The notes below the pieces were generated by a model. The model searched no databases and had not been told where the DNA came from. It saw only the letters and a program-made list of their open reading frames with translations. Below are positions 1 through 64,000 of a stretch of DNA of 64,000 nucleotides, piece by piece; the stretch's first letter is position 1, and each line of letters begins with the position of its first letter. Source of the stretch: Picosynechococcus sp. PCC 7117. Lineage in GTDB: Bacteria; Cyanobacteriota; Cyanobacteriia; Cyanobacteriales; MRBY01. The position numbers and the translations under genes are program-made. The stretch covers positions 806,001-870,000 of the forward strand of contig NZ_CP016477.1 of assembly GCF_001693275.1 (NCBI RefSeq). Reading direction: 5' to 3'.

Positions 1-976
1 CTAAGGTGGCGATCGCCGTTTGCCACTGTTCAATAATCTCTTGCCATTGGGCCACAGAAGAGGGCGGATTTTCAGCCATTTGGGCTGCCGTTGCTCCCTG
101 GGATAAGCCTGTGATTAGATTGCCAAGACTGCCATTGAGGGACTGGTAATCGGCGAGTTGGGTCTGCACTTCTCCGTACCGAGGCGACCAACGGGGCACG
201 GTTTCTAGGGTGGCGATCGCCTCTTCTAAATTGGCTTGGGCCTGGAGAATCGCTTGGCCAGAGGGATTTTCGCCAGCAGCAAACAGCGATCGAGCCGGAT
301 CAGCCAGTTGTGTGGCGGTGGTCAAGGGCGCACAGGCACCAATCACACAGGGACGACTCAAACCATAGCCCGCTACCCCCACAAGGACTAACAACAAACC
401 CGCACCGAGGATTAGAGGGCCTTTTTTGCGAGGGCGATCAGAGGATTCGGTAAACTCTTCTAGCCCCCCGTCAGCAGTGGTAAACCCTTCAAAATCGCCG
501 CTGGAATCCATCGGCTCTTCTTCTGGGGCGGCGGTGTCAAACGAGTCTTCTTCTAACTCATTGCCCACGGGCGGAAAGGGATCATCCGTGGCTTCGAGGT
601 CAATATCTTCCGGAAATTCAGATTGTTCAGGGGAGTCCGGTTCATTTTCTGGAGGTTCTCCATTGGAAACAGGCTCGACTTCAGACTGGGTGAGGGCGTG
701 GAAAGCATAGGGTTCGTTGGCCCCGGTGATTCGCAAATAAATGAGAGTTTGATGCCCTTGGACGCGGGGATCACCCTGGAGGCGATCGCGGATCAGCCGG
801 AAAAGGGGCGGGAGTTCTGTCGGGGCCGGAGCTTGATGTTGTACCAGGACAAGCAACAGACCTTCCTTAAAGAGACAACGCACCTGAATCGGGTCTGTGG
901 GGAAATATTCTGCTTCAAGTTGAGTTTGGAGATCCGCTTGCAGATCCTGGAGATTTAACGGGGCAACATCGGACAT
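1..976 (-). CDS. Unknown single-pass membrane protein, 3' part cut off by the window edge
   Basis: The frame is open from the ATG at 976 to position 1, giving at least 325 codons with the C-terminus outside the window. Residues 1-105 look like a compact folded domain I do not recognise (LFRLIRDRLQ, TLIYLRITG). Residues about 107-180 are acidic, low-complexity sequence rich in E, D, S and P. A basic RPRKKG patch then precedes one membrane segment at about 187-205, and an Ala/Gln/Leu-rich, probably helical region follows. This suggests a cytoplasmic N-terminal part and an extracytoplasmic C-terminal part. It faces the permease gene at 1077-2702 in the same direction across a 100-base gap. No function is claimed. 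Confidence is for the gene being real. Confidence 0.8.
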   Translation of the reverse strand, partial: MSDVAPLNLQDLQADLQTQLEAEYFPTDPIQVRCLFKEGLLLVLVQHQAPAPTELPPLFRLIRDRLQGDPRVQGHQTLIYLRITGANEPYAFHALTQSEVEPVSNGEPPENEPDSPEQSEFPEDIDLEATDDPFPPVGNELEEDSFDTAAPEEEPMDSSGDFEGFTTADGGLEEFTESSDRPRKKGPLILGAGLLLVLVGVAGYGLSRPCVIGACAPLTTATQLADPARSLFAAGENPSGQAILQAQANLEEAIATLETVPRWSPRYGEVQTQLADYQSLNGSLGNLITGLSQGATAAQMAENPPSSVAQWQEIIEQWQTAIATL

Positions 977-1076
977 AACCGCAAGAACAGCCTATGGACT
1001 TGAAATGTCATTGTAAGTAAAGCTCAAAAAAAAAGTCTTGTCAAAAGACCCCGGCGATCGCCAAAGCTCAGTTTAT

Positions 1077-2702
1077 TTAGCGGGACTGTTGCCGCAAAAA
1101 TCCACTAAAACTATCAACTCCCCAAGTAAGCAAGAGGAAACAAAGCAAGGTCAGACTAACGCCCCCATAATTAAAACTGCTCAATTGTTCCATCAGAAGT
1201 CGCCCCAGGCCGCCCGCCCCCACGAGGCCGACAATGACCGTTTCCCGTAGACAGACTTCCCAACGATAAAAACTGTAGGCAATAAAATTAGGCAGCGTTA
1301 AAGGCACCGTACCATAGAGCCAAACATTGCCTTCGCTACTGCCCAAGTTCCGGAGAGCATTGAGGGGCGCAGGAGGAACATTTTCAATTACTTCGCCCAT
1401 TAATCTGCCTAAAATGCCCAGGTTATGAATCCCCAGGGCGATCGCCCCCGGCAAAGTCCCCGGAAACATCACAAACACCACCACCAACGCCCAGATGGGA
1501 GCCGGAATACTGCGACAGACTAAAAGCACTAAATGACTTAAGAGCCGTTGTCCCCAGAAAATGGGCCGCTGATTTTTCGCTGCCAAAAAGGCCAGAAAGA
1601 ATCCGCCCACCCCAGCTAAGGTGATCGCCAAAATAGACATCTCCAGAGTCTGTAGACCCAGGATCGCTAACTGTTTTCCCTGGGCGAAATCGAAACTGAC
1701 GGTCTGGAGTTGAGTCATAACTTCCCCCAAAAAGTCTTGGCCCCGGCCAGACCAGAGTCGCGACCAATCGGGCTGAATATACCAAAATCCCCAAGCCACT
1801 AAACCACTACCGAAAAGCATCGTACCAAGGAGCCAATCCCGCCGCTGTCCCCCCAATTTGTAACGATGACTGTTGAGGTCAAAGCGACTGGTGCAATCTA
1901 GCCGTTGCCGCAAAAAATGGCTCCCCCAATCCACCATCCCATTCAACGCAATCAGGTCATAAAACAACGTCCAAAGCTGTTCGTAGCGGAGGGATTGCAG
2001 ACTTAAATAAATTTCATAGCCCAGGCCCCCAGCACCAATAATGCCCAACACAGCCGCCGAACGCAGGGAACATTCAAAGCGATAAAAACTGTAGGACAAC
2101 AAATTAAACAAAGCCTGGGGCAAAATCCCATAGAGAAAAGCTTGGGCCGTGGGGGCACCGCTATAAATTAAGGCTTCAAAGGCGGCCCGGGGAGTCTCAT
2201 CAATGATTTCGGCAAAAATTTTCGCCACAATCGCCCCAAAGGGAATGGCGATCGCCCCCAAGGCCACCACCGGATCTAGACCCCAAACATTAATCAAAAT
2301 TAGACCCCACACCACCTCATGGATCGAACGGGGTACAGCTAAAAGCAACCGGATGCCGCTTCCTAACCGCTTGCCTTGGGGAAACATCGTCTCCCAGAGC
2401 AGCTTGGCACTAAGCAGTCCGCCCACCGTGCCCAACACCAAACTCAAAAATGTGCCGCAGAGGGCATAGGCAAAGGTGGTCAAGGTTGCCTGGCAGGTCA
2501 GGAGGAGAAAGTCCGTTGTTAAATTTGGCTGAAAAGCGGCCCCCACAAATCGCCCAAGGGTGCCTAAACCCTGGCCATTAAATAGGGCTCCCCCCCGAAC
2601 GGTAACGTCGATCAAACTGCAGGCGATCGCCAGGCCAAAAAGACCAAACCCCCAAGCCTTGGGCTGAACATTTCGGGGCAGCGGCAGGGAGATTCTAAAC
2701 AT
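1077..2702 (-). CDS. phnE: Double-length phosphonate-type ABC transporter permease (PhnE-like tandem fusion)
   Basis: This is an inner-membrane permease of the PhnE family (phosphonate or phosphite import). About 541 residues contain two permease units. Each ends in the same pattern: a cytoplasmic coupling loop (around APTAQAFLYGILPQ and SSEGNVWLYGTVPL), then SYSFYR, then GAGGLG. The two units probably arose by internal duplication and could form the whole channel in one chain. I start at the ATG at 2702 because the frame upstream offers only a TTG. No PhnC-type ATPase or PhnD-type binding protein lies within the window, so its partners must be elsewhere and the substrate is uncertain. Membrane segments dominate both halves. 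Confidence 0.85.
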   Translation of the reverse strand: MFRISLPLPRNVQPKAWGFGLFGLAIACSLIDVTVRGGALFNGQGLGTLGRFVGAAFQPNLTTDFLLLTCQATLTTFAYALCGTFLSLVLGTVGGLLSAKLLWETMFPQGKRLGSGIRLLLAVPRSIHEVVWGLILINVWGLDPVVALGAIAIPFGAIVAKIFAEIIDETPRAAFEALIYSGAPTAQAFLYGILPQALFNLLSYSFYRFECSLRSAAVLGIIGAGGLGYEIYLSLQSLRYEQLWTLFYDLIALNGMVDWGSHFLRQRLDCTSRFDLNSHRYKLGGQRRDWLLGTMLFGSGLVAWGFWYIQPDWSRLWSGRGQDFLGEVMTQLQTVSFDFAQGKQLAILGLQTLEMSILAITLAGVGGFFLAFLAAKNQRPIFWGQRLLSHLVLLVCRSIPAPIWALVVVFVMFPGTLPGAIALGIHNLGILGRLMGEVIENVPPAPLNALRNLGSSEGNVWLYGTVPLTLPNFIAYSFYRWEVCLRETVIVGLVGAGGLGRLLMEQLSSFNYGGVSLTLLCFLLLTWGVDSFSGFLRQQSR

Positions 2703-2778
2703 CAATGGCAAGATTCGGCGGAGAGTATGGCAAAATTATCAACAAATAATTATTAAACACATTAAGGAAACCCTCATT

Positions 2779-2895
2779 ATGACTCCCTCTTTGGCAAACT
2801 TTTTCTATAGCCTCTTGGCTGGCACCTTAGTTGTGGTCATTCCTGCCACCGCATTTTTGATTTTCATCAGTCAGCAGGACAAAATTAAGCGCTAG
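2779..2895 (+). CDS. psbX: Photosystem II reaction center protein PsbX
   Basis: A 38-residue, single-span thylakoid protein of photosystem II. The start MTPSLANFFYSLL, the hydrophobic stretch VVVIPATAFLIFIS and the ending QQDKIKR are characteristic of PsbX, which sits at the periphery of PSII near cytochrome b559 and influences quinone turnover. A ribosome-binding AAGGAAA lies about 9 bases before the ATG. The gene is monocistronic by context: a divergent permease lies upstream and ycf66 follows after 134 bases. A hairpin closes the gene. Confidence 0.95.
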   Translation: MTPSLANFFYSLLAGTLVVVIPATAFLIFISQQDKIKR

Positions 2896-2922
2896 ATATT
2901 CCCTTCCAAAACACGAAACTGC

Positions 2923-2953
2923 GAGGTGGGCATTTTGTAACATTGTCCACCTC
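2923..2953 (+). terminator. Possible terminator hairpin after psbX
   Basis: Arms GAGGTGG (2923-2929) and CCACCTC (2947-2953) pair perfectly over 7 bp around a 17-base loop, followed by TATTTTC. The U-tract is weak, so termination is only likely. Confidence 0.45.
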
Positions 2954-3029
2954 TATTTTCATCTGAGATATCTTATAGTCTGGAAACGGAAGCCGTTAGT
3001 ATAGAAGGTAGAGTCAAGGGAGATCAACA

Positions 3030-3947
3030 ATGGTTAATTTTGGGCTAAATTCCGCCAGTATCTTGGGGATTGCGTTGGCTGCAGCGGGTGCATCCCTCTA
3101 TTTTTTACGGTCGGTACGCCCAGAACTTTCCCGCGACCACGATATTTTCTTTGCGGCGGTTGGGCTATTGTGCGGCTTCATTCTCCTGTTCCAAGGGTGG
3201 CGTTTAGACCCGATTTTACAATTTGGTCAATTTCTCCTGTCTGGCTCAGCGGTATTTTTCGCCATTGAATCAATTCGCCTCCGGGGTTTGGCCACAGAGC
3301 AAGCCCGCCGCAATACGCCCATTGTGGACGATGAACGGCCCGTCAGTCGGGTTTATCGGGCGGAGCTGGATCAGATTGAGCCTTACCAGGGGGAAGAACG
3401 CTATGAACGTCGGTTGCGGGGCTACCCTGAACCCCGTTCGAGTCGGAACCGGGGCTATGAAGATGAAGCCCCCCGGGGAACGAGTACCCGACCCAGTAGC
3501 CGCCCCACCAATCGTCCTCCCACGGATTACGGTGATCGCCCCAGTGGCCGACCCACCAGTCGTCGCCCCAGTCGCCCCACACCCCCTAGCCGCCGCCCCC
3601 GTCCAGATCGCTATGACAATGGCGGCTACGATGCCTATGGCCCCAGCGGCAATGTCACCGATGTCTGGTCAGAAGATGCCTGGGAACAAGGCGATCGCCC
3701 CGTCAATGAAGCGCCCCGTCGTCCCCGCCGCCCCCGGCCCGATGATGAGCCGCCAGCCCCCCGTCGTCCCCGTCGCCCTCGCCCCGATGATTATGGTGCC
3801 CCCGACGAAGAAGTGGCCACCGTTGACTATCAACCCATTGATGGCGCTTCCTTTGGGGAGGATCAAGATTGGGATGATCCGGCCCCCGACAATCCAGAAA
3901 TGCCAGAAGGCGATCGCCCCAACAATCCCGTCAATTTCGACTACTAA
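3030..3947 (+). CDS. ycf66: Ycf66 family protein
   Basis: A membrane protein of the Ycf66 family, conserved in cyanobacteria and some plastids; its function is not established. Residues 1-100 carry the family domain: a first hydrophobic segment (ILGIALAAAGASLYFL), the SVRPELSRDHDIFFAAVGLLCG stretch with a second segment, and a third around 65-80. From about residue 105 the protein becomes a long, hydrophilic, Arg/Pro/Asp-rich tail with repeated RRPRRPRPDD units, so it is much longer than short family members. A clear AGGGAG ribosome-binding site precedes the ATG. A TATAGT sequence about 60 bases upstream could be a -10 element. Confidence 0.88.
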   Translation: MVNFGLNSASILGIALAAAGASLYFLRSVRPELSRDHDIFFAAVGLLCGFILLFQGWRLDPILQFGQFLLSGSAVFFAIESIRLRGLATEQARRNTPIVDDERPVSRVYRAELDQIEPYQGEERYERRLRGYPEPRSSRNRGYEDEAPRGTSTRPSSRPTNRPPTDYGDRPSGRPTSRRPSRPTPPSRRPRPDRYDNGGYDAYGPSGNVTDVWSEDAWEQGDRPVNEAPRRPRRPRPDDEPPAPRRPRRPRPDDYGAPDEEVATVDYQPIDGASFGEDQDWDDPAPDNPEMPEGDRPNNPVNFDY

Positions 3948-3976
3948 TTGCCCGAATTTTCTGCCCATTAACGAAC

Positions 3977-4513
3977 GTGTTTAGGCAAACCCCTTGCTTT
4001 CTCTGGTTGTTGACAATATTCCTGGGACTAGGAGGCTGCTCCTTTGGCAACACCCCCTTAACCCCCGTTTCCCTCAATAGCCGCTTCCACGATGAACAGC
4101 CTGCGTTGAGTGGGGACGGTCGCTGGTTAGCCTTCATTTCCAATCGCCATGGCACCAGTGAACTGCTTTTTTATGACTTAAACCAAAAGCAGTTTGTGGA
4201 ATTGCCGAATCTCAATCAAAAAAATGCGATCTATGAAAGTCCAAGCCTGAGCCGTACCGGGCGTTACCTCGTTTACCTGTCGAGTCCCCTGGGGAAGCCG
4301 GATATTATTCTCTATGACCGAGCAACCAAGCAGTCTGATATTTTGACCCAGGGCTATCGCCACTGGGTGCGCAACCCCCAAATTAGCCCCGATGGCCGCT
4401 ATGTAGTGTTTGAATCAGCTCGGCGGGGCCAGTGGGATATTGAGGTTTTAGACCGTGGCCCGAATATTGAATTTGATTTACCCCAGGAAGTGATTGTCAA
4501 TCCGTCGGGTTAA
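3977..4513 (+). CDS. TolB-like beta-propeller lipoprotein
   Basis: A predicted exported lipoprotein of 178 residues. The N-terminus has a hydrophobic signal ending in the lipobox LGGC (cysteine at about residue 21). The mature part has WD40-like/TolB-type blades, seen as repeated patterns such as EQPALSGDGRWLAFIS, ESPSLSRTGRYLVYLS and NPQISPDGRYVVFES. Three to four blades are too few for a closed propeller, so it may multimerise or be a reduced family member. The start is a GTG at 3977, 29 bases after ycf66, so cotranscription with ycf66 is possible. TolB itself works in the Tol-Pal envelope system; that role is not shown here. Confidence 0.75.
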   Translation: MFRQTPCFLWLLTIFLGLGGCSFGNTPLTPVSLNSRFHDEQPALSGDGRWLAFISNRHGTSELLFYDLNQKQFVELPNLNQKNAIYESPSLSRTGRYLVYLSSPLGKPDIILYDRATKQSDILTQGYRHWVRNPQISPDGRYVVFESARRGQWDIEVLDRGPNIEFDLPQEVIVNPSG

Positions 4514-4643
4514 CTGCGCCGCTGTAGGTAAGTTGGCGATTGCTTCAGCGGAAAATGTTGAGCCCCATTGCTATGGGCAATTGTTAACAATGTGAGAAAA
4601 AGTCGTCTTGCTCCACCTTGACAGATGAGTAGATCGGAGTATT

Positions 4644-4772
4644 ATGTCATATATCTTAACTTTTATTGACTGTGCGCTCCCTAACCGCCCCACCATGACA
4701 GCTAGGGAAGTAAAAATCCGCACCAACGCCATTCGGGCGATCGCCTTTTGCAGCAGAAATAGTATTGAATAA
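4644..4772 (+). CDS. Possible 42-residue upstream ORF coupled to the next gene
   Basis: An ATG at 4644 opens a 42-codon frame that ends in TAATG, so its stop overlaps the start of the gene at 4772 by one base. Such overlap is typical of translational coupling. The peptide (MSYILTFIDCALPNRP at its start) is not recognised, has no strong ribosome-binding site, and contains a HIP1-like GCGATCGCC. It may be a chance frame within a leader. Confidence 0.25.
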   Translation: MSYILTFIDCALPNRPTMTAREVKIRTNAIRAIAFCSRNSIE

Positions 4773-4987
4773 TGATTAACCCATCGATTTTGAGTCTCGG
4801 AGTTGCTGCTTGTGCAACTTGTTTGAGTGTCACCACAAAGGAAGAAATTGTCAAAGTTGCTACGGGATGTGTGGCTATCCTCGCCGGATTTCTGGCCTTG
4901 TGTTACGCCCCCTGGGTCGTTAAGGTACTCGTCATTGCATTACCAATCATCATCGAGCGCCTCAAAGCCCGTTCTTCTGATCTTTGA
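4772..4987 (+). CDS. Small hydrophobic protein of unknown function
   Basis: A 71-residue protein, largely hydrophobic, with probable membrane segments at about 5-20 and 30-62 and a short charged end (ERLKARSSDL). It starts with MINPSILSLGVAACATC. I do not recognise the family. The start ATG overlaps the stop of the possible short upstream frame. It converges with the hydrolase gene ending at 5016 and lies only 28 bases from it. Confidence 0.55.
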   Translation: MINPSILSLGVAACATCLSVTTKEEIVKVATGCVAILAGFLALCYAPWVVKVLVIALPIIIERLKARSSDL

Positions 4988-5015
4988 ATTTCTGTTCGAC
5001 TTTCTGACTATTGTG

Positions 5016-6098
5016 CTATTGTTGCGCTGTCGTGACAGAACGAGTCCGGTGGTGCCGACTTAACTGTTGGTCAAACCAAGAAAGAATTCTTTGCCATGCC
5101 CACCAGGGGTCACTGTCTCCCCAATGATTTTGACATTGGCGATCACTAATGTAACCCACATGGCCCCCAAACTTTGTAATTTGGGTATTTAGGTGAGTAT
5201 TCCGTTGATCGACATAGCGGAGATCTTCAACAAGATCCGGCGCAAAGAGGGGATCATCCGCTGCATACAAAATAAAAGTCGGCCTGTGTAAATCCTGGAG
5301 AAAATAAAGGGGGCTACTGGCCTCGTAATAAGCTTGGGTTGTGGTGAAACCCAGCTTGGGAATCACGAGATACTGATCAAACTCTCGGATTGTCGTCGCC
5401 TTTTCAATGGTTTCAGTCTGGAAAGCGTGGGGATGGTAGCTTTGTAACTGCCAAGCCAGCTTCTGTAGATTTTTGGCGATCGCCTGCTCAAAATAGCATT
5501 TGAACGGATGTTTTTCGAGATAACTGAGGGAACGGTGGGATTCTAAACTGGGGCAAATAACAGCGCCCGCAAGAATATCTTCTGGTTGCAACCCTAAAGC
5601 CTTTAAATCCAATTCCTGGGCTTTTTTTAATCCCCACAAAGCTAATTGTCCCCCCAGAGAATAACCAGCAAAGAAAAAAGGCGGCCTTAACCCCAGTTGT
5701 TGTTTGCCCTGGGCTGCTAGACGCACAAAATCTTCGCCTTCAAGGAGGCCGTCACTGGTCAAATCAGGGGAGAGGGCTGCTGTTTTACCATGGGCACGCC
5801 AATCGAACAATAAAACACCATAGCCTGCCTGGAAAGCCTTATGGGCGAGAATTTCTAGAAACCATTGGTCTTCTAAACTGCCGGTAATGCCATAGGTAGC
5901 AACGATCGTTCCTTTTGAATTACTGGGTTGCGCATATTGGCAAAAAATAGGCGTTTGATTCGCCCCCGTCAGGATCACCTCCCGATACTTTAAAGGAGAT
6001 GTTTTTGGTTGACTGTGCCACTGTTTCGCAGCACCAAAGGCCGCATAGATTGTCATGGCAATGCCAGACCGTAACCAGAGGGGCGGTTGATAAAACAT
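5016..6098 (-). CDS. Alpha/beta hydrolase
   Basis: A 360-residue alpha/beta-hydrolase-fold protein of the YheT/COG0429-like type. The nucleophile elbow is GYSLGG (about residue 145), the acid is probably the first Asp of ADDPLF, and the catalytic His lies in GGHVGYIS, so the triad looks complete. The strand before the elbow carries LLFDWRAHGKT. A hydrophobic N-terminus may associate with the membrane. The substrate cannot be inferred; esterase or lipase-like chemistry is usual. It lies 17 bases downstream of the ABC-F gene on the same strand and may be cotranscribed. Confidence 0.82.
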   Translation of the reverse strand: MFYQPPLWLRSGIAMTIYAAFGAAKQWHSQPKTSPLKYREVILTGANQTPIFCQYAQPSNSKGTIVATYGITGSLEDQWFLEILAHKAFQAGYGVLLFDWRAHGKTAALSPDLTSDGLLEGEDFVRLAAQGKQQLGLRPPFFFAGYSLGGQLALWGLKKAQELDLKALGLQPEDILAGAVICPSLESHRSLSYLEKHPFKCYFEQAIAKNLQKLAWQLQSYHPHAFQTETIEKATTIREFDQYLVIPKLGFTTTQAYYEASSPLYFLQDLHRPTFILYAADDPLFAPDLVEDLRYVDQRNTHLNTQITKFGGHVGYISDRQCQNHWGDSDPWWAWQRILSWFDQQLSRHHRTRSVTTAQQ

Positions 6099-6115
6099 AA
6101 AACTACATCTTGCTA

Positions 6116-7816
6116 TTATTTTTTAGTCGCTTTCTTGGCCAATTGCTTGGCTTTTTTTGCTGCTTTTTTCGCCGCTTCTTGCTCTGCTTTTAGACGTCGT
6201 CGTGCTGCTTCTTTTTCTTGTTCGATTTTTTCAAGATAGTAATGATAATCGCCGTTGTAAACAATAAATTCTCCGTCGCGAATTTCGACAATTTTATTGG
6301 CGACTTGGGAAATAAAGAAACGGTCGTGGGAGACAATCGCCACGGTGCCGTCATATTCCTTGAGGGCGTTTTCCAACATTTCCTTCGCTGGAATATCAAG
6401 GTGATTGGTCGGCTCATCGAGGATTAGAAAATTTGCGGGCCGCAGCAACATTTTTGCCAGGGCTAACCGGGCTTTTTCACCACCACTAAGGGCACCTACT
6501 TTTTTGAAAACGGTGTCGCCACTAAAGAGGAATTGCCCTAGGAGCGTCCGGACTTCGCCATTTTTCCAATCGGGTACTTCATCGTGGATCGTATCCATTA
6601 CCGTTTTTTCAAGGTCGAGAGCTTCAGCTTGGTTCTGCTCAAAATAACCGGGAATGATGTTGTGGGTGCCAATTTTAACGTTGCCTTCGTCGTAGCTTTC
6701 CATGCCCATGATCATGCGTAGAGTTGTGGACTTGCCACAGCCATTCGGCCCTAGAAAAGCAATGCGATCGCCGCGTTCGATGGCCAGATTCGCACCGAGA
6801 AACAGAATTTTGTCGTCGTAGGTGTGGGTCAAATCCTGAATCGTCACCACCTCCTGGCCACCCCGGGGCGCTGGGGGAAACTGGAACTTGAGGGTGCGCA
6901 CATCACTAATGGGTGCTTCGATGCGTTCGACCTTATCTAATAGTTTTTCGCGACTTTTTGCCTGGGTGCTGCGGGTGGCACTCGCCCGGAATTTTTCAAT
7001 GAATTCCTGTTGTTTGGCCAAGTCTTTTTGTTGGCGCTCAAAGGCAGATTGCTGGGCGTCTTTATTTTCTGCTTTTTGTTGCAAATACTGGGAATAGTTA
7101 CCGAGGTAAGTGGTCGAAATTCCCCGCTCTGTTTCAACGATTTTCGTACAAAGGCGGTCTAGAAATTCTCGGTCATGGGAAATAATTACCATCGGCGTCT
7201 TTAAACCCCGGAGATAATTTTCCAACCATTCAATAGTTTCTAGATCTAAATGGTTAGTTGGCTCGTCTAGGAGGAGAATATCTGGTTCCTGAAGGAGAAT
7301 TTTGCCCAAACTGATCCGCATCTGCCAGCCGCCACTAAAGGAACTCACCAGGCGATCGCCATCTTCGATCTCAAAGCCCACTTCCGGGAGAATTTTTTCA
7401 ATTTGGGACTCTAAACGATAGCCATCAAGGGCTTCAAATTTTCGCTGGGCCCGGTCAAGCTGGTGGATCAGATCATCTAAATCGGCATCCGGCTCGGCCA
7501 TTTCATGCTGAATGCGGTGGATTTCATCCTGCACAGCATTGGCTTCTGTGAAGACTGTCCATAGTTCTTCGCGCACAGTGCGCGTCGGCACCACATCAAA
7601 TTCTTGGGTTAAATGGGCAATGCGCAGATCAGCCGGACGAATAATTTCGCCATCCGTCGGCTCCACTTCCCCCATAATGATCTTCATCTGGGTAGATTTT
7701 CCCGCACCGTTGACCCCCACAAGGCCGACCCGTTCACCCGTTTTCACTTCCCAGTTAATATCCTTGAGAACTTCGCCGGTGGGATAAATTTTGCGGATGT
7801 GCTCAAGTCTTAACAT
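6116..7816 (-). CDS. ABC-F family ATPase
   Basis: A soluble duplicated ATPase with two nucleotide-binding domains and no membrane segments, as in ABC-F translation factors (EttA/Uup/YfmR types) that bind the ribosomal E site. Domain 1 has GVNGAGKST, SFSGGWQMR and ILLLDEPTNHLDL. Domain 2 has GPNGCGKST, LSGGEKARLALA and FLILDEPTNHLD. Between them lies the charged linker (about 240-310, Gln/Lys/Arg rich) that inserts toward the peptidyl transferase centre in characterised members. The extreme C-terminus is a Lys/Ala-rich tail. The length, 566 residues, is normal. Which ABC-F subtype it is cannot be settled by eye. Confidence 0.9.
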   Translation of the reverse strand: MLRLEHIRKIYPTGEVLKDINWEVKTGERVGLVGVNGAGKSTQMKIIMGEVEPTDGEIIRPADLRIAHLTQEFDVVPTRTVREELWTVFTEANAVQDEIHRIQHEMAEPDADLDDLIHQLDRAQRKFEALDGYRLESQIEKILPEVGFEIEDGDRLVSSFSGGWQMRISLGKILLQEPDILLLDEPTNHLDLETIEWLENYLRGLKTPMVIISHDREFLDRLCTKIVETERGISTTYLGNYSQYLQQKAENKDAQQSAFERQQKDLAKQQEFIEKFRASATRSTQAKSREKLLDKVERIEAPISDVRTLKFQFPPAPRGGQEVVTIQDLTHTYDDKILFLGANLAIERGDRIAFLGPNGCGKSTTLRMIMGMESYDEGNVKIGTHNIIPGYFEQNQAEALDLEKTVMDTIHDEVPDWKNGEVRTLLGQFLFSGDTVFKKVGALSGGEKARLALAKMLLRPANFLILDEPTNHLDIPAKEMLENALKEYDGTVAIVSHDRFFISQVANKIVEIRDGEFIVYNGDYHYYLEKIEQEKEAARRRLKAEQEAAKKAAKKAKQLAKKATKK

Positions 7817-7889
7817 CGGGAAAAACTCCTGGTTGGGATCAGCATCAGTCTATAACAAATTGTAAACTTTTTTCGTTCACTCCTTTGCC

Positions 7890-8555
7890 ATGACCCGTAG
7901 TAGCCTCTCCCTGGACGCCCCTTTATATGATTACCTCCTCCACATTTCCCTCAAAGAGCATCCCGTCCTCAAAGAATTACGGGAAATCACGGCCCAACAC
8001 CCAGCGGCCCGGATGCAGATCGCCCCGGAACAGGGTCAATTGATGGCCTGGCTCGTGCAACTGCTGGGGGCGCGGAAAACTCTAGATATCGGCGTTTTTA
8101 CGGGTTACAGTGCTCTCGTTGTCGCCTTAGCGCTGCCGAAAAATGGAAAAGTCATTGCTTGCGATCGCGACCCAAGGCCAACGGCGATCGCCCAAACCTA
8201 TTGGGAAAAAGCAGGGGTCGCCGAAAAAATTGAACTCCGCCTTGCCCCAGCCCTCGAAACGTTAGATTTTCTTCTGCTAGCGGATGGCCAAGCGGGTACC
8301 TTTGATTTTGCCTTCATTGACGCGGATAAAGGAAATTATCTAAATTATTTTGAGCGGTCTCTCAAACTATTGCGGGTCGGCGGTGTCATTGTCATTGATA
8401 ATGTGTTGTGGTCGGGACGCGTGGCCGATCCAGCGGATCAAGACAAACGTACGGAAAAAATTCGCGCTTTCAATGAAGCTTTGTACAACGACCCACGCAT
8501 TAGTTTGACGGTATTGCCTGTGGCTGATGGTCTGACCCTCGCCCGCAAACTTTAG
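7890..8555 (+). CDS. SAM-dependent O-methyltransferase (family 3)
   Basis: A 221-residue class I methyltransferase related to caffeoyl-CoA/catechol O-methyltransferases. The SAM-binding motif is LDIGVFTGYSALVVALALP (about 68-86); DFAFIDADKGNYLNYFE and VIVIDNVLWSGRV give the divalent-metal-binding acidic residues (Asp in DADK, Asp-Asn in IDNVLW). Cyanobacterial members act on phenolic acceptors in vitro, but the physiological substrate is unknown. The gene is divergent from the ABC-F gene, with a 73-base shared upstream region, and converges with the glycosyltransferase. Confidence 0.9.
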   Translation: MTRSSLSLDAPLYDYLLHISLKEHPVLKELREITAQHPAARMQIAPEQGQLMAWLVQLLGARKTLDIGVFTGYSALVVALALPKNGKVIACDRDPRPTAIAQTYWEKAGVAEKIELRLAPALETLDFLLLADGQAGTFDFAFIDADKGNYLNYFERSLKLLRVGGVIVIDNVLWSGRVADPADQDKRTEKIRAFNEALYNDPRISLTVLPVADGLTLARKL

Positions 8556-8566
8556 AAAAATCTGGC

Positions 8567-9508
8567 TTAAAGTACTTCGTCAAAGCCTGCCGCTTTTTTA
8601 ACGGTGTAGAGGGGGCGCTGTTTCACCTCGTCGTAAATGCGGCTAATGTATTCACCGAGAATGCCGAGACAAATGAGTTGCACAGCTCCCAAAAAGAAAA
8701 TGGCAATGGTGATCAAGGTATAGCCAATTAACTGGGCCGGGGCATTGTAAATCCGCCAAAATAACACCAAAATCATCATGGCGATCGCCACTAGGGCCGT
8801 CACCAAACCCAAATAAGTGGCAATCTTTAAGGGTTTACGGGACAGGGAAATAATCCCATCAATGGCAAGCTTCAGGGATTTACGAAAGGTGTACTTTACT
8901 TCCCCAGCAAAACGTGGATCCCGGTTGAACTGCACCGCCGTTTGCGGAAAGCCCACCCAGGCCCGGAGGCCGCGAATGTAGCGGTGTTTTTCGGGCATAC
9001 TGTTGAGAATATCCACCACTTGACGGGACATCAAACAGAAATCCCCCGTATCCGTGGGAATGGAAACATCGGTGAATCGATTTAAAATCCGGTAAAAGCC
9101 ATAGGCCATCAGTTTCTTGAGCCAGCTTTCTTTGGCCCGACTCACCCGCTGGGCATAAACCACATGATAGCCAGCCCGCCATTTTTCAATTAATTGAGGA
9201 ACCAGTTCGGGGGGATCCTGGAGATCGGCATCCATGATAATGACCACCTCCCCTTGGGCATATTGCAAACCAGCTGTAACCGCGATTTGATGGCCGAAAT
9301 TTCTCGCCAAACTTAAGTAGTGGACCCTGGGATCCCTTTGGTGTAATTCGTCCAAAATGGCGAGGGAACGATCCTGGCTGCCATCGTCGATTAAAACCAA
9401 CTCTGCGGGGCCATCTAACCCTTCAATGACCTGGACAACGCGCCGATACATTTCCGGAAGATTCGCTTCTTCGTTGTACACCGGGATGATGATGGAGTAA
9501 GTAATCAT
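8567..9508 (-). CDS. Polyprenyl-phosphate-type glycosyltransferase family 2
   Basis: A 313-residue family 2 glycosyltransferase of the DPM1/GtrB kind, which moves a sugar from a nucleotide donor to a polyprenyl-phosphate carrier. The GT-A domain begins at once ([16 protein letters not shown]), with DDGSQDRS and the metal-binding DADLQDPPE motif. Two C-terminal membrane spans (about 232-255 and 265-290) match this subfamily. I use the ATG at 9508, since it puts the GT motif at the N-terminus and avoids overlap with lepB; an upstream in-frame start at 9574 would add 22 residues. lepB lies just upstream on the same strand. Confidence 0.88.
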
Positions 9509-9540
9509 CGAAAGAAGGGAGGCAGGTTGAGAAAATAGTT

Positions 9541-10113
9541 CTAGAGAATTTTGCCGAGGTGGTTCAGGGGCCAAAATTTAAAAATGGCATGGCCAATAAC
9601 ATTATCGGCAGGGACAAAGCCCCAGATATGGGAATCATTGCTGTTGTTGCGATTATCACCAAGGACAAAAAAACTGTGAGGCGGCACCGTTAGGGTAGGC
9701 AATTCATAGTCAGGCGACGCAGCAATGAAGGGTTCCGTTAAGGGCGTTTGGTCAACATACACAGTGCCATTGTGAACGGATACAGTTTCACCGGGGGTGG
9801 CAATAATTCTTTTGATAAACGCTTGTTGGGGATCGTAACCGAGGAGTTCTAATTGAGGGGGCGTCCGGAAAACCACCACATCACCCCGATGCACGGGCTG
9901 GAATCGATAGGATAGTTTTTCGACAACAATGCGATCGCCTAAATCGAGGGTCGGCAGCATCGAACCGGAGGGGATATACCGGGGTTCCGCGATAAACCAG
10001 CGCACCACCAAGGCGATCGCCAGGGCAATGACTAGAATGCGAATATTTTCCCAGAGGGCGGCCCATGGTTTCGGTTGTTGATTTGTGCTGAGGTGTTTGC
10101 CCTGATCGCCCAT
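9541..10113 (-). CDS. lepB: Signal peptidase I
   Basis: A membrane-anchored serine protease that removes signal peptides from exported proteins. A hydrophobic anchor ([16 protein letters not shown], about 25-40) is followed by the catalytic Ser in PSGSMLPTL and by the general-base Lys in [11 protein letters not shown]. Later conserved boxes are [10 protein letters not shown] and the C-terminal region up to GKIL. I choose the ATG at 10113 (MGDQGKH), because the upstream extension to 10191 overlaps the neighbouring gene and is atypical. The length, about 190 residues, fits cyanobacterial LepB proteins. Cyanobacteria often carry two copies; which one this is cannot be told. Confidence 0.93.
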
Positions 10114-10142
10114 GGGTCTCCGTGAAATTTGATACGACGGCT

Positions 10143-10532
10143 CTATATTGTGGCACGTTCGCTTCGTTTCAGTACAGTTCCCCACAGCCAAAACAGGAAA
10201 CGGCGCAGGGATGCGGGCGCTTGGGTTCCCCAGAGATTAATCGCGATACAAACTGCCCCAAAAGCAGGCAGGAGGAAGGTGGGCACCATCACAACGCCGA
10301 CCAGGAACCATGTGCTGACATGGAGCACCATTAGGGTTACGCCCCCATAAACGGCGATCGCATTTCTTTGGATCAAACTGGGGGAAGCTTGGCGCACCAC
10401 GTACACCAAGGTCAAAAAACTCAAAATCAGGTTAAAGGGAACCAAACCGCCACAAATGGCAAGACAATGGCACCGGGAAAATTCACACAACTGCTCAAAA
10501 ACGCTACTCAATTCGAACACGGCAATATTCAA
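10143..10532 (-). CDS. Conserved-looking small membrane protein, unknown function
   Basis: A 129-residue hydrophobic protein with three probable membrane spans (about 25-45, 62-82 and 86-102) and a basic C-terminus (LRRFLFWLWGTVLKRSERATI). The only start near the 5' end of the frame is a TTG at 10532, preceded by AAGAG; the GTG four codons later is an alternative. It lies 29 bases upstream of lepB on the same strand, so the two may be cotranscribed. I do not recognise the family. Confidence 0.6.
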   Translation of the reverse strand: MNIAVFELSSVFEQLCEFSRCHCLAICGGLVPFNLILSFLTLVYVVRQASPSLIQRNAIAVYGGVTLMVLHVSTWFLVGVVMVPTFLLPAFGAVCIAINLWGTQAPASLRRFLFWLWGTVLKRSERATI

Positions 10533-10661
10533 AGGCTCTTAAAAAAAAGATGATGTTATTGATCTGAGCCTAACGAATTCTTAGGAACTTTTACCTAACG
10601 TTTTATGAAGTCTCCGCCCTTAAAAACCTTACCCATTGGCGATCGCCCCGCAACCCTTGCC

Positions 10662-11405
10662 CTAGAAATATTTCACATTGCGCTCAAAATTTTCCCCAAG
10701 GTAATACTGCCGCACAAGGGGATTGCTATAAAGCTCTTCTGTCGTTCCCGCCGCAAGAATTTCCCCGTCCCGCATGATGTAAGCACGGTCAGTAATCGCA
10801 AGGGTTTCGCGGACGTTGTGGTCAGTGATCAAAATCCCCATGCCCCGTTCCCGCAGTTGGGCCACAATTTGTTGAATTTCAGCGACGGCAATGGGATCAA
10901 CCCCAGCAAAGGGTTCATCAAGCAGGAGAAATTTCGGCCCTTGACCGCCGACAGCTAAGGCGCGGGCCAGTTCAGTACGCCGTCGTTCGCCCCCTGACAC
11001 CAGACGACCACGGGTATTCACAATGCGGTGCAGCCGAAATTCGCTCACCAGTTCCTTGAGACGGTGTTGCTGTTGGCGGTGGGACAAAGGGGACTGTTCG
11101 AGAACCAGTTGAATATTTTCCTTGACCGTTAAATTCCGAAAAATGCTGGGTTGCTGGGTGAGATAACCAATGCCTAGTTTTGCCCGCTCATCTAGACTTA
11201 GGGGCGTAATGTTCTGCCGTTGGAGCCAGACGCGCCCTTCATTGGGTTTAATCAGACCCGTTGTAATGTAAAAGGTAGTGGTTTTCCCAGCACCATTTGG
11301 CCCCAGGAGGCCGACAATTTCCCCTTGATTTACTTTTAAATTGACACGGTTAACAATAACGCGCTTGCCATAGGTTTTACGGATGTTTTCGAGAACGATG
11401 GTCAC
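10662..11405 (-). CDS. lptB: LPS export ABC transporter ATP-binding protein LptB
   Basis: The cytoplasmic ATPase that powers LptFG extraction of lipopolysaccharide from the inner membrane. The 247 residues contain Walker A GPNGAGKTT, the LptB-type Q-loop region GYLTQQPSIFRNLTV, signature SGGERRRTELARAL, Walker B FLLLDEPFAGVDP and the switch His in ITDHNVRE. Only 3 bases separate it from lptA upstream, so they form an operon; lptF/lptG are not in the window. Confidence 0.93.
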   Translation of the reverse strand: MTIVLENIRKTYGKRVIVNRVNLKVNQGEIVGLLGPNGAGKTTTFYITTGLIKPNEGRVWLQRQNITPLSLDERAKLGIGYLTQQPSIFRNLTVKENIQLVLEQSPLSHRQQQHRLKELVSEFRLHRIVNTRGRLVSGGERRRTELARALAVGGQGPKFLLLDEPFAGVDPIAVAEIQQIVAQLRERGMGILITDHNVRETLAITDRAYIMRDGEILAAGTTEELYSNPLVRQYYLGENFERNVKYF

Positions 11406-11408
11406 GGT

Positions 11409-11876
11409 TTATTCGTCTTCGGGGAGGGTAATGGGAGCAGGGGTGCGGGATTGACTTGTCGGGGGCTGTTCGGGAATGAGATAGCTGGCTTCTACTTGTT
11501 CGCTGCGGCCTGGGGTGGCGACAAAGCGTCCTTCGTCGATGGAATAAGTCATTTGTTCTGCCCGGAGACTATTGCCATCCTGGAGGACATAGACGTTGCC
11601 GCTGAGCACTAGTGTACGTTCTTCTGAAAAATATTGGGCCTGGGCCGCAGTAGCCTGGAGATTGCGGGCGGGATAATTGATCCGTACATTGCCCCGGGCA
11701 GTGATAATCCCCGTTTCGGTATTCGCCTCTTGGATATCAGAACGCACCGTGAGGGCATTGGCATTTTGGGCTTGGGCGGCCTGCTGGGGGGGAAGCTGAC
11801 TGACCGTGGCGGCGATCGCCAAGGAGAGTCCCCCAAATCCATAAATCATTCGATTACCAAAGCCCTTGACCGTCAT
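11409..11876 (-). CDS. lptA: LptA/OstA-family periplasmic LPS transport protein
   Basis: A 155-residue exported protein of the LptA (OstA) family, the periplasmic bridge that carries lipopolysaccharide to the outer membrane. A signal peptide (IYGFGGLSLAIAATV, likely cut after QQAAQAQ) is followed by the beta-jellyroll repeats: TGIITARGNVRINYP, LQATAAQAQYFSEERTLVLSGNVYVLQDG and LRAEQMTYSIDEGRFVA. It is followed directly by lptB. A Pro/Thr-rich acidic tail ends the protein. An AGGTAC ribosome-binding site precedes the ATG. Confidence 0.88.
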   Translation of the reverse strand: MTVKGFGNRMIYGFGGLSLAIAATVSQLPPQQAAQAQNANALTVRSDIQEANTETGIITARGNVRINYPARNLQATAAQAQYFSEERTLVLSGNVYVLQDGNSLRAEQMTYSIDEGRFVATPGRSEQVEASYLIPEQPPTSQSRTPAPITLPEDE

Positions 11877-12011
11877 AATTGTTGTACCTGCTAAAAAGAC
11901 TATGCGCGCTGGGTGCGGCTATTTACCCTAAAGACGCAACGATGGCCGATTGAGTTGCGGAATTATCTTCCTATAGTAAGCCTGGGATTTCCCTTTTCAA
12001 CAAAAATCCTC

Positions 12012-13223
12012 TTAGGTTTGGAGACGCATCACCCGGAGGCGATCGCCTGCTGGGATTTCACCAGTCCCCTGGGGCACAATGGCGAGGGCATTGGTTTGGG
12101 CAAGATTCACTAAATTCGCAGAACTGTGGCCGCCCCCAGCTAAATGAAAAAGATAACCTGTCGCCGTGGCTACCAAGGTTCCCCACAGGTAAGCATCCCG
12201 CTTTCCGGCGCCCTTGAGGGGCTGATCACAGGTGGCCCAGACAAATTCTGGTGCCCAAGGCCCAGCATCGCCGGACAACTTTTTCAACGCAGGTTGCACG
12301 AACCGCCAACAACCCACTAGGGCCGATACCGGATTGCCGGGCAGCCCAAAGTAGAGTTTATTTCCAGGAAATTTCGCCACTGTCAGGGGTTTACCGGGAC
12401 GGATGGCCACACTACGGATGAAAATTTCGCCCCCTAATTCTTCGAGGAGCTTTTCGACATAGTCAAACTCGCCCACGGAAACGCCCCCCGTCGAGAGGAT
12501 CAGATCCCCAGCGGCGATCGCCTTTTCCATGGTTGCTTTCAGTTGGGCTGGATCATCGGGGACAATGCCAAAATTTTTCGGAATCGCCCGTTGCCCCTGG
12601 ACAAAGGCCGTCAAACCATAGCGATTAGAATCAACAATTTGGCCGATTTCTAACTTTTCCTGGGGCGATCGCAGCTCATCCCCCGTGGAAAAAATTGCGA
12701 CCCTCGGTTGCCGATAGACCGGAAATTTCACACATTGACAGGCCGCAAGCACCGCTAAATCTGCTGCGCCCAACCGTTGTCCTGGTTTTAAGAGGGGTTC
12801 CCCGGCGCGATAATAATCACCCCGCTGGCGTACAAACTGCCGCAAAGAGGGATTTTGTAAAATTTTGACCCGATCGCCCCGTTGCTCTGTGTGCTCTTGC
12901 ATCACCACCGTATCCGCCTCAGTCGGCAACATTGCCCCGGTGAAAATGCGAGCGGCTTGGCCAGACGCTAAGGATTTTTGGGGCGCTTGACCCGCCGGAA
13001 TCGTTTCAATGATTTCTAGTTCGACGGGCTCTTCTTCCAGGTCTGCAAACCGGATCGCATAGCCATCCATGGCGGAATTATCCCAGTGGGGAATATCCAA
13101 TTTTCCGGTCACCGTCGTCGCCAAAATTCGTCCCAGAGCCGTTTCTAGGGTACTGGGTTCAGTCTCGCCCAGGGGGGCGATCGCCTGGAGAATTAAAGCT
13201 TGGGCTTGATCAACGGAAATCAT
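12012..13223 (-). CDS. moeA: Molybdopterin molybdenumtransferase MoeA
   Basis: Inserts molybdate into adenylylated molybdopterin in the last step of molybdenum cofactor synthesis. The 403 residues cover the usual MoeA layout: the N-terminal domain with WDNSAMDGYAIR, the MPT-binding Rossmann-like domain with FSTGDEL, DSNRYGL, LSTGGVSVGEFD and GKPLTVAKF, LPGNPVSAL, and the C-terminal beta domain (GTGEIPAGDRLRVMRL). Other moa/mob genes and nitrate reductase are not nearby. The start ATG is at 13223; its ribosome-binding site is weak. Confidence 0.95.
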   Translation of the reverse strand: MISVDQAQALILQAIAPLGETEPSTLETALGRILATTVTGKLDIPHWDNSAMDGYAIRFADLEEEPVELEIIETIPAGQAPQKSLASGQAARIFTGAMLPTEADTVVMQEHTEQRGDRVKILQNPSLRQFVRQRGDYYRAGEPLLKPGQRLGAADLAVLAACQCVKFPVYRQPRVAIFSTGDELRSPQEKLEIGQIVDSNRYGLTAFVQGQRAIPKNFGIVPDDPAQLKATMEKAIAAGDLILSTGGVSVGEFDYVEKLLEELGGEIFIRSVAIRPGKPLTVAKFPGNKLYFGLPGNPVSALVGCWRFVQPALKKLSGDAGPWAPEFVWATCDQPLKGAGKRDAYLWGTLVATATGYLFHLAGGGHSSANLVNLAQTNALAIVPQGTGEIPAGDRLRVMRLQT

Positions 13224-13275
13224 ACTTCGTCATACGTTTTGACACTCAATATAGTAGGTCAGTTTGCCAAACAAG

Positions 13276-13857
13276 TTAGTCTGGCCCTGAAGCATCACCT
13301 TTGGGCTGGCGATTCTCTTCGTAATAGCGTTTCCATTCTGTGGAACTGCGCACCGCTAACCACAGCAAAATCATCGCAATAATCCCGCCCTGCTCCGGCG
13401 ATTGAAAGGCAAACAACACCAGCACCACACATAAAAAATCTTCCGTAAAAGACCACCACAGGGGCAGACCCCGCAACCGGAAAAACCACCCCGTCAAAGT
13501 CAGCTTCAGCACAAAAGCGACCAGCCCCCCCATTACCCCCACCAGCCAGAGCGGTTCAAATTCTAGGCGGATCACCTGGGCCACGGTCAGGCTTAAAATG
13601 GCCCCTACAATCGGACTAAATAAGAGGGCGATCGCCTGGAGAATGCGTTGACCCAGGAGTTGCTTCGAGCCAAACAGCTCAAACACGGCCCACATCGTAA
13701 AAATAGCGATCAAAACCCGGGGCGGCAACCAACCGATCCCAGGCAAATTCGCCACCAATTCATCACTGTGGAGCAGCAAAATAATCAGCAACGGTAAACC
13801 GATGCGCATTCCCGCCGCCGCCGCCGCTGACAATACCGCCAAAAATCCGATGATCAT
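13276..13857 (-). CDS. DUF4126 family membrane protein
   Basis: An integral membrane protein of about 193 residues with the DUF4126 pattern: the early glycine-rich helix LSAAAAAGMRIGLPLL, then further hydrophobic segments (about 45-60, 75-95, 105-135 and 145-170) and a charged tail ending near SGPD. The function is unknown. I use the ATG at 13857; the frame could extend to a TTG at 13884, which is less likely. An in-frame run of GCC/GCG codons encodes the alanine stretch. It lies about 50 bases upstream of moeA on the same strand. Confidence 0.75.
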   Translation of the reverse strand: MIIGFLAVLSAAAAAGMRIGLPLLIILLLHSDELVANLPGIGWLPPRVLIAIFTMWAVFELFGSKQLLGQRILQAIALLFSPIVGAILSLTVAQVIRLEFEPLWLVGVMGGLVAFVLKLTLTGWFFRLRGLPLWWSFTEDFLCVVLVLFAFQSPEQGGIIAMILLWLAVRSSTEWKRYYEENRQPKGDASGPD

Positions 13858-14065
13858 CTCAAAATAAAAAATTCTGTGCCACAATCCCGTGGACAGAAGA
13901 CCTTACCCTTCAGTGTATCGTTCCATTTTTAGGGATGGCCTTTTTTCCAATCCCGAATGATTTCACACCAGCAGATGTAACGATTTCCCCGTGATTCATG
14001 TTCCCGACCTCACAAGCCAAAGTCACCGTGATTTAATACCCCTTATTCGGCTTAAACCATGAACC

Positions 14066-15361
14066 ATGACGGTAAATTCTCTCCTGAGCGATGCTAGCCT
14101 ACGCCTCGAAAAAGCGCTCCACCACGTCAACATCTCTGAAGATGCCAGCGAACGCTTGAAATATCCCAAAATGAGCCTGAGCGTTTCTATTCCCGTGCGC
14201 CTCGATGATGGTTCTTTGAGAATCTTCCGGGGGTATCGGGTGCGGTATGACGACACTAGGGGGCCGGGTAAAGGGGGCGTGCGGTATCATCCCAACGTTT
14301 CCCTAGACGAAGTACAATCCCTGGCCTTTTGGATGACCTTCAAATGTGCCTTGCTAGATCTGCCCTTTGGGGGAGCCAAAGGGGGCATTACTGTTGATGC
14401 CAAAAGCCTTTCTAAAGCCGAACTAGAACGTTTGAGCCGGGGTTACATCGAGGCGATCGCCGATGCCATTGGCCCCGACACGGATATTTTGGCACCAGAT
14501 GCCTATACCAATGCCATGGTGATGGGTTGGATGATGGATCATTACAGCATTATTCAACGAAAAATTCTGCCGGGGGTCGTAACAGGTAAGCCCTTGGGCA
14601 TGGGGGGGAGCCAAGGACGCAATACCGCGACGGCCAGTGGTGCCTTTGATGTAATTAAAACCATCTGCAAAAAACTAGAATATGTCCCCGAAAAAACCAC
14701 CGTTGCGGTGCAAGGGTTTGGCAATGCCGGAGCAGAACTGGCCCAACAACTAGCCTGCGCTGGCTACCATGTTGTCGCCGTTAGTGATTCCCGTGGGGGG
14801 ATCTATGCAGAACAGGGCTTAGATATTCCGAGCATCCGCCAGTACAAGTCAGAAAGTCGGAATATGGCTGCTGTTTATTGTGAAAAATCCGTTTGCAATA
14901 TTGTTGAACACCAAACGATCACCAATGAACAACTCTTGACCTTAGATGTTGATATTTTGATTCCGGCAGCCCTTGAAAATCAAATTACGGCGGACAATGC
15001 CCATCAAGTGCGAGCCAAATTAATTTTTGAAGTGGCCAACGGCCCCATTAGCTCGGCTGCGGATGTCATCCTAGAAGAAAAGGGAATTATGGTGGTGCCG
15101 GATATTCTCACCAATGCTGGGGGGGTCACGGTGAGTTATTTTGAGTGGGTACAAAATCGCAGTGGCTTTTATTGGCCGGCGACGGACATTCGCGATCAGC
15201 TGAAGACACGTATGGTTACAGCCACAAACCAGGTGTGGCACATTGCCCAAACGCGACAGATTTCGATGCGGACTGCGGCCTATGTCCAGGCTCTGATGCG
15301 CCTCGGTGAGGCCCTAGATGCGAAGGGGACACGCACTTATTTTTCAGGCAGTTCGGCCTAG
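14066..15361 (+). CDS. gdhA: Glutamate dehydrogenase (Glu/Leu/Phe/Val dehydrogenase family)
   Basis: Catalyses reversible amination of 2-oxoglutarate to glutamate; in cyanobacteria it supplements the GS-GOGAT route. The 431 residues include the substrate-binding GPGKGGVRYHP, the catalytic-Lys motif DLPFGGAKGGI, DILAPDAYT, GRNTATASGA and the dinucleotide fold VQGFGNAGAELAQQL. The ending (AANQITAD, NAGGVTVSYFEWVQN) is typical of the hexameric short type. NADP preference is assumed from cyanobacterial relatives. The gene has its own 200-base upstream region and converges with the DUF1350 gene. Confidence 0.93.
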   Translation: MTVNSLLSDASLRLEKALHHVNISEDASERLKYPKMSLSVSIPVRLDDGSLRIFRGYRVRYDDTRGPGKGGVRYHPNVSLDEVQSLAFWMTFKCALLDLPFGGAKGGITVDAKSLSKAELERLSRGYIEAIADAIGPDTDILAPDAYTNAMVMGWMMDHYSIIQRKILPGVVTGKPLGMGGSQGRNTATASGAFDVIKTICKKLEYVPEKTTVAVQGFGNAGAELAQQLACAGYHVVAVSDSRGGIYAEQGLDIPSIRQYKSESRNMAAVYCEKSVCNIVEHQTITNEQLLTLDVDILIPAALENQITADNAHQVRAKLIFEVANGPISSAADVILEEKGIMVVPDILTNAGGVTVSYFEWVQNRSGFYWPATDIRDQLKTRMVTATNQVWHIAQTRQISMRTAAYVQALMRLGEALDAKGTRTYFSGSSA

Positions 15362-15378
15362 GGAAAAATTCTTTCGAT

Positions 15379-16164
15379 TTACGCCCTAGAGACGGCAAAA
15401 TCAGCAGGGTTCAACCAACGGCAGATCTCTGTTTTCAGTCCCTTTAGATCCTTTGATAGGCCTTGTTTTAACCATTGGCCAAAGGTATCGAGGGGAGAAA
15501 AGCCTTCGGTAAATTGCCAGTCTAGATCTTGGCCTAAAGGGGTGAGGTGATTCCCCGTGAGGTTGAGGGTTGCCACCATATTGGGGAAGCGCTCGATGAG
15601 GATGGGGGTTAGATCTGGGGTTTGGTCAATGGTGTCGTTGTTGAACTGAATCAGGAGATTGCGTCGGATCTGGTAGCTGGTTTGGATAATTTCATTGGTC
15701 TCAAGAGGAGAAGGGGTGAATTCAAAATTAATCGTGTTGTCCGGGTCAAACTGCTCGAAGAAAGGAATAGATTTTTTCACGGGAAAGTTGTTGTAGGACA
15801 TCAAAACATTGCCCGCCCGTTGCACATTAAATAAGCTGCCAATCAACAGGTGAATTTTGCAGCCCATGCTGTGGCCCACGCCATAGACAGGGAGGTAACG
15901 GTAGCCCAGTTGGTTTGAGTTTTGCAGTCGTTCGAGGATATTTTCAAAGCGGTTAAGCACCTGCCGGGCGATCGCCAAATGATCAAAACCATTCACAAAA
16001 GGAGTGGTGATAATCGCATACCCTTCGGCGGCAAGCTGTTCTAGGAGCCATTTGTAGGTGAGTTGCGGCGCAGTGCCCACAAAAGCACCCCCCAAAAAAT
16101 GAATCACCCCCACCGGTTGTACTGGGATTAAAATCCAACTGCTACCAGACTCTTGCCAAATCAT
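15379..16164 (-). CDS. DUF1350 family protein (alpha/beta-hydrolase-like)
   Basis: A 261-residue member of the DUF1350 family of cyanobacteria and chloroplasts, whose role is unknown. The sequence has hydrolase-fold features: HFLGGAFVGTAPQLTYKWLLEQLA near the start and a GHSMGCK elbow at about residue 110, in which Ser would be the nucleophile. A candidate catalytic His lies in LTGNHLTPLG. No signal peptide or membrane span is visible. It is preceded on the same strand by the DUF6282 gene, 33 bases upstream. Confidence 0.82.
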   Translation of the reverse strand: MIWQESGSSWILIPVQPVGVIHFLGGAFVGTAPQLTYKWLLEQLAAEGYAIITTPFVNGFDHLAIARQVLNRFENILERLQNSNQLGYRYLPVYGVGHSMGCKIHLLIGSLFNVQRAGNVLMSYNNFPVKKSIPFFEQFDPDNTINFEFTPSPLETNEIIQTSYQIRRNLLIQFNNDTIDQTPDLTPILIERFPNMVATLNLTGNHLTPLGQDLDWQFTEGFSPLDTFGQWLKQGLSKDLKGLKTEICRWLNPADFAVSRA

Positions 16165-16197
16165 TATTTGCCGTTTGTTGCTTACTAAAAGTGGCTT

Positions 16198-17160
16198 TTA
16201 TTGTAAAAGTTTTTCGGGGTTGGTGTGGCTCATCAGGTACAGGTCAGCTTCAGAAATGCCCGCCGCCGCCAACTGTTCTAAAAATCGCTGGTAGCCGTCA
16301 ATGGGCGATGGATCAAGGGCTCGTCCGAGATCGGTGCTCAGGACAAAGTGGGTTGCACCGATGGTTTGGATCGCCTTCGCCATTGTTTCAATACTCACAT
16401 TCTCCCAGGCTTGGTGGTCTGCTTCGGTGGCATTTTCCCCCATCAATGTATTCACGTAGGTTAATTCTAAAAAAGCCCCTTGGTCGGCGATCGCCTGCAT
16501 TTGTGCGAGGGTTAATCCTGGTACGGTGGCCATGGCATGGGTTACGAGGATTTTTTCAACGCCCGATTGTTTTGCCGCAGGGACAATGGTGAGAATTTCT
16601 GCCGGGGAAATGTGGCCCGTGCCTAAAACCAGATTATGGGCGGCAATGTACTGTAAAATGTCCGGCATTTCTGGCACCAGATGGCCATAGCGGGCAACCC
16701 GCAATCCCCCAAAGCGGTGGTTTAGGGTCTGACGATGGTGGGCCGCATCAATGGTGGGCAGCCAAACGACTTTTCCCCGCCCTTCTCCCAGGCGATCCAT
16801 GGTTTCCACGGCCCGGAGATTCAAGCCGCCCACCGTTTCATTGAGCACAACCCCCCCATATACTTCCATATCCGGCACAACTTTGTGGGCCAACACCGCC
16901 CGATCCGCCGTTGGGGTGACGTGGTTTTTGAGCACGAGGGCTTGCATCCCTGCCTGGGCTGCGTTTTCAACCAATTCGAGGTCGTCGTATAACCTAGTCG
17001 TGACATCCGGAGCAGAATGGACATGGAAATCGATGCTGCCTTTAAAATCTGTGGCGATCACCCCCAGGGTTCCAACCCCCCAAATCCAGAGGCCCAAACC
17101 GATCCCGACTAGCAGCCGTAACAGGAGAGGATTTTTAAGGAAATAAAGGGGACGTTCCAT
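16198..17160 (-). CDS. DUF6282 family, membrane-anchored amidohydrolase-like protein
   Basis: A 320-residue protein with an N-terminal hydrophobic anchor or signal (LLRLLVGIGLGLWIWGVGTLG), then a metal-dependent hydrolase-like region. IDFHVHSAPDV resembles the HxH metal site of amidohydrolases. LKNHVT, GTGHISPAEI, KILVTHA and FVLSTDLGR supply further His and Asp candidates in the right order for a TIM-barrel metal centre. The substrate is unknown. Export across or anchoring in the membrane is unusual for this fold. The gene is divergent from psbI. Confidence 0.75.
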   Translation of the reverse strand: MERPLYFLKNPLLLRLLVGIGLGLWIWGVGTLGVIATDFKGSIDFHVHSAPDVTTRLYDDLELVENAAQAGMQALVLKNHVTPTADRAVLAHKVVPDMEVYGGVVLNETVGGLNLRAVETMDRLGEGRGKVVWLPTIDAAHHRQTLNHRFGGLRVARYGHLVPEMPDILQYIAAHNLVLGTGHISPAEILTIVPAAKQSGVEKILVTHAMATVPGLTLAQMQAIADQGAFLELTYVNTLMGENATEADHQAWENVSIETMAKAIQTIGATHFVLSTDLGRALDPSPIDGYQRFLEQLAAAGISEADLYLMSHTNPEKLLQ

Positions 17161-17224
17161 GGCAGAGAATGATAGCTTTTGCGCTAGCGAATACGGTTTA
17201 AGGATTCCTTTCGTTTACGGAAGC

Positions 17225-17295
17225 GAGGATATCAACGTATGATATGTTACGTTAATTAAAATATCCTCATAAAACCAATTGCATCCGTTGGTTTT
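17225..17295 (+). promoter_or_regulatory. Two perfect hairpins upstream of psbI
   Basis: Hairpin 1 has outer arms GAGGATAT (17225-17232) and ATATCCTC (17261-17268) that enclose inner arms AACGTA (17234-17239) and TACGTT (17248-17253). Hairpin 2 has arms AAAACCAA (17271-17278) and TTGGTTTT (17288-17295) with a 9-base loop. They end 23 bases before the psbI start and could be leader structures or operator sites. No U-tract follows, so they are not simple terminators. Confidence 0.6.
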
Positions 17296-17318
17296 GTGTT
17301 CACAGGAGACCTATAAAT

Positions 17319-17435
17319 ATGCTTACCCTTAAGATTGCTGTTTACATCACAGTCATTTTCTTTGTATCTCTGTTTATCTTCGGTTTTCTATCTAGCGACC
17401 CAACCCGCAACCCCGGTAGAAAGGATTTCGAATAA
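17319..17435 (+). CDS. psbI: Photosystem II reaction center protein PsbI
   Basis: A 38-residue thylakoid subunit of photosystem II that binds beside D1 and helps early assembly. It is identified by the start [15 protein letters not shown], one membrane span, and the end [13 protein letters not shown]. An AGGAGA ribosome-binding site sits 10 bases before the ATG. The gene appears monocistronic, with structured leader DNA upstream and a terminator hairpin about 50 bases downstream. Confidence 0.96.
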
Positions 17436-17484
17436 AGTATTCTGGGCTGTTTATCGCAGCAAACTTGATTTACAGCATCAAAAA

Positions 17485-17520
17485 TGGTGGGGAGCTGTCC
17501 TAGGGCAACCCCACTTTTTC
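17485..17520 (+). terminator. Terminator after psbI
   Basis: Arms GTGGGG (17487-17492) and CCCCAC (17509-17514) enclose a 16-base loop and are followed by TTTTT (17515-17519), a standard rho-independent layout. Confidence 0.75.
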
Positions 17521-17597
17521 ATGGGTACGGGTTTTGGATTCGCTACATTGAAAAGAAAGGCCATTGAGTCCCCCGCAACTGTCTCCTAAATGTCACC

Positions 17598-17888
17598 ATG
17601 CTAAGACGACCTGCTTTGCCCATAACCGCCGTTGTTTTGCTCCTGACAACGCCCCTCTCGATCGCCTTGCCGCCCCCAGAGGATCTCCCGGAGGAGGTGT
17701 TGCGCACAGAAATGATTACCGAAGGGCGATCGCCCATTGATGGAGAACCCGTCACTGCCCAAGAATACGCCGAAATCCAACAGGAACAAGCGGAACGAAA
17801 TCTTCCTCCCACCGTCAATGCAGACATCCAGCACACCATTTTTCTTCTCCGGTTGCGGAAACTGCTGCAAACAATTTCTCCCTTTTAA
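17598..17888 (+). CDS. Small secreted protein of unknown function
   Basis: A 96-residue protein with an N-terminal signal sequence (MLRRPALPITAVVLLLTT, likely cut near SIALP) and a mature acidic Pro/Glu-rich part with PPEDLPEEVLRTE, then DGEPVTAQEYAEIQQEQAERNLPPTV and a short hydrophobic end (HTIFLLRLRKLLQTI). I do not recognise the function. It follows the psbI terminator and precedes the DUF3747 gene, 153 bases downstream. Confidence 0.6.
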   Translation: MLRRPALPITAVVLLLTTPLSIALPPPEDLPEEVLRTEMITEGRSPIDGEPVTAQEYAEIQQEQAERNLPPTVNADIQHTIFLLRLRKLLQTISPF

Positions 17889-18041
17889 ACTGTGTCGGCA
17901 CACGGAACTATAAATTTTTGTTGACTGATGGCCGGATAGGGGATGGGAGAGGCAAAAGTCCGGTGCTAAAATGCTGGCAATTCTGAGCTTTCCCCCAGGG
18001 GAAAACCCAGGCCCATTGTTCGTTTTGGTGATGAGGATCAG

Positions 18042-19166
18042 ATGAATATTCGCGCAGGTCTCACGGCGTTGGGGGTGAGTATGGCTACCCTAGGGCCCAT
18101 TAGCTTTGCACCCATAGCCCAAGCTAATAGCGGTTTGTTTGGCACCCAGGATTTGACCCCTGGAGATGTGGTGGCGATCGCCGTCCCCCTTGCTGGTGGT
18201 GAAGCCTATAATCTTGTGATCCTTGAACAACTCGACCAAAACCGGGCCTGTTGGCGAGAACAGGGAGGCTCTCCCACGGTTATTGATCCGCTACTGTTGC
18301 AATTTGACTTTACGGGGATTTGTGGCCGCAGCACCGATTCCAACGGCTATTCCCTGCGCCTAGGGGAGCAAGATATGGCTTGGCGCTATCGCCTCCAGTT
18401 GGTTCAGGAAAGGGGAGCGGTTGTCCTCAAGGCTTTTGATGTGGAAAATCCGGGGCGATCGCCCATCGAAGTGGGAGATACGGGCGGGCTGGCCCAGGGA
18501 ATGCTGAAGATTAACCTCAATCCAGGTTGGCGCATGGCGAAACGCACCTACGAAGGAAAAACCCTGGGTCACATTTACCTCGCCAATGAACGACCCCGCG
18601 ACCAATTGGTTGCTGCCGCTCCCCGACAGGAATGGGTTGCAACTGCGCCCACCACCTATACCAGTAGCAAAATCACCGAAAAATCGGTCTCTGGCAGCGA
18701 AACAATTCAAATTTTTGTGCCTCCCTACCAAGAAACCACCAGTCGCCCGAACGAAACCCTCGTGGCAGCAATTACAGTTCCCGCGGCCCCTGAACCCATC
18801 GTGAGCCTACCGAGCAATCCCAGCAATCCCAACGTTCTCCCTGTCCCCCAACGCTCTATCCCCACCTATAGTTCCAGTAACACTGGGGTCATTCGCCTTG
18901 AAGAACCCGGTCAACAACCGCCGCCACCGCCCAATAGCGTTTCCTTGGCCCAGAGCTTAGGTTTGCGGTACCGGGTGGTGGTTGATGCCCAAACCCCAGA
19001 ACAAAAAGAACGGTTAAAGGCTGTTATCCCGGATGCGTTTCATACGTGGGTTGGCGATCGCCGGATGATGCAAGCCGGAGCCTTCGCCGCAGAATTTGAA
19101 GCCCAAGATTTGCAAATGCGCTTGCGAGAAACGGGTCTAGCCGTGCAAATTGTCCCTGTGCAGTAA
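18042..19166 (+). CDS. DUF3747 family exported protein with C-terminal SPOR-like region
   Basis: A 374-residue secreted protein. A signal peptide (LTALGVSMATLGPISFAPIAQA, cut near residue 29) leads into the cyanobacterial DUF3747 domain: FGTQDLTPGDVVAIAVPLAGG, NLVILEQL and a cysteine pair around CW and GICGRS that could form a disulfide, ending near HIYLANERPRDQL. A Pro/Ser/Thr-rich linker follows. The last 75 residues (LRYRVVVDAQTPEQKERL, MMQAGAFAAEFEAQDL) resemble a SPOR peptidoglycan-binding fold. The function is unknown; a cell-envelope location is likely. Confidence 0.8.
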   Translation: MNIRAGLTALGVSMATLGPISFAPIAQANSGLFGTQDLTPGDVVAIAVPLAGGEAYNLVILEQLDQNRACWREQGGSPTVIDPLLLQFDFTGICGRSTDSNGYSLRLGEQDMAWRYRLQLVQERGAVVLKAFDVENPGRSPIEVGDTGGLAQGMLKINLNPGWRMAKRTYEGKTLGHIYLANERPRDQLVAAAPRQEWVATAPTTYTSSKITEKSVSGSETIQIFVPPYQETTSRPNETLVAAITVPAAPEPIVSLPSNPSNPNVLPVPQRSIPTYSSSNTGVIRLEEPGQQPPPPPNSVSLAQSLGLRYRVVVDAQTPEQKERLKAVIPDAFHTWVGDRRMMQAGAFAAEFEAQDLQMRLRETGLAVQIVPVQ

Positions 19167-19169
19167 GTG

Positions 19170-19553
19170 ATGGCAAATTTTTCAGAAATCTTTGTGGCGA
19201 TCGCCGCTGACCCTTGGCAGGAGGTGGTTGACTTTTACCGTGGTCTCCTGAATGACGAACCCGCAAGCTACAGCCAAGATCGTTACGCGGAGTTTCGGAT
19301 TCTGGGTCTGAAAATCGGCATTTTTCAACTCAGTCCCCAACACCAAGCAGAATTTACCGGAACCTCAGGGGCTTTGAGTTTTTGCCTAGAAGTTGATGAT
19401 CTCGAAGAGGCGATCGCCACCGTGCAAGCCTTAGGGGGAGCGATAAATGGTGAAATCAGCACAGCCTCCCATGGACGCGAATGTTACGCCTACGATCCTG
19501 CCCAAAACCGCTTAATTCTGCACCAAAGTAATGCTATTCAAGCCAATCCCTAG
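19170..19553 (+). CDS. VOC/glyoxalase-fold protein
   Basis: A 127-residue single-module vicinal-oxygen-chelate protein related to glyoxalase I and bleomycin-resistance proteins. It shows the paired beta-alpha-beta pattern: FVAIAADPWQEVVDFYRGLL at the start, then LSFCLEVDDLEEAIATVQALG and CYAYDPAQNRLILHQ. The strict metal ligands are not all evident, so activity is uncertain. The ATG lies just after the DUF3747 stop (a GTG sits immediately before it), so the two are probably cotranscribed. Its 3' end overlaps the convergent gene by 4 bases. Confidence 0.78.
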   Translation: MANFSEIFVAIAADPWQEVVDFYRGLLNDEPASYSQDRYAEFRILGLKIGIFQLSPQHQAEFTGTSGALSFCLEVDDLEEAIATVQALGGAINGEISTASHGRECYAYDPAQNRLILHQSNAIQANP

Positions 19554-19792
19554 GGTTGGCTCCCTGCTTCCTGTTCCATTTCTTCTACGGCCTTTTCCGT
19601 CCGCTCATGGGGATCTTGAAATCCCTCCCGTGGCAAAATACCCAGGACAAGATTGTTTACGGTTGCCTTTATTTGTTTACTCGCCCCCTTGAGAGGTTCC
19701 GGTAAAAAGACATCTCCCACCGCCACAAATGCCAACAACAGAAAAATAACTAACTTCACCGAATTGCCTGCACTCATGAACTTAACTTTCAT
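19550..19792 (-). CDS. Small exported or membrane-anchored protein, unknown
   Basis: An 80-residue protein with one hydrophobic segment (NSVKLVIFLLLAFVAVGDVFL, about 10-30) and a charged C-terminus (RTEKAVEEMEQEAG). I choose the ATG at 19792 because GGGAGGA lies just upstream; the frame extends to 19837. The segment LPEPLKGASKQIKATVNNLVLGILP has a regular amphipathic look. The function is not known. It converges on the VOC gene. Confidence 0.65.
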   Translation of the reverse strand: MKVKFMSAGNSVKLVIFLLLAFVAVGDVFLPEPLKGASKQIKATVNNLVLGILPREGFQDPHERTEKAVEEMEQEAGSQP

Positions 19793-19845
19793 GGATCTGT
19801 CCTCCCTCGTAAACGGCCACGGAAATATTTCTCTCAATTTTTATA

Positions 19846-19959
19846 CTATGGCAACATCTGGCCCAGTGGCATCATCACCCAATATTGGCTTAAGTCTTGG
19901 GCTTGGCACTCCTGGAAAATTTCCTTGCCCAAACCCCAAAGGCGTAAAATATCAACCAT
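19846..19959 (-). CDS. Possible 37-residue protein
   Basis: A short frame starting at the ATG at 19959, with AGGGGAC immediately upstream, and ending at 19846. It encodes MVDILRLWGLGKEIFQ and then a Gln/Met-rich end. It is neither hydrophobic nor recognised. It may be a real small protein or a remnant. It lies 54 bases upstream of the gene starting at 19792 on the same strand. Confidence 0.3.
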   Translation of the reverse strand: MVDILRLWGLGKEIFQECQAQDLSQYWVMMPLGQMLP

Positions 19960-20008
19960 GTCCCCTGGCCTGTAATTTGTAGTTTCTACTATTTAACAAA
20001 TCGAGACG

Positions 20009-20326
20009 ATGAGCGAAGAAACCCCCGACCTAAAACCAGACGAAACCTTACCCAGTCCTTTGCGGTGTTGGTACGGTACTGCCGTTGCTGGTTCCATGTC
20101 CTTTGCAGCCTACCTTTTAACGAATAAAGTCATTGCGGGCTTTGCTAGTAAACCACCTACGGGGAATGGCCTTGCCATCCAAATTGGGATTACAGTACGC
20201 ACCCTCATTATGGGCTTATTTACCATGGCAACAGGAGTATTTGGCCTCATTGCTGTAGGTCTATTTATTTTGGGTCTCCAGTCTCTCTTGAGCGGTAAGC
20301 AAACAACTTCCCCTGGTGATTCATAA
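20009..20326 (+). CDS. DUF3082 family membrane protein
   Basis: A 105-residue two-span membrane protein with the DUF3082 signature: an acidic N-terminus, PLRCWYGTAVAGSMSFAAYLLT (span 1), a soluble loop with KPPTGN, then RTLIMGLFTMATGVFGLIAVGLFILGLQ (span 2). The family is cyanobacterial/plastid and uncharacterised. It converges with the porin gene; a terminator belonging to the porin lies right after its stop. Confidence 0.8.
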   Translation: MSEETPDLKPDETLPSPLRCWYGTAVAGSMSFAAYLLTNKVIAGFASKPPTGNGLAIQIGITVRTLIMGLFTMATGVFGLIAVGLFILGLQSLLSGKQTTSPGDS

Positions 20327-20354
20327 GAAAAAACCCTAGAATTGCTTCCAGGGT
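20327..20354 (-). terminator. Terminator of the porin gene
   Basis: On the minus strand a 9-bp stem, ACCCTGGAA/TTCTAGGGT (one G-U pair), closes on a GCAA tetraloop and is followed by TTTTTTC. It serves the minus-strand porin and may also stop the convergent DUF3082 transcript. Confidence 0.8.
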
Positions 20355-20410
20355 CAGGTCATTACTTTTAAGCATTTTCAGTTAAGCAGCTTCACTCGCT
20401 GCCAGCTCCT

Positions 20411-22021
20411 CTAGAACGAGAAGGTTGTCCGAATCGTGCCAATAATGATGTCTTCGTTATCCTCATTTTGATTTGGGTTAATCAACCAAATTACACCAGG
20501 GGTAATGGAAATATTCTTGCTCAACTGATACTTATAAAGCCCTTCAATGTGCAAAGGCATATCATCAGTAAAGCCTCGGGGTGTACTGCCACCAATTTCT
20601 AGGTTTGTGGCGTAGGGCTCAGAACCAACGATAATTGCTCCCATGTTGCCGGGTTTACCAAGGTCAGGCAATGCCAAAATACCGGCCCAAGTCCAGATAT
20701 CCGCTTCACCTTCATCGAACTTGGCATCGGTATAGCCGACCCAACCCCGGAGGCTGATTTTATCGGTGACATCCCATTGAACCTGGCCACCAAACGAATT
20801 CGTTTCCACATTATTTACAGCCATGCCCATGCCGGAGTTATTCAGATTATTAGCCCAGCCAGTTCCCGTACCACCATAGGCAAAATCACTACTGTCAGTG
20901 GCATAGCCGCGGACATAGTTCACCCCAAATTTAAACTTGTCACTGGGCTTGATTGCCAATTGCGCCATTGCGGAGTAGGTGCCGTTAAATAGTCCTTCTC
21001 CTTCGCTCGGATCACTGCCATTTGTTGCGAGATATCCCGCCGAAAGCTGGAAGACGTCATTAAAGTCATGTTTAATCCCAATCCCGGTAGTGGAAGTACC
21101 AATCCCCAGACGATAAATTGGGTTGCGCTCACCGAAACGAGAGAGGGCACCATTTGAACCGCCACCAGCTTCTAGACCTGTATTGAAGGTATCTGCATAG
21201 AAGTGATGGGCTCCGAGAATCGCCATCGCCGTGACAGTTGCGCTATCACCAACTGGAAAGGCATAGTGCAGTCGATCGATTGTGACGTCGTTGTCACGTT
21301 CACCATCATAGGAAAAACGTCCTTCTTGAGTTCTAGGGACAAATCCAGATCCCAAAGTATCGTATTGCCCTGTAAATGAAGGGCCAGAATTTCCGGCACT
21401 TAAACGTGTATAGAGCCGATCTTTGCCAGTAAAGCTGGTGACTAGCATTAAGCGAACTTTGTCTTGAAAAACGGTTTGGGCATCATCGACGCCATCGCCA
21501 AAAGCATCAGAAATATTAAAGGAGACTTCCCCCACTAGCTTGGTCGTCGTTGAGAACTGATGATCTTCGAGGAATTCGACGCGGCCTTCGAGGTCATCAA
21601 CGCGGGCACCAAGGGTTGCGAGTTCTGCTTCAAATTCATTCACGAGGCGACGTAGCGCAGCGAGATCTTCTGCCGTAACTTCAGAACTGCCACTGGTGAT
21701 CAGCCGCTCAATTTGCTGTAAACAGGCATTTAAACCAGCGGCAAATTCATAACGACTGAGGGGACGATTGCCACGATAGGTACCATCGGGATAGCCAACA
21801 ATACAGTTGTAGTTTTCGACTAAATTTCGCAGCGCATCAAAGGCCCAGTCAGAGGGAGAAACATCGCTGAGCTGGAAAATGCTATTGACTTGAGCGGTAG
21901 AACTGTTCGCACTGTACTGATTAATTTGTTCGAGCAATGCTTGATTATCTGTGGCGATCGCCTGGCCGGTCATCGTCACAAAAGCGGTTGCAGCTAAGGA
22001 TACAGTTTTCAAAGAAGTCAT
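20411..22021 (-). CDS. SLH-domain outer-membrane porin (iron uptake porin/OprB type)
   Basis: A 536-residue outer-membrane beta-barrel of the cyanobacterial SomA/iron-uptake-porin family. A signal peptide (LKTVSLAATAFVTMTGQAIA) is followed by one SLH domain (VSPSDWAFDALRNLVENYNCIVGYPDGTY and so on, about 50-110) that anchors to the periplasmic peptidoglycan or wall polysaccharide, a coiled-coil (LRRLVNEFEAELATLGARVDDLEGRVEFLE, about 125-155), and a C-terminal carbohydrate-selective-porin-like barrel ending in Phe (TTFSF), as outer-membrane proteins do. The family passes small ions; iron is proposed for some members. It is monocistronic with its own terminator. Confidence 0.9.
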   Translation of the reverse strand: MTSLKTVSLAATAFVTMTGQAIATDNQALLEQINQYSANSSTAQVNSIFQLSDVSPSDWAFDALRNLVENYNCIVGYPDGTYRGNRPLSRYEFAAGLNACLQQIERLITSGSSEVTAEDLAALRRLVNEFEAELATLGARVDDLEGRVEFLEDHQFSTTTKLVGEVSFNISDAFGDGVDDAQTVFQDKVRLMLVTSFTGKDRLYTRLSAGNSGPSFTGQYDTLGSGFVPRTQEGRFSYDGERDNDVTIDRLHYAFPVGDSATVTAMAILGAHHFYADTFNTGLEAGGGSNGALSRFGERNPIYRLGIGTSTTGIGIKHDFNDVFQLSAGYLATNGSDPSEGEGLFNGTYSAMAQLAIKPSDKFKFGVNYVRGYATDSSDFAYGGTGTGWANNLNNSGMGMAVNNVETNSFGGQVQWDVTDKISLRGWVGYTDAKFDEGEADIWTWAGILALPDLGKPGNMGAIIVGSEPYATNLEIGGSTPRGFTDDMPLHIEGLYKYQLSKNISITPGVIWLINPNQNEDNEDIIIGTIRTTFSF

Positions 22022-22049
22022 AGTTTGGTGTTTGTCCTCACACCCGAAG

Positions 22050-22076
22050 CTTTGATTTTGGCAAGGTTAATCAAAG
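22050..22076 (-). promoter_or_regulatory. Inverted repeat in the porin upstream region
   Basis: Perfect 8-base arms CTTTGATT (22050-22057) and AATCAAAG (22069-22076) with an 11-base centre lie 29 bases upstream of the porin start. This could be a 5'-leader hairpin or a repressor site. A second inverted sequence, GTAGTATTTCCTAC, lies at 22137-22150. Confidence 0.4.
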
Positions 22077-22267
22077 TTGAAGTCGGGGTTAAAAAATGAA
22101 TGGCTTAGTTTTGCCATGACTTATGGTGGAAGTTTTGTAGTATTTCCTACGAAATTGTGGCGGTGATGCAAATTTAGCGGGTACTACATGGAAGTTCTGG
22201 ATGTAACCCCCTTGGGGAAGGCTTGTATCCTAGAAAAAGAAAAATATTTTTTGAGGTTAGTGAAATT

Positions 22268-22777
22268 ATGGTTTCTGTAGCCGCGCAATTTGTTCGACGT
22301 GTGGGAATGGTTTTTCTGTTGGCGATCGCCGTGATAATTTTGGTGACCCCAGAGGCGATCGCCGCTAGTAAGCTGAACTATACCTATTCCGAACTGCCGA
22401 ACCATGACTTTGCCCACGAAAATCTCCAGGCAGCGAGCTTTGCCCGGGCCGATGTGCGGGGGAGTGACTTTACTGGCAGTGACCTAAGCCGAGCCATCCT
22501 CACCGAAGGCAAATTTATGGAGGCCAATCTCACCGAAGCCAACCTTTCCGAAGCCTTTATGGATCAAGTCAACATGGAAGGTGCGAACCTCACCAACGCC
22601 CTTTTTGTCGATGCCGTTGCGCCGGGGACAAACTTTGCCGAAGCGATTATCGATGGGGCTGATTTTTCTGGTGCGCTCCTCGACCGCTATCAACTGTCCG
22701 AGCTCTGCAAACGAGCCAGCGGCACCAATACCATTACCGGCACCGACACCCGCTACAGTCTCAACTGTAAAAATTAG
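22268..22777 (+). CDS. Exported pentapeptide-repeat protein
   Basis: A 169-residue protein with a signal sequence (RVGMVFLLAIAVIILVTPEAIAAS) and a right-handed pentapeptide-repeat helix, read as A(D/N)Lxx units: LQAASFARADVRGSDFTGSDLSRA, then EANLTEANLSEAF and EGANLTNALF. A C-terminal cap holds two cysteines (LSELCKRA, YSLNCKN). This resembles thylakoid-lumen pentapeptide proteins (TL17/TL15 type), so a lumenal location is inferred. The ATG at 22268 is preferred over an in-frame ATG at 22223, because GAGGT lies upstream and the signal peptide then starts correctly. Confidence 0.82.
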   Translation: MVSVAAQFVRRVGMVFLLAIAVIILVTPEAIAASKLNYTYSELPNHDFAHENLQAASFARADVRGSDFTGSDLSRAILTEGKFMEANLTEANLSEAFMDQVNMEGANLTNALFVDAVAPGTNFAEAIIDGADFSGALLDRYQLSELCKRASGTNTITGTDTRYSLNCKN

Positions 22778-22831
22778 TCCCCCTGGGAATTAGCAAAATA
22801 TCCAGGAGATCTTTGGTCGTGATTTTTCAAA

Positions 22832-22908
<77 letters not shown>

Positions 22909-23001
22909 AAAAACAGAACCTATACTAACACAGGTAAACCTTGCTACGATAAAAACTTGTCCGTTAAGTCCAAAATTCTCAAAAAGTAAGGAGCGATCGC
23001 C

Positions 23002-23907
23002 GTGACGGTAAAACCAGATTGGCTCAGAGTAAAGGCCCCCCAATGGCAACGGGTTGGCAGCGTCAAAGAAATTTTACGGGACCTCAGCCTCAACACCGTC
23101 TGCGAAGAAGCCTCCTGTCCCAACATTGGCGAATGTTTCAATGCAGGCACCGCCACCTTTTTGATTATGGGGCCAGCCTGCACCCGTGCTTGCCCCTACT
23201 GCGACATTGACTTTGACAAAGTGCCCCGGGGTTTAGATCCCACAGAACCCGACAATCTCGCCGAAGCCGTCCGCCGTCTGAATCTCAATCATGTCGTAAT
23301 CACCTCCGTCAACCGTGACGATCTCCCCGATGATGGCGCAAGCCAATTTGTAAAATGTATCGAACGCACCCGTGAACTGTCACCCAAAACCACCATTGAA
23401 GTCTTGATTCCTGACCTCTGCGGTAATTGGGACGCCCTCAAAACGATCCTTGATGCGGCCCCCGAAGTGTTGAACCACAACACCGAGACCGTCCCCCGTC
23501 TTTATAAAAAAACGCGTCCCCAAGGGGATTATCAACGTTCCCTGGAGTTACTCCAGCGCACCCGCGAGCTAACCCCCTGGGTTTACACCAAATCGGGGAT
23601 TATGGTTGGCCTTGGGGAAACCGATGCAGAAGTGCGTGAAGTCATGCGTGATCTGCGAGCCGTAGACTGTGACATTCTCACCATTGGTCAATACCTCCAG
23701 CCCACCCAAAAACATTTAGGGGTGCAAGATTTTATTACCCCAGCACAATTTGACGCTTGGCGGGAATATGGTGAATCCCTCGGCTTTTTGCAAGTGGTTT
23801 CTAGCCCCCTCACCCGTAGTTCTTACCATGCCGAACAGGTGCGGCGCTTAATGGAAACCCACCCTAGACCTAAGCCAGAACTCAGTCAGTTACAGTCACT
23901 AAAATAA
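23002..23907 (+). CDS. lipA: Lipoyl synthase
   Basis: A radical-SAM enzyme that inserts two sulfurs into protein-bound octanoyl groups to make lipoyl cofactors for the pyruvate dehydrogenase and glycine cleavage complexes. The 301 residues hold the auxiliary cluster motif [12 protein letters not shown] and the radical-SAM CTRACPYC. The C-terminal [13 protein letters not shown] provides the serine ligand of the auxiliary cluster. The start is a GTG at 23002, with AAGGAG about 11 bases before it. The cysteine desulfurase two genes downstream could supply sulfur for its cluster, though that link is only by position. Confidence 0.96.
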
Positions 23908-23935
23908 AAAATAGTTCCCATCTACGGTACGTTCC

Positions 23936-24499
23936 ATGGTGCAAGCACTAAGTCGCTCAATGACCCTAGAAGAATTCCTAGCGCTACCAGAGACTAAACC
24001 TGCTAACGAATATATCGATGGGATGATTCGTCAAAAGCCAATGCCCCAAGGAAAACATAGCCTCCTACAACGGGAATTAACCCTTGCCCTCACCATGGCT
24101 TTCCGCCCGGAGAAAACAGCTCAGGTTTTTCCAGAACTACGTTGTACTTTTGGGGAACGCTCCATTGTGCCGGATGTTGCGGTCTTTAAAACAGAACGAA
24201 TCCCTCGAGATGATAACGGTGAAATTGCCAATGTTTTTAAGCTTGCGCCGGATTGGTTAATTGAAATTTTGTCTCCCAATCAAAGCCATAGCCGTGTTAT
24301 TCGAAACATCCTCCACTGTTTAGCTTATGGAACAGAAATGGGGTGGTTGATTGACCCCCAAGAAGCCTGTATTTTCGTTTATCAGCCAGATAAATCTGTA
24401 CAGGTGTTTGATCAGCAAGCCCAAAGTTTACCAATGCCGACTTTTGCTCAGCCATTGACTTTAAGGGGAGATGAGATTTTTGCTTGGTTAAAAAATTAG
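23936..24499 (+). CDS. Uma2 family (DUF820) putative endonuclease
   Basis: A 187-residue Uma2/DUF820 protein, a family greatly expanded in cyanobacteria with a PD-(D/E)XK nuclease-like fold. The start MTLEEFLALPETKPANEYIDG is typical. Candidate active-site residues are Glu in NEYIDG, Asp in IVPDVAVFK and Glu-x-x in WLIEILSPNQS. Physiological activity is undemonstrated for most members. It sits between lipA and the desulfurase, with gaps of 28 and 13 bases. Confidence 0.85.
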   Translation: MVQALSRSMTLEEFLALPETKPANEYIDGMIRQKPMPQGKHSLLQRELTLALTMAFRPEKTAQVFPELRCTFGERSIVPDVAVFKTERIPRDDNGEIANVFKLAPDWLIEILSPNQSHSRVIRNILHCLAYGTEMGWLIDPQEACIFVYQPDKSVQVFDQQAQSLPMPTFAQPLTLRGDEIFAWLKN

Positions 24500-24512
24500 G
24501 CTATTTTTTACG

Positions 24513-25673
24513 ATGAAGCGTCCCATTTATCTTGATAACCATGCGACAACTCCCGTTGATCCGCAGGTACTAGAAGCCATGTTGCCCTACTTTACGGAGC
24601 AGTTTGGTAATCCTGCGAGTGCTGGCCATGTCTACGGTTGGGAAGCGGCGGCAGCGGTAGAACAATCCAGAGAAATAATCGCCAGCAGCATTGGGGCAGA
24701 GCCAGAGGAAATTGTGTTTACTAGTGGGGCGACGGAGGCAAATAATCTAGCGATTAAAGGGGTAGCTGAGGCTTATTTTGACAAAGGCAGGCATATTGTT
24801 ACGGTGCAAACGGAACATCGAGCGGTGCTTGACCCCTGTGCCTATTTAGAAACTTTGGGGTTTGAGGTAACTTATCTGCCCGTGCAAGCCAATGGCTTAT
24901 TGGATTTATCCTTGTTGGAAAAAGCACTCCGTCAAGATACAGTACTGGTCTCGGTAATGGCGGCCAATAACGAGATTGGCGTACTCCAACCTGTCGCAGA
25001 AATTGGTGCCCTCTGTCATGACCAAGGCATTTTATTTCACTGTGACGCGGCCCAGGCGATCGCCAAAATCCCCCTGAATGTCCAAACCCAAAACATTGAC
25101 CTGCTGTCCCTGACAGCCCACAAAGTCTATGGCCCCAAGGGAATCGGTGCGTTGTATGTGCGCCGAAAAAATCCCCGTGTCAATCTTGCGCCCCAACTCC
25201 ACGGCGGTGGCCAAGAACGGGGACGGCGATCGGGCACTCTCTACACGCCGCAAATTGTTGGCTTTGGTAAGGCCATCACAATCGGTCTGGCCCAGATGGA
25301 CGAAGAAAATACCAGGCTTAAACTATTACGCGATCGCCTCTGGCAGCAACTCCAACCCCTAGAAGGCATTTATCTAAACGGCGACCTCGACCAACGGCTC
25401 CCCCATAACCTCAACATCAGTATCGAAAATATTGACGGCACCGCCCTCCTTTTGGCACTGCGCAATACCGTCGCCCTTTCCGCTGGTTCCGCCTGTAGTT
25501 CCGGTAAACCCTCCCATGTCCTCACGGCCCTGGGGCGATCGCCAGCCCTTTGTCGCGCCTCCCTGCGCTTTGGTTTAGGCCGTTTCACCACCGCTACCGA
25601 TATCGATCACGTCGCCCACACCCTACAGCACACCCTCCACAGCCTCCGAAAAATGCCCACCAAGACCCCATGA
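24513..25673 (+). CDS. Cysteine desulfurase (NifS/IscS family)
   Basis: A PLP enzyme that removes sulfur from cysteine as a persulfide for Fe-S cluster and thio-cofactor synthesis. The 386 residues begin with the fold signature IYLDNHATTPVDP. The PLP lysine lies in TAHKVYGPKGIGALYVR and the catalytic cysteine in SAGSACSSGKPSHVL, as in class I desulfurases (IscS/NifS) with a mobile loop. The paralogue name cannot be settled, since cyanobacteria carry several. The C-terminal LRFGLGRFTT is normal. It lies only 13 bases after the Uma2 gene. Confidence 0.92.
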   Translation: MKRPIYLDNHATTPVDPQVLEAMLPYFTEQFGNPASAGHVYGWEAAAAVEQSREIIASSIGAEPEEIVFTSGATEANNLAIKGVAEAYFDKGRHIVTVQTEHRAVLDPCAYLETLGFEVTYLPVQANGLLDLSLLEKALRQDTVLVSVMAANNEIGVLQPVAEIGALCHDQGILFHCDAAQAIAKIPLNVQTQNIDLLSLTAHKVYGPKGIGALYVRRKNPRVNLAPQLHGGGQERGRRSGTLYTPQIVGFGKAITIGLAQMDEENTRLKLLRDRLWQQLQPLEGIYLNGDLDQRLPHNLNISIENIDGTALLLALRNTVALSAGSACSSGKPSHVLTALGRSPALCRASLRFGLGRFTTATDIDHVAHTLQHTLHSLRKMPTKTP

Positions 25674-26029
25674 AAGTGATCCAAAGTGAACACTTGGCTT
25701 TAGAATGGGATCTGAGGCGATTGCAAATATGCCGCTAAACCTTCCTGTATTTAGCCGTAACCGTCTTCTCCCTTTACACAGCGTGTGAAGAAAGAATTTG
25801 CTCCGGTCTTTGTTTGTTGTTGCGGTAATCCTAACCTTTTCCTCAACGACACAAGATCCGGCGATCGCCTACCATTTCATCTCACCCAGCCATACATAGA
25901 CTCATGTCTGCGGTGAAGTCTGCACGAAACAAGAAATATCCAGCCTAGTTTCAAAGCATTTATTTCAGACAACAGAACTTGCATAGAACAGTTTTTTCAG
26001 CATTAAGCGAAAAAAATCGAGGAATTTGA
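25674..26029 (+). promoter_or_regulatory. Long gene-free leader region before rne
   Basis: These 356 bases hold no supported gene. They likely contain the rne promoter and 5' UTR; in other bacteria and in cyanobacteria the long rne leader takes part in autoregulation by the enzyme. The final part has a U-rich stretch (CAGTTTTTTCAG, 25989-26000). GAGGAA lies about 8 bases before the ATG. Confidence 0.5.
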
Positions 26030-28111
26030 ATGCCTAAGCAAATTATTATTGCAGAGCAGCATCAGATTGCTGCCGTTTTTTGGGAAGACCAAATCCAAGA
26101 AATTGTCGTATCCACCGGTGCCCAACAGGTCGGTGACATCTATCTCGGTATCGTCGAAAACGTCATTCCCGGCATTGACGCGGCCTTTGTTAACATCGGT
26201 GACACCGAAAAAAACGGTTTCATCCACGTCAGCGATCTCGGCCCCATTCGACTCAGAAAAAATTCCAGCTCAATCACCGAACTCCTCGAACCCCAACAAA
26301 AAGCCCTGGTTCAGGTGATGAAAGAACCCACGGGAAACAAAGGGCCGCGGCTCACAGGCAATATTACCCTCCCCGGTCGCTACGTCGTCCTGATGCCCTA
26401 CAGCAAAGGAGTTAACCTTTCCCGCCGCATCAGTAGTGATAGCGAACGTAACCGTCTGCGGGCCCTCGCCGTGCTGATGAAACCCCCCGGCATGGGACTT
26501 TTGGTGCGGACTGAGGCCGAAGGTACCGACGAAGAAGCGATCATCGAAGATTTAGAACTGCTCCAAAAACAGTGGGAAGCGATCCAGCAGCAGGCAAACT
26601 ACGGCCGTCCTCCGACCCTGATCAACCGCGATGACGACTTTATTCAGCGGGTGCTGCGGGACATGTACAGCGATGAAGTGAACCGCATCGTGGTGGATTC
26701 TGCCAGCGGCATGAAACGGGTGAAAAGCCAGCTCATGAACTGGGAAGGGGGGAAAGCGCCCGACGGTTTGTTAATTGATCATCACCGCGAAAAGCAATCG
26801 ATTCTGGACTATTTCCGGGTGAATGCAGCCATTCGTGAAGCCCTCAAGCCCAGGGTTGAGTTGCCTTCTGGGGGTTACATCATCATTGAACCCACCGAAG
26901 CTTTAACTGTTATTGATGTAAACTCTGGTTCTTTTACTAAATCCGCCACCGCACGGGAAACGGTGCTCTGGACGAACTATGAGGCGGCCACAGAAATTGC
27001 GCGGCAACTGCGGTTACGCAACATTGGTGGGGTAATCGTGGTGGATTTCATTGACATGGATTCTCGCCATGATCAGTTGAAGTTGCTGGAGCATTTTACA
27101 AGTATTCTCAAGGCGGATAAGGCCCGGCCCCAGATCGCCCAGTTGTCTGAACTCGGTTTGGTAGAACTAACCCGTAAACGACAGGGTCAAAATATTTACG
27201 AACTGTTCGGTAAGCCCTGCGCCCACTGTAATGGCCTTGGTCACTTGGTACATTTACCCGGTGAAGAGGAACCTGTACCACTCCAGTTAAATATTCTGTC
27301 TTCTCTCTCGCTCCAGGGCGGGGCGCGGACACCGGGAGAAAGTCGGCCTGTACTGTCTGGGGGACGGCGCGGCACCACCAGCCACGGACGACGGATTACA
27401 TCACGGGTTGCTCGGAGCAAGCTGATTAATGCAGGGAATACGCCTGCGGCAGAGCCGTTAAATCTGGTGCATCATCCCGATTATCAGGAACAAAGCAGTA
27501 ATAATAATAATCGTCGTCGTCGCCGGCGATCGCCGGAGGTTTCGAGTAAGCCAGTGCTCCGGGACGAAAAAGAGACCCAAGATAATGGTGGCGATCGCCC
27601 CTCTGCTGAGACTCCGACAAAAGAGAAAAAAGAAACAAAAACGTCTTCGTCCCAAGACAACAGCAATACGTCTTCCCGCTATGACCGTCGCGAACGGAGT
27701 CGTTACCGCCGTGACGAGCCCAAAGAAACCGTTCAGGTGGAAATGACGGAGCAGGAAAAAAATGTCTATGCCCTGATTGGGGTATCACCCCTGGTGCGTT
27801 TAGACGCTGCTGGGAAAAAAGACCCCCGCTCAACGATTATCGAAATTGTGCGACCGGGAAGCGCCAAAGAAACCGATGCCACTTCGGAAAAAGTAACACC
27901 AGTCGAAAATTTAGAGCCGCAACAACTCCAGATTGAGACCCCTGAAACTGGAGAGGTCGCCCCCGAAGCAGACGACACAGCTCCTCAAACTGCTCAACCC
28001 GTAGAAACAAAAGTTTCACCCCAGGCGGAACCGGAAGTAGCAGAAAAAGACGCTGAAGAAAAGACCAATGGCCGTCGCCGTCGCCGTCGCCGTTCTTCCG
28101 CCAGTAGTTAA
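26030..28111 (+). CDS. rne: Ribonuclease E/G
   Basis: The main endoribonuclease of RNA decay and processing. The 693 residues have an S1 domain (VGDIYLGIVENVIPGIDAAF, about 35-110), the DNase I-like catalytic domain with metal ligands in IDVNSGSF and VDFIDMDS, and a zinc-link CAHCNG pair near 415. The noncatalytic tail (after about 440) is disordered and Arg, Glu and Ser rich. It contains a conserved cyanobacterial stretch (EQEKNVYALIGVSPL), and the extreme C-terminus carries RRRRRRSSA, the nonapeptide known to recruit polynucleotide phosphorylase in cyanobacteria. A terminator follows. Confidence 0.95.
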   Translation: MPKQIIIAEQHQIAAVFWEDQIQEIVVSTGAQQVGDIYLGIVENVIPGIDAAFVNIGDTEKNGFIHVSDLGPIRLRKNSSSITELLEPQQKALVQVMKEPTGNKGPRLTGNITLPGRYVVLMPYSKGVNLSRRISSDSERNRLRALAVLMKPPGMGLLVRTEAEGTDEEAIIEDLELLQKQWEAIQQQANYGRPPTLINRDDDFIQRVLRDMYSDEVNRIVVDSASGMKRVKSQLMNWEGGKAPDGLLIDHHREKQSILDYFRVNAAIREALKPRVELPSGGYIIIEPTEALTVIDVNSGSFTKSATARETVLWTNYEAATEIARQLRLRNIGGVIVVDFIDMDSRHDQLKLLEHFTSILKADKARPQIAQLSELGLVELTRKRQGQNIYELFGKPCAHCNGLGHLVHLPGEEEPVPLQLNILSSLSLQGGARTPGESRPVLSGGRRGTTSHGRRITSRVARSKLINAGNTPAAEPLNLVHHPDYQEQSSNNNNRRRRRRSPEVSSKPVLRDEKETQDNGGDRPSAETPTKEKKETKTSSSQDNSNTSSRYDRRERSRYRRDEPKETVQVEMTEQEKNVYALIGVSPLVRLDAAGKKDPRSTIIEIVRPGSAKETDATSEKVTPVENLEPQQLQIETPETGEVAPEADDTAPQTAQPVETKVSPQAEPEVAEKDAEEKTNGRRRRRRRSSASS

Positions 28112-28132
28112 AACCCAATTACCGTTAACCTA

Positions 28133-28160
28133 AGGCAGTGGCAACACTGCTTTTTTCTTT
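28133..28160 (+). terminator. Terminator after rne
   Basis: Stem GCAGTG (28135-28140) / CACTGC (28145-28150) closes on a GCAA tetraloop and is followed by TTTTTTCTTTT, a strong rho-independent signal. Confidence 0.9.
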
Positions 28161-28213
28161 TGGGGGTGTTTTCGCCCCCTCACTCTGACCCAAAAATTCC
28201 CCCTTAAAAAGCT

Positions 28214-29050
28214 ATGGCACCGAAACAAACGACCGACGCAATCCTAACGGCTCTACAACATTTAATTGAGGTTGTCGCTCAATTGCGATCGCCCGCTGGT
28301 GGTTGTCCCTGGGACTTAGAACAAACACCCCAAACCTTGATTCCCTATGTGATCGAAGAAGCCTATGAAGTTGTCCATGCCCTCCGTCAAGATGACCAAC
28401 AGGCGATCGCCGAAGAATTAGGGGATCTCTTACTGCAAGTCGTTTTACAAGCCCAAATTGCCCAGGAATACGGCCACTTCAGCCTCCAGGAAGTCGCCGA
28501 GGGCATTAGCGAAAAATTGATTCGCCGTCACCCCCATGTGTTCGGTGAAACCAGTGCCAGCACCGTCGCCGAAGTCCGTCAAAACTGGGAGACCATCAAG
28601 GCCGAAGAAAAAGGCGAATCCCCGCAAACTGTGCCCCAGCTCAGCCGTAAATTAGACCGCTATAACAGCACCCTCCCACCATTGATGGCGAGCCTAAAAA
28701 TGTCCGAAAAAGCTGCCGCCGCCGGATTTGAATGGGAAAACATTGGGGAAGTGTGGGCAAAATTTGAGGAAGAACTCCAGGAATTTCGCGAGGCACTCCA
28801 AACTGAGAACAAGGCCCATCAACAGGCTGAACTCGGCGATCTACTATTCACCGTCGTCAATTTAGCCCGGTGGTATGATCTCGATCCCAATGGGGCGCTC
28901 CACGGCACCAACAACCGCATGGTGCAACGCATTTCTTTGATGGAAAAGTTTGCAGATAAGTCCCTGACAGATTACTCCCTCGCAGAACTAGAAACCCTTT
29001 GGCAACGGGCAAAACAACATCTCCACCAAAGCATTGATTCTTCCGACTAG
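28214..29050 (+). CDS. mazG: Nucleoside triphosphate pyrophosphohydrolase MazG
   Basis: Hydrolyses NTPs and dNTPs to monophosphate and pyrophosphate; a housekeeping or stringent-response modulator. The 278 residues carry two all-alpha MazG domains. The N-terminal one has GGCPWDLEQTPQTLIPYVIEEAYEV and EELGDLLLQVVLQAQIA, the EExxE and ExxD metal ligands. The C-terminal one has FEEELQEFREAL and AELGDLLFTVVNLARWY. Both metal sites look intact. It has its own short upstream region behind the rne terminator. Confidence 0.93.
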   Translation: MAPKQTTDAILTALQHLIEVVAQLRSPAGGCPWDLEQTPQTLIPYVIEEAYEVVHALRQDDQQAIAEELGDLLLQVVLQAQIAQEYGHFSLQEVAEGISEKLIRRHPHVFGETSASTVAEVRQNWETIKAEEKGESPQTVPQLSRKLDRYNSTLPPLMASLKMSEKAAAAGFEWENIGEVWAKFEEELQEFREALQTENKAHQQAELGDLLFTVVNLARWYDLDPNGALHGTNNRMVQRISLMEKFADKSLTDYSLAELETLWQRAKQHLHQSIDSSD

Positions 29051-29293
29051 TCTTCAGTAATTTCGTTACCTTAGGGCACTGTGAGGGTTGTTAAAGTGGC
29101 TTGACTGCTCGCTCTAAGCCACAATTTCGACAGGATTTATGTAATAATAAACGCCTCAACCTAGACAAAGAATATGCGATGATACGGTTAAGAAAGTCTA
29201 TTTTTCCCTATCAGCAAACTAAAAAATAGTTTAGGAACAGAAAACACTATCCCGTTCACCAGCAATCAACTCCATTACTTGCCTTAAATAACC

Positions 29294-30244
29294 ATGGATG
29301 AAACACAATGGTGGAATAAGCCTCTAATCGGTGAGACCAGTTTTTCAGAAAAAATTGCGAAACTGATTAGCAAGAAGTCAGTGCCGGAAAAAATTATTTT
29401 GGCGCACCGAAAGTATAATCGCGAAATTAGAGCAAAGGCCTGGCATGTGCAGCGAATCGAACTAAATAAGTTCGACAATGAAGACTTTTTGACCTATGCC
29501 AAAATGCGGGTCTTAATTGAGAAAGAACTTGGCGAGTTTAAGGGTTTAAAACGAATTATTCAGTTTTTAGAATTAGCTTTAACAGCGGCGGAAAGTTATT
29601 TACTGATTTCTGAAACAGAATTACAATTTCGCAGTCCGCTTCAAAAAAGTATTTATAAATTTATTTCCCAGGTGCTTGCAACCCAAGATCACCAAACAGT
29701 GATCGCTATTCTTCACAAAAAAGTATGGCCTCTGCTCGACCGCATTAAAACAGACAAAGGCCGGATTGTGCTCCAGGAATATTTAAAGGCGATTGATAAT
29801 GTCGCCCAATATCCAGATGGACTGGAATTGCTGAGGCTTTTTAAGCAGGCAACCTACAGTTATACGGTCCTGCGGGCGATTTCTAGTATCTCAAAAACCC
29901 TAACAAAATCTGATACTTATGATGTGACGCAGCTCAGTTTACACATTCGTGATAATCAAGATGTTTTCAATCATTTGACTGAAATTCTCCAAATTCCAGC
30001 AGAACATGATAACCCCCGTTCCTATGCACGGATGCTGCAATTTATTGCGTTTAAATATCGTTATCAAAAAAATGATATTGAATTTCAAGAGTTATTGCAG
30101 CGGCTACGGGATTGGCAACTTCCTTATCTAAATATTGTTGATTTGCGAAAAGAGTATTCCGCTCAGGATTATAGTTTGCCGCAGGCATTTAAGGAACCAA
30201 TTCCGGCAGTAGACATTTATGAAAAATACCAACAATATTTATAA
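29294..30244 (+). CDS. Helical protein of unknown function
   Basis: A 316-residue soluble protein that I do not recognise. It looks alpha-helical throughout with no signal peptide, membrane span or catalytic motif. Features include WWNKPLIGETSFSEKIAKLI at the start, a basic segment (LAHRKYNREIRAKAWHVQR), and later helical repeats (LLISETELQFRSPLQKS, IDNVAQYPDGLELLRLF). The composition is Lys/Ile/Leu rich and more A+T than the neighbouring genes. The 243 bases upstream hold a GTGGCTT/AAGCCAC inverted repeat near 29095 but no gene. Gene reality is well supported; function is open. Confidence 0.7.
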   Translation: MDETQWWNKPLIGETSFSEKIAKLISKKSVPEKIILAHRKYNREIRAKAWHVQRIELNKFDNEDFLTYAKMRVLIEKELGEFKGLKRIIQFLELALTAAESYLLISETELQFRSPLQKSIYKFISQVLATQDHQTVIAILHKKVWPLLDRIKTDKGRIVLQEYLKAIDNVAQYPDGLELLRLFKQATYSYTVLRAISSISKTLTKSDTYDVTQLSLHIRDNQDVFNHLTEILQIPAEHDNPRSYARMLQFIAFKYRYQKNDIEFQELLQRLRDWQLPYLNIVDLRKEYSAQDYSLPQAFKEPIPAVDIYEKYQQYL

Positions 30245-30282
30245 GCAGTTTTATTCAGCCAAAACTAAGAATTTCTAGAATA

Positions 30283-31272
30283 TTAGGATTTTTGTAAGGC
30301 TTGATGCAGTGACTGTAGTGATGTTTCACTGATGTAATTGTTACAGGGAAATACTTTAGGTCGCTGACTAAGACTGGGTTGGAGTCGGCTAATTTGTTGT
30401 TGCACGGTTTCCAAGCTAAGGCGATCGCATAAAATCATGTGACTGCGCCGGATTAGCGCCTGGAGACGAGGCAGATCCGTCGGCGTGCTAGTAATCAGGG
30501 TCAGCTCAGTCCCCCGGAGACTATGGATAATGGTGCGGGCAGCATGGAGAATGCCAGGACTCAGGCTCACTAGACCGAGGCAGTGGTTGGGGGGAAGCGC
30601 TTTGATGTGGGTCAGTTCGGGGCCGTAATCATGGAGTGTGACCGGGATGATCTGGATATTCGGGGGGGCGATCGCCGCCACAGCCTGAAGGAAATAGGGG
30701 GTAGTAACCAGGGTTGCCGCCGTGACCTGTTCTAAACGTTCGGCCAATGCTTCTAGGGGAACCAGTTGGATCGGGATGGCGATCGCCTGACTTATTTCTT
30801 GCAAAATCCACTGGCCAGCCCCCAATTCCCGCTGGGGAACAGTGATCATCACCTGGGCGGCACAGGCGAGACGCCAATCAATGGCCTTAGTAAACAGTTG
30901 TTGAATTTGGGGCAAACTATAGCCCGCCTCCAACAGTCGCTGAATTGCGTCATCAAAAATAGCCTGGGGTTGCGGCGACGGCTCTTTAGTGGTTTCGGAT
31001 GGCGTCGTGGAGGACTGGCGTTGATCCTGAACATAAACCCCTGAACCGGGAATTAACTTGACGAGGCCAAGGACTTCAAGCTCCCGGTAAATCTTGCTGA
31101 TGGTATTGCGGTGGAGTCCGGTCATCATTTCCAATTGTCGTAAACTCGGCAGCCGTTGATCGTGCCTAAATTGATGGGAGGCGATCGCAAATTGCAATTG
31201 ATCCAGGAGCTGTTGGGACGCAGGGATTTCGCTATCGGGCTGAATGTGGAAAGAAAACATGGGGGAATTCAC
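30283..31272 (-). CDS. GntR-type transcriptional regulator
   Basis: A 329-residue regulator with an N-terminal GntR winged helix (about 12-80: QLQFAIASHQFRHDQRLPSLRQL, RNTISKIYRELEVLGLVK, GSGVYVQ). It lacks the aminotransferase domain of MocR types and the short YtrA tail. Instead, after a Ser/Thr/Pro linker, residues about 110-329 form a mixed alpha/beta region like a ligand-sensing or periplasmic-binding-protein fold, with no visible signature. The frame begins with a GTG at 31272 (GGAGGA about 10 bases upstream); an ATG at 31260 is an alternative start. Its effector and targets are unknown. The flavoprotein gene upstream runs in the same direction. Confidence 0.8.
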   Translation of the reverse strand: MNSPMFSFHIQPDSEIPASQQLLDQLQFAIASHQFRHDQRLPSLRQLEMMTGLHRNTISKIYRELEVLGLVKLIPGSGVYVQDQRQSSTTPSETTKEPSPQPQAIFDDAIQRLLEAGYSLPQIQQLFTKAIDWRLACAAQVMITVPQRELGAGQWILQEISQAIAIPIQLVPLEALAERLEQVTAATLVTTPYFLQAVAAIAPPNIQIIPVTLHDYGPELTHIKALPPNHCLGLVSLSPGILHAARTIIHSLRGTELTLITSTPTDLPRLQALIRRSHMILCDRLSLETVQQQISRLQPSLSQRPKVFPCNNYISETSLQSLHQALQKS

Positions 31273-31342
31273 ACGTAGAGGATCTCCTCCATCAAACCGA
31301 AAAAATGCCTGGGCGATCGCCTAGATAGCTGAATATTGGCAC

Positions 31343-31368
31343 AAAAAAATTCCCCAACAGTTGAGGAA
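31343..31368 (-). terminator. Terminator after the flavoprotein gene
   Basis: On the minus strand TTCCTCAA/TTGGGGAA (8 bp, one G-U) closes on CTG and is followed by seven Ts. It separates the flavoprotein gene from the GntR gene, which must have its own promoter or depend on readthrough. Confidence 0.75.
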
Positions 31369-31420
31369 TAAAATAACCAATTTATCTGGTCGAGCCAAAA
31401 TACCAAGGCCCTATCTAAAA

Positions 31421-32434
31421 TTAGACATTTAAGAAAGGATGGGGTTCGCTGACATTTTCAACCCACTTGCGGGGTGGAGCCGCCCGACGAATATTGCGCC
31501 AAATCTGCGTTGCGGCCAAGGTACCATCCGCCACCGCCACAGAGACTTGATTGAGGCCTTTCTTGAGATCACCAAGGGCAAAAATTCGCTCATGGGTCGT
31601 TTGACACATATTGTTGGTTACGAGGTTTTCACCGTCCCACTCCAAACCATCGATCCCTTTCAAATAGTCGTTGTAGTAGGTCGAGCCCATATTCACCAAA
31701 CCTGTCGTGGCTTCGACGATGGTGCCATCTTCGAGTTCAACACCGCTCATCTTGTGATTTTCGCCGTGGAATTTCACAATTTTTTGTTCGTAGAGGGGAT
31801 AGCCGTGTTCAGCAAGCTTTTCTTTCATTTCATCGCTCACTTCCACGAGGCCATGGGTCAGCACGGAGATGTAGGGGGTAAACCAGTTTAAGACGAAAGC
31901 CGCGTTGATCTGTCCTTCGGTGCCCGCAATGACGACCGCCTTTTGATCCCACATATCGAAGCCATCGCAGATCATGCAGACATGGAGCGTATAGCCAGCA
32001 TAATCATAGACATTTTGCATATCATCGGTTTCGGGGAGATTGTCGATGATGCCAGAGGCAGCGACTACATATTTACTGCGGAAAACAGGATAGCTACTAT
32101 TTTTTCTGCCAACTTTGACTTTGACGGCGAAGGTTTCACCTTCATCAGTAACTTCTTCGACATAACCCCGCAGGTGATCCGCACCCCAATCAATGGCCTG
32201 CTTGGTGCTCTGGAGGATAATATCTCGCCCGGGGGTTTCTGGGTCTAAGCCGACATAGTTGCGGAGATCTTGCATCCAGAAGGAGCGGCCCCTGCCTTTT
32301 TCGACGATGAGGCACTTTAGGCCATAGCGGGCGAGGTAAATTGCAGCGGATAAACCACCCATGCCGCCCCCCACAATAATGGCATCATAGACGGTATCTA
32401 AACGGGTTTCGAGGTTTTTACTAGAAAGCTTCAT
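31421..32434 (-). CDS. Thioredoxin-reductase-like flavoprotein with CxxC and a degenerate pyridine-nucleotide site
   Basis: A 337-residue two-domain flavoprotein of the thioredoxin-reductase fold. FAD binds at IIVGGGMGGLSAAIY (about 19-33), and the C-terminal FAD motif is FALGDLKKG. A redox pair CMIC lies at C153/C156, where NADPH-thioredoxin reductases have CATC. The usual NADPH loop (GGGDSA, then HRR) is replaced by AGTEGQINAA and HGLVEVSDE, so NADPH use is doubtful. Cyanobacteria hold ferredoxin- or otherwise-linked reductase families (FFTR, DDOR) that also lack NADPH sites; kinship is inference. I use the ATG at 32434 with GGGGGA upstream. The peroxiredoxin gene precedes it on the same strand. 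Confidence 0.8.
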   Translation of the reverse strand: MKLSSKNLETRLDTVYDAIIVGGGMGGLSAAIYLARYGLKCLIVEKGRGRSFWMQDLRNYVGLDPETPGRDIILQSTKQAIDWGADHLRGYVEEVTDEGETFAVKVKVGRKNSSYPVFRSKYVVAASGIIDNLPETDDMQNVYDYAGYTLHVCMICDGFDMWDQKAVVIAGTEGQINAAFVLNWFTPYISVLTHGLVEVSDEMKEKLAEHGYPLYEQKIVKFHGENHKMSGVELEDGTIVEATTGLVNMGSTYYNDYLKGIDGLEWDGENLVTNNMCQTTHERIFALGDLKKGLNQVSVAVADGTLAATQIWRNIRRAAPPRKWVENVSEPHPFLNV

Positions 32435-32552
32435 GGCAGGGTCCCCCAATGGTTTGGCGGTGGTACGAGAAATCAAAAAGGCAAAGAAGGCGATCGCCGC
32501 CCCCCTTGCCTTAGTCTAAAAAAATTATTTGGTGAGCGTCGGTGATAGAAAC

Positions 32553-33116
32553 TTAGCCAACAAATTCTTTGCGGGGTTCAGAAACACCAGGAGCAGATTC
32601 GCCCTTGATGTAAGCCAGCATGGTATCTGCATCAGATACTTCAAAAGGATCAGTGGGGCAGTTATCAGAGAAGTCAGGCTCTACAAACATCTTCTTGATT
32701 TCGCCATCTTCGACGAGCATGGAGTAGCGCCAAGAACGCATCCCAAAACCGAGGTTAGACTTCTCAACGAGCATCCCCATTTTGCGGGTAAATTCACCGT
32801 TACCATCGGGAAGGAGGAAGACTTTGTCAGCACCGATTTCCTTACCCCACTTGAACATTACGAAAGCATCGTTTACGGACAGACAGATGATTTCATCAAC
32901 GCCCTGGGCCTGGAATTCGCTATAGAGCTCTTCGTAACGGGGTAAGTGGTTGGAGGAACAAGTGGGCGTGAAAGCACCAGGCAGGGAGAAAAGAACAACT
33001 TTCTTGCCACCGAAAATGTCAGCGGTGGTTTTGTCTTCCCAACGGTAGGGGTTGGGGCCTTCTACGGATTCATCGCGGACGCGGGTTTTGAAGACAACGT
33101 CAGGTACTCTAGCCAT
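32553..33116 (-). CDS. Type II peroxiredoxin
   Basis: A 187-residue thiol peroxidase of the PrxII/Prx5 type. The peroxidatic cysteine is C53 in [15 protein letters not shown], and a second cysteine at about residue 78 (EIICLSVND) fits the resolving position of atypical 2-Cys PrxII proteins. A third Cys lies near the C-terminus (DNCPTDP). The start at 33116 (MARVPDVVF) is preferred: it has AAGAGGT just upstream and matches the family N-terminus, while the frame extends to 33308. It detoxifies H2O2 or organic peroxides using thioredoxin, glutaredoxin or similar donors. Confidence 0.92.
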
Positions 33117-33348
33117 GTGGACCTCTTGGATAGTGTGATAACAGAAAATTTTAGGAAAGGTCTCAACCTTTCTTAATAAGCCAGAATAATTCTTATTTAG
33201 GAATAAGTCAAGCTTTTCGTTTTCAGATCCCGGAGGCAGGCACAAAAAAAGAATGGCGATCACCCCAGGTTTATCCAGATAGAGGATGCTTGCGGGGGCA
33301 AAGACCATTCATAGGAAGACAAAAAAAAAGAAAAGAAGAGAAAAAAAG

Positions 33349-33642
33349 TTAATCTTCCAGTTCAATTTCGATGGCGATGTAGTTACCCCGGAAGTTCAAA
33401 TACTCCACCTCAACTTTTTGATTTACCCGCAGATCGCTGAATCGATTGAGTCCATCATCATAGTCAGTTTCGGGGCTTGCAAAAATTCTAATTCCGTTCA
33501 CAGTTAAAGATTGATCCTGTCGGTTAATCGCCGTGATGTATCCTTCGATTTCATTATCATCATCAGCGATCGCCGGGATGGAAGTTAGAAACAAGCCACT
33601 ACTCGCAATGGTTGCAAGAAGGGCTTTTCCAAAAAATGTCAT
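33349..33642 (-). CDS. Small exported DUF5666-like protein
   Basis: A 97-residue protein with a signal peptide (LLATIASSGLFLTSIPAIA, cut before DDDNE) and one small beta domain: IEGYITAINRQDQSLTVNGIRIFAS and LRVNQKVEVEYLNFRGNYIAIEIELED. This resembles DUF5666 OB-like domains in exported proteins, of unknown function. Downstream on the plus strand lies a purine-only tract (33316-33350), a pyrimidine run in the transcript. Confidence is good for the gene, moderate for the family. Confidence 0.72.
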   Translation of the reverse strand: MTFFGKALLATIASSGLFLTSIPAIADDDNEIEGYITAINRQDQSLTVNGIRIFASPETDYDDGLNRFSDLRVNQKVEVEYLNFRGNYIAIEIELED

Positions 33643-33764
33643 GATCCTAAAAAATTTTTATAACAGCAAAGTTGAATTCCTTCCTGTTTCCTGGGAATGG
33701 AATTAGTTTTCCAGGACATAAGTGAGGTTAGAAAAGTTCCCCTAGGTGAAGTGGTGCCATCGTT

Positions 33765-35735
33765 CTAAAAAGGAAATATAAAAGGAATAATGCTACAAGC
33801 CACCACCCAAAACAGGAGGTTCAAGGGAATCCCCACCCGAAAATAATCGGTGAATTTATAGCCCCCTGGCCCGTAGACCATCAAATTAGTTTGGTAGCCG
33901 ATGGGAGTCGAAAAACTCGCCGAAGCGCCGATCATGATCGCAATCACAAAAGGCATCACATCCACACCGAGGGTATTGGCTAGGGATACTGAAATGGGGA
34001 ACATTAACGCCGCGGCGGCATTGTTGGTAATTAATTCTGTGAGGAGGGTTGTAATTCCGTAGACGACAACCAGGGTGGGCCAGGGATTGTCTCCCGCCAG
34101 TTGCAGGAGATTGGCGGCGATCGCCCCAGCAGCCCCGGTCGTTTCTAAGGCTTTCCCCAAACCAAAGGCGGCCCCAATGACGAGCAACACAGACCATTCA
34201 ATACTTTTGAGGGAACGACTGGGGGAACAGCAACCGAAAACAATCATGGCGATCGCCGCTAGGGTTGCCGCCTTTAACATCGAGAGCCAACCGAACACCA
34301 CACAAACCACCATCACCAGCAGAATTCCCAGGGCGAGGGGAGCACGGTCATGGCGCATCGGCTCCGAATCAGGAATTTCACTGACTAAATAGAAGTCCCG
34401 GGAACCCCGTTGCTGCTCCAAAAAGGTGGGGTGGGTTTCGAGTAATAAGGTATCCCCTGCCAACAGGCGCATTTCCCCGATTTTTCCCTTGAGACGTTCC
34501 CCATTCCGAGCCACGGCTAAAACGACGGCATTATAGCGACTGCGAAACTTTCCTTCCCGGATCGTTTGCCGGATCAGCGGACAGGTATTGGAAACAACCG
34601 CCTCAATTAGGCAACGTTCAGAGCGGGGAGTATCTAATTTAAAAACTTGATCCGTGGCTGGCTGTAACCCCCGGAGTCGATTGAGGTCGAGGATCGAATC
34701 CACTGCCCCGACAAAAACTAACTGATCCTTTTCCTGCAAAACTTCGCGCGGGCTGACCGCTGGCAACACCAAAGAATCCCGCACCACTTCAATCAGGTAC
34801 AGGTTTGGCAAATTTCGTAGCCCAGCTTCTTCAATACTTTTGCCAATGAGGGGACTGTTTTCGTGGACAACCATTTCCACGGTGTATTGCCGCAGATCGT
34901 CTTGGTCACTAATGGCCGGTTTGCGCTCTGGTAGTAGCCAACTGTGACTCAGCATTAGAAAGGTCACACCGGCGATCGCACAGGGTAATCCCACCAAGGC
35001 AATATCAAAGAGGCCGAGACCGGCATGGTCTGTTTCCGCAATCAAGAGGCCATTGACCACCAGGTTTGTACTGGTACCAATTAAAGTACAGACGCCCCCA
35101 AAGGAAGCGGAATAGCTTAGGGGCAACATTAATTTTGAGGGGCTAATGCGCAGCTTGCGGCACCACTCGTTCACTACCGGGATAAACATCGCCACCACAG
35201 GGGTGTTGTTTAGAAAAGCACTCAGGCCCATCACGGGCACCATCAACCGCATCAAGGCCGCAGACTCTCCTTTCGGCAGTCCTAAAACCCGCTGGGAAAT
35301 CCAACTGAGAGAGCCGGTTTGTTGCAAGCCAGTCACCACGAGATAAAGCACCGCAATGGTCGCCAAACCTTCGTTACTAAACCCGGCGAGGGTAGTACTC
35401 GTATCAAGCACCCCCGTCAGCAGCAAGGCTCCCAAGGCACCAAGGAAAATCACCTCGGCAGGGAGAGGCGTCAGGGCATTTAAAAGAAAGGCCACCAGAG
35501 TCAGACCGAGGGTCAACCAACCTTGCCAACCCAAACCGAAGAAAGCCGCCTCCCCCAAAGAAGGCAACTGCGCAAACATTGCCATCGAAAATCCTCCAGC
35601 ACATAGAACGCCTAGCATGGGCGCCGTTGAAAAGAATTTAGTCGTTTTTATGACATTAAAGGGCAGAATCGCGTTCCAAGTTCGGGGCGATCGCCAGGAC
35701 TGAAAAAAAGATTTAGAAATCTGAAACAAAGGCAT
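33765..35735 (-). CDS. SLC13-family anion permease with two RCK_C (TrkA-C) domains
   Basis: A large membrane transporter (656 residues from the ATG at 35735) of the DASS/SLC13 family. Two halves of membrane helices carry the sodium/anion motifs NNTPVVAMFIP and TNNAAAALMFP, plus GTSTNLVVNG. Between them are two cytoplasmic RCK_C domains (about 260-335 and 345-420). Similar cyanobacterial proteins have been proposed as sulfate or other anion carriers. It is divergent from the sulfate ABC operon, which supports sulfate as substrate, but this is inference. A TTG start at 35798 would lengthen it by 21 residues. Confidence 0.85.
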   Translation of the reverse strand: MPLFQISKSFFQSWRSPRTWNAILPFNVIKTTKFFSTAPMLGVLCAGGFSMAMFAQLPSLGEAAFFGLGWQGWLTLGLTLVAFLLNALTPLPAEVIFLGALGALLLTGVLDTSTTLAGFSNEGLATIAVLYLVVTGLQQTGSLSWISQRVLGLPKGESAALMRLMVPVMGLSAFLNNTPVVAMFIPVVNEWCRKLRISPSKLMLPLSYSASFGGVCTLIGTSTNLVVNGLLIAETDHAGLGLFDIALVGLPCAIAGVTFLMLSHSWLLPERKPAISDQDDLRQYTVEMVVHENSPLIGKSIEEAGLRNLPNLYLIEVVRDSLVLPAVSPREVLQEKDQLVFVGAVDSILDLNRLRGLQPATDQVFKLDTPRSERCLIEAVVSNTCPLIRQTIREGKFRSRYNAVVLAVARNGERLKGKIGEMRLLAGDTLLLETHPTFLEQQRGSRDFYLVSEIPDSEPMRHDRAPLALGILLVMVVCVVFGWLSMLKAATLAAIAMIVFGCCSPSRSLKSIEWSVLLVIGAAFGLGKALETTGAAGAIAANLLQLAGDNPWPTLVVVYGITTLLTELITNNAAAALMFPISVSLANTLGVDVMPFVIAIMIGASASFSTPIGYQTNLMVYGPGGYKFTDYFRVGIPLNLLFWVVACSIIPFIFPF

Positions 35736-35832
35736 AGAGAAGGGTTGACAGCTTAGAACGGATTGCCATGCACCCTTGGCAGGGTCAATTTTTTTCAACT
35801 CTCATCATGGCACAGCAGAGAATGATTCAAGA

Positions 35833-35859
35833 TTGAATTTGAAATGAATTGCAATTCAA
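35833..35859. promoter_or_regulatory. Inverted repeats between the SLC13 gene and sbpA
   Basis: Arms TTGAATT (35833-35839) and AATTCAA (35853-35859) are 13 bases apart, and the 12-base palindrome GAATTGCAATTC (35846-35857) overlaps them. The position about 50 bases before sbpA and near the divergent permease start suits an operator shared by both sulfate-related transcripts. LysR-type or Crp-like sites are possible readings. Confidence 0.45.
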
Positions 35860-35909
35860 ACAAGACTAGATTATGATTAGCTGCTAATTCAAAAGAAATT
35901 GAATCAAAA

Positions 35910-36974
35910 ATGAGAAAGCCCAATTTGTCCCTAAAAACTTTGGCGATCGCCACCCTATTGAGTAGTAGTCTTTTCGCTTGCGGTAGCCCCAACCAAAACC
36001 AGAGCACTACCCCCGAGTCTGAAACCACAACGGCTCAGACTCAATCTCAAGAGCCAGTTACCATCACCCTGGTTACCTATGCCGTTACCCGGAGCGCCTA
36101 CGAAAAAATCATTCCGCTTTTTGTTGAACAGTGGAAAACAGAAACCGGACAAACCGTAACCATCGAGCAAAGCTATGGCGGATCTGGTTCCCAAACCCGT
36201 GCCGTCATCGATGGCTTGGAAGCAGATATTGTCGCCCTCGCCTTGGGATCTGATATCAACGCCATTGAAGAGGCTGGTCTCATTGACCCCGGCTGGGAAA
36301 CAGAAGCCCCCCGTGACAGTGTGGTTACTTCCTCTGTGATTGCGATCGTGCCCCGTAACCCCAATTTGAAAATTACACAGTGGACTGATCTTGCGGAAAA
36401 CGACTTAGAAATTATTACGGCCAATCCCAAAACATCCGGTGGTGCCCGCTGGAATTTCCTTGGTCTTTGGGGTGCCATCACTCAAACGGGTGGTACTGAA
36501 GCCGAAGCACGGGAATTTGTCACCAAAATCTATAAAAATGCGCCAATTCTGCCAAAAAATGCACGGGAATCTACCGATGTTTTTTACCAACAGGGACAGG
36601 GAGATATTCTGCTGAACTATGAAAATGAAGTTTATCTCGCCAACTTACAAGGAGAAAATCAACCCTACACCATCCTGACGGATTTCAATATCGCGATCGA
36701 TAATCCCGTGACCGTTGTGGATAAAACCGTTGATGAACGCAATACGCGGGACGTGTCAGAGGCTTTTGTTGAGTTCCTCTTCACCCCTGAAGCCCAAGCG
36801 ATTTTTGCAGAAGTTGGTTTCCGACCGACAGATCCTGATGTTGCGGCTCAAGTCGCGGATCAATATCCAGCGATTAAAAACCTAGCAACCATTGAAGACT
36901 TTGGTGGCTGGCGCGAAGCACAACCAAAATTCTTTGGTGATGGTGGCATCTTTGATCAAATTTTTCAACAGTAA
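35910..36974 (+). CDS. sbpA: Sulfate-binding periplasmic protein of an ABC transporter
   Basis: A 354-residue solute-binding protein that captures sulfate (or thiosulfate) for the CysTWA importer. A lipoprotein-type signal (SLFACG, Cys at about residue 24) is followed by a short Gln/Thr-rich linker and the binding fold: TLVTYAVTRSAYEKIIP, GGSGSQTRAVIDGLEADIVALALG, TANPKTSGGARWNFL and LLNYENEVYLA, typical of SbpA/CysP. It heads the operon with the NIL protein, cysT, cysW and cysA. Expression is probably raised by sulfur limitation, as in other cyanobacteria. Confidence 0.94.
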   Translation: MRKPNLSLKTLAIATLLSSSLFACGSPNQNQSTTPESETTTAQTQSQEPVTITLVTYAVTRSAYEKIIPLFVEQWKTETGQTVTIEQSYGGSGSQTRAVIDGLEADIVALALGSDINAIEEAGLIDPGWETEAPRDSVVTSSVIAIVPRNPNLKITQWTDLAENDLEIITANPKTSGGARWNFLGLWGAITQTGGTEAEAREFVTKIYKNAPILPKNARESTDVFYQQGQGDILLNYENEVYLANLQGENQPYTILTDFNIAIDNPVTVVDKTVDERNTRDVSEAFVEFLFTPEAQAIFAEVGFRPTDPDVAAQVADQYPAIKNLATIEDFGGWREAQPKFFGDGGIFDQIFQQ

Positions 36975-37022
36975 AGAATTAGAAATCAAGCTGAATTCTT
37001 GAATAGGAGAGGTACAGCAATT

Positions 37023-37316
37023 ATGTCTCATGAATCAGCAGAAAAAAATCCAGGCGATCGCCACACCCAAGTTAATATTCTGGTACAAATCCCGAAGCAG
37101 TATCAACAGGATCCAATCATCACCCAGTTAGCTGTTAAATATAATGTTCAAGTCAATATTTTGGCAGCAACTTTAGGCCGAGATAATACCGTTAGTGGTT
37201 GGTTTGATTTACAGATTTCTGGTCTTAATCAAGCAGTAAAAGACGCACTCCTCTACCTAGAGGATCATAATGTTGGGGTTTACCATAAAGAGTCTCCGGA
37301 AACTGACGGGTGGTGA
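37023..37316 (+). CDS. NIL-domain protein inside the sulfate operon
   Basis: A 97-residue soluble protein made of one NIL domain (about 25-90: QVNILVQIPKQYQQDPIITQLAVKYNVQVNIL, SGWFDLQISGLNQAVKDALLYLEDHNVGV). NIL domains are best known at the C-terminus of the methionine importer ATPase MetN, where they bind substrate and inhibit transport. A free-standing copy between sbpA and cysT suggests a regulatory subunit or sulfur-compound sensor for the sulfate transporter, which is inference. I use the ATG at 37023 with AGGAGAGG upstream, not the TTG at 36999. Confidence 0.85.
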   Translation: MSHESAEKNPGDRHTQVNILVQIPKQYQQDPIITQLAVKYNVQVNILAATLGRDNTVSGWFDLQISGLNQAVKDALLYLEDHNVGVYHKESPETDGW

Positions 37317-37370
37317 AATAAATATCTTTAATTTTTCAGTAATCTACCAGTCATTTCTGTTATGTAAACG

Positions 37371-38228
37371 ATGAAAATTCTATCTTTAGCACTGCCGCGT
37401 AAATTATTTTCGGCAAGGTCAATCCAATTTCCAAAAAATACAATCCCTTGGTCAGTAACAATTACTTACCTAGCGTTGATTTTGATTTTGCCGACCTTCG
37501 CTTTAATCGAAAAATCCCTGAGCTTAAGCACCTCAGAATACCTAGAAATTGCTTTATCCCCGGTGGCTTTGTCTGCCTATGGTGTGACTTTTATTACGGC
37601 GATCGCTGCTGGGGCAATTAATGGCCTATTAGGCACGATCATCGCTTGGGTCTTAGTCCGCTATGAATTCCCCCTCAAACGAATTGTTGACGCAGCCATT
37701 GATATTCCTTTTGCTGTACCGACAGCCGTTGCAGGTCTCGTTTTAGCGACACTCTATAACGATCAAGGTTGGATTGGACAACTTTTTGCTCCCTTAGGGA
37801 TCAAGATTGCCTACACCCGAATCGGCGTTTTTATCGCGATGTTATTTATTTCTCTTCCCTTTGTGGTGCGCACTCTCCAGCCAGTATTACGCGAACTCGA
37901 AGAAGAAACAGAACACGCCGCTTGGTCTTTAGGGGCGACAGAAAGCCAGACTTTTTGGCGCGTTATTTTTCCACCCCTAATCCCACCAATCTTAACGGGC
38001 GTTGCCCTCGGATTTTCACGGGCTGTCGGTGAATATGGCTCCATTGTGCTTGTTTCATCGGGGATTCCTTTCAAAGATCTAATTGCCCCAGTGTTAATTT
38101 TCCAACGCCTAGAAGCTTTTGATTACGAAGGGGCGACGGTGATTGGTTCAGTGCTGTTAATTGTTTCTTTGCTGCTTCTATTTATTATCAATTTTCTACA
38201 ACAATGGGGAAGGCGTTATGCAAACTAA
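37371..38228 (+). CDS. cysT: Sulfate ABC transporter permease CysT
   Basis: One of the two inner-membrane channel subunits of the sulfate importer. The 285 residues have six predicted helices, and the ATPase-contacting loop is ELEEETEHAAWSLGATESQTFWRVIFPPLIP. IPFAVPTAVAGLVLATLYN is typical of CysT. Its last 11 bases overlap the start of cysW, so the two are translationally coupled. Confidence 0.94.
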   Translation: MKILSLALPRKLFSARSIQFPKNTIPWSVTITYLALILILPTFALIEKSLSLSTSEYLEIALSPVALSAYGVTFITAIAAGAINGLLGTIIAWVLVRYEFPLKRIVDAAIDIPFAVPTAVAGLVLATLYNDQGWIGQLFAPLGIKIAYTRIGVFIAMLFISLPFVVRTLQPVLRELEEETEHAAWSLGATESQTFWRVIFPPLIPPILTGVALGFSRAVGEYGSIVLVSSGIPFKDLIAPVLIFQRLEAFDYEGATVIGSVLLIVSLLLLFIINFLQQWGRRYAN

Positions 38229-39042
38229 ACTTAAATCCTTTGAATTTAAACTTTCTCCCCAATGGCTAATTGGGATTACAATTACTTATCTCGCTTTAAT
38301 TCTTTTAATTCCCATTCTTGCCATTTTTTATGAAGCCTTTCACCAAGGAATTTCCGTTTTCTTTGAATCACTCCAGGCCCGCGCTTTTATTCAAGCAGTT
38401 AAATTAACGGTGATCATTGCTTTAATTAGCGTGCCATTGAATACAATATTTGGTCTTTGCGCCGCTTGGGTGTTGGCAAGAAAACAATTTTGGGGGCGGA
38501 CTCTGTTTCTCAGTGTAATCGATCTTCCTTTTTCAATTTCCCCCGTCGTTGCTGGCTTGATGATTGTTTTGCTTTATGGGCAAAATGGTTGGCTAGGTGC
38601 TCTTTTTGAACAGGCAAATATCAAGATCCTTTTTGCTTTACCAGGCATGGTGATTGCCACACTTTTTGTAACGTTGCCATTTGTCGCCAGAGAAGTTATT
38701 CCTGTTTTAGAAGAAATGGGATCAGATCAAGAAGAATCAGCTCGTACTCTTGGTGCTAGTGATTGGCAAATTTTTTGGCGGGTGACACTACCCAATATTC
38801 GTTGGGGGTTACTCTATGGAGTTTTGCTGACAAATGCCCGGGCGATGGGAGAATTTGGGGCTGTTTCAGTGGTTTCCGGGAGTATCCTCGGCAAAACAGC
38901 AACACTACCGATTTTTGTAGAGCAAGAACATATGAATTACGCAACAGAATCAGCTTTTGCGGCAGCGGTTGTTTTAGCTTTACTTGCCTGTGTGACGCTG
39001 GTGCTGAAAGAGATCTTAGAACGGAATACCCACTCCGCTTAA
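38218..39042 (+). CDS. cysW: Sulfate ABC transporter permease CysW
   Basis: The second permease subunit of the sulfate importer, pairing with CysT. About 274 residues, six helices; the coupling loop is EEMGSDQEESARTLGASDWQIFWRVTLPNI, and VIDLPFSISPVVAGLMIVLLYG matches CysW. I choose the ATG at 38218 inside the end of cysT, since the frame upstream lies within cysT and would add a meaningless N-terminus. cysA follows 67 bases downstream. Confidence 0.94.
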   Translation: MQTKLKSFEFKLSPQWLIGITITYLALILLIPILAIFYEAFHQGISVFFESLQARAFIQAVKLTVIIALISVPLNTIFGLCAAWVLARKQFWGRTLFLSVIDLPFSISPVVAGLMIVLLYGQNGWLGALFEQANIKILFALPGMVIATLFVTLPFVAREVIPVLEEMGSDQEESARTLGASDWQIFWRVTLPNIRWGLLYGVLLTNARAMGEFGAVSVVSGSILGKTATLPIFVEQEHMNYATESAFAAAVVLALLACVTLVLKEILERNTHSA

Positions 39043-39109
39043 TGGCAATTTAGGCCATGATTTATTTCGCTTAACTTGATAAAAATTTCCCTTATTACTG
39101 TAGAAAAAA

Positions 39110-40156
39110 ATGAGTATTTTTGTTGATTCAGTTTATAAAAACTTTGGTACGTTTCAGGCTTTAGAAAATATCAATTTAGGAGTCAAAGAAGGAACATTGG
39201 TTGCCTTATTAGGGCCATCTGGTTCTGGAAAATCAACCCTCCTACGGGCGATCGCCGGACTAGAAACCCCTGATCATGGACAAGTGATTATCAACGGTCA
39301 AGATGCGACCCATGTAGATATTCGGCGGCGGAATATTGGCTTTGTATTTCAGCACTATGCCCTGTTTAAACACCTAACCATCCGCCAAAATGTTGCCTTT
39401 GGGCTTGAGATCCGCAAAAAACCCAAGCATCTGATCCGCCAGCGGGTCGAAGAGCTATTAGAGCTGGTTCAACTACAGGGTTTAGGCGATCGCTACCCTT
39501 CCCAGTTATCCGGCGGTCAACGCCAACGGGTCGCCTTAGCCCGTGCCCTAGCGGTACAGCCCCAGGTTTTACTGCTTGATGAACCTTTCGGTGCCCTAGA
39601 CGCAAAAGTCAGAAAAGAACTCCGAGCTTGGCTGCGTCGTCTCCATGAAGAAGTTCATGTCACAAGTATTTTTGTCACCCATGATCAAGAAGAAGCGATG
39701 GAAGTTGCCGATGAAATTGTTGTGATGAACCATGGGCGCATTGAACAGGTCGGCAGCCCTGCGGAAATTTATGACCACCCTGCGACTCCGTTTGTGATGA
39801 ACTTCATTGGGGAAGTGAATGTTTTACCCAGTCATCACTCCTTGATCCGTAATCACCCGAACACAAGCCCCCATCACGCGACCCATGCTGTATTTGTTCG
39901 TCCTCATGATCTAGATTTACAAATCGATGGTGATCCGACTGCTTTGCCCGGTATAGTCAAGCGAATCATTTACCGAGGCTCCGATGTTCAAGTGGAGGTA
40001 CTAACGGCAGATCAAGAAATTATCATGGCCCACCTTAGTCGAGAAAAACTTGCCCAATTACAAATTGAAGTTGGCCAAACCGTTTATCTCAGGCCGAAAC
40101 AGGCAAAAGTCTTTGCGGTCAATGCGAAGTCCCAACCCGTGCCGAGGCAATCTTAA
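39110..40156 (+). CDS. cysA: Sulfate ABC transporter ATP-binding protein CysA
   Basis: The ATPase of the sulfate importer. The 348 residues have Walker [10 protein letters not shown], signature [16 protein letters not shown], Walker [13 protein letters not shown] and switch [15 protein letters not shown] in the first 235, then a C-terminal TOBE-type regulatory domain ([28 protein letters not shown]). The short CysA length is normal. It closes the operon; the Crp-like gene begins 136 bases later. Confidence 0.94.
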
Positions 40157-40292
40157 TGTCCCGGTTTGAGGAAACTTGGGCCATGGCAAAACCCCACCCA
40201 TGGGCGATTGATGACTCGGTTACATCGAGCTTTTCGACTAGAATCAGAAAGAAACGCCTGTAGCTTCTGAATCTAATACGTTTGTAATTTCC

Positions 40293-41087
40293 ATGGCAAA
40301 ATCTGTCCAAGCTCCCAAAGTGCCAGAAATCATCACTGAGTTAACCGAAAACAATTTTTTCTTTCGGGGAATGGATCCAGATGCACTGCAAAATTGGCTT
40401 GATCCAGCGGAATTAATCACTGAGAAACTCTATTCCAGTCGGCCGATCTATACAGCTTTTCGCCCGAACCATAATTTGGAATTTCTTTATGTGTTACTTG
40501 CGGGGGGGCCAGTGATTGTGCGGAGTACGCCCCTCGACCGCATCTTAGCAATCACCTACATGGGCAGTTGTTTTGGGATGCGCAATCTTCCCGTTGGGTT
40601 TGGGCAGGTGAGTCGGAGTTTTCCCAGTTTGGTGGAAGCCTACAAAACTACCGATGTGCTGAAAATTCCGGTAGTAACGGTACAACGGATCTATGACCAG
40701 AGTGCTGATTTTCGCGATCGCTATAATCTGAGTTTCGAGTTACGGGAAAAATTCCAGTACCATCTGCTGAACTGTAGTACCTACCCGCCCCAGGCCGTCG
40801 CTTCCCTGCTGCGGGCTTTGATTTACCAAGAGCGATCGCTGGCCAATCAACCCCAGCGTGATGGCGTTTTTAGCTTTGATCTCCCCGTAGATATCATTGC
40901 CCATGCCTGCCAGTTAAATCACCGCACCGTGGAACAGGTGTTGAAGGGGATGACGAAGGTGGAACTGATTAAGACAGAAAAATCCGCTGAGGGACAAGGG
41001 GATCTGATCCATGTGTTGAATCCAGAAGGCCTCAAGGAAGTTTATAGTGCGACCCGCGATAAGGTGGCTTGGTGGCCATTGCGCTAG
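40293..41087 (+). CDS. Crp/Fnr-superfamily regulator, possibly CysR-like
   Basis: A 264-residue regulator with a cupin-like effector domain (about 40-150: LEFLYVLLAGGPVIVRSTPLDRILAI) and a C-terminal helix-turn-helix (VDIIAHACQLNHRTVEQVLKGM, about 210-232). The cAMP-binding arginine and glutamate of Crp (GELA and R(A) box) are not visible, so the domain probably senses something else or nothing. In Synechococcus elongatus a Crp-like CysR gene lies in the sulfate transport cluster and is needed for sulfur acquisition; the position just behind cysA makes a similar role plausible here. This is inference. Confidence 0.78.
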   Translation: MAKSVQAPKVPEIITELTENNFFFRGMDPDALQNWLDPAELITEKLYSSRPIYTAFRPNHNLEFLYVLLAGGPVIVRSTPLDRILAITYMGSCFGMRNLPVGFGQVSRSFPSLVEAYKTTDVLKIPVVTVQRIYDQSADFRDRYNLSFELREKFQYHLLNCSTYPPQAVASLLRALIYQERSLANQPQRDGVFSFDLPVDIIAHACQLNHRTVEQVLKGMTKVELIKTEKSAEGQGDLIHVLNPEGLKEVYSATRDKVAWWPLR

Positions 41088-41320
41088 GCGAGGGAGTCAA
41101 CCATTGGGGCGATCGCCTAATCACCATTGAAAATCATCTATTTAGCCACCTAAAAATGAAAAGAATCTTACGATTTGCGGCGGCAAGCTACCCCCCCATT
41201 GTCGAGATTTGTTAAACTGCTGTAAACACAAATGTGCTGGAAAGTTAAGGGCAAAATTTCGTATATTGTCCCCCGCCAAATTGGTCAACTTTCCCACCAT
41301 GCCAATGAGGAAGCGCACCC

Positions 41321-41533
41321 ATGAACATGGAGACATTAGAATTCATCATTTACCCTGATGGCCGTGTCCAAGAAAAGGTCACAGGCATTATCGGGTCTTC
41401 ATGCCAAGAAGTGACCGCTGCGATCGAAGAGCAACTGGGCGTTGTTCTCTCCCAAGAACAAACCTCAGAATATTTTGCCCAACCGGTGAGCCAAACTGCA
41501 ACGACGACGAACCCCGTCCAAAGCAATTGGTGA
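41321..41533 (+). CDS. DUF2997 family small protein
   Basis: A 70-residue protein of the DUF2997 family: EFIIYPDGRVQEKVTGIIGSSCQEVTAAIEEQLG, followed by a short variable tail. The conserved I(Y)PDGRV and CxxVT features are clear. Biochemical function is unknown. GAGGAAG precedes the ATG. It stands 39 bases before ycf35 and probably forms an operon with it and the ferredoxin gene, an arrangement often seen for this family. Confidence 0.85.
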   Translation: MNMETLEFIIYPDGRVQEKVTGIIGSSCQEVTAAIEEQLGVVLSQEQTSEYFAQPVSQTATTTNPVQSNW

Positions 41534-41572
41534 TTTTTTTGCAAACCTCTATAAATAGCCCCGTTAAATCCT

Positions 41573-41956
41573 ATGTCTCATTTCAGCAATATCAAAACCA
41601 AAATCCGTAATTTGACTTCCCTCAAGTCTGCCCTCAAGGACATGGACATTGAGTGGAAAGAAGGCCCCAGTGCTGTGCGGGGTTATAAAGGCGATCGCCG
41701 CACCGCTGAAGTTGTCATCCAACAGAACAATGACTACGATATCGGCTTTAGCTGGAATGGCCATGAATATGAACTCGTCGCTGACTTGCAATACTGGCAG
41801 CAACCCCTAACCGTTGATGGCTTCCTCCAACGTCTCACCCAGGGCTATGCTTACCACACCATCCTCAACGAAACCAACAAACAAGGCTTTCAAGTCAGTG
41901 AACAGCAGAAAAACGAAGATGGCTCGATTCGCCTCGTCGTCCAGCGCTGGAGCTAA
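41573..41956 (+). CDS. ycf35: Ycf35 / DUF1257 family protein
   Basis: A 127-residue member of the Ycf35 family found in cyanobacteria and red-lineage plastids; function unknown. The start MSHFSNIKTKIRNLTSLKSALKDM and the strands RTAEVVIQQNNDYDIGFSWNGHEYELVADLQYW are diagnostic. It is a soluble, compact domain. Only 3 bases separate its stop from the ferredoxin start, so the two proteins are very likely made together and may interact. Confidence 0.9.
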   Translation: MSHFSNIKTKIRNLTSLKSALKDMDIEWKEGPSAVRGYKGDRRTAEVVIQQNNDYDIGFSWNGHEYELVADLQYWQQPLTVDGFLQRLTQGYAYHTILNETNKQGFQVSEQQKNEDGSIRLVVQRWS

Positions 41957-41959
41957 TGT

Positions 41960-42385
41960 ATGACCTTTGAAAATTCCCCCCAGCGGTCTGGTTTTGAGCC
42001 GGAGTTGGGGGGCTTTTTAAGAAATGACACAGAACGGTCTGGGTTTGAACCGGAACTAGGTGGCCTGCTGCGCCAAAAAGGGGTGTATGTGGATGAAACC
42101 ACCTGCATCGGCTGCAAACATTGCGCCCACACGGCTCCCAACACCTTTTATATCGAAGAAGAACATGGTCGGGCCCGGGCCTATCGCCAGGATGGAGATG
42201 CTGAGGAAGTCGTCCAAGAGGCGATTGATACCTGTCCGGTAGACTGCATTCATTGGCTAGATTACACGGAACTAAAGGCCAAGGAAGCCGCCAGGAAAAA
42301 CCAAGTAATTCGGCCCCTCGGTTTTCCCCAGGATGGGGCAGGTCAGGCGATCGCCCGCAAACCTAAACCCTCCCGGAAACCCTAA
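41960..42385 (+). CDS. 4Fe-4S-type ferredoxin with duplicated N-terminal motif
   Basis: A 141-residue ferredoxin. The first cluster set is CIGCKHC at about 53-58 plus C(P) in TCPVDC (about 94-98), so it holds one cluster of the 4Fe-4S (or 3Fe-4S) kind, as in single-cluster bacterial ferredoxins. Unusually, the N-terminus has two copies of RSGFEPELGGxLR (about 9-21 and 26-38). The C-terminus is basic and Pro/Lys rich. It is encoded immediately after ycf35. The electron donor and acceptor are unknown. Confidence 0.86.
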   Translation: MTFENSPQRSGFEPELGGFLRNDTERSGFEPELGGLLRQKGVYVDETTCIGCKHCAHTAPNTFYIEEEHGRARAYRQDGDAEEVVQEAIDTCPVDCIHWLDYTELKAKEAARKNQVIRPLGFPQDGAGQAIARKPKPSRKP

Positions 42386-42406
42386 GCATTTTAAATTTTG
42401 CTTGGC

Positions 42407-42901
42407 TTATGGGTCTTCTGTAGCGGTGACAGCTTGATATTTGGCTTGGCAATAATCATCAAGGGCTTGGCCGATGGTTTGTTCTTCGGTGCCTGCGGTC
42501 TGGCTCAGGGACTGGGCAGTTTGGGCCGCTTCTAGGTCTTTGTCCTGGCGCGCTTTTACCATGGCATAGGTGGCTTCGGCCTGACGTTGGTAAATATCGC
42601 TAATTTGCGTTTGGTAGGTTTTCATCTGGCTATCCCGTAAGCGCAGTTGGGCGATCGCCTCGGCCCCCATTTTCAGGGCATCGGCCGCCTGGAGCCAACG
42701 CTCAAAATTAAAAGTTTGCGGAGCTTCTGTCGTTGGTTCGTTCTGGACAAGGGTCTGGGCTTCCGTGACGGTGCTTTGGATTTGCGCCAAAAGTTTTTGA
42801 CAGTCGTAGAGGGCCGGGTCAATCCTTTGGCAAGCGCCAAGGCTCAAAAGACTGGTGCAACCGATGAGAGAAATCAGACGAAAGGGCGAGAACAAGGACA
42901 T
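42407..42901 (-). CDS. Putative lipoprotein, unknown function
   Basis: A 164-residue exported protein with a lipoprotein signal (LISLIGCTSLLSLGAC, lipid-attached Cys at about 24). The mature part is all-helical and Gln/Ala/Glu rich (LLAQIQSTVTEAQTLVQ, ATYAMVKARQDKDLEAAQTAQSL), probably coiled coil, with two further Cys (CQKLL, DYCQAKY). It converges with the ferredoxin gene. I do not recognise the family. Confidence 0.65.
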   Translation of the reverse strand: MSLFSPFRLISLIGCTSLLSLGACQRIDPALYDCQKLLAQIQSTVTEAQTLVQNEPTTEAPQTFNFERWLQAADALKMGAEAIAQLRLRDSQMKTYQTQISDIYQRQAEATYAMVKARQDKDLEAAQTAQSLSQTAGTEEQTIGQALDDYCQAKYQAVTATEDP

Positions 42902-42996
42902 TACAGACGAACACTCAACATCGGCAGTGTAGCGAATTTTTTAGAACATTAGACAATCAGATCAATCCGGAAATATTTTTCAGGAATAAACGAAAG

Positions 42997-43665
42997 ATGG
43001 CGTTAACAAGAATTTTAGAACCGGAAGTGATGGACGATCCCGCCGAGGCGATCGCCTACGATGCGATGGATTTTCGAGCGGTGAATCAAGATTTTGCGGA
43101 TCTCGTGGTTACAACTTACCCCCAAGAAACCGCTTTCGTTTTAGATTTGGGCACAGGGACAGCACAAATTCCGATTTTGTTAGGGCAACAGCGCCCCCAA
43201 TGGCAGATTAAAGGCACCGATTTAGCGCAGTCGATGCTCGCTCTAGGACAAAAAAACGTTGTGGCCGCAGGTTTAACAGCACAAATCGAGTTGGTTTATG
43301 CTGATGCGAAAAATTTGCCCTGGCCCGACCAAAGCTTTGATGTGATTATTTCTAATAGCCTGATTCACCATTTACCTGATCCGTTGCCCTGTTTTCAGGA
43401 AATGGGCCGTCTCCTCAAACCCCAGGGAAAAATTATCGTGCGGGATTTGTTTCGTCCCGATAGCACCGCCACCATTGACCAGATCGTTGCTGCTGCCGAG
43501 GGGCCAGGTTTTGATGCGCGTCAACGGCAATTATTCTGGGATTCGCTCCATGCGGCGTTTACGGTGCCTGAAATTGAGGCGATCGCCACCGAAGCAGGCT
43601 TAACCAAGGCCCAAGTTTATCAATCTTCAGAACGCCATTGGACGCTGATTTTTCCCCAGCCTTAA
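42997..43665 (+). CDS. Class I SAM-dependent methyltransferase
   Basis: A 222-residue methyltransferase with the SAM-binding motif VLDLGTGTAQIPILLG (about 49-65), acidic loop KGTDLAQSMLALGQ, motif II/III LVYADAKNLPWPDQSFDVIISNSLIHHLPDP, and a post-motif helix. The fold is that of the Methyltransf_11/25 group, and the substrate is unknown. No membrane span. It lies 45 bases before the broken zinc-ribbon gene on the same strand. Confidence 0.85.
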   Translation: MALTRILEPEVMDDPAEAIAYDAMDFRAVNQDFADLVVTTYPQETAFVLDLGTGTAQIPILLGQQRPQWQIKGTDLAQSMLALGQKNVVAAGLTAQIELVYADAKNLPWPDQSFDVIISNSLIHHLPDPLPCFQEMGRLLKPQGKIIVRDLFRPDSTATIDQIVAAAEGPGFDARQRQLFWDSLHAAFTVPEIEAIATEAGLTKAQVYQSSERHWTLIFPQP

Positions 43666-43710
43666 CGCCATGCAACAAAGAATAAATTTTTTAGCCTCAG
43701 TTCTGAAGTC

Positions 43711-43890
43711 ATGCGTATTCGAGAGAAAAACTGTGATTATTGCCAAACCATTGCGGCAGTTCGTTACCGAATTCAATATGATGCGAGTGAGCAGTGAGTG
43801 TTGGTTTGCCCTGATTGTCGGCGCGAGTTAGCAACCAATAATCCTAACTATCGCTACGGCGGCACCTGGAAGGCGAAAAAACGTAAATAG
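43711..43890 (+). pseudogene. Small double-CxxC zinc-ribbon gene interrupted by an in-frame TGA
   Basis: From the ATG at 43711 the frame reads MRIREKNCDYCQTIAAVRYR and on to DASEQ, then a TGA at 43795-43797, then continues in the same frame VLVCPDCRRELATNNP to GGTWKAKKRK and a TAG at 43890. The two CxxC pairs fall on either side of the stop, so the zinc site needs both parts. As I recall the cyanobacterial family, the position of the TGA is a Trp (TGG), so one G-to-A change would explain it. It is either a recent pseudogene, a sequence error, or readthrough of UGA. Confidence 0.72.
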
Positions 43891-43965
43891 ACCTTTTCGC
43901 GGTCGGGAATTTTCGATCCTCCCAGCACAATGGGATAATAAATGCCGTGCGTTTCTAGGCAGCCC

Positions 43966-45642
43966 ATGAAATCTCGTTCCTTTTTTGTGTATCTCGGTCT
44001 TCTGGTGGTGCTTCTGCTCTCGGTGGGGCTAGGCAGTTGGTTCGCTATTTTTAAACAGAGTCCCTTACCTTGGTTGCAAGGTGGGGTGGCGCGCAATCCG
44101 GCAGCAGCCTTGTTTGTTCCCCGGCAAGCGCCATTGATGCTTTCGCTAGTGGTGAATCCAGAGAAATTAGCCGCCCTGGGCCTCGTGCAAACCCCTTGGG
44201 GTAAACGGCGGGCGACGCTCACGGAATTACAACAGGTGAAAACAAGTTTACTCAGTGCGACGGGACTGGATTACAGCAAGCAGATTGAACCGTGGCTGGG
44301 GGACGAGTTGAGCTTGGCGGTGACTACTTTAGATGTGGATCGCGATCCGAGTAATGGGGTGCAGCCGGGTTATTTATTGGTGGTAGAAGCACGGGATCAG
44401 GCCTTAGCCAAGGAATTTCTACAGCTTTCTTATACGGAACAGGCGATCGCCCCAGAAGCGGGTTTGACGTTTGATCAATATAAGGGGGTCAATTTAGTCA
44501 TTCCCCAGGCGGACAGCCATCGGTTTGCCAGTGCGATTGTGGGTAATTATGTACTGTTTGCCAACGAAGCAAAGGTGCTACGCAGTGCGATTAATACGGT
44601 GCAGGTGCCAGATTTGAATTTGAGCCATGACCCGCAATATACAGAAGCCCTAGAAACCATTGACCGGAAACATATCGGCGTGATGGTGGCGAATTTACCC
44701 GCCCTCAGCGCTTGGATTGCCAACGATCCGACCCCAGAGGAACCGACCCTCGAACAACGTTTGGCGATCGCCATCGGTCTTCATCCAGAGGGGTTAGTGG
44801 CGGAAACGGCTTTGATTGGGGACACGGAACCTAGCCTGATGCCAGGGGCGACCACGGCACCGACCCATGTCCTCAACTACATTCCCCAGGAGGCGATGTT
44901 TGCCGTGGCTGGGCGAGATTTAAACGCTCTCTGGGGTGAAGCGACTACAGGGTTAAATCCGAAAAGTCCCTTATCCCAGATCTTGCAACAGGCGGTCGCC
45001 GCAATCCAAGATCCCCTCGGCATTGACCTCCCCGAAGATATTTTTGCGTGGATTTCTGGGGAATATGCCCTGGCCCTCGTCCCCGATGCCGAACGCAATG
45101 ATGTGGAATGGCTCTTTGTGGCGGAACGACAACCGGAGGTCAACCTCGATCCCGTCATTGAACACTTTGATAGCTTGGCCCAGGAAAAAGGCTTAAGCGT
45201 CGGGCGTTTACCCTTGGGCGATCGCCGCGTCACCGCCTGGACAGCCATCGATACCCAAGACCAAGATGAGCTGGTACAACTCAATGCCGATGTCCGGGGG
45301 GCGCACCTCAGCGTTGACGAGTACGAACTCTTTGCCACTTCTGTAAAAACCCTCAGCCGGGCGATCCAAGCTAATACCGGGCGATCGCTCCTGAAAAACA
45401 AAGATTTCCAGACCAGCATTGCCCAACTGCCTCCCGAAAACAGCGGCTATCTTTTTGCCGATTGGCGTCAAGGTTCCCAACTGTTCAAAACCCAAGTGCC
45501 GATCCTGCGGGTGGTCGATTATGTGGCCAAACCCTTCTTTAACCATCTCCGCGCCTTTACCCTCACCAGTGCCGGCAGTACCCAAGATATTCGGCGATCA
45601 ACCCTATTTTTCAACCTCTCCCCCAATCGTTTACAAAATTGA
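43966..45642 (+). CDS. DUF3352 family protein
   Basis: A protein of about 558 residues with an N-terminal membrane anchor (FFVYLGLLVVLLLSVGLGSWFAIF) and a long extracytoplasmic part of the DUF3352 type: NPAAALFVPRQAPLMLSLVVNPEKL, the repeated FVLVA-like strands (YLLVVEARDQAL), FASAIVGNYVLFANE, IGVMVANLPALSAWIAN and the end GSTQDIRRSTLFFNLSPNRL. The function is unknown; similar proteins occur in most cyanobacteria. I start at the ATG at 43966, which puts the anchor first; an in-frame ATG at 43942 adds eight residues. Confidence 0.82.
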   Translation: MKSRSFFVYLGLLVVLLLSVGLGSWFAIFKQSPLPWLQGGVARNPAAALFVPRQAPLMLSLVVNPEKLAALGLVQTPWGKRRATLTELQQVKTSLLSATGLDYSKQIEPWLGDELSLAVTTLDVDRDPSNGVQPGYLLVVEARDQALAKEFLQLSYTEQAIAPEAGLTFDQYKGVNLVIPQADSHRFASAIVGNYVLFANEAKVLRSAINTVQVPDLNLSHDPQYTEALETIDRKHIGVMVANLPALSAWIANDPTPEEPTLEQRLAIAIGLHPEGLVAETALIGDTEPSLMPGATTAPTHVLNYIPQEAMFAVAGRDLNALWGEATTGLNPKSPLSQILQQAVAAIQDPLGIDLPEDIFAWISGEYALALVPDAERNDVEWLFVAERQPEVNLDPVIEHFDSLAQEKGLSVGRLPLGDRRVTAWTAIDTQDQDELVQLNADVRGAHLSVDEYELFATSVKTLSRAIQANTGRSLLKNKDFQTSIAQLPPENSGYLFADWRQGSQLFKTQVPILRVVDYVAKPFFNHLRAFTLTSAGSTQDIRRSTLFFNLSPNRLQN

Positions 45643-45765
45643 GACGGCCCCCGATTTGTGAAAGTCCCGATTACTATGGAACAAGGTGATCTTTTTGAAA
45701 ATTTTGTCCTCCGGTAACCCTTGCCCCTGCGATTTTAATCTGTTGCTTTTATTTCCCCGCTGCCG

Positions 45766-48006
45766 ATGACTGCTTCCCTATTGGCCCCCGGACACACCCT
45801 GCGCGGACGTTACCATATTCTCCGGTCTCTGGCCCAGGGAGGATTTGGGGCGACTTTTTTAGCAGAAGACCGCGATCGCCCAAAGCGGCCCATCTGTGTG
45901 GTGAAGCTCCTCAAGCCCCAAACCACCGACGCAGAAACCTTAGCAACGGCCCGGCGTTTGTTTGAAACCGAGGCAAAAATTCTCGATGAATTGGGTCAGC
46001 ACCCGCAAATTCCTCAGTTGCTGGCTTATTTTGAGGAAGGCCAAGAGTTTTATTTAGTTGAAGAATACATCGAAGGACAAAGTCTCTGGGAAGAACTACA
46101 GCAGCTTTCTCCTTGTCCTCCGGCAAGGGCGATCACCCTTGTGCAAGAAATCCTGGAATTGTTAGTTTTTGTCCACGAGCACCAGGTAATTCACCGGGAT
46201 CTCAACCCCAGTAACCTCATTCGCCGCCAAGCCGATCAAAAACTCTGCCTCATTGATTTTGGTGCGGTTAAACAGGTCACCCACCAATTTGCCAGTACCT
46301 CCGGTCGGCCCACCATTGCCATCGGCACCCAAGGCTATATGCCCCTAGAGCAGATTCAGGGCTATCCTCGTTACTGTAGCGACCTCTATGCGGCGGGGAT
46401 GATTGCGATTACGGCCCTGACGGGTACCGCCCCTGACAAAATTCCCCTCGATGCCCAAACCGGGGAAGTGCAATGGCAGGATCAAGTGGAAATTTCAGCA
46501 GAGGTCAGGCACTTTCTCTCTAAGATGGTGCACCATAATTGGCGCGATCGCTTCGAGACAGCTACAGAAGCCCAACAAGCCTTGCAGCCATTGGCGACCC
46601 AGGGGACACAGTCACCGCAAACGAGCACCCGTGTTTTGTCACCCGTAACGGGCAGCATTCAACATATTAAACAAACGGCGATCGCCCCCCTCAATTACCT
46701 CTCAACGGTCGTTTCCCAGCAATACCAGCGTTTGAGCGTTAATCACCAGGCGATCAAGGCCGCCCTTCTCGGTGTTGGCTTAGCGGCGTTGGTGGGCACT
46801 GGTCTAGGTGTTCATGCGGGGTGGCGGTGGTGGTCAGAGCGCCAAGCCCTGATCGCCCAATACGAACAGGCCCAACTATCCCAATCTCAAAATCAACTGG
46901 AGCAGGCCCTCGCCCAATACCAAGAAATTTTACAGACTGTCCCAGACCATGAAGGAGCGCTTTTGGGAAAGGCCCAAGTCCTCCAAGCCCTCGAACGATT
47001 TGACGCGGCTTTAGGGGCCTATGATCAGCTATTAGAGGTTAATCCACGCCGTTGGGAAGCCTGGTGGGGCAAAGGTAAAATCGCCAGCGATCACCAACAG
47101 GACGACCAAGCCCTAACCTTTCTCGACCGCGCTATTCAAGAAGATGCCCGGCAAGCGGTGGTTTGGGAGACAAAGGCTCGACTTCATCTCCGTCGCGAAG
47201 AAACCGATGCCGCCCTTAGCAGTCTCGATGCGTTTCTCAGGTTGGATTCCCAGCAGGTCTGGGCCTGGTTTGAGAAGGGCTGGATTCACCACAATCGCGC
47301 CGAATATAATGCGGCGATCGCCGCCTACCAGCAGGCCCTCAAACTTGACGACCGGAACGCCGATATTTGGTACCAGCAGGGCAACAGCTATAGCAAACTG
47401 CAACGGTACCGGGACGCCAAAGATGCCTATATCCGGGTAGTAGAACTGGAGCCAGACCGCGCTCCCGCCTGGTATAGCCTCGGCATGGCCCAAGAAAATC
47501 TCCGCAATTACACCGAAGCTCAGGATGCCTTTGCCAATGTCACTCGCCTCGAACCCAACAACGACCGGGCTTGGTATCATCTCGCCTGGAACGCAGAACA
47601 AAACAGCGATCGCCCCACGGCCATCAATGCCTACCACCGTGTCGTTGCCCTAAATAGCGATGATCGTCCCAGTTGGCGCAGTCTAGGAAATTTACTCTAT
47701 GACTCTGAAAATTACACCGAGGCGATCGCCGCCTACGAAAATACCCTCCGCCTAGACGATGCCGATGGAGATATTTGGGCGCGTTTGGGGAATGCCTACA
47801 AAGCGACGGGTCAGTACCAAGCCGCAATTAATGCCTACGACGAAGCGCTCCAATACAAGCCCAATGACCCAGATATTTTAGGCGATCGCCAGGATGCCCA
47901 GGAGCGTCTCCAGTGGGAACAAGCCCAAGATGATTTTAAAGAAGGAGCCGATAGCCTGAAAGAAGTGCTCCGGGATACCCTGCGGGAAATTGTGCCCTGG
48001 TTATAG
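45766..48006 (+). CDS. Serine/threonine protein kinase with C-terminal TPR repeats
   Basis: A 746-residue kinase. The N-terminal kinase domain (about 10-280) has the Gly-rich loop LAQGGFGATFLA, the ATP-binding Lys in ICVVKLLK, catalytic loop HRDLNPSNL, DFGAVK and the activation-segment end GTQGYMPLEQ. The Lys normally two residues after the catalytic Asp (HRDxK) is Asn, so activity may be altered. A membrane span (AALLGVGLAALVGTGLGVH, about 335-355) separates it from about ten TPRs (GALLGKAQVLQALERFDAAL onward). The TPRs likely bind partners on the far side of the membrane. It is followed by the psbH terminator. Confidence 0.9.
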   Translation: MTASLLAPGHTLRGRYHILRSLAQGGFGATFLAEDRDRPKRPICVVKLLKPQTTDAETLATARRLFETEAKILDELGQHPQIPQLLAYFEEGQEFYLVEEYIEGQSLWEELQQLSPCPPARAITLVQEILELLVFVHEHQVIHRDLNPSNLIRRQADQKLCLIDFGAVKQVTHQFASTSGRPTIAIGTQGYMPLEQIQGYPRYCSDLYAAGMIAITALTGTAPDKIPLDAQTGEVQWQDQVEISAEVRHFLSKMVHHNWRDRFETATEAQQALQPLATQGTQSPQTSTRVLSPVTGSIQHIKQTAIAPLNYLSTVVSQQYQRLSVNHQAIKAALLGVGLAALVGTGLGVHAGWRWWSERQALIAQYEQAQLSQSQNQLEQALAQYQEILQTVPDHEGALLGKAQVLQALERFDAALGAYDQLLEVNPRRWEAWWGKGKIASDHQQDDQALTFLDRAIQEDARQAVVWETKARLHLRREETDAALSSLDAFLRLDSQQVWAWFEKGWIHHNRAEYNAAIAAYQQALKLDDRNADIWYQQGNSYSKLQRYRDAKDAYIRVVELEPDRAPAWYSLGMAQENLRNYTEAQDAFANVTRLEPNNDRAWYHLAWNAEQNSDRPTAINAYHRVVALNSDDRPSWRSLGNLLYDSENYTEAIAAYENTLRLDDADGDIWARLGNAYKATGQYQAAINAYDEALQYKPNDPDILGDRQDAQERLQWEQAQDDFKEGADSLKEVLRDTLREIVPWL

Positions 48007-48016
48007 CAACCGACCA

Positions 48017-48040
48017 CAAAAAATCCGGGTAGACCCGGAT
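48017..48040 (-). terminator. Terminator of psbH
   Basis: ATCCGGGT (48023-48030) and ACCCGGAT (48033-48040) are perfect arms with a 2-base gap; on the minus strand the stem is followed by a T-run. It lies 43 bases past the psbH stop. The kinase transcript on the other strand would also form the stem, but without a U-tract. Confidence 0.85.
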
Positions 48041-48082
48041 CTCAGCAGAAAAATGGCTTCAAAAATGGTGATTGGCAAATCC

Positions 48083-48286
48083 TTAGAAACCAAGGGCAGT
48101 CCAATCCACTTCAAAACCTTCGAGAATCAGAGAAGAATTGTAGATCTGGAGAATAATAAGCAGGAATACTAAAAACAACGCCATGAAGACGCCCATGAGC
48201 GGTGTGGTGCCCCAACCGGGAGCGACTTTACCGTATTCAGAATTCAAAGGCTTGAGAATATCTCCCAACCGAGTACGCTGTGCCAT
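48083..48286 (-). CDS. psbH: Photosystem II protein PsbH
   Basis: A 67-residue thylakoid subunit of photosystem II, important for quinone-site function and CP47 stability. The start [32 protein letters not shown], the single membrane span ([17 protein letters not shown]) and the end [13 protein letters not shown] are diagnostic. The N-terminal Thr region is phosphorylated in plants but not generally in cyanobacteria. It is divergent from psbN across 80 bases, the usual cyanobacterial arrangement. Confidence 0.97.
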
Positions 48287-48366
48287 AGGATTCGTGTATC
48301 GTAAAGGATTTTTGTAATGTTCCGTAATATTATAGAGGAAGAGTCATCATAAACTGAGATACACCT
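48287..48366. promoter_or_regulatory. Divergent psbH/psbN promoter region
   Basis: These 80 bases must hold both promoters. A perfect TATAAT on the minus strand (48334 to 48329), 43 bases before psbH, is a good -10 box for psbH. No clear -35 or psbN promoter is visible by eye. Confidence 0.55.
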
Positions 48367-48498
48367 ATGGATTCTGCAACAGTTCTTAGCATCGGCATTG
48401 CGGTGGTTGTGATCGCCGTAACAGGGTTTTCGATTTACACAGCCTTCGGGCCTCCTTCGGTAGAACTTGAGGATCCCTTTGAAGATCATGAAGATTAA
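48367..48498 (+). CDS. psbN: PsbN protein
   Basis: A 43-residue single-span thylakoid protein needed for photosystem II assembly and repair in plants, although not itself a core subunit. The start MDSATVLSIGIAVVVIAVTGFSIY and the acidic end VELEDPFEDHED match PsbN. It is divergent from psbH and followed by a terminator near 48656. Confidence 0.96.
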   Translation: MDSATVLSIGIAVVVIAVTGFSIYTAFGPPSVELEDPFEDHED

Positions 48499-48655
48499 GC
48501 GGGCAGCGACCCTTTAACATCAAGCCCCATGGTTCTTCTGCCTGGGTTGTTTTTCTCCCCAGTCTCGCTGTCATCATAAAACCCTTTTTGAGATGTCTTT
48601 TTATACCGTCACAATCTGACGCACTTCAACTAGCTCACTTGAAATAAGTTGATCA

Positions 48656-48680
48656 GGCAGCCTCCGGGCTGTTTTTTCTT
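48656..48680 (+). terminator. Terminator downstream of psbN
   Basis: CAGCC (48658-48662) / GGCTG (48667-48671) with loop TCCG is followed by TTTTTT. It lies 158 bases past psbN, leaving an untranslated tail, and faces the HAD gene. Confidence 0.8.
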
Positions 48681-48714
48681 GGGGGATTGCTCGAAATTCT
48701 GGGTTTTAAAAACG

Positions 48715-49458
48715 TCAAAATAGTTGTAACAAAACCTCAGGTAAGAGCTCTTGCACTCCTGGGAGAACAATATTGGCCCCGACATCCTGCAAGTTAGAGG
48801 CATACATATACTCCTTGTCGTCACCAGTCTGGGCGTGGGGTGGGATCACCCCAATGGCTCGCCATCGTCGTTGGGGCTGCTGGCTGATGGCATTGGTAAT
48901 GGTGCGCATATCGGCAGCGGTATCTCCCACGTAGGCGACGGGGGTCTTGGCTGATGCGGCTTCGAGTTGGGCGATCGCCGCGAGTAATCCCTTGGGATCA
49001 GGTTTTTCGGGGGCATCTTCCATGGCAATGAGCACAGGATTTTCTAGGCCCAAACGACCTTTTAGTACGTGTTCAGCAGAACCCCGCATGGCACCACTAA
49101 AAAAGCCCCAGGCAATATCGGCAGCGGTGAGGGCCTCAAAATAGGCTTTGGTGACGAGCAACGGTTCATCGTTGATATACCCATCAAAATTGTGACCCCG
49201 GTATTTGCGCTGGAAAAAAGCGACGAGCTCTTTAAAATTGACAGGAATCGTCTCATCCCAACGGCGGATCAGTTCCTGGGAGGCTTTCCAATCGTTATTC
49301 CAAATGGCCTCGGCCTTGAGACTATCGATTTCACCATTGCTGGGGCGATATTCCCCCTGGGTGTAATGTTCAACGGTATCGGCGATCGCCCGCCGGTAGG
49401 ACTGACTCACATCGCGAATCACCCCGTCGATATCAAAAATCACAATCCCCTTCGCCAT
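48715..49458 (-). CDS. HAD-superfamily (subfamily IA) phosphatase
   Basis: A 247-residue HAD hydrolase. Motif I is FDIDGVIRD with the nucleophile Asp at about residue 9, motif III has Lys in the PEKPDPK segment, and motif IV is YVGDTAADMRT. An alpha-helical cap lies between motifs I and II. The pattern TIGR01548-like, associated in other bacteria with imidazoleglycerol/aminotransferase-type genes, is possible but not secure. The substrate is unknown. I choose the ATG at 49458 with AGAGGTGG upstream; the open frame extends to 49596. Confidence 0.85.
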   Translation of the reverse strand: MAKGIVIFDIDGVIRDVSQSYRRAIADTVEHYTQGEYRPSNGEIDSLKAEAIWNNDWKASQELIRRWDETIPVNFKELVAFFQRKYRGHNFDGYINDEPLLVTKAYFEALTAADIAWGFFSGAMRGSAEHVLKGRLGLENPVLIAMEDAPEKPDPKGLLAAIAQLEAASAKTPVAYVGDTAADMRTITNAISQQPQRRWRAIGVIPPHAQTGDDKEYMYASNLQDVGANIVLPGVQELLPEVLLQLF

Positions 49459-49675
49459 GGTCACCACCTCTGTTGCAAAACCTATCGCTATACTTATCGT
49501 CTCGTTTGCTATTTTCCCAAGTCTTTGACTGAAAACAAAATCAGATTTTTTCTGTTCTCTTTGGGGCTTGGGCAAAGGCTCAATACCCCATAACAAAATT
49601 ACCGCCCCTTAATATCAGTCCAAACAAAACGGGGTTGCTCAAACTAAGATTAAAGACGGTAATTCAATTTTTTAG

Positions 49676-49702
49676 AACAAAACAATAACACCCCATGGGG
49701 TG
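49676..49702 (-). terminator. Terminator of cpcG
   Basis: On the minus strand CACCCCATGGGGTG (49702-49689) is a perfect palindromic stem followed by TTATTGTTTTG. It lies 17 bases past the cpcG stop. Confidence 0.75.
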
Positions 49703-49718
49703 CTAGAAGCTGTCCGTC

Positions 49719-50465
49719 TTAGTTGCGGTAAGGCACTGCGGCAAGGCTGATGTCTGCGGCGGAAACCCGAACGTTGACTTTGGGAATCTGGGCAGAACGC
49801 GCCATGTTGAGGAAGAGAGCGGGATCGCCAGCTTGGGGCACCCGGTCGGGAGTCCGGAAACGACGGACTGCATTTTGCCAAACCACTTGGGGGAAGCCCA
49901 ACTGGGAGCGGTAGTAAGCATCGTAACGGGGAGACTTGATGTTAAAGGGTGTCTCACCTTGCTCACGGCTAGCGAGGCTACGGCGGCGCTGGTAGGGCAC
50001 CGTGTCATAGCCGAAGTTTTCCATATACTCATCAGTGTTGAGGAGTTGGTCAACAAAGGCCGCTAGACCCTTGGTGCAGATCACGATTGACCAGGCAATT
50101 TTTTCCTGTTCGCTGAAGGGATCGCGACCGAGTACCCGTTGGATACACTGCTCAACAAAGCGATAGTTACTGTTTTTGTTATAGAAGCTATCGATGAAGG
50201 TTTCCGACAGCAACAGACCCCGAATGAAGTCACGGACAGTGATTTGACCGTTGCGCAACTGGGATTCGAGTAGCTGTTGGCGATCGCACTTAAAAGCGTG
50301 GAAGAAAATTTGACGATAGGCAGCGTTGATGAGAACGTCAAAGTCAGAATCGCTAATGACGTTATCGGTTGTAAAAACAAAAGGCTGCTCGTCGCCACCG
50401 ACGGTATACCCTGCTACCCGAGTGTTTTGGCTCGAGGGGGCGTATTGTAATAAAGGAATTGTCAA
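49719..50465 (-). CDS. cpcG: Phycobilisome rod-core linker CpcG
   Basis: Links phycocyanin rods to the allophycocyanin core of the phycobilisome. The 248 residues carry the PBS-linker domain (about 12-180: [76 protein letters not shown]), then a basic segment with [17 protein letters not shown] and a C-terminus ([20 protein letters not shown]). There is no hydrophobic C-terminal anchor, so it is CpcG1-like rather than the membrane-bound CpcL. The start codon is a TTG at 50465 with GGAGGT just upstream. Confidence 0.95.
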
Positions 50466-50864
50466 ACCAGACCTCCGTTATATCAGAAGACTTTAAAAAA
50501 TAAAATTTCTTACTGATTAGCATAAGGGAGTCAGGGGCTATCCCTCGGAAAGATTAAAAAATATTACAGAAGTTAACGTTTATTTCCTGCGCCCTAGGGC
50601 CGCAGTAGCTTGCTTTTTCGGCAAAACTTGATCAAACAAGGGTCTATTCTGGGGCGATCGCCGGGGCCATTTCCTTAAGATAAAAGGAAAAAAGATCCGG
50701 CCCTAAAAGGTCAATTTAGAACAATTGACGGTGGCCGAAAAAAATGCAGTATTTTAGAGAAAGTTGAGTCTCCCAACCCCTTAGTTTGACCGTGGGGTTA
50801 CTGAGCCGTGATCGCCTTCCCCATCCCATTGATTGTTCTCCGTTGAGAGTGTAGGAGTTTTCGG
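50466..50864. promoter_or_regulatory. Gene-free divergent upstream region of cpcG and the gene at 50865
   Basis: These 399 bases hold no supported gene. They must contain the cpcG promoter and leader on one strand and the promoter of the 50865 gene on the other. I see a HIP1 palindrome near 50654 and the palindrome CCCTAGGG near 50592, but no recognisable riboswitch, sRNA family or light-regulatory motif. Confidence 0.45.
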
Positions 50865-51866
50865 ATGAATCAAGCCCCCCCTAACGCCGCAAATGCTAGC
50901 TTTCAGGCTGCTTTAGACAATTTAGACCTAGATCTAGACCGAGAATTGCAACGTTATCGGCAACAGCGGCCACCATCCGAGCGATTCACACCGCCTCCAA
51001 GTCCAGAACCGCCCCTCGATGGGGGATCTGCAGCTCTTGATCAGGGTGATGATGGCGAATTAATGGCGCAACAACCAGCACAGGCTTCTGAAACAGACAC
51101 TACCGAGACCATCACTGCTGTTGCTGGCCCCCTTTCCCCCTGGGAGCAGCCCACGCCCCCCCCGGAAGATTACCTGCAATCGTCGGAGGAACTCCTCAAA
51201 AGTTTAGATGCCAGCAGCCAACCTGTTACCCCGCCTACGCCACGTTGGAAACTGGGTCTTGCTTTTTTGGGAGCAGCCATTTTAGGGGGGGGATTGGTGG
51301 CCTTGGCGATCGCCGTTCCCGATTTATTTACCCCGACCCCAGTCCCGGAAACAGCCGCAGAATCCTCCCCGGCCCAGACCACGGCAACAACGCCAGAGAC
51401 CACTGCGTCGGCGACCTCTAGCACCGTTAATTTAGCCTCCCAAGAATTTATCGAGTTGCGCCTAGATAATCTCAGCATCATTGATCCCAGCGTACCCACG
51501 GACACCGAAAATACCGAAGCCGATGCCACTGCTTCTACCAGTGCCACAACGCCTCCCCCGACTCCAGATCAAGCAATAGCAACCCCCCTTGCGCCAGTGC
51601 CGGGCTTTCCGGGGACACCTTTGGCCACCCCCGATGGTTTGAAGTTGGGATATTACTACGTGATTTTCCGAAATACGAGTCCCAGCGCCCTGGAGCGTGC
51701 TCAGGCAGTGGTTGATGGGGCTTTTGTGCGACAGTTCCCCGTGGGCCAAGCCATTCAGATGGCAGAAGTCGATTCAGCCACCAAAGCCGATGATCTGATG
51801 CGTCAATTTAAGGCCCAAAAAATTGCAGCGGAGGTTTATTACCATCAACTGTCGCCAGCTTCCTAA
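50865..51866 (+). CDS. Membrane-anchored protein with disordered linkers and SPOR-like end
   Basis: A 333-residue protein. The N-terminal 125 residues are acidic, Pro/Glu/Gln rich and disordered, beginning with a short helical stretch (FQAALDNLDLDLDRELQRY). One membrane span (LGLAFLGAAILGGGLVALAIA, about 130-150) leads to a Thr/Ala/Pro-rich linker and a final domain (YYYVIFRNTSPSALERAQAVVDGAFVRQFPVG, ADDLMRQFKAQKIAAEVYYH) that resembles a SPOR peptidoglycan-binding fold. It is followed by the PspA-like gene, 67 bases later. I do not know its function; an envelope role is inferred. Confidence 0.7.
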   Translation: MNQAPPNAANASFQAALDNLDLDLDRELQRYRQQRPPSERFTPPPSPEPPLDGGSAALDQGDDGELMAQQPAQASETDTTETITAVAGPLSPWEQPTPPPEDYLQSSEELLKSLDASSQPVTPPTPRWKLGLAFLGAAILGGGLVALAIAVPDLFTPTPVPETAAESSPAQTTATTPETTASATSSTVNLASQEFIELRLDNLSIIDPSVPTDTENTEADATASTSATTPPPTPDQAIATPLAPVPGFPGTPLATPDGLKLGYYYVIFRNTSPSALERAQAVVDGAFVRQFPVGQAIQMAEVDSATKADDLMRQFKAQKIAAEVYYHQLSPAS

Positions 51867-51933
51867 ACGAGGCGATCGCCCCCTGGGCTAGATTAGTAGT
51901 TGAAACGCGTCAGTAAGCGGGACACTGGGCACG

Positions 51934-52542
51934 ATGAATTTTTTCCGGCGCACCTGGGATGGCATTCAACAATGGTGGCAACCTGCCGCTGATCCAGAGC
52001 ACATCCTGGAGCAGACCCTCTGGGACATGGAGAAAAATTTGATCCAAATGCGGCGGGCCGTGGCCCAGGCGGTGGCGAGTGCTAAACGGGGGGAACGACA
52101 CCGAAAAACCATGGCGGCAATGGTACAGCGATGGCAGCGGTGGGTAAAATTGGCCCTGGATTGTGGCGATGAAACCTTAGCAAAAGCGGCGATCGCCCGA
52201 CGACAAACCTATGGGGAAATGTTGACGAAACTGGAGGCGCAACGGGAAGAACAACAAGCCTTTATCCGAGGCGTACGCCACGATCTTGATGTTCTCGAAG
52301 ACAAAATCAACCACATTAAACTGCAAAAAGATTGGTATGTGACGCGGTTGCGGACGGCGATCGCCCAGCAACAGTTACAAACCCTCCAGCAAGAATTAAT
52401 CGGGGGAAGCTTGGATGCGGCGATCGCGGATTTGGAATTGTCCCTGTGGCAAGTGGAAGCAGAAACCGATCTCATCGATCCCCTCGAAGCACAATTCCGT
52501 CAGCTAGAAAAAAGCCAGCGCCATCACCCAAAAAATTCCTAG
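51934..52542 (+). CDS. PspA/IM30 family protein (short paralogue)
   Basis: A 202-residue coiled-coil protein of the PspA/Vipp1 (IM30) ESCRT-III-like family that binds and remodels membranes. It starts with MNFFRRTWDGIQQWW and DPEHILEQTLWDMEKNLIQMRRAVAQAVASAK, the alpha1-2 hairpin, then long helices (EEQQAFIRGVRHDLDVLEDKINHIKLQKDW). It is shorter than Vipp1 (about 260 residues) and the usual conserved C-terminal helices are brief, so it is probably a paralogue and not the thylakoid Vipp1. Partner and role are unknown. It may be cotranscribed with the gene upstream. Confidence 0.8.
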   Translation: MNFFRRTWDGIQQWWQPAADPEHILEQTLWDMEKNLIQMRRAVAQAVASAKRGERHRKTMAAMVQRWQRWVKLALDCGDETLAKAAIARRQTYGEMLTKLEAQREEQQAFIRGVRHDLDVLEDKINHIKLQKDWYVTRLRTAIAQQQLQTLQQELIGGSLDAAIADLELSLWQVEAETDLIDPLEAQFRQLEKSQRHHPKNS

Positions 52543-52641
52543 AAAAATAAAGGCGATCGCCCACTCCATTTTAGGCGCAACGAAGGGTAAAACTTATGTT
52601 ACGCTGACCTGTGGTTTTGTATATGTCCAAAGGAGAATTCT

Positions 52642-53091
52642 GTGGAACGCACATTTGTAATGGTTAAACCGGACGGTGTTCAGCGCGGTTTGGTCGGCGA
52701 TGTTATCCGTCGTTTTGAATCAAAAGGCTTTAAGCTCGTCGGTCTAAAATTGGTTTCTGTTTCCCGCGAATTAGCAGAGCAGCACTACGGCGTTCACAGA
52801 GAAAGACCGTTCTTCGGTAGCCTCGTAGAATTCATTATTTCTGCCCCCGTCGTCGCCATGGTTTGGGAAGGGAAAGGGGCGATCGCCGCCGCCCGGAAAA
52901 TCATCGGTGCCACCAACCCCCTCGAAGCAGAACCCGGCACAATCCGGGGTGACTTCGGTGTGGACATTGGCCGTAACCTGATCCACGGTTCCGATGGCCC
53001 CGACACCGCTGCTAGTGAAATTGCCCTCTGGTTCTCCGAATCTGAATTGGCCAACTGGGAACCCGCCACCAAAGCTTGGCTCTACGAATAA
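52642..53091 (+). CDS. ndk: Nucleoside diphosphate kinase
   Basis: Balances NTP and dNTP pools by phosphate transfer through a phosphohistidine. The 149 residues open with [20 protein letters not shown]; the active-site His lies in [17 protein letters not shown] and the terminal helix is [14 protein letters not shown]. The length is normal. The start is a GTG at 52642 with AAGGAG nearby. A clear terminator follows. Confidence 0.96.
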
Positions 53092-53152
53092 ACCCAATCT
53101 GTTTGGTTTCCAAGCAAATTTTGGCAATTTAATTTTTTCCAAGACCTCGTTC

Positions 53153-53171
53153 AACCCTAACGGGGTTTTTT
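53153..53171 (+). terminator. Terminator after ndk
   Basis: AACCC/GGGTT stem (53153-53157 with 53163-53167) around a short loop followed by TTTTTT (53166-53171). It lies 62 bases past ndk. Confidence 0.8.
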
Positions 53172-53176
53172 CGTGG

Positions 53177-53749
53177 CTATTCCTCTTCATCCCAGAGCCG
53201 TTCTAATTGGTGCTGCCAAGCCAATAAAGCCCGCTGTTGTTCCCTGGGTTCTTGGTCGAGGCCCCCCATAATTCCTTCTTGGTAAAACCGGGTAATCGTT
53301 TGCATCGTCTTTTCGATACTTTGCCCCTGGGACTTGGCGGCACGGATAATTTCTCGCACTTTATCTTCGGCCAGTTGATTAAAAAAGGGACTGAGATTTT
53401 GTTGGTGTAAGGCCACCATTTCCGTTAACACCTGTTGGAAAATAGCGGTGTCAAGTTGTTCCAAGGGATATTTAAATACGCCCCAGAGTAAACCCTGGTT
53501 GAGGGCGTAGCGGACGAGTTTATTTTCATTAAAGTTACTTTCGAGCAACTGGCCATAATAGGGTTCCGCGTCATCCTGGGACGCGACAGGTACAAAGATC
53601 CGCAGCATTTGACCATCACTAGACAGGCTCACCAGCAGGTGAAACCGGGCTTGGGATTTGTGTACTTTCCAAGTTTTGTTGTCTGTGTGGTTAATTTTGG
53701 CGTCGGGAAAAAATTCAGTGAGGGTAGCGGAGATGGCGTCTGGGGTCAT
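53177..53749 (-). CDS. YbjN-like (T3SS-chaperone-fold) protein
   Basis: A protein of about 190 residues with the YbjN/type III secretion chaperone-like fold, common in cyanobacteria: MTPDAISATLTEFFPDAK, RFHLLVSLSSDGQMLRIFVPVA and KLVRYALNQGLLWGVFKYPLEQLDTAIFQQVLTEMV. A C-terminal acidic helix ends WDEEE. The function is unknown; related proteins are proposed as regulators or chaperones. I use the ATG at 53749; the frame runs on to 53839 into dacB. Its 3' end lies just beyond the ndk terminator, so the genes converge. Confidence 0.7.
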   Translation of the reverse strand: MTPDAISATLTEFFPDAKINHTDNKTWKVHKSQARFHLLVSLSSDGQMLRIFVPVASQDDAEPYYGQLLESNFNENKLVRYALNQGLLWGVFKYPLEQLDTAIFQQVLTEMVALHQQNLSPFFNQLAEDKVREIIRAAKSQGQSIEKTMQTITRFYQEGIMGGLDQEPREQQRALLAWQHQLERLWDEEE

Positions 53750-53808
53750 TGTTGCAACTTGAATCGGAAAAATTGAATATTCGCCTTGTATTCGATCAAC
53801 AGCGGAGG

Positions 53809-55281
53809 TTATGGCTGGGTCGTGGAACAGGAGTGCCAATCATGGACAGCGACGACAACATCATCAATGGCTTGACGGGTAATTCGAGCCGATTGGCCAG
53901 TTTGGTTCGCCAAAATACTGACCAATAAGGTGCTGTCATCGGGTAGATCGAGGTAGCCAGAGAGGCCAGAAACGTGGGTCATGGTGCCTGTTTTCCCAAA
54001 GAATTGGTTTTCGACAGGTGTATCTTGAAAGCGGTTTTGGAGAGTGCCTGTGCGGCCGGCGATCGCCAAAGAGTCGCGGTAAATGTCCCCCTGGGGATGG
54101 GTCAGCATACCGTCCAAGGTCTGGATTAAGGCCATGGGGGTGACAAGGTTATGGCGAGAAAGACCAGAGCCATCCCGGAGTCGGTAGGTGGCAGGATCAA
54201 CCCCGATAGATTCTAAGATTGTTTCTGGGTCTCGGTCAGCGGCAGTAAGGGTTTTTAGGAGACTTTCGGCAAAAAGGTTATTGCTGTCTTGGTTGGTGGT
54301 TTTGAGGATTTCAGCCAAGGGCTCAGAGGCGATCGCCGTGAGTGGTTCAATTTTGTAGAGGAGGCTTTCTTTGTTGAGTGGATCAGGGAGTAGGGACTGG
54401 ATATCGGTGTCGATGACCCGTCCCCCTTTGAAAGTAATGTTTTGACTGCGCAGGATAGTTTGCACCGTTTCGAGGGCATAGCGGCCAGGATTTGGAATCG
54501 ATAAAAACCATTGCCTTGGTGGTGCATCGGGGGCCAGTTCTCCCCGGAGGGTGAGGGTATTTGTCCCATAGGTTTGGCGGGGTTCTGGGGGAATATTTGC
54601 GCCTTCTGGGGTTATAAAAAGTTGGTGATCCAGTTGCCATTGGCGGGCGGCGATCGCATCCGACCAAGTGATACGGGCGCGACTCCCCACGGCTCCGGGC
54701 GTCACAGTGGCAGTGACAACATTTTCATTGAGAATAAGCTGATTTACAGCCGTTGCATAATACCAAGGTAAATCAGACCATTCCCAAGTGGGATGGGGCG
54801 TTTGGGATGGTGGACTATCAATAATAATGACCTCTCCCACATCCGTAATCCCTTGGTTTTTAAGTTCTTCGAGGGCGGTGCGGAGCTTTGCCGTGGTTAG
54901 GGTCGGGTCTCCTTGACCTTCAATCACCAAATAACGAACTTCTCCGTGGATATGCCGAACGAGGGAAATGGGCGTCTGGAATTGGTAGTCTGCGCCTAAG
55001 TCGGTGAGGGCAGCGGCAGTGGTGAGGAGTTTTTGATTAGAGGCTGGCACAAAAAAAGTGTCGGCTTGGTGCTCAAATAAGAAACTATCAGTCTGGGGAT
55101 CTTGGATCGCAATGCCCCACTGGGTTTGTTGCTGTTCTGGACGCTGGAGGATCTGAGAAATAGTGCCAGAGAGATCGCAGGTTGCTTGGGATTGGGCCAG
55201 ACTTTGGGAGCTAAAAGCCAGGGTTGCTAAACTTGCCAGGGCGAGGATCTGGCTTACCGGTTGAAATTGTGTTTTCCCCAT
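53809..55281 (-). CDS. dacB: D-alanyl-D-alanine carboxypeptidase/endopeptidase (PBP4, peptidase S13)
   Basis: A periplasmic penicillin-binding protein that trims peptidoglycan peptides. Signal peptide (ILALASLATLAFSSQSLAQ), then the serine active site PASNQKL (SxxK), SNN (SxN) in DSNNLFAESLL and FFGKTGTMTHVSG (KTG). The large middle domain (about 100-290) is the insertion typical of the S13 family. The 490 residues are normal length. It runs toward the YbjN gene; the next gene (methyltransferase) is divergent. Confidence 0.93.
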   Translation of the reverse strand: MGKTQFQPVSQILALASLATLAFSSQSLAQSQATCDLSGTISQILQRPEQQQTQWGIAIQDPQTDSFLFEHQADTFFVPASNQKLLTTAAALTDLGADYQFQTPISLVRHIHGEVRYLVIEGQGDPTLTTAKLRTALEELKNQGITDVGEVIIIDSPPSQTPHPTWEWSDLPWYYATAVNQLILNENVVTATVTPGAVGSRARITWSDAIAARQWQLDHQLFITPEGANIPPEPRQTYGTNTLTLRGELAPDAPPRQWFLSIPNPGRYALETVQTILRSQNITFKGGRVIDTDIQSLLPDPLNKESLLYKIEPLTAIASEPLAEILKTTNQDSNNLFAESLLKTLTAADRDPETILESIGVDPATYRLRDGSGLSRHNLVTPMALIQTLDGMLTHPQGDIYRDSLAIAGRTGTLQNRFQDTPVENQFFGKTGTMTHVSGLSGYLDLPDDSTLLVSILANQTGQSARITRQAIDDVVVAVHDWHSCSTTQP

Positions 55282-55392
55282 TTTTTCTCCTCGTCAACGG
55301 TCAGGGCGCATTTGTCCTACTATACTGCCGTTTTTGGTGGGCTTCGGTACACTGCGAAAAGGATCTTTGTGGTTTTCTTGGGCTAAATCTCC

Positions 55393-56031
55393 ATGAGCGA
55401 ACAATTTTTTCAACGGAAGCAGACTTTTTTTGACCGCTGGGCGAGAAATTACGATATTTTATTGACCACGCCTTTTTATCAGGCTGTCCATAAGCGGTTA
55501 CTCACCTATGCTGATTTCCCCAGAGATGGCCATGTGCTTGACCTAGGTTGTGGAACGGGCAAATTATTTAAACGACTCGGCAAGCTTTATCCAGAATTAA
55601 CGGGGGTGGGGTTGGATCTGTCTCCAGAAATGTTAGCCCAGGCCCAACGGAAAAATATCCATGGCGATCGCCTTTCTTTTGTCCAGGGGAATGCCGAGGC
55701 GCAACCTTTTCCGGAAAATACCTTTGATGCGGCGTTTAATACGATTAGCTTTTTGCACTATCTCCACCCCGAAACGGTTTTAGGGGAAGTGCAGCGGGTG
55801 CTCAAGCCGGGTGGCCAATTTTATCTGGCAGATTACGGCAAGGGAGAATTGTGCCAAGGGGATGGTTTTCCCTTTTCGCCTGGGGGATTGCGTTTCTATT
55901 CCCGGGCGGAACGAACCGCAATGGGGGAACGAGTTGGCCTGGAAACCGTGGCACACCATTATCTGATGTTCGGCGTTTTACTCACAAGTTTCCAGAAAAG
56001 CGAGGAAATCCCAGCGGCGATCGCCTCTTAA
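55393..56031 (+). CDS. Class I SAM-dependent methyltransferase
   Basis: A 212-residue Methyltransf_11-type enzyme. SAM motif I is HVLDLGCGTGKLFKRLG (about 47-63), with GVGLDLSPEMLAQAQRKN, motif II/III GNAEAQPFPENTFDAAFNTISFLHYLHPET and post-motif VQRVLKPGGQFYLADYGKG. The substrate is unknown; the layout resembles the UbiE/phospholipid methyltransferase group. It is followed by dxr in 63 bases and may share its transcript. Confidence 0.85.
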   Translation: MSEQFFQRKQTFFDRWARNYDILLTTPFYQAVHKRLLTYADFPRDGHVLDLGCGTGKLFKRLGKLYPELTGVGLDLSPEMLAQAQRKNIHGDRLSFVQGNAEAQPFPENTFDAAFNTISFLHYLHPETVLGEVQRVLKPGGQFYLADYGKGELCQGDGFPFSPGGLRFYSRAERTAMGERVGLETVAHHYLMFGVLLTSFQKSEEIPAAIAS

Positions 56032-56094
56032 GTCGTCCCCACAAAGCCCCGATTATGAGATGATGCAACAAACGGGTTCACGCAAACAAGTATC

Positions 56095-57273
56095 ATGACC
56101 AACGCTAAAGCCATCTCTATCCTTGGTTCCACCGGATCAATCGGGACGCAAACCCTCGATATTGTGCGATCGCACCCCGATAAATTCCGCGTTGTGGGGA
56201 TGGCCGCTGGGCGTAATATTCAACTCCTAGCCGAACAGGTGCGGGAGTTCCACCCAGAAATTGTCGCCACCAGCCAGGAAAGCCTTTTACCCGAATTAAA
56301 ATCTCTCCTCAAAGATTTAAATTACCAACCCCAAATCATCGCTGGCACTTCGGCGATCGCCGAAGTGGCCCGGTATGGTGATGCCGAAAGCGTGGTAACG
56401 GGGATTGTGGGCTGTGCGGGACTTTTACCCACCATTGCCGCCATCGAAGCCGGAAAAGACATTGCCCTTGCCAACAAAGAAACCCTGATCGCTGGAGGGC
56501 CAGTGGTTTTACCCTTAATCGAAAAACATGGCGTGAAACTACTGCCTGCTGACTCCGAACATTCCGCGATTTTCCAATGTCTCCAGGGTGTGCCGGAAGG
56601 AGGTTTAAAGCGGATTATTCTGACGGCTTCCGGGGGCGCTTTCCGGGATCTCCCCGTGGAAAAATTGGCCACTGTCACCGTCAAAGATGCTTTGAAACAC
56701 CCCAACTGGTCGATGGGCCAGAAAATCACCATTGATTCTGCCACCCTAATGAATAAAGGTTTAGAGGTGATCGAAGCCCATTATCTCTTTGGTAAAGATT
56801 ACGACGACATCGACATTGTGGTGCATCCCCAGAGCATCATCCACTCCCTAATCGAGCTGCAAGATACCTCGGTTTTAGCCCAGTTGGGTTGGCCTGATAT
56901 GCGCCTGCCCCTGCTCTACGCCCTCTCTTACCCCGAACGTATCTACACCGATTGGGAACAATTTGACCTCGTGAAGGCGGGCGATCTCACCTTCCGGGAA
57001 CCAGATCACCATAAATATCCCTGTATGAATTTGGCCTATGCTGCAGGACGGGCCGGAGGATCGATGCCAGCGGTTTTGAATGCGGCGAACGAGCAAGCTG
57101 TCGCCCTCTTCCTGGAAGAAAAAATTGAATTCCTCGATATCCCTCGTTTGATCGAAAAGGTCTGCGATCGCCACCAAAACGACAACAAGACAAACCCGAC
57201 CCTAGACGACATTTTGCAGGCAGATCAATGGGCCAGACAAGCTGTTCTTGAATTACAGCCACAATTAGCTTAA
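56095..57273 (+). CDS. dxr: 1-deoxy-D-xylulose 5-phosphate reductoisomerase
   Basis: Makes 2-C-methyl-D-erythritol 4-phosphate, the first committed step of the MEP isoprenoid pathway that supplies carotenoids, chlorophyll tails and quinones. The 392 residues have the NADPH fold [19 protein letters not shown], the catalytic region [39 protein letters not shown] and [12 protein letters not shown]. The fosmidomycin-binding site and the C-terminal helix bundle ([25 protein letters not shown]) are present. The length is normal. It is followed by a convergent PIN-antitoxin pair. Confidence 0.96.
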
Positions 57274-57289
57274 GGCCAAATCAAATTCC

Positions 57290-57703
57290 TTAGTTAACAG
57301 CTTGCAGGAAGTCTTGGACGGTAAGAATGGAAGCGTCTCGAAAGGGATGGAGAGCGAGTAAATCTTGAGCGCCTGTGATGAGAAAATCAGCCTTGCCATT
57401 GACAATGAGTTCAAGGAATTTGTCATCTTTGGGGTCGCGGCAGACCGAAACTTTTTCGATGATGGGAACAATTTCAGAGGCTAGTGCCAAGCTTGTTAAA
57501 AAATCGTCTCTGATTTCTCTGGTCAGATAACGGTCAAATTTTTGTCGATTGAGAACCTCACTTAATTCTGACAAAACATCTAAAGACGTCAGGATAATGC
57601 CCTGTTTTTGAGCGAAAGTTACAACTTCCATACAGTTGGAACTTGAGAAAACCAAAGCACTGACAAGTACGTTGGTATCAATGATGATGCGGCATTTATT
57701 CAT
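57290..57703 (-). CDS. PIN-domain toxin of a toxin-antitoxin pair
   Basis: A 137-residue PIN-domain ribonuclease-like protein (PIN_3/COG2402 type). Acidic residues of the metal site are visible as IIIDTNVLVSALVF (first Asp), LSELSEVLNRQKFDRY, VCRDPKDDKFLELIVNGKADFLITGAQDLL. It overlaps the antitoxin gene by 8 bases (GATGAATAA context), the usual type II arrangement with the antitoxin first. Its targets are unknown. It converges with dxr. Confidence 0.85.
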   Translation of the reverse strand: MNKCRIIIDTNVLVSALVFSSSNCMEVVTFAQKQGIILTSLDVLSELSEVLNRQKFDRYLTREIRDDFLTSLALASEIVPIIEKVSVCRDPKDDKFLELIVNGKADFLITGAQDLLALHPFRDASILTVQDFLQAVN

Positions 57704-57914
57704 CCGCCAAAATTGTTTCTAAAATCTCCGGTGTCATGCCTTGGGCAATAGCTTGCTGACTCGCCGTTTCCATGACTTCTAGGAGTGGTTTGGGGTTAAT
57801 TGCTTTGGCAAGAAAAATATTCAGCAATGCTTGGATTTGCCGTTGTTTTTGAGGATCAATCTGTTGATAGGCCTCGGCGAGATGAGACTCGACTTGAATG
57901 GTGATGGTTTCCAT
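57696..57914 (-). CDS. Antitoxin-like partner of the PIN protein
   Basis: A 72-residue protein, METITIQVESHLAEAYQQIDP at the start, then a helical region with KQRQIQALLNIFLAKAINPKPLLEVMETASQQAIAQGMTP. The N-terminal beta strand and helices resemble ribbon-helix-helix antitoxins encoded before PIN_3 toxins. I choose the ATG at 57914, as the longer frame to 58073 lies inside the exporter gene. It precedes and overlaps the toxin start. Antitoxin function is inferred from position. Confidence 0.75.
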   Translation of the reverse strand: METITIQVESHLAEAYQQIDPQKQRQIQALLNIFLAKAINPKPLLEVMETASQQAIAQGMTPEILETILADE

Positions 57915-57975
57915 TGAATATGACCTGACGTAACGAATTTTTGGCGAGGCAATGACCAAGCTCACAGGATTGTAC

Positions 57976-59754
57976 CTAGAATGCAGGTAATTTTGCACCA
58001 GTTTGGACTTGCCAGAGGCTGTAGTATAAACCCTGCCGATCAAGGAGTTGTTCATGGGTTCCCTGCTCCACAATTTTGCCTTGATCCATCACATAAATGC
58101 AGTCGGAATGGCGGATCGTAGAAAGGCGGTGAGCGATCGCAATGGTGGTGCGGTGCTGGGTGATTTTTTCGAGGGATTTGGCGATCGCCGCTTCGGTTTC
58201 ATTGTCCACAGCAGAAGTAGCCTCGTCCAAAATCAGAATGGGCGGATCTTTCAAAATGGCGCGGGCGATCGCCAAGCGTTGCCGCTGGCCACCGGAGAGT
58301 TTTTGTCCCCGTTCCCCGACGATGGTGTCGTACCGTTGGGGCAGAGTTTCGATAAAGTCGTGGGCTTCCGCAAGTTTTGCGGCCTGGATAATTTCCGGGA
58401 GAGTTGCATCGGGATTCCCGTAGGCAATATTTTCCGCCACGGTGCCATGGAAGAGGAACACATCCTGACTCACTAGACCAATGGCGCGCCGCAGATCCTT
58501 GAGGTAAATGTCGCGAATATCCAGGCCATCGACGGTAATTTGTCCCTGGTTAATTTCGTAGAAACGCAGGAGCAATTTCACAATCGTACTTTTCCCAGAA
58601 CCTGTCGCCCCCACAATCGCAATGGTTTGCCCCGCAGGAATGTGGAGGGAAAAATCTTGCAAAACCGGCGCTCGCTCAAAGTAGGCAAAGGAAATATTGT
58701 CGAGTTTGATCTTCCCTTTGACCGTATGGGTGGGCAGGGCTACCTCCCCAGAACGAATTTGCACTTCCGTGTCGAGGAGATTAAAGACCCGGTTACTCGA
58801 AGCCATCGCCCGTTGATAAAGATCCATCGTTTGCCCCAGGCGGGTTAGGGGCCACAGCAACCGCTGGGTCATAAATACCAAAACACTGTAGGTGCCCACA
58901 GCCAAAGCTCCTTGTTCCACCTGTAATCCACCGAAAAAGAGAATCGCCGTAAACCCAGCCAAAATCGCAATCCGGATCAAGGGGATAAAGGCGGCACTTA
59001 AGGCGATCGCCCGCTCATTACTTTGAAGATAAGCATCACTGTCAAAGCGGAGCCGTTCTAGCTCGTAATGCTCCGTCGTAAAGCTTTTAATGGTCGTGAT
59101 GCCGCTGAGGTTATTGGATAGGCGCGAGCTGAGTACCCCTACCTTTTCGCGCACATCGGCATAGCGGGGAGCCAACTTTTTCTGAAATGCCACCGAACCC
59201 CAGATGATGATCGGAATCGGCGCCATCGCCATCCAGGCCGCTGAGGGGGTCGCGTAGAAGAATAAACCCCCAATCAAAATCACCGTCGTGATCACCTGCA
59301 AGATTTCGTTGGCGCCCACATCGAGAAAGCGTTCCAACTGGTTCACATCATCATTGAGCAGGGCCAATAGTTCCCCGGTGCTGCGTTCTTCAAAGTAGCC
59401 CAACTCCAGTTCCTGCAAATGGCCGTAACCATCGAGACGGAGATTGTGTTGCATTTTTTGGGCTAAATTGCGCCACAGACGTTGGTAGAAATATTCAAAA
59501 ATGGACTCGGCACTCCAGATCAGGAAAGACAAAATGCCGATGACGACCAATTGACCGATGATGCTGGTGACGCCAAACTGGGCCACAAAGGAGTTGTCCC
59601 GCTGTACCACGGTATCCACTGCCACCCCGATTAGCACCGGAGGCGCCAGATCAAAGAGTTTATTCAGAACGGAACAGGCGATCGCCAAATTGATCTGTTT
59701 GCGGTAGCGACTACCATAGCGGAATAAACGGGTTAGCGGATGGGACATACTCAA
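57976..59754 (-). CDS. MsbA-like ABC exporter (fused permease and ATPase)
   Basis: A 592-residue half-transporter of the type I exporter family, acting as a homodimer or heterodimer. The N-terminal six-helix permease domain (about 1-320, with LDGYGHLQELELGYFEERSTGELLALL, the coupling-helix pattern) is followed by the ATPase: Walker A GATGSGKST, signature [16 protein letters not shown], Walker B ILILDEATSAVD and switch IAHRLST. The substrate may be a lipid or drug; the sequence does not decide. A short gap separates it from the antitoxin gene downstream. Confidence 0.92.
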   Translation of the reverse strand: MSMSHPLTRLFRYGSRYRKQINLAIACSVLNKLFDLAPPVLIGVAVDTVVQRDNSFVAQFGVTSIIGQLVVIGILSFLIWSAESIFEYFYQRLWRNLAQKMQHNLRLDGYGHLQELELGYFEERSTGELLALLNDDVNQLERFLDVGANEILQVITTVILIGGLFFYATPSAAWMAMAPIPIIIWGSVAFQKKLAPRYADVREKVGVLSSRLSNNLSGITTIKSFTTEHYELERLRFDSDAYLQSNERAIALSAAFIPLIRIAILAGFTAILFFGGLQVEQGALAVGTYSVLVFMTQRLLWPLTRLGQTMDLYQRAMASSNRVFNLLDTEVQIRSGEVALPTHTVKGKIKLDNISFAYFERAPVLQDFSLHIPAGQTIAIVGATGSGKSTIVKLLLRFYEINQGQITVDGLDIRDIYLKDLRRAIGLVSQDVFLFHGTVAENIAYGNPDATLPEIIQAAKLAEAHDFIETLPQRYDTIVGERGQKLSGGQRQRLAIARAILKDPPILILDEATSAVDNETEAAIAKSLEKITQHRTTIAIAHRLSTIRHSDCIYVMDQGKIVEQGTHEQLLDRQGLYYSLWQVQTGAKLPAF

Positions 59755-59796
59755 AGAAAATCAAGCCAATACCCAAGAGATCATAACCTGTTCTGT

Positions 59797-60228
59797 TTAA
59801 TCTTCGCCCGGCTCTAGCACCTGCACATCCACCGTTTTAGCGTCGGCGTTATCCGTCCCTTGCGGCCCGTCCACTTCCACAGCGGCTACCTCCACCGTTC
59901 CCTCAGGGGTCTGGCGTTGGAATTTCTTTTCTGTAATTTGCACCACTTCACCACAACTAGGGCAGCGAGCCATGGAATTGTTTAAACCCGTAAATTCATA
60001 GCCACAGACCGGACAATCTGCCTCTACCAAATTGCGCTTGAGCCACCACTGGAAGCCCACAACCCCCAAGGCGATCGCCACGGGAATGAGCAGAATGAGA
60101 ATAATAAACCCGTTGACAACCCAGCCGAGGCCCACCGAAGTCAGTAACGCCGCGATCAGAATAAAGGTCAAAAAACAGCCGAGGCCCGAAGAAGAGAATT
60201 GAATATTACGAGAGAAAGGATCGTTCAC
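59797..60228 (-). CDS. Zinc-ribbon membrane protein of unknown function
   Basis: A 143-residue protein with two membrane segments (LGCFLTFILIAALLTSVGLGWVV and FIILILLIPVAIALGVVGF, about 16-65), followed by a zinc ribbon with two CxxC pairs (CPVCGYEF, CPSCGEVV) that could bind one Zn, and a Val/Glu/Asp-rich tail. Plant and cyanobacterial relatives exist, but I do not know their role. It lies just upstream of the exporter gene on the same strand and is divergent from hemE. Confidence 0.72.
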   Translation of the reverse strand: MNDPFSRNIQFSSSGLGCFLTFILIAALLTSVGLGWVVNGFIILILLIPVAIALGVVGFQWWLKRNLVEADCPVCGYEFTGLNNSMARCPSCGEVVQITEKKFQRQTPEGTVEVAAVEVDGPQGTDNADAKTVDVQVLEPGED

Positions 60229-60331
60229 AATATTTCTTAATAATTGTTAACTGCTTACGATAGTGCCTCAAGTTTATTTCACAAACCGAGATGATAAGCT
60301 TACAAATGCACAAAAATTATTTTAATAAATC

Positions 60332-61384
60332 ATGTCGGAAAGCAATAATACACCTCTTTTATTGAGGGCTGCACGGGGGGAAAAAGTTGAGCGGACACCG
60401 GTTTGGATGATGCGTCAAGCCGGACGTTACATGAAAATTTATCGCGACCTGCGGGAGAAGTACCCGAGCTTCCGGGAACGTTCTGAAAATCCTGATCTCG
60501 CCATCGAAATTTCGCTCCAACCTTGGCATGCATTCCAGCCTGACGGTGTAATTATGTTTTCGGATATTCTCACTCCCCTACCAGGGATGGGAATTCCCTT
60601 CGACATCATCGAAAGCAAAGGGCCAATCATTGAAAACCCGATCCGCACCCAGGCCCAGGTCGATGCCATGACCCCCTTTGATCCGGCAGAATCCTTGCCT
60701 TTTATCAAAACAATCCTTGGCACCCTCCGCCAGGAAGTGGGCAATGCCTCGACGGTACTGGGCTTTGTCGGTGCCCCCTGGACGCTAGCGGCCTATGCCA
60801 TTGAAGGTAAGAGTTCAAAGAACTACGCCATCATCAAAAATATGGCCTTTTCTGAGCCGGCTGTGTTGCACAGTTTCCTTGGAAAAATTGCCGATGCGAT
60901 CGCCGATTATGTTTGCTACCAGATCGAATGTGGAGCCCAGGTGATCCAAATGTTCGACTCTTGGGCGGGCCAACTCAGTCCCCAAGACTACGATATGTTT
61001 GCCCTGCCGTATCAAAAACGGGTCGTGGACAAAGTCAAAGCAAAATACCCAGACTTCCCGCTGATTCTGTACATCAGTGGCAGTGCCGGTGTTCTAGAGC
61101 GCATGGGTAAATCTGGTGTCGATATCGTCAGCGTCGATTGGACGGTGGATATGGCCGATGCCCGCCAGCGCCTTGGTAAAGACATGAAAGTCCAAGGCAA
61201 TATTGATCCTGGTGTGCTGTTTGGTTCCCAGGACTTCATCAAAGCGCGGATCATTGACACCGTGCGTAAAGCGGGCAATTGGGGACATATTCTTAACCTT
61301 GGCCATGGTGTTCTCGTTGGCACCCCTGAAGATAATGTCCGCTTCTTCTTTGAAACCTGTAAGAACGTCCAGAGTTTCCTCTAG
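60332..61384 (+). CDS. hemE: Uroporphyrinogen decarboxylase
   Basis: Decarboxylates four acetate side chains of uroporphyrinogen III to give coproporphyrinogen, the branch toward haem and chlorophyll. The 350 residues have the invariant N-terminal [14 protein letters not shown], the second box [16 protein letters not shown], and [41 protein letters not shown]. The length is normal. A strong terminator hairpin lies about 25 bases past the stop. Confidence 0.97.
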
Positions 61385-61409
61385 ATTTTAAAGCCATTCC
61401 TTCATTCAG

Positions 61410-61451
61410 AAAAAGCGTTTTAGGAGAGTCAAATCCTAGGGCGCTTTTTTT
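61410..61451 (+). terminator. Terminator after hemE
   Basis: AGCG/CGCT (61414-61417 with 61442-61445) continues inward through three G-U pairs into TAGGA/TCCTA, a long 12-bp stem, followed by TTTTTTT. Confidence 0.88.
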
Positions 61452-61545
61452 GGGAAATTGGGGTGATGCCGTAGGCAGGGCCGACATTTCTCGATAGAAT
61501 TTCTTAGCGTTTGCTTTTAGTTAAAAATTCTGGGGAATCAGCGGG

Positions 61546-62478
61546 ATGACAGTGCAACCAAAACTCATTATTCACGGTGGGGCCGGCAGTTCCCTCAAGG
61601 GCAAAGGGGGCTTAATCGCCGTACGGGAGTCGCTCCACAGGATTGTTCAAGAGGTTTATGACTTCTTAGAACAGGGCGGCAGTGCTGTGGAAGCAGTCAT
61701 CCTAGGGGCAAAACTTTTAGAAGATGAACCACGGTTTAATGCGGGGACAGGGTCGGTGCTCCAGTCCGATGGTCAAATTCGCATGAGTGCTTCCCTGATG
61801 GATGGTACGGCCCAACGGTTTAGCGGCGTGATTAATGTGGGCCGCATTAAAAATCCCATCGAAGTGGCCCAGGCGTTGCAAACGGAAGATGATCGAGTGT
61901 TGTCCGATGTTGGTGCGGCAGAGATGGTGCGGTTACTACAGCTCCCCATTCATGATCCTCTGACCGATTTGCGCCTCGAAGAATGGCTGGAAGAACGTAA
62001 GGGAAATTTTCGCAGTAGTATGGCCGGGGTTGTTGCGGAGGATGAAATGGCCCGGCGCGGCACCATTGGGGTGGTGGCTCTGGACCAAAATGGTCGGGTT
62101 GCAGCGGCCACATCTACGGGCGGGAAAGGTTTAGAGCGGATTGGTCGGGTGAGTGATTCGGCGATGCCTGCGGGAAATTACGCGACCCAGGTGGCTGGGG
62201 TCAGTTGCACGGGCATTGGGGAAGACATTATTGACGAATGCCTTGCGGCGAAGGTGGTTATTCGGGTCACGGATGGTTTAAGTTTGCCAACCGCCATGGA
62301 AAAATCAATCCAGGAAGCAACGGTAAATAAACGGGATCTGGGGGCGATCGCCTTGGATGCCGGGGGCAATATTGTCTGGGGAAAAACCAGCGAAGTGCTT
62401 TTGGCGGCCTACCACGACGGTACTGCTGTGGGGGATACCCTGGAATGGCAACTGGAACCGGGGGTCGGCTCCCTTTAG
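61546..62478 (+). CDS. Isoaspartyl peptidase / L-asparaginase (Ntn hydrolase)
   Basis: A 310-residue plant-type asparaginase that autocleaves to alpha and beta chains and hydrolyses isoaspartyl dipeptides and asparagine. The start PKLIIHGGAGSSL is the alpha-chain signature; the beta chain begins at the Thr of RGTIGVVALDQNG (about residue 168), the nucleophile exposed by cleavage. Substrate-site segments TSTGGKGLERIGRVSDSAMPAGNYA are conserved. The length is normal. The permease starts 13 bases after the stop, so the two may be cotranscribed and could handle peptides together. Confidence 0.92.
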   Translation: MTVQPKLIIHGGAGSSLKGKGGLIAVRESLHRIVQEVYDFLEQGGSAVEAVILGAKLLEDEPRFNAGTGSVLQSDGQIRMSASLMDGTAQRFSGVINVGRIKNPIEVAQALQTEDDRVLSDVGAAEMVRLLQLPIHDPLTDLRLEEWLEERKGNFRSSMAGVVAEDEMARRGTIGVVALDQNGRVAAATSTGGKGLERIGRVSDSAMPAGNYATQVAGVSCTGIGEDIIDECLAAKVVIRVTDGLSLPTAMEKSIQEATVNKRDLGAIALDAGGNIVWGKTSEVLLAAYHDGTAVGDTLEWQLEPGVGSL

Positions 62479-62491
62479 GGAGTAAGGACGG

Positions 62492-63445
62492 ATGGTGCGC
62501 ACCCTCCTGAAACGTTTGGCGATCGCCCTGGGGACATTGCTTGCCATTAGTTTTGTGATTTTCACGATTTTGGCCTTGGCACCAGGAGACCCCCTCAGTG
62601 AATTTGCGAATAACCCAGCAATCACCGCCGAGGTGCGGGAAAATATTCGGCGATCACTGGGCCTGGATCGGCCCTTTTATCTTCGTTATGTCAAATGGCT
62701 CTGGGCGCTGTGCCAGGGGAATTTGGGCTATTCTTTCACCAGTAAAAGTCCTGTGCTGGGTCTGATTTGGCAACGCCTGCCGACAACCCTCTGGGTGGTG
62801 GGTCTTGCCTACGGTCTGAGTGTGGCGATCGCCTTACCCCTGGGGATTATCTCTGCCCTGCGCCGCAACTCTCTTTTGGATCAACTGGCCACCACCTTTG
62901 CTTTCTTGGGGTATTCCCTACCGACTTTTTTTACGGGTTTGCTGGCGATCATTGTCTTTAGCGTGAAATTGCAGTGGCTCCCCTCGCTATACAACAGCAC
63001 CCTGGTGGTCAATGATTTCCAGAGTTTTTGGCAGCAGATCCAGCAATCGATCCTGCCAATCACCGTCCTCGCGTTGTACCAAACGGCGATTTTGACCCGG
63101 TTTGTGCGCAATGCGATCCTCGAAGAGCTGCCCCAGGATTATGTGCGGACGGCTTATGCCAAGGGCTTAGGGGAATTTGCTGTGCTCCGCAAACATATTT
63201 TGCGCAATGCTTTGATTCCCGTTGTCACCCTGATTGCCATTGACGTGCCGAGCATTGTGACGGGGGCCTTGGTGACAGAGCAAATTTTTCGGGTGCCAGG
63301 GATCGGCGCGCTACTCATTGAATCCATTAACCGCAACGATACACCTGTAATTATGGGGATTACGATTATCTATGCGGCCTTGGTGGTGATTTTTAATGCG
63401 ATCGCCGATCTAAGTTATCGTTTCCTCGACCCCCGCATTAAGTAA
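62492..63445 (+). CDS. DppB/OppB-type peptide ABC transporter permease
   Basis: A 317-residue inner-membrane permease of the peptide/nickel importer family. It has six helices; the first periplasmic region contains APGDPLSEFANNPAITAEVRENIRRSLGLD, and the ATPase-contact loop is DYVRTAYAKGLGEFAVLRKHILRNALIP. It would need a DppC partner, two ATPases and a binding protein, none of which are within the window. It follows the asparaginase gene by 13 bases, which suggests peptide uptake linked to asparaginyl or isoaspartyl turnover; this is inference. Confidence 0.9.
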   Translation: MVRTLLKRLAIALGTLLAISFVIFTILALAPGDPLSEFANNPAITAEVRENIRRSLGLDRPFYLRYVKWLWALCQGNLGYSFTSKSPVLGLIWQRLPTTLWVVGLAYGLSVAIALPLGIISALRRNSLLDQLATTFAFLGYSLPTFFTGLLAIIVFSVKLQWLPSLYNSTLVVNDFQSFWQQIQQSILPITVLALYQTAILTRFVRNAILEELPQDYVRTAYAKGLGEFAVLRKHILRNALIPVVTLIAIDVPSIVTGALVTEQIFRVPGIGALLIESINRNDTPVIMGITIIYAALVVIFNAIADLSYRFLDPRIK

Positions 63446-63470
63446 CAAAAAAATCCTCCCTTAAGGGAGG
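63446..63470 (-). terminator. Probable bidirectional terminator between permease and gyrA
   Basis: CCTCCC (63455-63460) and GGGAGG (63465-63470) pair around TTAA; on the minus strand the stem is followed by ATTTTTTTG, so it can end the gyrA transcript, while the permease stop lies immediately beside it. Confidence 0.7.
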
Positions 63471-63610
63471 TGTCGTAGGCGGAGGGTGTTATTCCTTGAG
63501 TTAACACTCCCCTGACCCCTCTCAAGAGGGGAAACAGTTGCCGGTGTGTTGGCAAGCTCCACAAAATTCTTTCCTCTAGGGAAGCTAGAGAAGTGTTACT
63601 AAAGGGGAGG
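63471..63610. repeat. Palindrome-rich noncoding spacer
   Basis: This spacer carries more stem sequences: CCCCTCT/AGAGGGG (about 63515-63530) and CTTCC..GGAAG near 63575, plus a TTGCC..GGCAA stem near 63538. It has no gene. It may be an intergenic repeated element or stacked terminators; its copy number cannot be judged from one window. Confidence 0.4.
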
Positions 63611-64000
63611 TTATTCTTCCTCAGCTGTGACCTCCACCATGTCTAAATTGTCTTCCTCGGCGGCAATATCCACAGTTTCTAAACCGTCTTCTTCTGCTGG
63701 GGGCGGTACTAGGGCCACCGCCACAATCGCATCATCTCCATCCAGGCGCTGCACCCTGACCCCGGTGGCACTGCGGGATTGGAGCGAAATCGACTCCACA
63801 GCCTGACGGATCATAATGCCGCGCCCCGTGACGAGCATCAGTTCATCTTCGGGATTGACAATTCTCAGGGAAGCCAACCGATCTGCCTTAGATTTGAATT
63901 TAATCGCCCGGAGGCCGACCCCAGCGCGGTTTTGCAGGCGGAATCGTCCCACGGGCACCCGCTTGCCGAAGCCTTTTGTGGTTACGGCAATCACCCAAGG
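63611..64000 (-). CDS. gyrA: DNA gyrase subunit A (C-terminal part, runs off the right edge)
   Basis: The 3' end of a type IIA topoisomerase A subunit; the coding frame continues past position 64000. The visible 130 residues are the last blades of the C-terminal beta-pinwheel, with repeat motifs such as MIAVTTKGFGKRVPVGRFRLQNRAGVG, EDELMLVTGRGIMIRQAVESISLQSRSATGVRVQRL, followed by an acidic Glu/Asp tail. GyrA rather than ParC is likely from the pinwheel pattern (QNRAGxGLRAIK), the GyrA box itself being outside the window. Confidence 0.85.
   Translation of the reverse strand, partial: PWVIAVTTKGFGKRVPVGRFRLQNRAGVGLRAIKFKSKADRLASLRIVNPEDELMLVTGRGIMIRQAVESISLQSRSATGVRVQRLDGDDAIVAVALVPPPAEEDGLETVDIAAEEDNLDMVEVTAEEE

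Follow-up and report, generated by a model that had tools for sequence, protein, structure and literature searches.

The interrupted gene lies on the plus strand at positions 43711–43890 of the window, the whole 64,000-nucleotide stretch of the Picosynechococcus sp. PCC 7117 genome that was analysed. It comprises 59 codons and a stop, and translates as MRIREKNCDYCQTIAAVRYRIQYDASEQ, an internal stop, VLVCPDCRRELATNNPNYRYGGTWKAKKRK and the terminal stop. The single internal stop is an in-frame TGA at codon 29 (43795–43797), and apart from it the frame is undamaged. The 5′ half (43711–43797) is a 28-residue open frame that contains the first CxxC pair (C8 and C11) and ends at the TGA, while the 3′ half (43798–43890; 30 codons) begins with a GTG directly behind the TGA and carries C33, C36 and the tail YGGTWKAKKRK, so that the stop falls between the two cysteine pairs. 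The start codon is found 45 bp past the stop of a class I SAM-dependent methyltransferase gene (42997–43665, plus strand), and a gene for a DUF3352 protein (43942–45642, plus strand) follows downstream. Both CxxC pairs are conserved in the alignment of the family, as expected for a small four-cysteine protein of the zinc-ribbon or treble-clef-like kind. Searches against Pfam and NCBIfam assigned it to no family above cut-off, and a sequence search of the PDB returned no significant relative. A structure prediction (mean pLDDT 84) places residue 29 at the start of the second strand, immediately ahead of the second cysteine pair; comparison of the fold gave weak best PDB matches, which include ZZ-type and other zinc domains and none of which reaches E≤0.001.

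An earlier note on this DNA, made from the sequence alone, had observed that the reading frame continues unbroken through 43795–43797 and that both halves look like one conserved protein. Both observations are borne out by the relatives. The read-through frame matches single proteins across the junction; PCC 7003 gives E=4e-31 and the four remaining genomes of the genus give full-length matches of E=3e-29 to 1e-22, and such matches to whole proteins argue that the continuity of the frame is not due to chance. The four cysteines are invariant. In the intact relatives the gene is a single frame, which speaks against the two halves being independent conserved genes. The alignment comprises 42 cyanobacterial and Bacteroidetes sequences, the PCC 7117 row being entered with the TGA as W, and its invariant columns are C8, C11, R20, W29, C33, C36, Y47 and Y49–K54 (YGGTWK). 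Codon 29 specifies Trp in 41 of the 41 aligned relatives from both groups, as the earlier note had suggested for the family, and every one of the five other genomes of the genus reads TGG there (the collections compared comprise one genome per species), which supports the suggested single change from TGG to TGA. According to PMC7205611, PCC 7117 and the strains PCC 7002, 73109 and 8807 have an ANI of about 96.8–97.5% to PCC 11901. The orthologue of PCC 7003 (G002:C1:730201-730377, minus strand) is 83–85% identical to the PCC 7117 frame over 59 residues and shares with it the downstream DUF3352 neighbour, the four cysteines and the YGGTWKAKKRK tail; it differs in having TGG at codon 29 and a GTG start and in retaining the native divergent upstream gene. 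The more distant Bacteroidetes proteins, short, with four cysteines and a YRYGGTWK tail (e.g. L029, L044 and L046), are uninterrupted and about 36–44% identical to the PCC 7117 frame, yet share the pattern CxxC...W...CxxC...NYRYGGTWK with the tryptophan in the same place. In genome G001 the gene occurs twice (L004 and L021; C1 865.5 kb and 885.6 kb), in identical copies about 20 kb apart whose upstream and start sequences agree completely over 1,320 bp; this suggests a recent segmental duplication or a duplication in the assembly.

A search of the PCC 7117 genome (G000) with the gene gave one match, that is, the gene is single copy and has no intact paralogue. PCC 7117 thus has an in-frame stop at a sense position and no second copy, two of the features expected of a nonsense pseudogene. 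A 28-residue product would lose half of the four conserved cysteines, together with the second β strand, the helix and the YGGTWK tail that the family conserves.

The distribution of the gene is patchy, with matches in 140 of the 391 genomes of the order. Furthermore, at least 15 other genomes contain damaged copies only, as found by reading the weak matches individually; many of these genomes belong to one genus and about five other genera are spanned, so that they do not stand for 15 independent events. The damaged copies are frameshifted (G219, G292, G109, G166 and G104), have missing 3′ ends or insertions (G278, G330, G059, G369, G356 and G233) or are other fragments (G375, G367, G234 and G381). 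Decayed homologues such as those in G104 (L155), G234 (L156), G219 (L150) and G292 (L151) are interrupted like the PCC 7117 gene but have decayed further, having frameshifts or lost 3′ ends. The copies in G104 and G234 have a TAG at the same Trp codon, 29, at which PCC 7117 has its TGA. Homologues that also end at this position would, by the earlier note, have spoken against its reading: only these two have a stop there, and both bear additional damage, and together these features point to a stop at the Trp29 codon as a recurrent mode of decay. In G355 and G344, a TAG initially considered a lesion is just a few residues short of the C-terminus and was rejected as the natural end of those genes. 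Two interruptions lie at other points of the frame. In the homologue from G233 (L050/L153; G233:C176), a short insertion that includes an in-frame stop separates the second CxxC pair from the YRYGGTWK tail, and a homologue in a Flavobacteriales MAG (L031, 1501–1656) has an in-frame TGA within the first CxxC pair (CE, stop, C), which is either a lesion or a MAG error. Overall, the pattern of presence and damage suggests that members of the order can do without the gene.

The region upstream of the gene has been rearranged. Homology to PCC 7003 starts at window position 43712, one base into the start codon, which matches 730.38 kb in PCC 7003, where the gene occupies 730.2–730.4 kb on the opposite strand, and continues downstream at about 90% identity. 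The methyltransferase side, by contrast, aligns up to window position 43690 with 848.5–851.05 kb of PCC 7003, where about 120 kb separates the methyltransferase gene from the zinc-ribbon gene, placing the breakpoint at 43691–43711. The PCC 7003 flank upstream of the gene is found at G000:C1 728,344-729,758, and at the reciprocal junction (G000:C1 728344-728351) it abuts sequence matching 851.85 kb of PCC 7003, with an overlap of about 8 bp (GTTAAAGA). The two genomes thus differ by an inversion of about 121 kb, one end of which lies within about 21 bp of the zinc-ribbon start codon. The PCC 7003 type of flank is common to G003, G004 and G005, indicating that the PCC 7117 arrangement is the derived one; DUF3352, which follows the gene in PCC 7003 and G001 as well, is the ancestral downstream neighbour, and the methyltransferase is a new upstream one. 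A search of G000 for the native leader of about 83 bp gave nothing beyond matches of 21–23 bp, and the approximately 800 bp lying beyond the methyltransferase in PCC 7003, which by eye hold a thioredoxin-like reading frame, had no match in G000. A search for a sigma-70-like promoter ahead of the gene, in itself weak evidence, found no match. Clustering of neighbours revealed no gene kept beside the family across phyla.

Comparison of PCC 7117 with PCC 7003 gave Ka 0.10 and Ks 0.54 for the whole gene, and Ka 0.12 and Ks 0.77 for the segment past the TGA. Nonsynonymous changes are below the neutral expectation (Fisher p of about 0.001 past the TGA and 0.0001 overall, from rounded counts and few changes). 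Both halves have thus evolved under constraint during most of the time since the split from PCC 7003, which argues that the lesion is recent. Nevertheless, the gene diverges faster than its DUF3352 neighbour (Ka 0.009), and the PCC 7003 orthologue is altered at otherwise conserved sites (K6R, Q22R and R48C); these features may reflect weak constraint in this clade. The otherwise intact frame and the past constraint beyond the TGA count against a pseudogene, and continued expression by readthrough would be expected to leave such constraint too.

Considering these data together, we regard the zinc-ribbon gene of PCC 7117, whose intact form encodes a small and dispensable protein, as a nonsense pseudogene of recent origin or, at the least, as an allele with severe loss of function, a reading with a probability of roughly 80%. 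Loss of the gene is favoured over recoding because the inversion took away its native 5′ flank and because the gene is patchy and repeatedly decaying. We infer that the inversion of about 121 kb and the loss of the leader of about 83 bp came first, or about simultaneously with the stop; loss of the leader would have cut expression and relaxed selection, after which the TGA could have become fixed. RF2, which is encoded in G000, would terminate translation at the TGA, and full-length protein would be made at most in traces, wherever tRNA-Trp misreads the UGA at background level. A causal link from the inversion to the stop, and this order of events, are likewise an interpretation of the arrangement.

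An error of sequencing or assembly would mean that the true codon is TGG and that the protein is made normally. A difference of one base in an otherwise intact frame, with a constrained 3′ half, is what such an error would produce. However, the difference is a substitution rather than an indel, the assembly is nearly closed (3,432,101 bases in 6 contigs, estimated to be 99.99% complete), and this gene has independently lost its 5′ flank as well, which adds to the plausibility of a true lesion; we consider an error improbable.

Near-cognate misreading of UGA would insert Trp, which is precisely the residue missing here, and the 3′ half was constrained, as expected if tRNA-Trp misreads this UGA usefully and yields a low level of full-length protein. 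The earlier note had listed readthrough among its possibilities, but as a dedicated mechanism it finds no support in the decoding machinery of this genome. In G000 we found 44 tRNA matches, and ARAGORN called all 42 that lie on the chromosome. These calls include a single tRNA-Trp, with the anticodon CCA, and no tRNA with a UCA anticodon; the two remaining matches, tRNA-like and located on a plasmid, received no call. UGA reassigned to or suppressed as Trp would be indicated by a UCA-anticodon tRNA, which is absent among the called tRNAs, or by the loss of RF2, which is present. Moreover, no match in a search of G000 for tRNA-Sec reached the gathering score, the weaker matches being ordinary tRNAs where checked. 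Furthermore, TGA is absent from this position in all other genomes of the genus, and the TAG at codon 29 in two lineages, both further damaged, is inexplicable by misreading of UGA by tRNA-Trp. Functional readthrough is thus quite improbable. Similarly improbable is a reading in which the UGA is tolerated because near-cognate misreading restores the family residue and supplies a low dose of intact protein.

The plasmid matches merit description in their own right. Two or three tRNA-like elements stand in a row on the minus strand of a 264,782-bp plasmid (G000:C6 88146-88495; L112). They have inserts of 45–50 nt in the anticodon arm and score 44.7 and 37 bits against RF00005; ARAGORN calls none of them, and partial matches to Y RNA-like (YrlA) RNA overlap them.

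Two separate peptides, which would arise if ribosomes stopped at the TGA, reinitiated at the adjoining GTG (43798) and produced halves that form one zinc site, seem very unlikely. The GTG does follow the TGA directly, and termination–reinitiation at overlapping stop/start pairs is known in bacteria (PMC6728339). However, TGAGTG and TGGGTG (TGRGTG) occur in the window no more often than chance predicts, the TGA is one base from the TGG of the relatives, so that the GTG looks incidental, and no homologue was found as two clean genes, the other split copies being frameshifted or truncated. Finally, although an in-frame UGA within a cysteine-rich protein could suggest selenocysteine, the aligned residue is Trp and never Cys in all relatives and no tRNA-Sec reaches the gathering score, by which this reading is effectively refuted.

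For annotation, the gene in PCC 7117 merits the label of a probable pseudogene, and the finding has little importance otherwise. It does provide a clear example of an inversion breakpoint that stripped the 5′ flank from a gene also bearing a stop codon. As a by-product, the analysis delineates a small uncharacterised family of cyanobacteria and Bacteroidetes with an invariant core of tryptophan and cysteines, which has been lost and broken time and again within the order.
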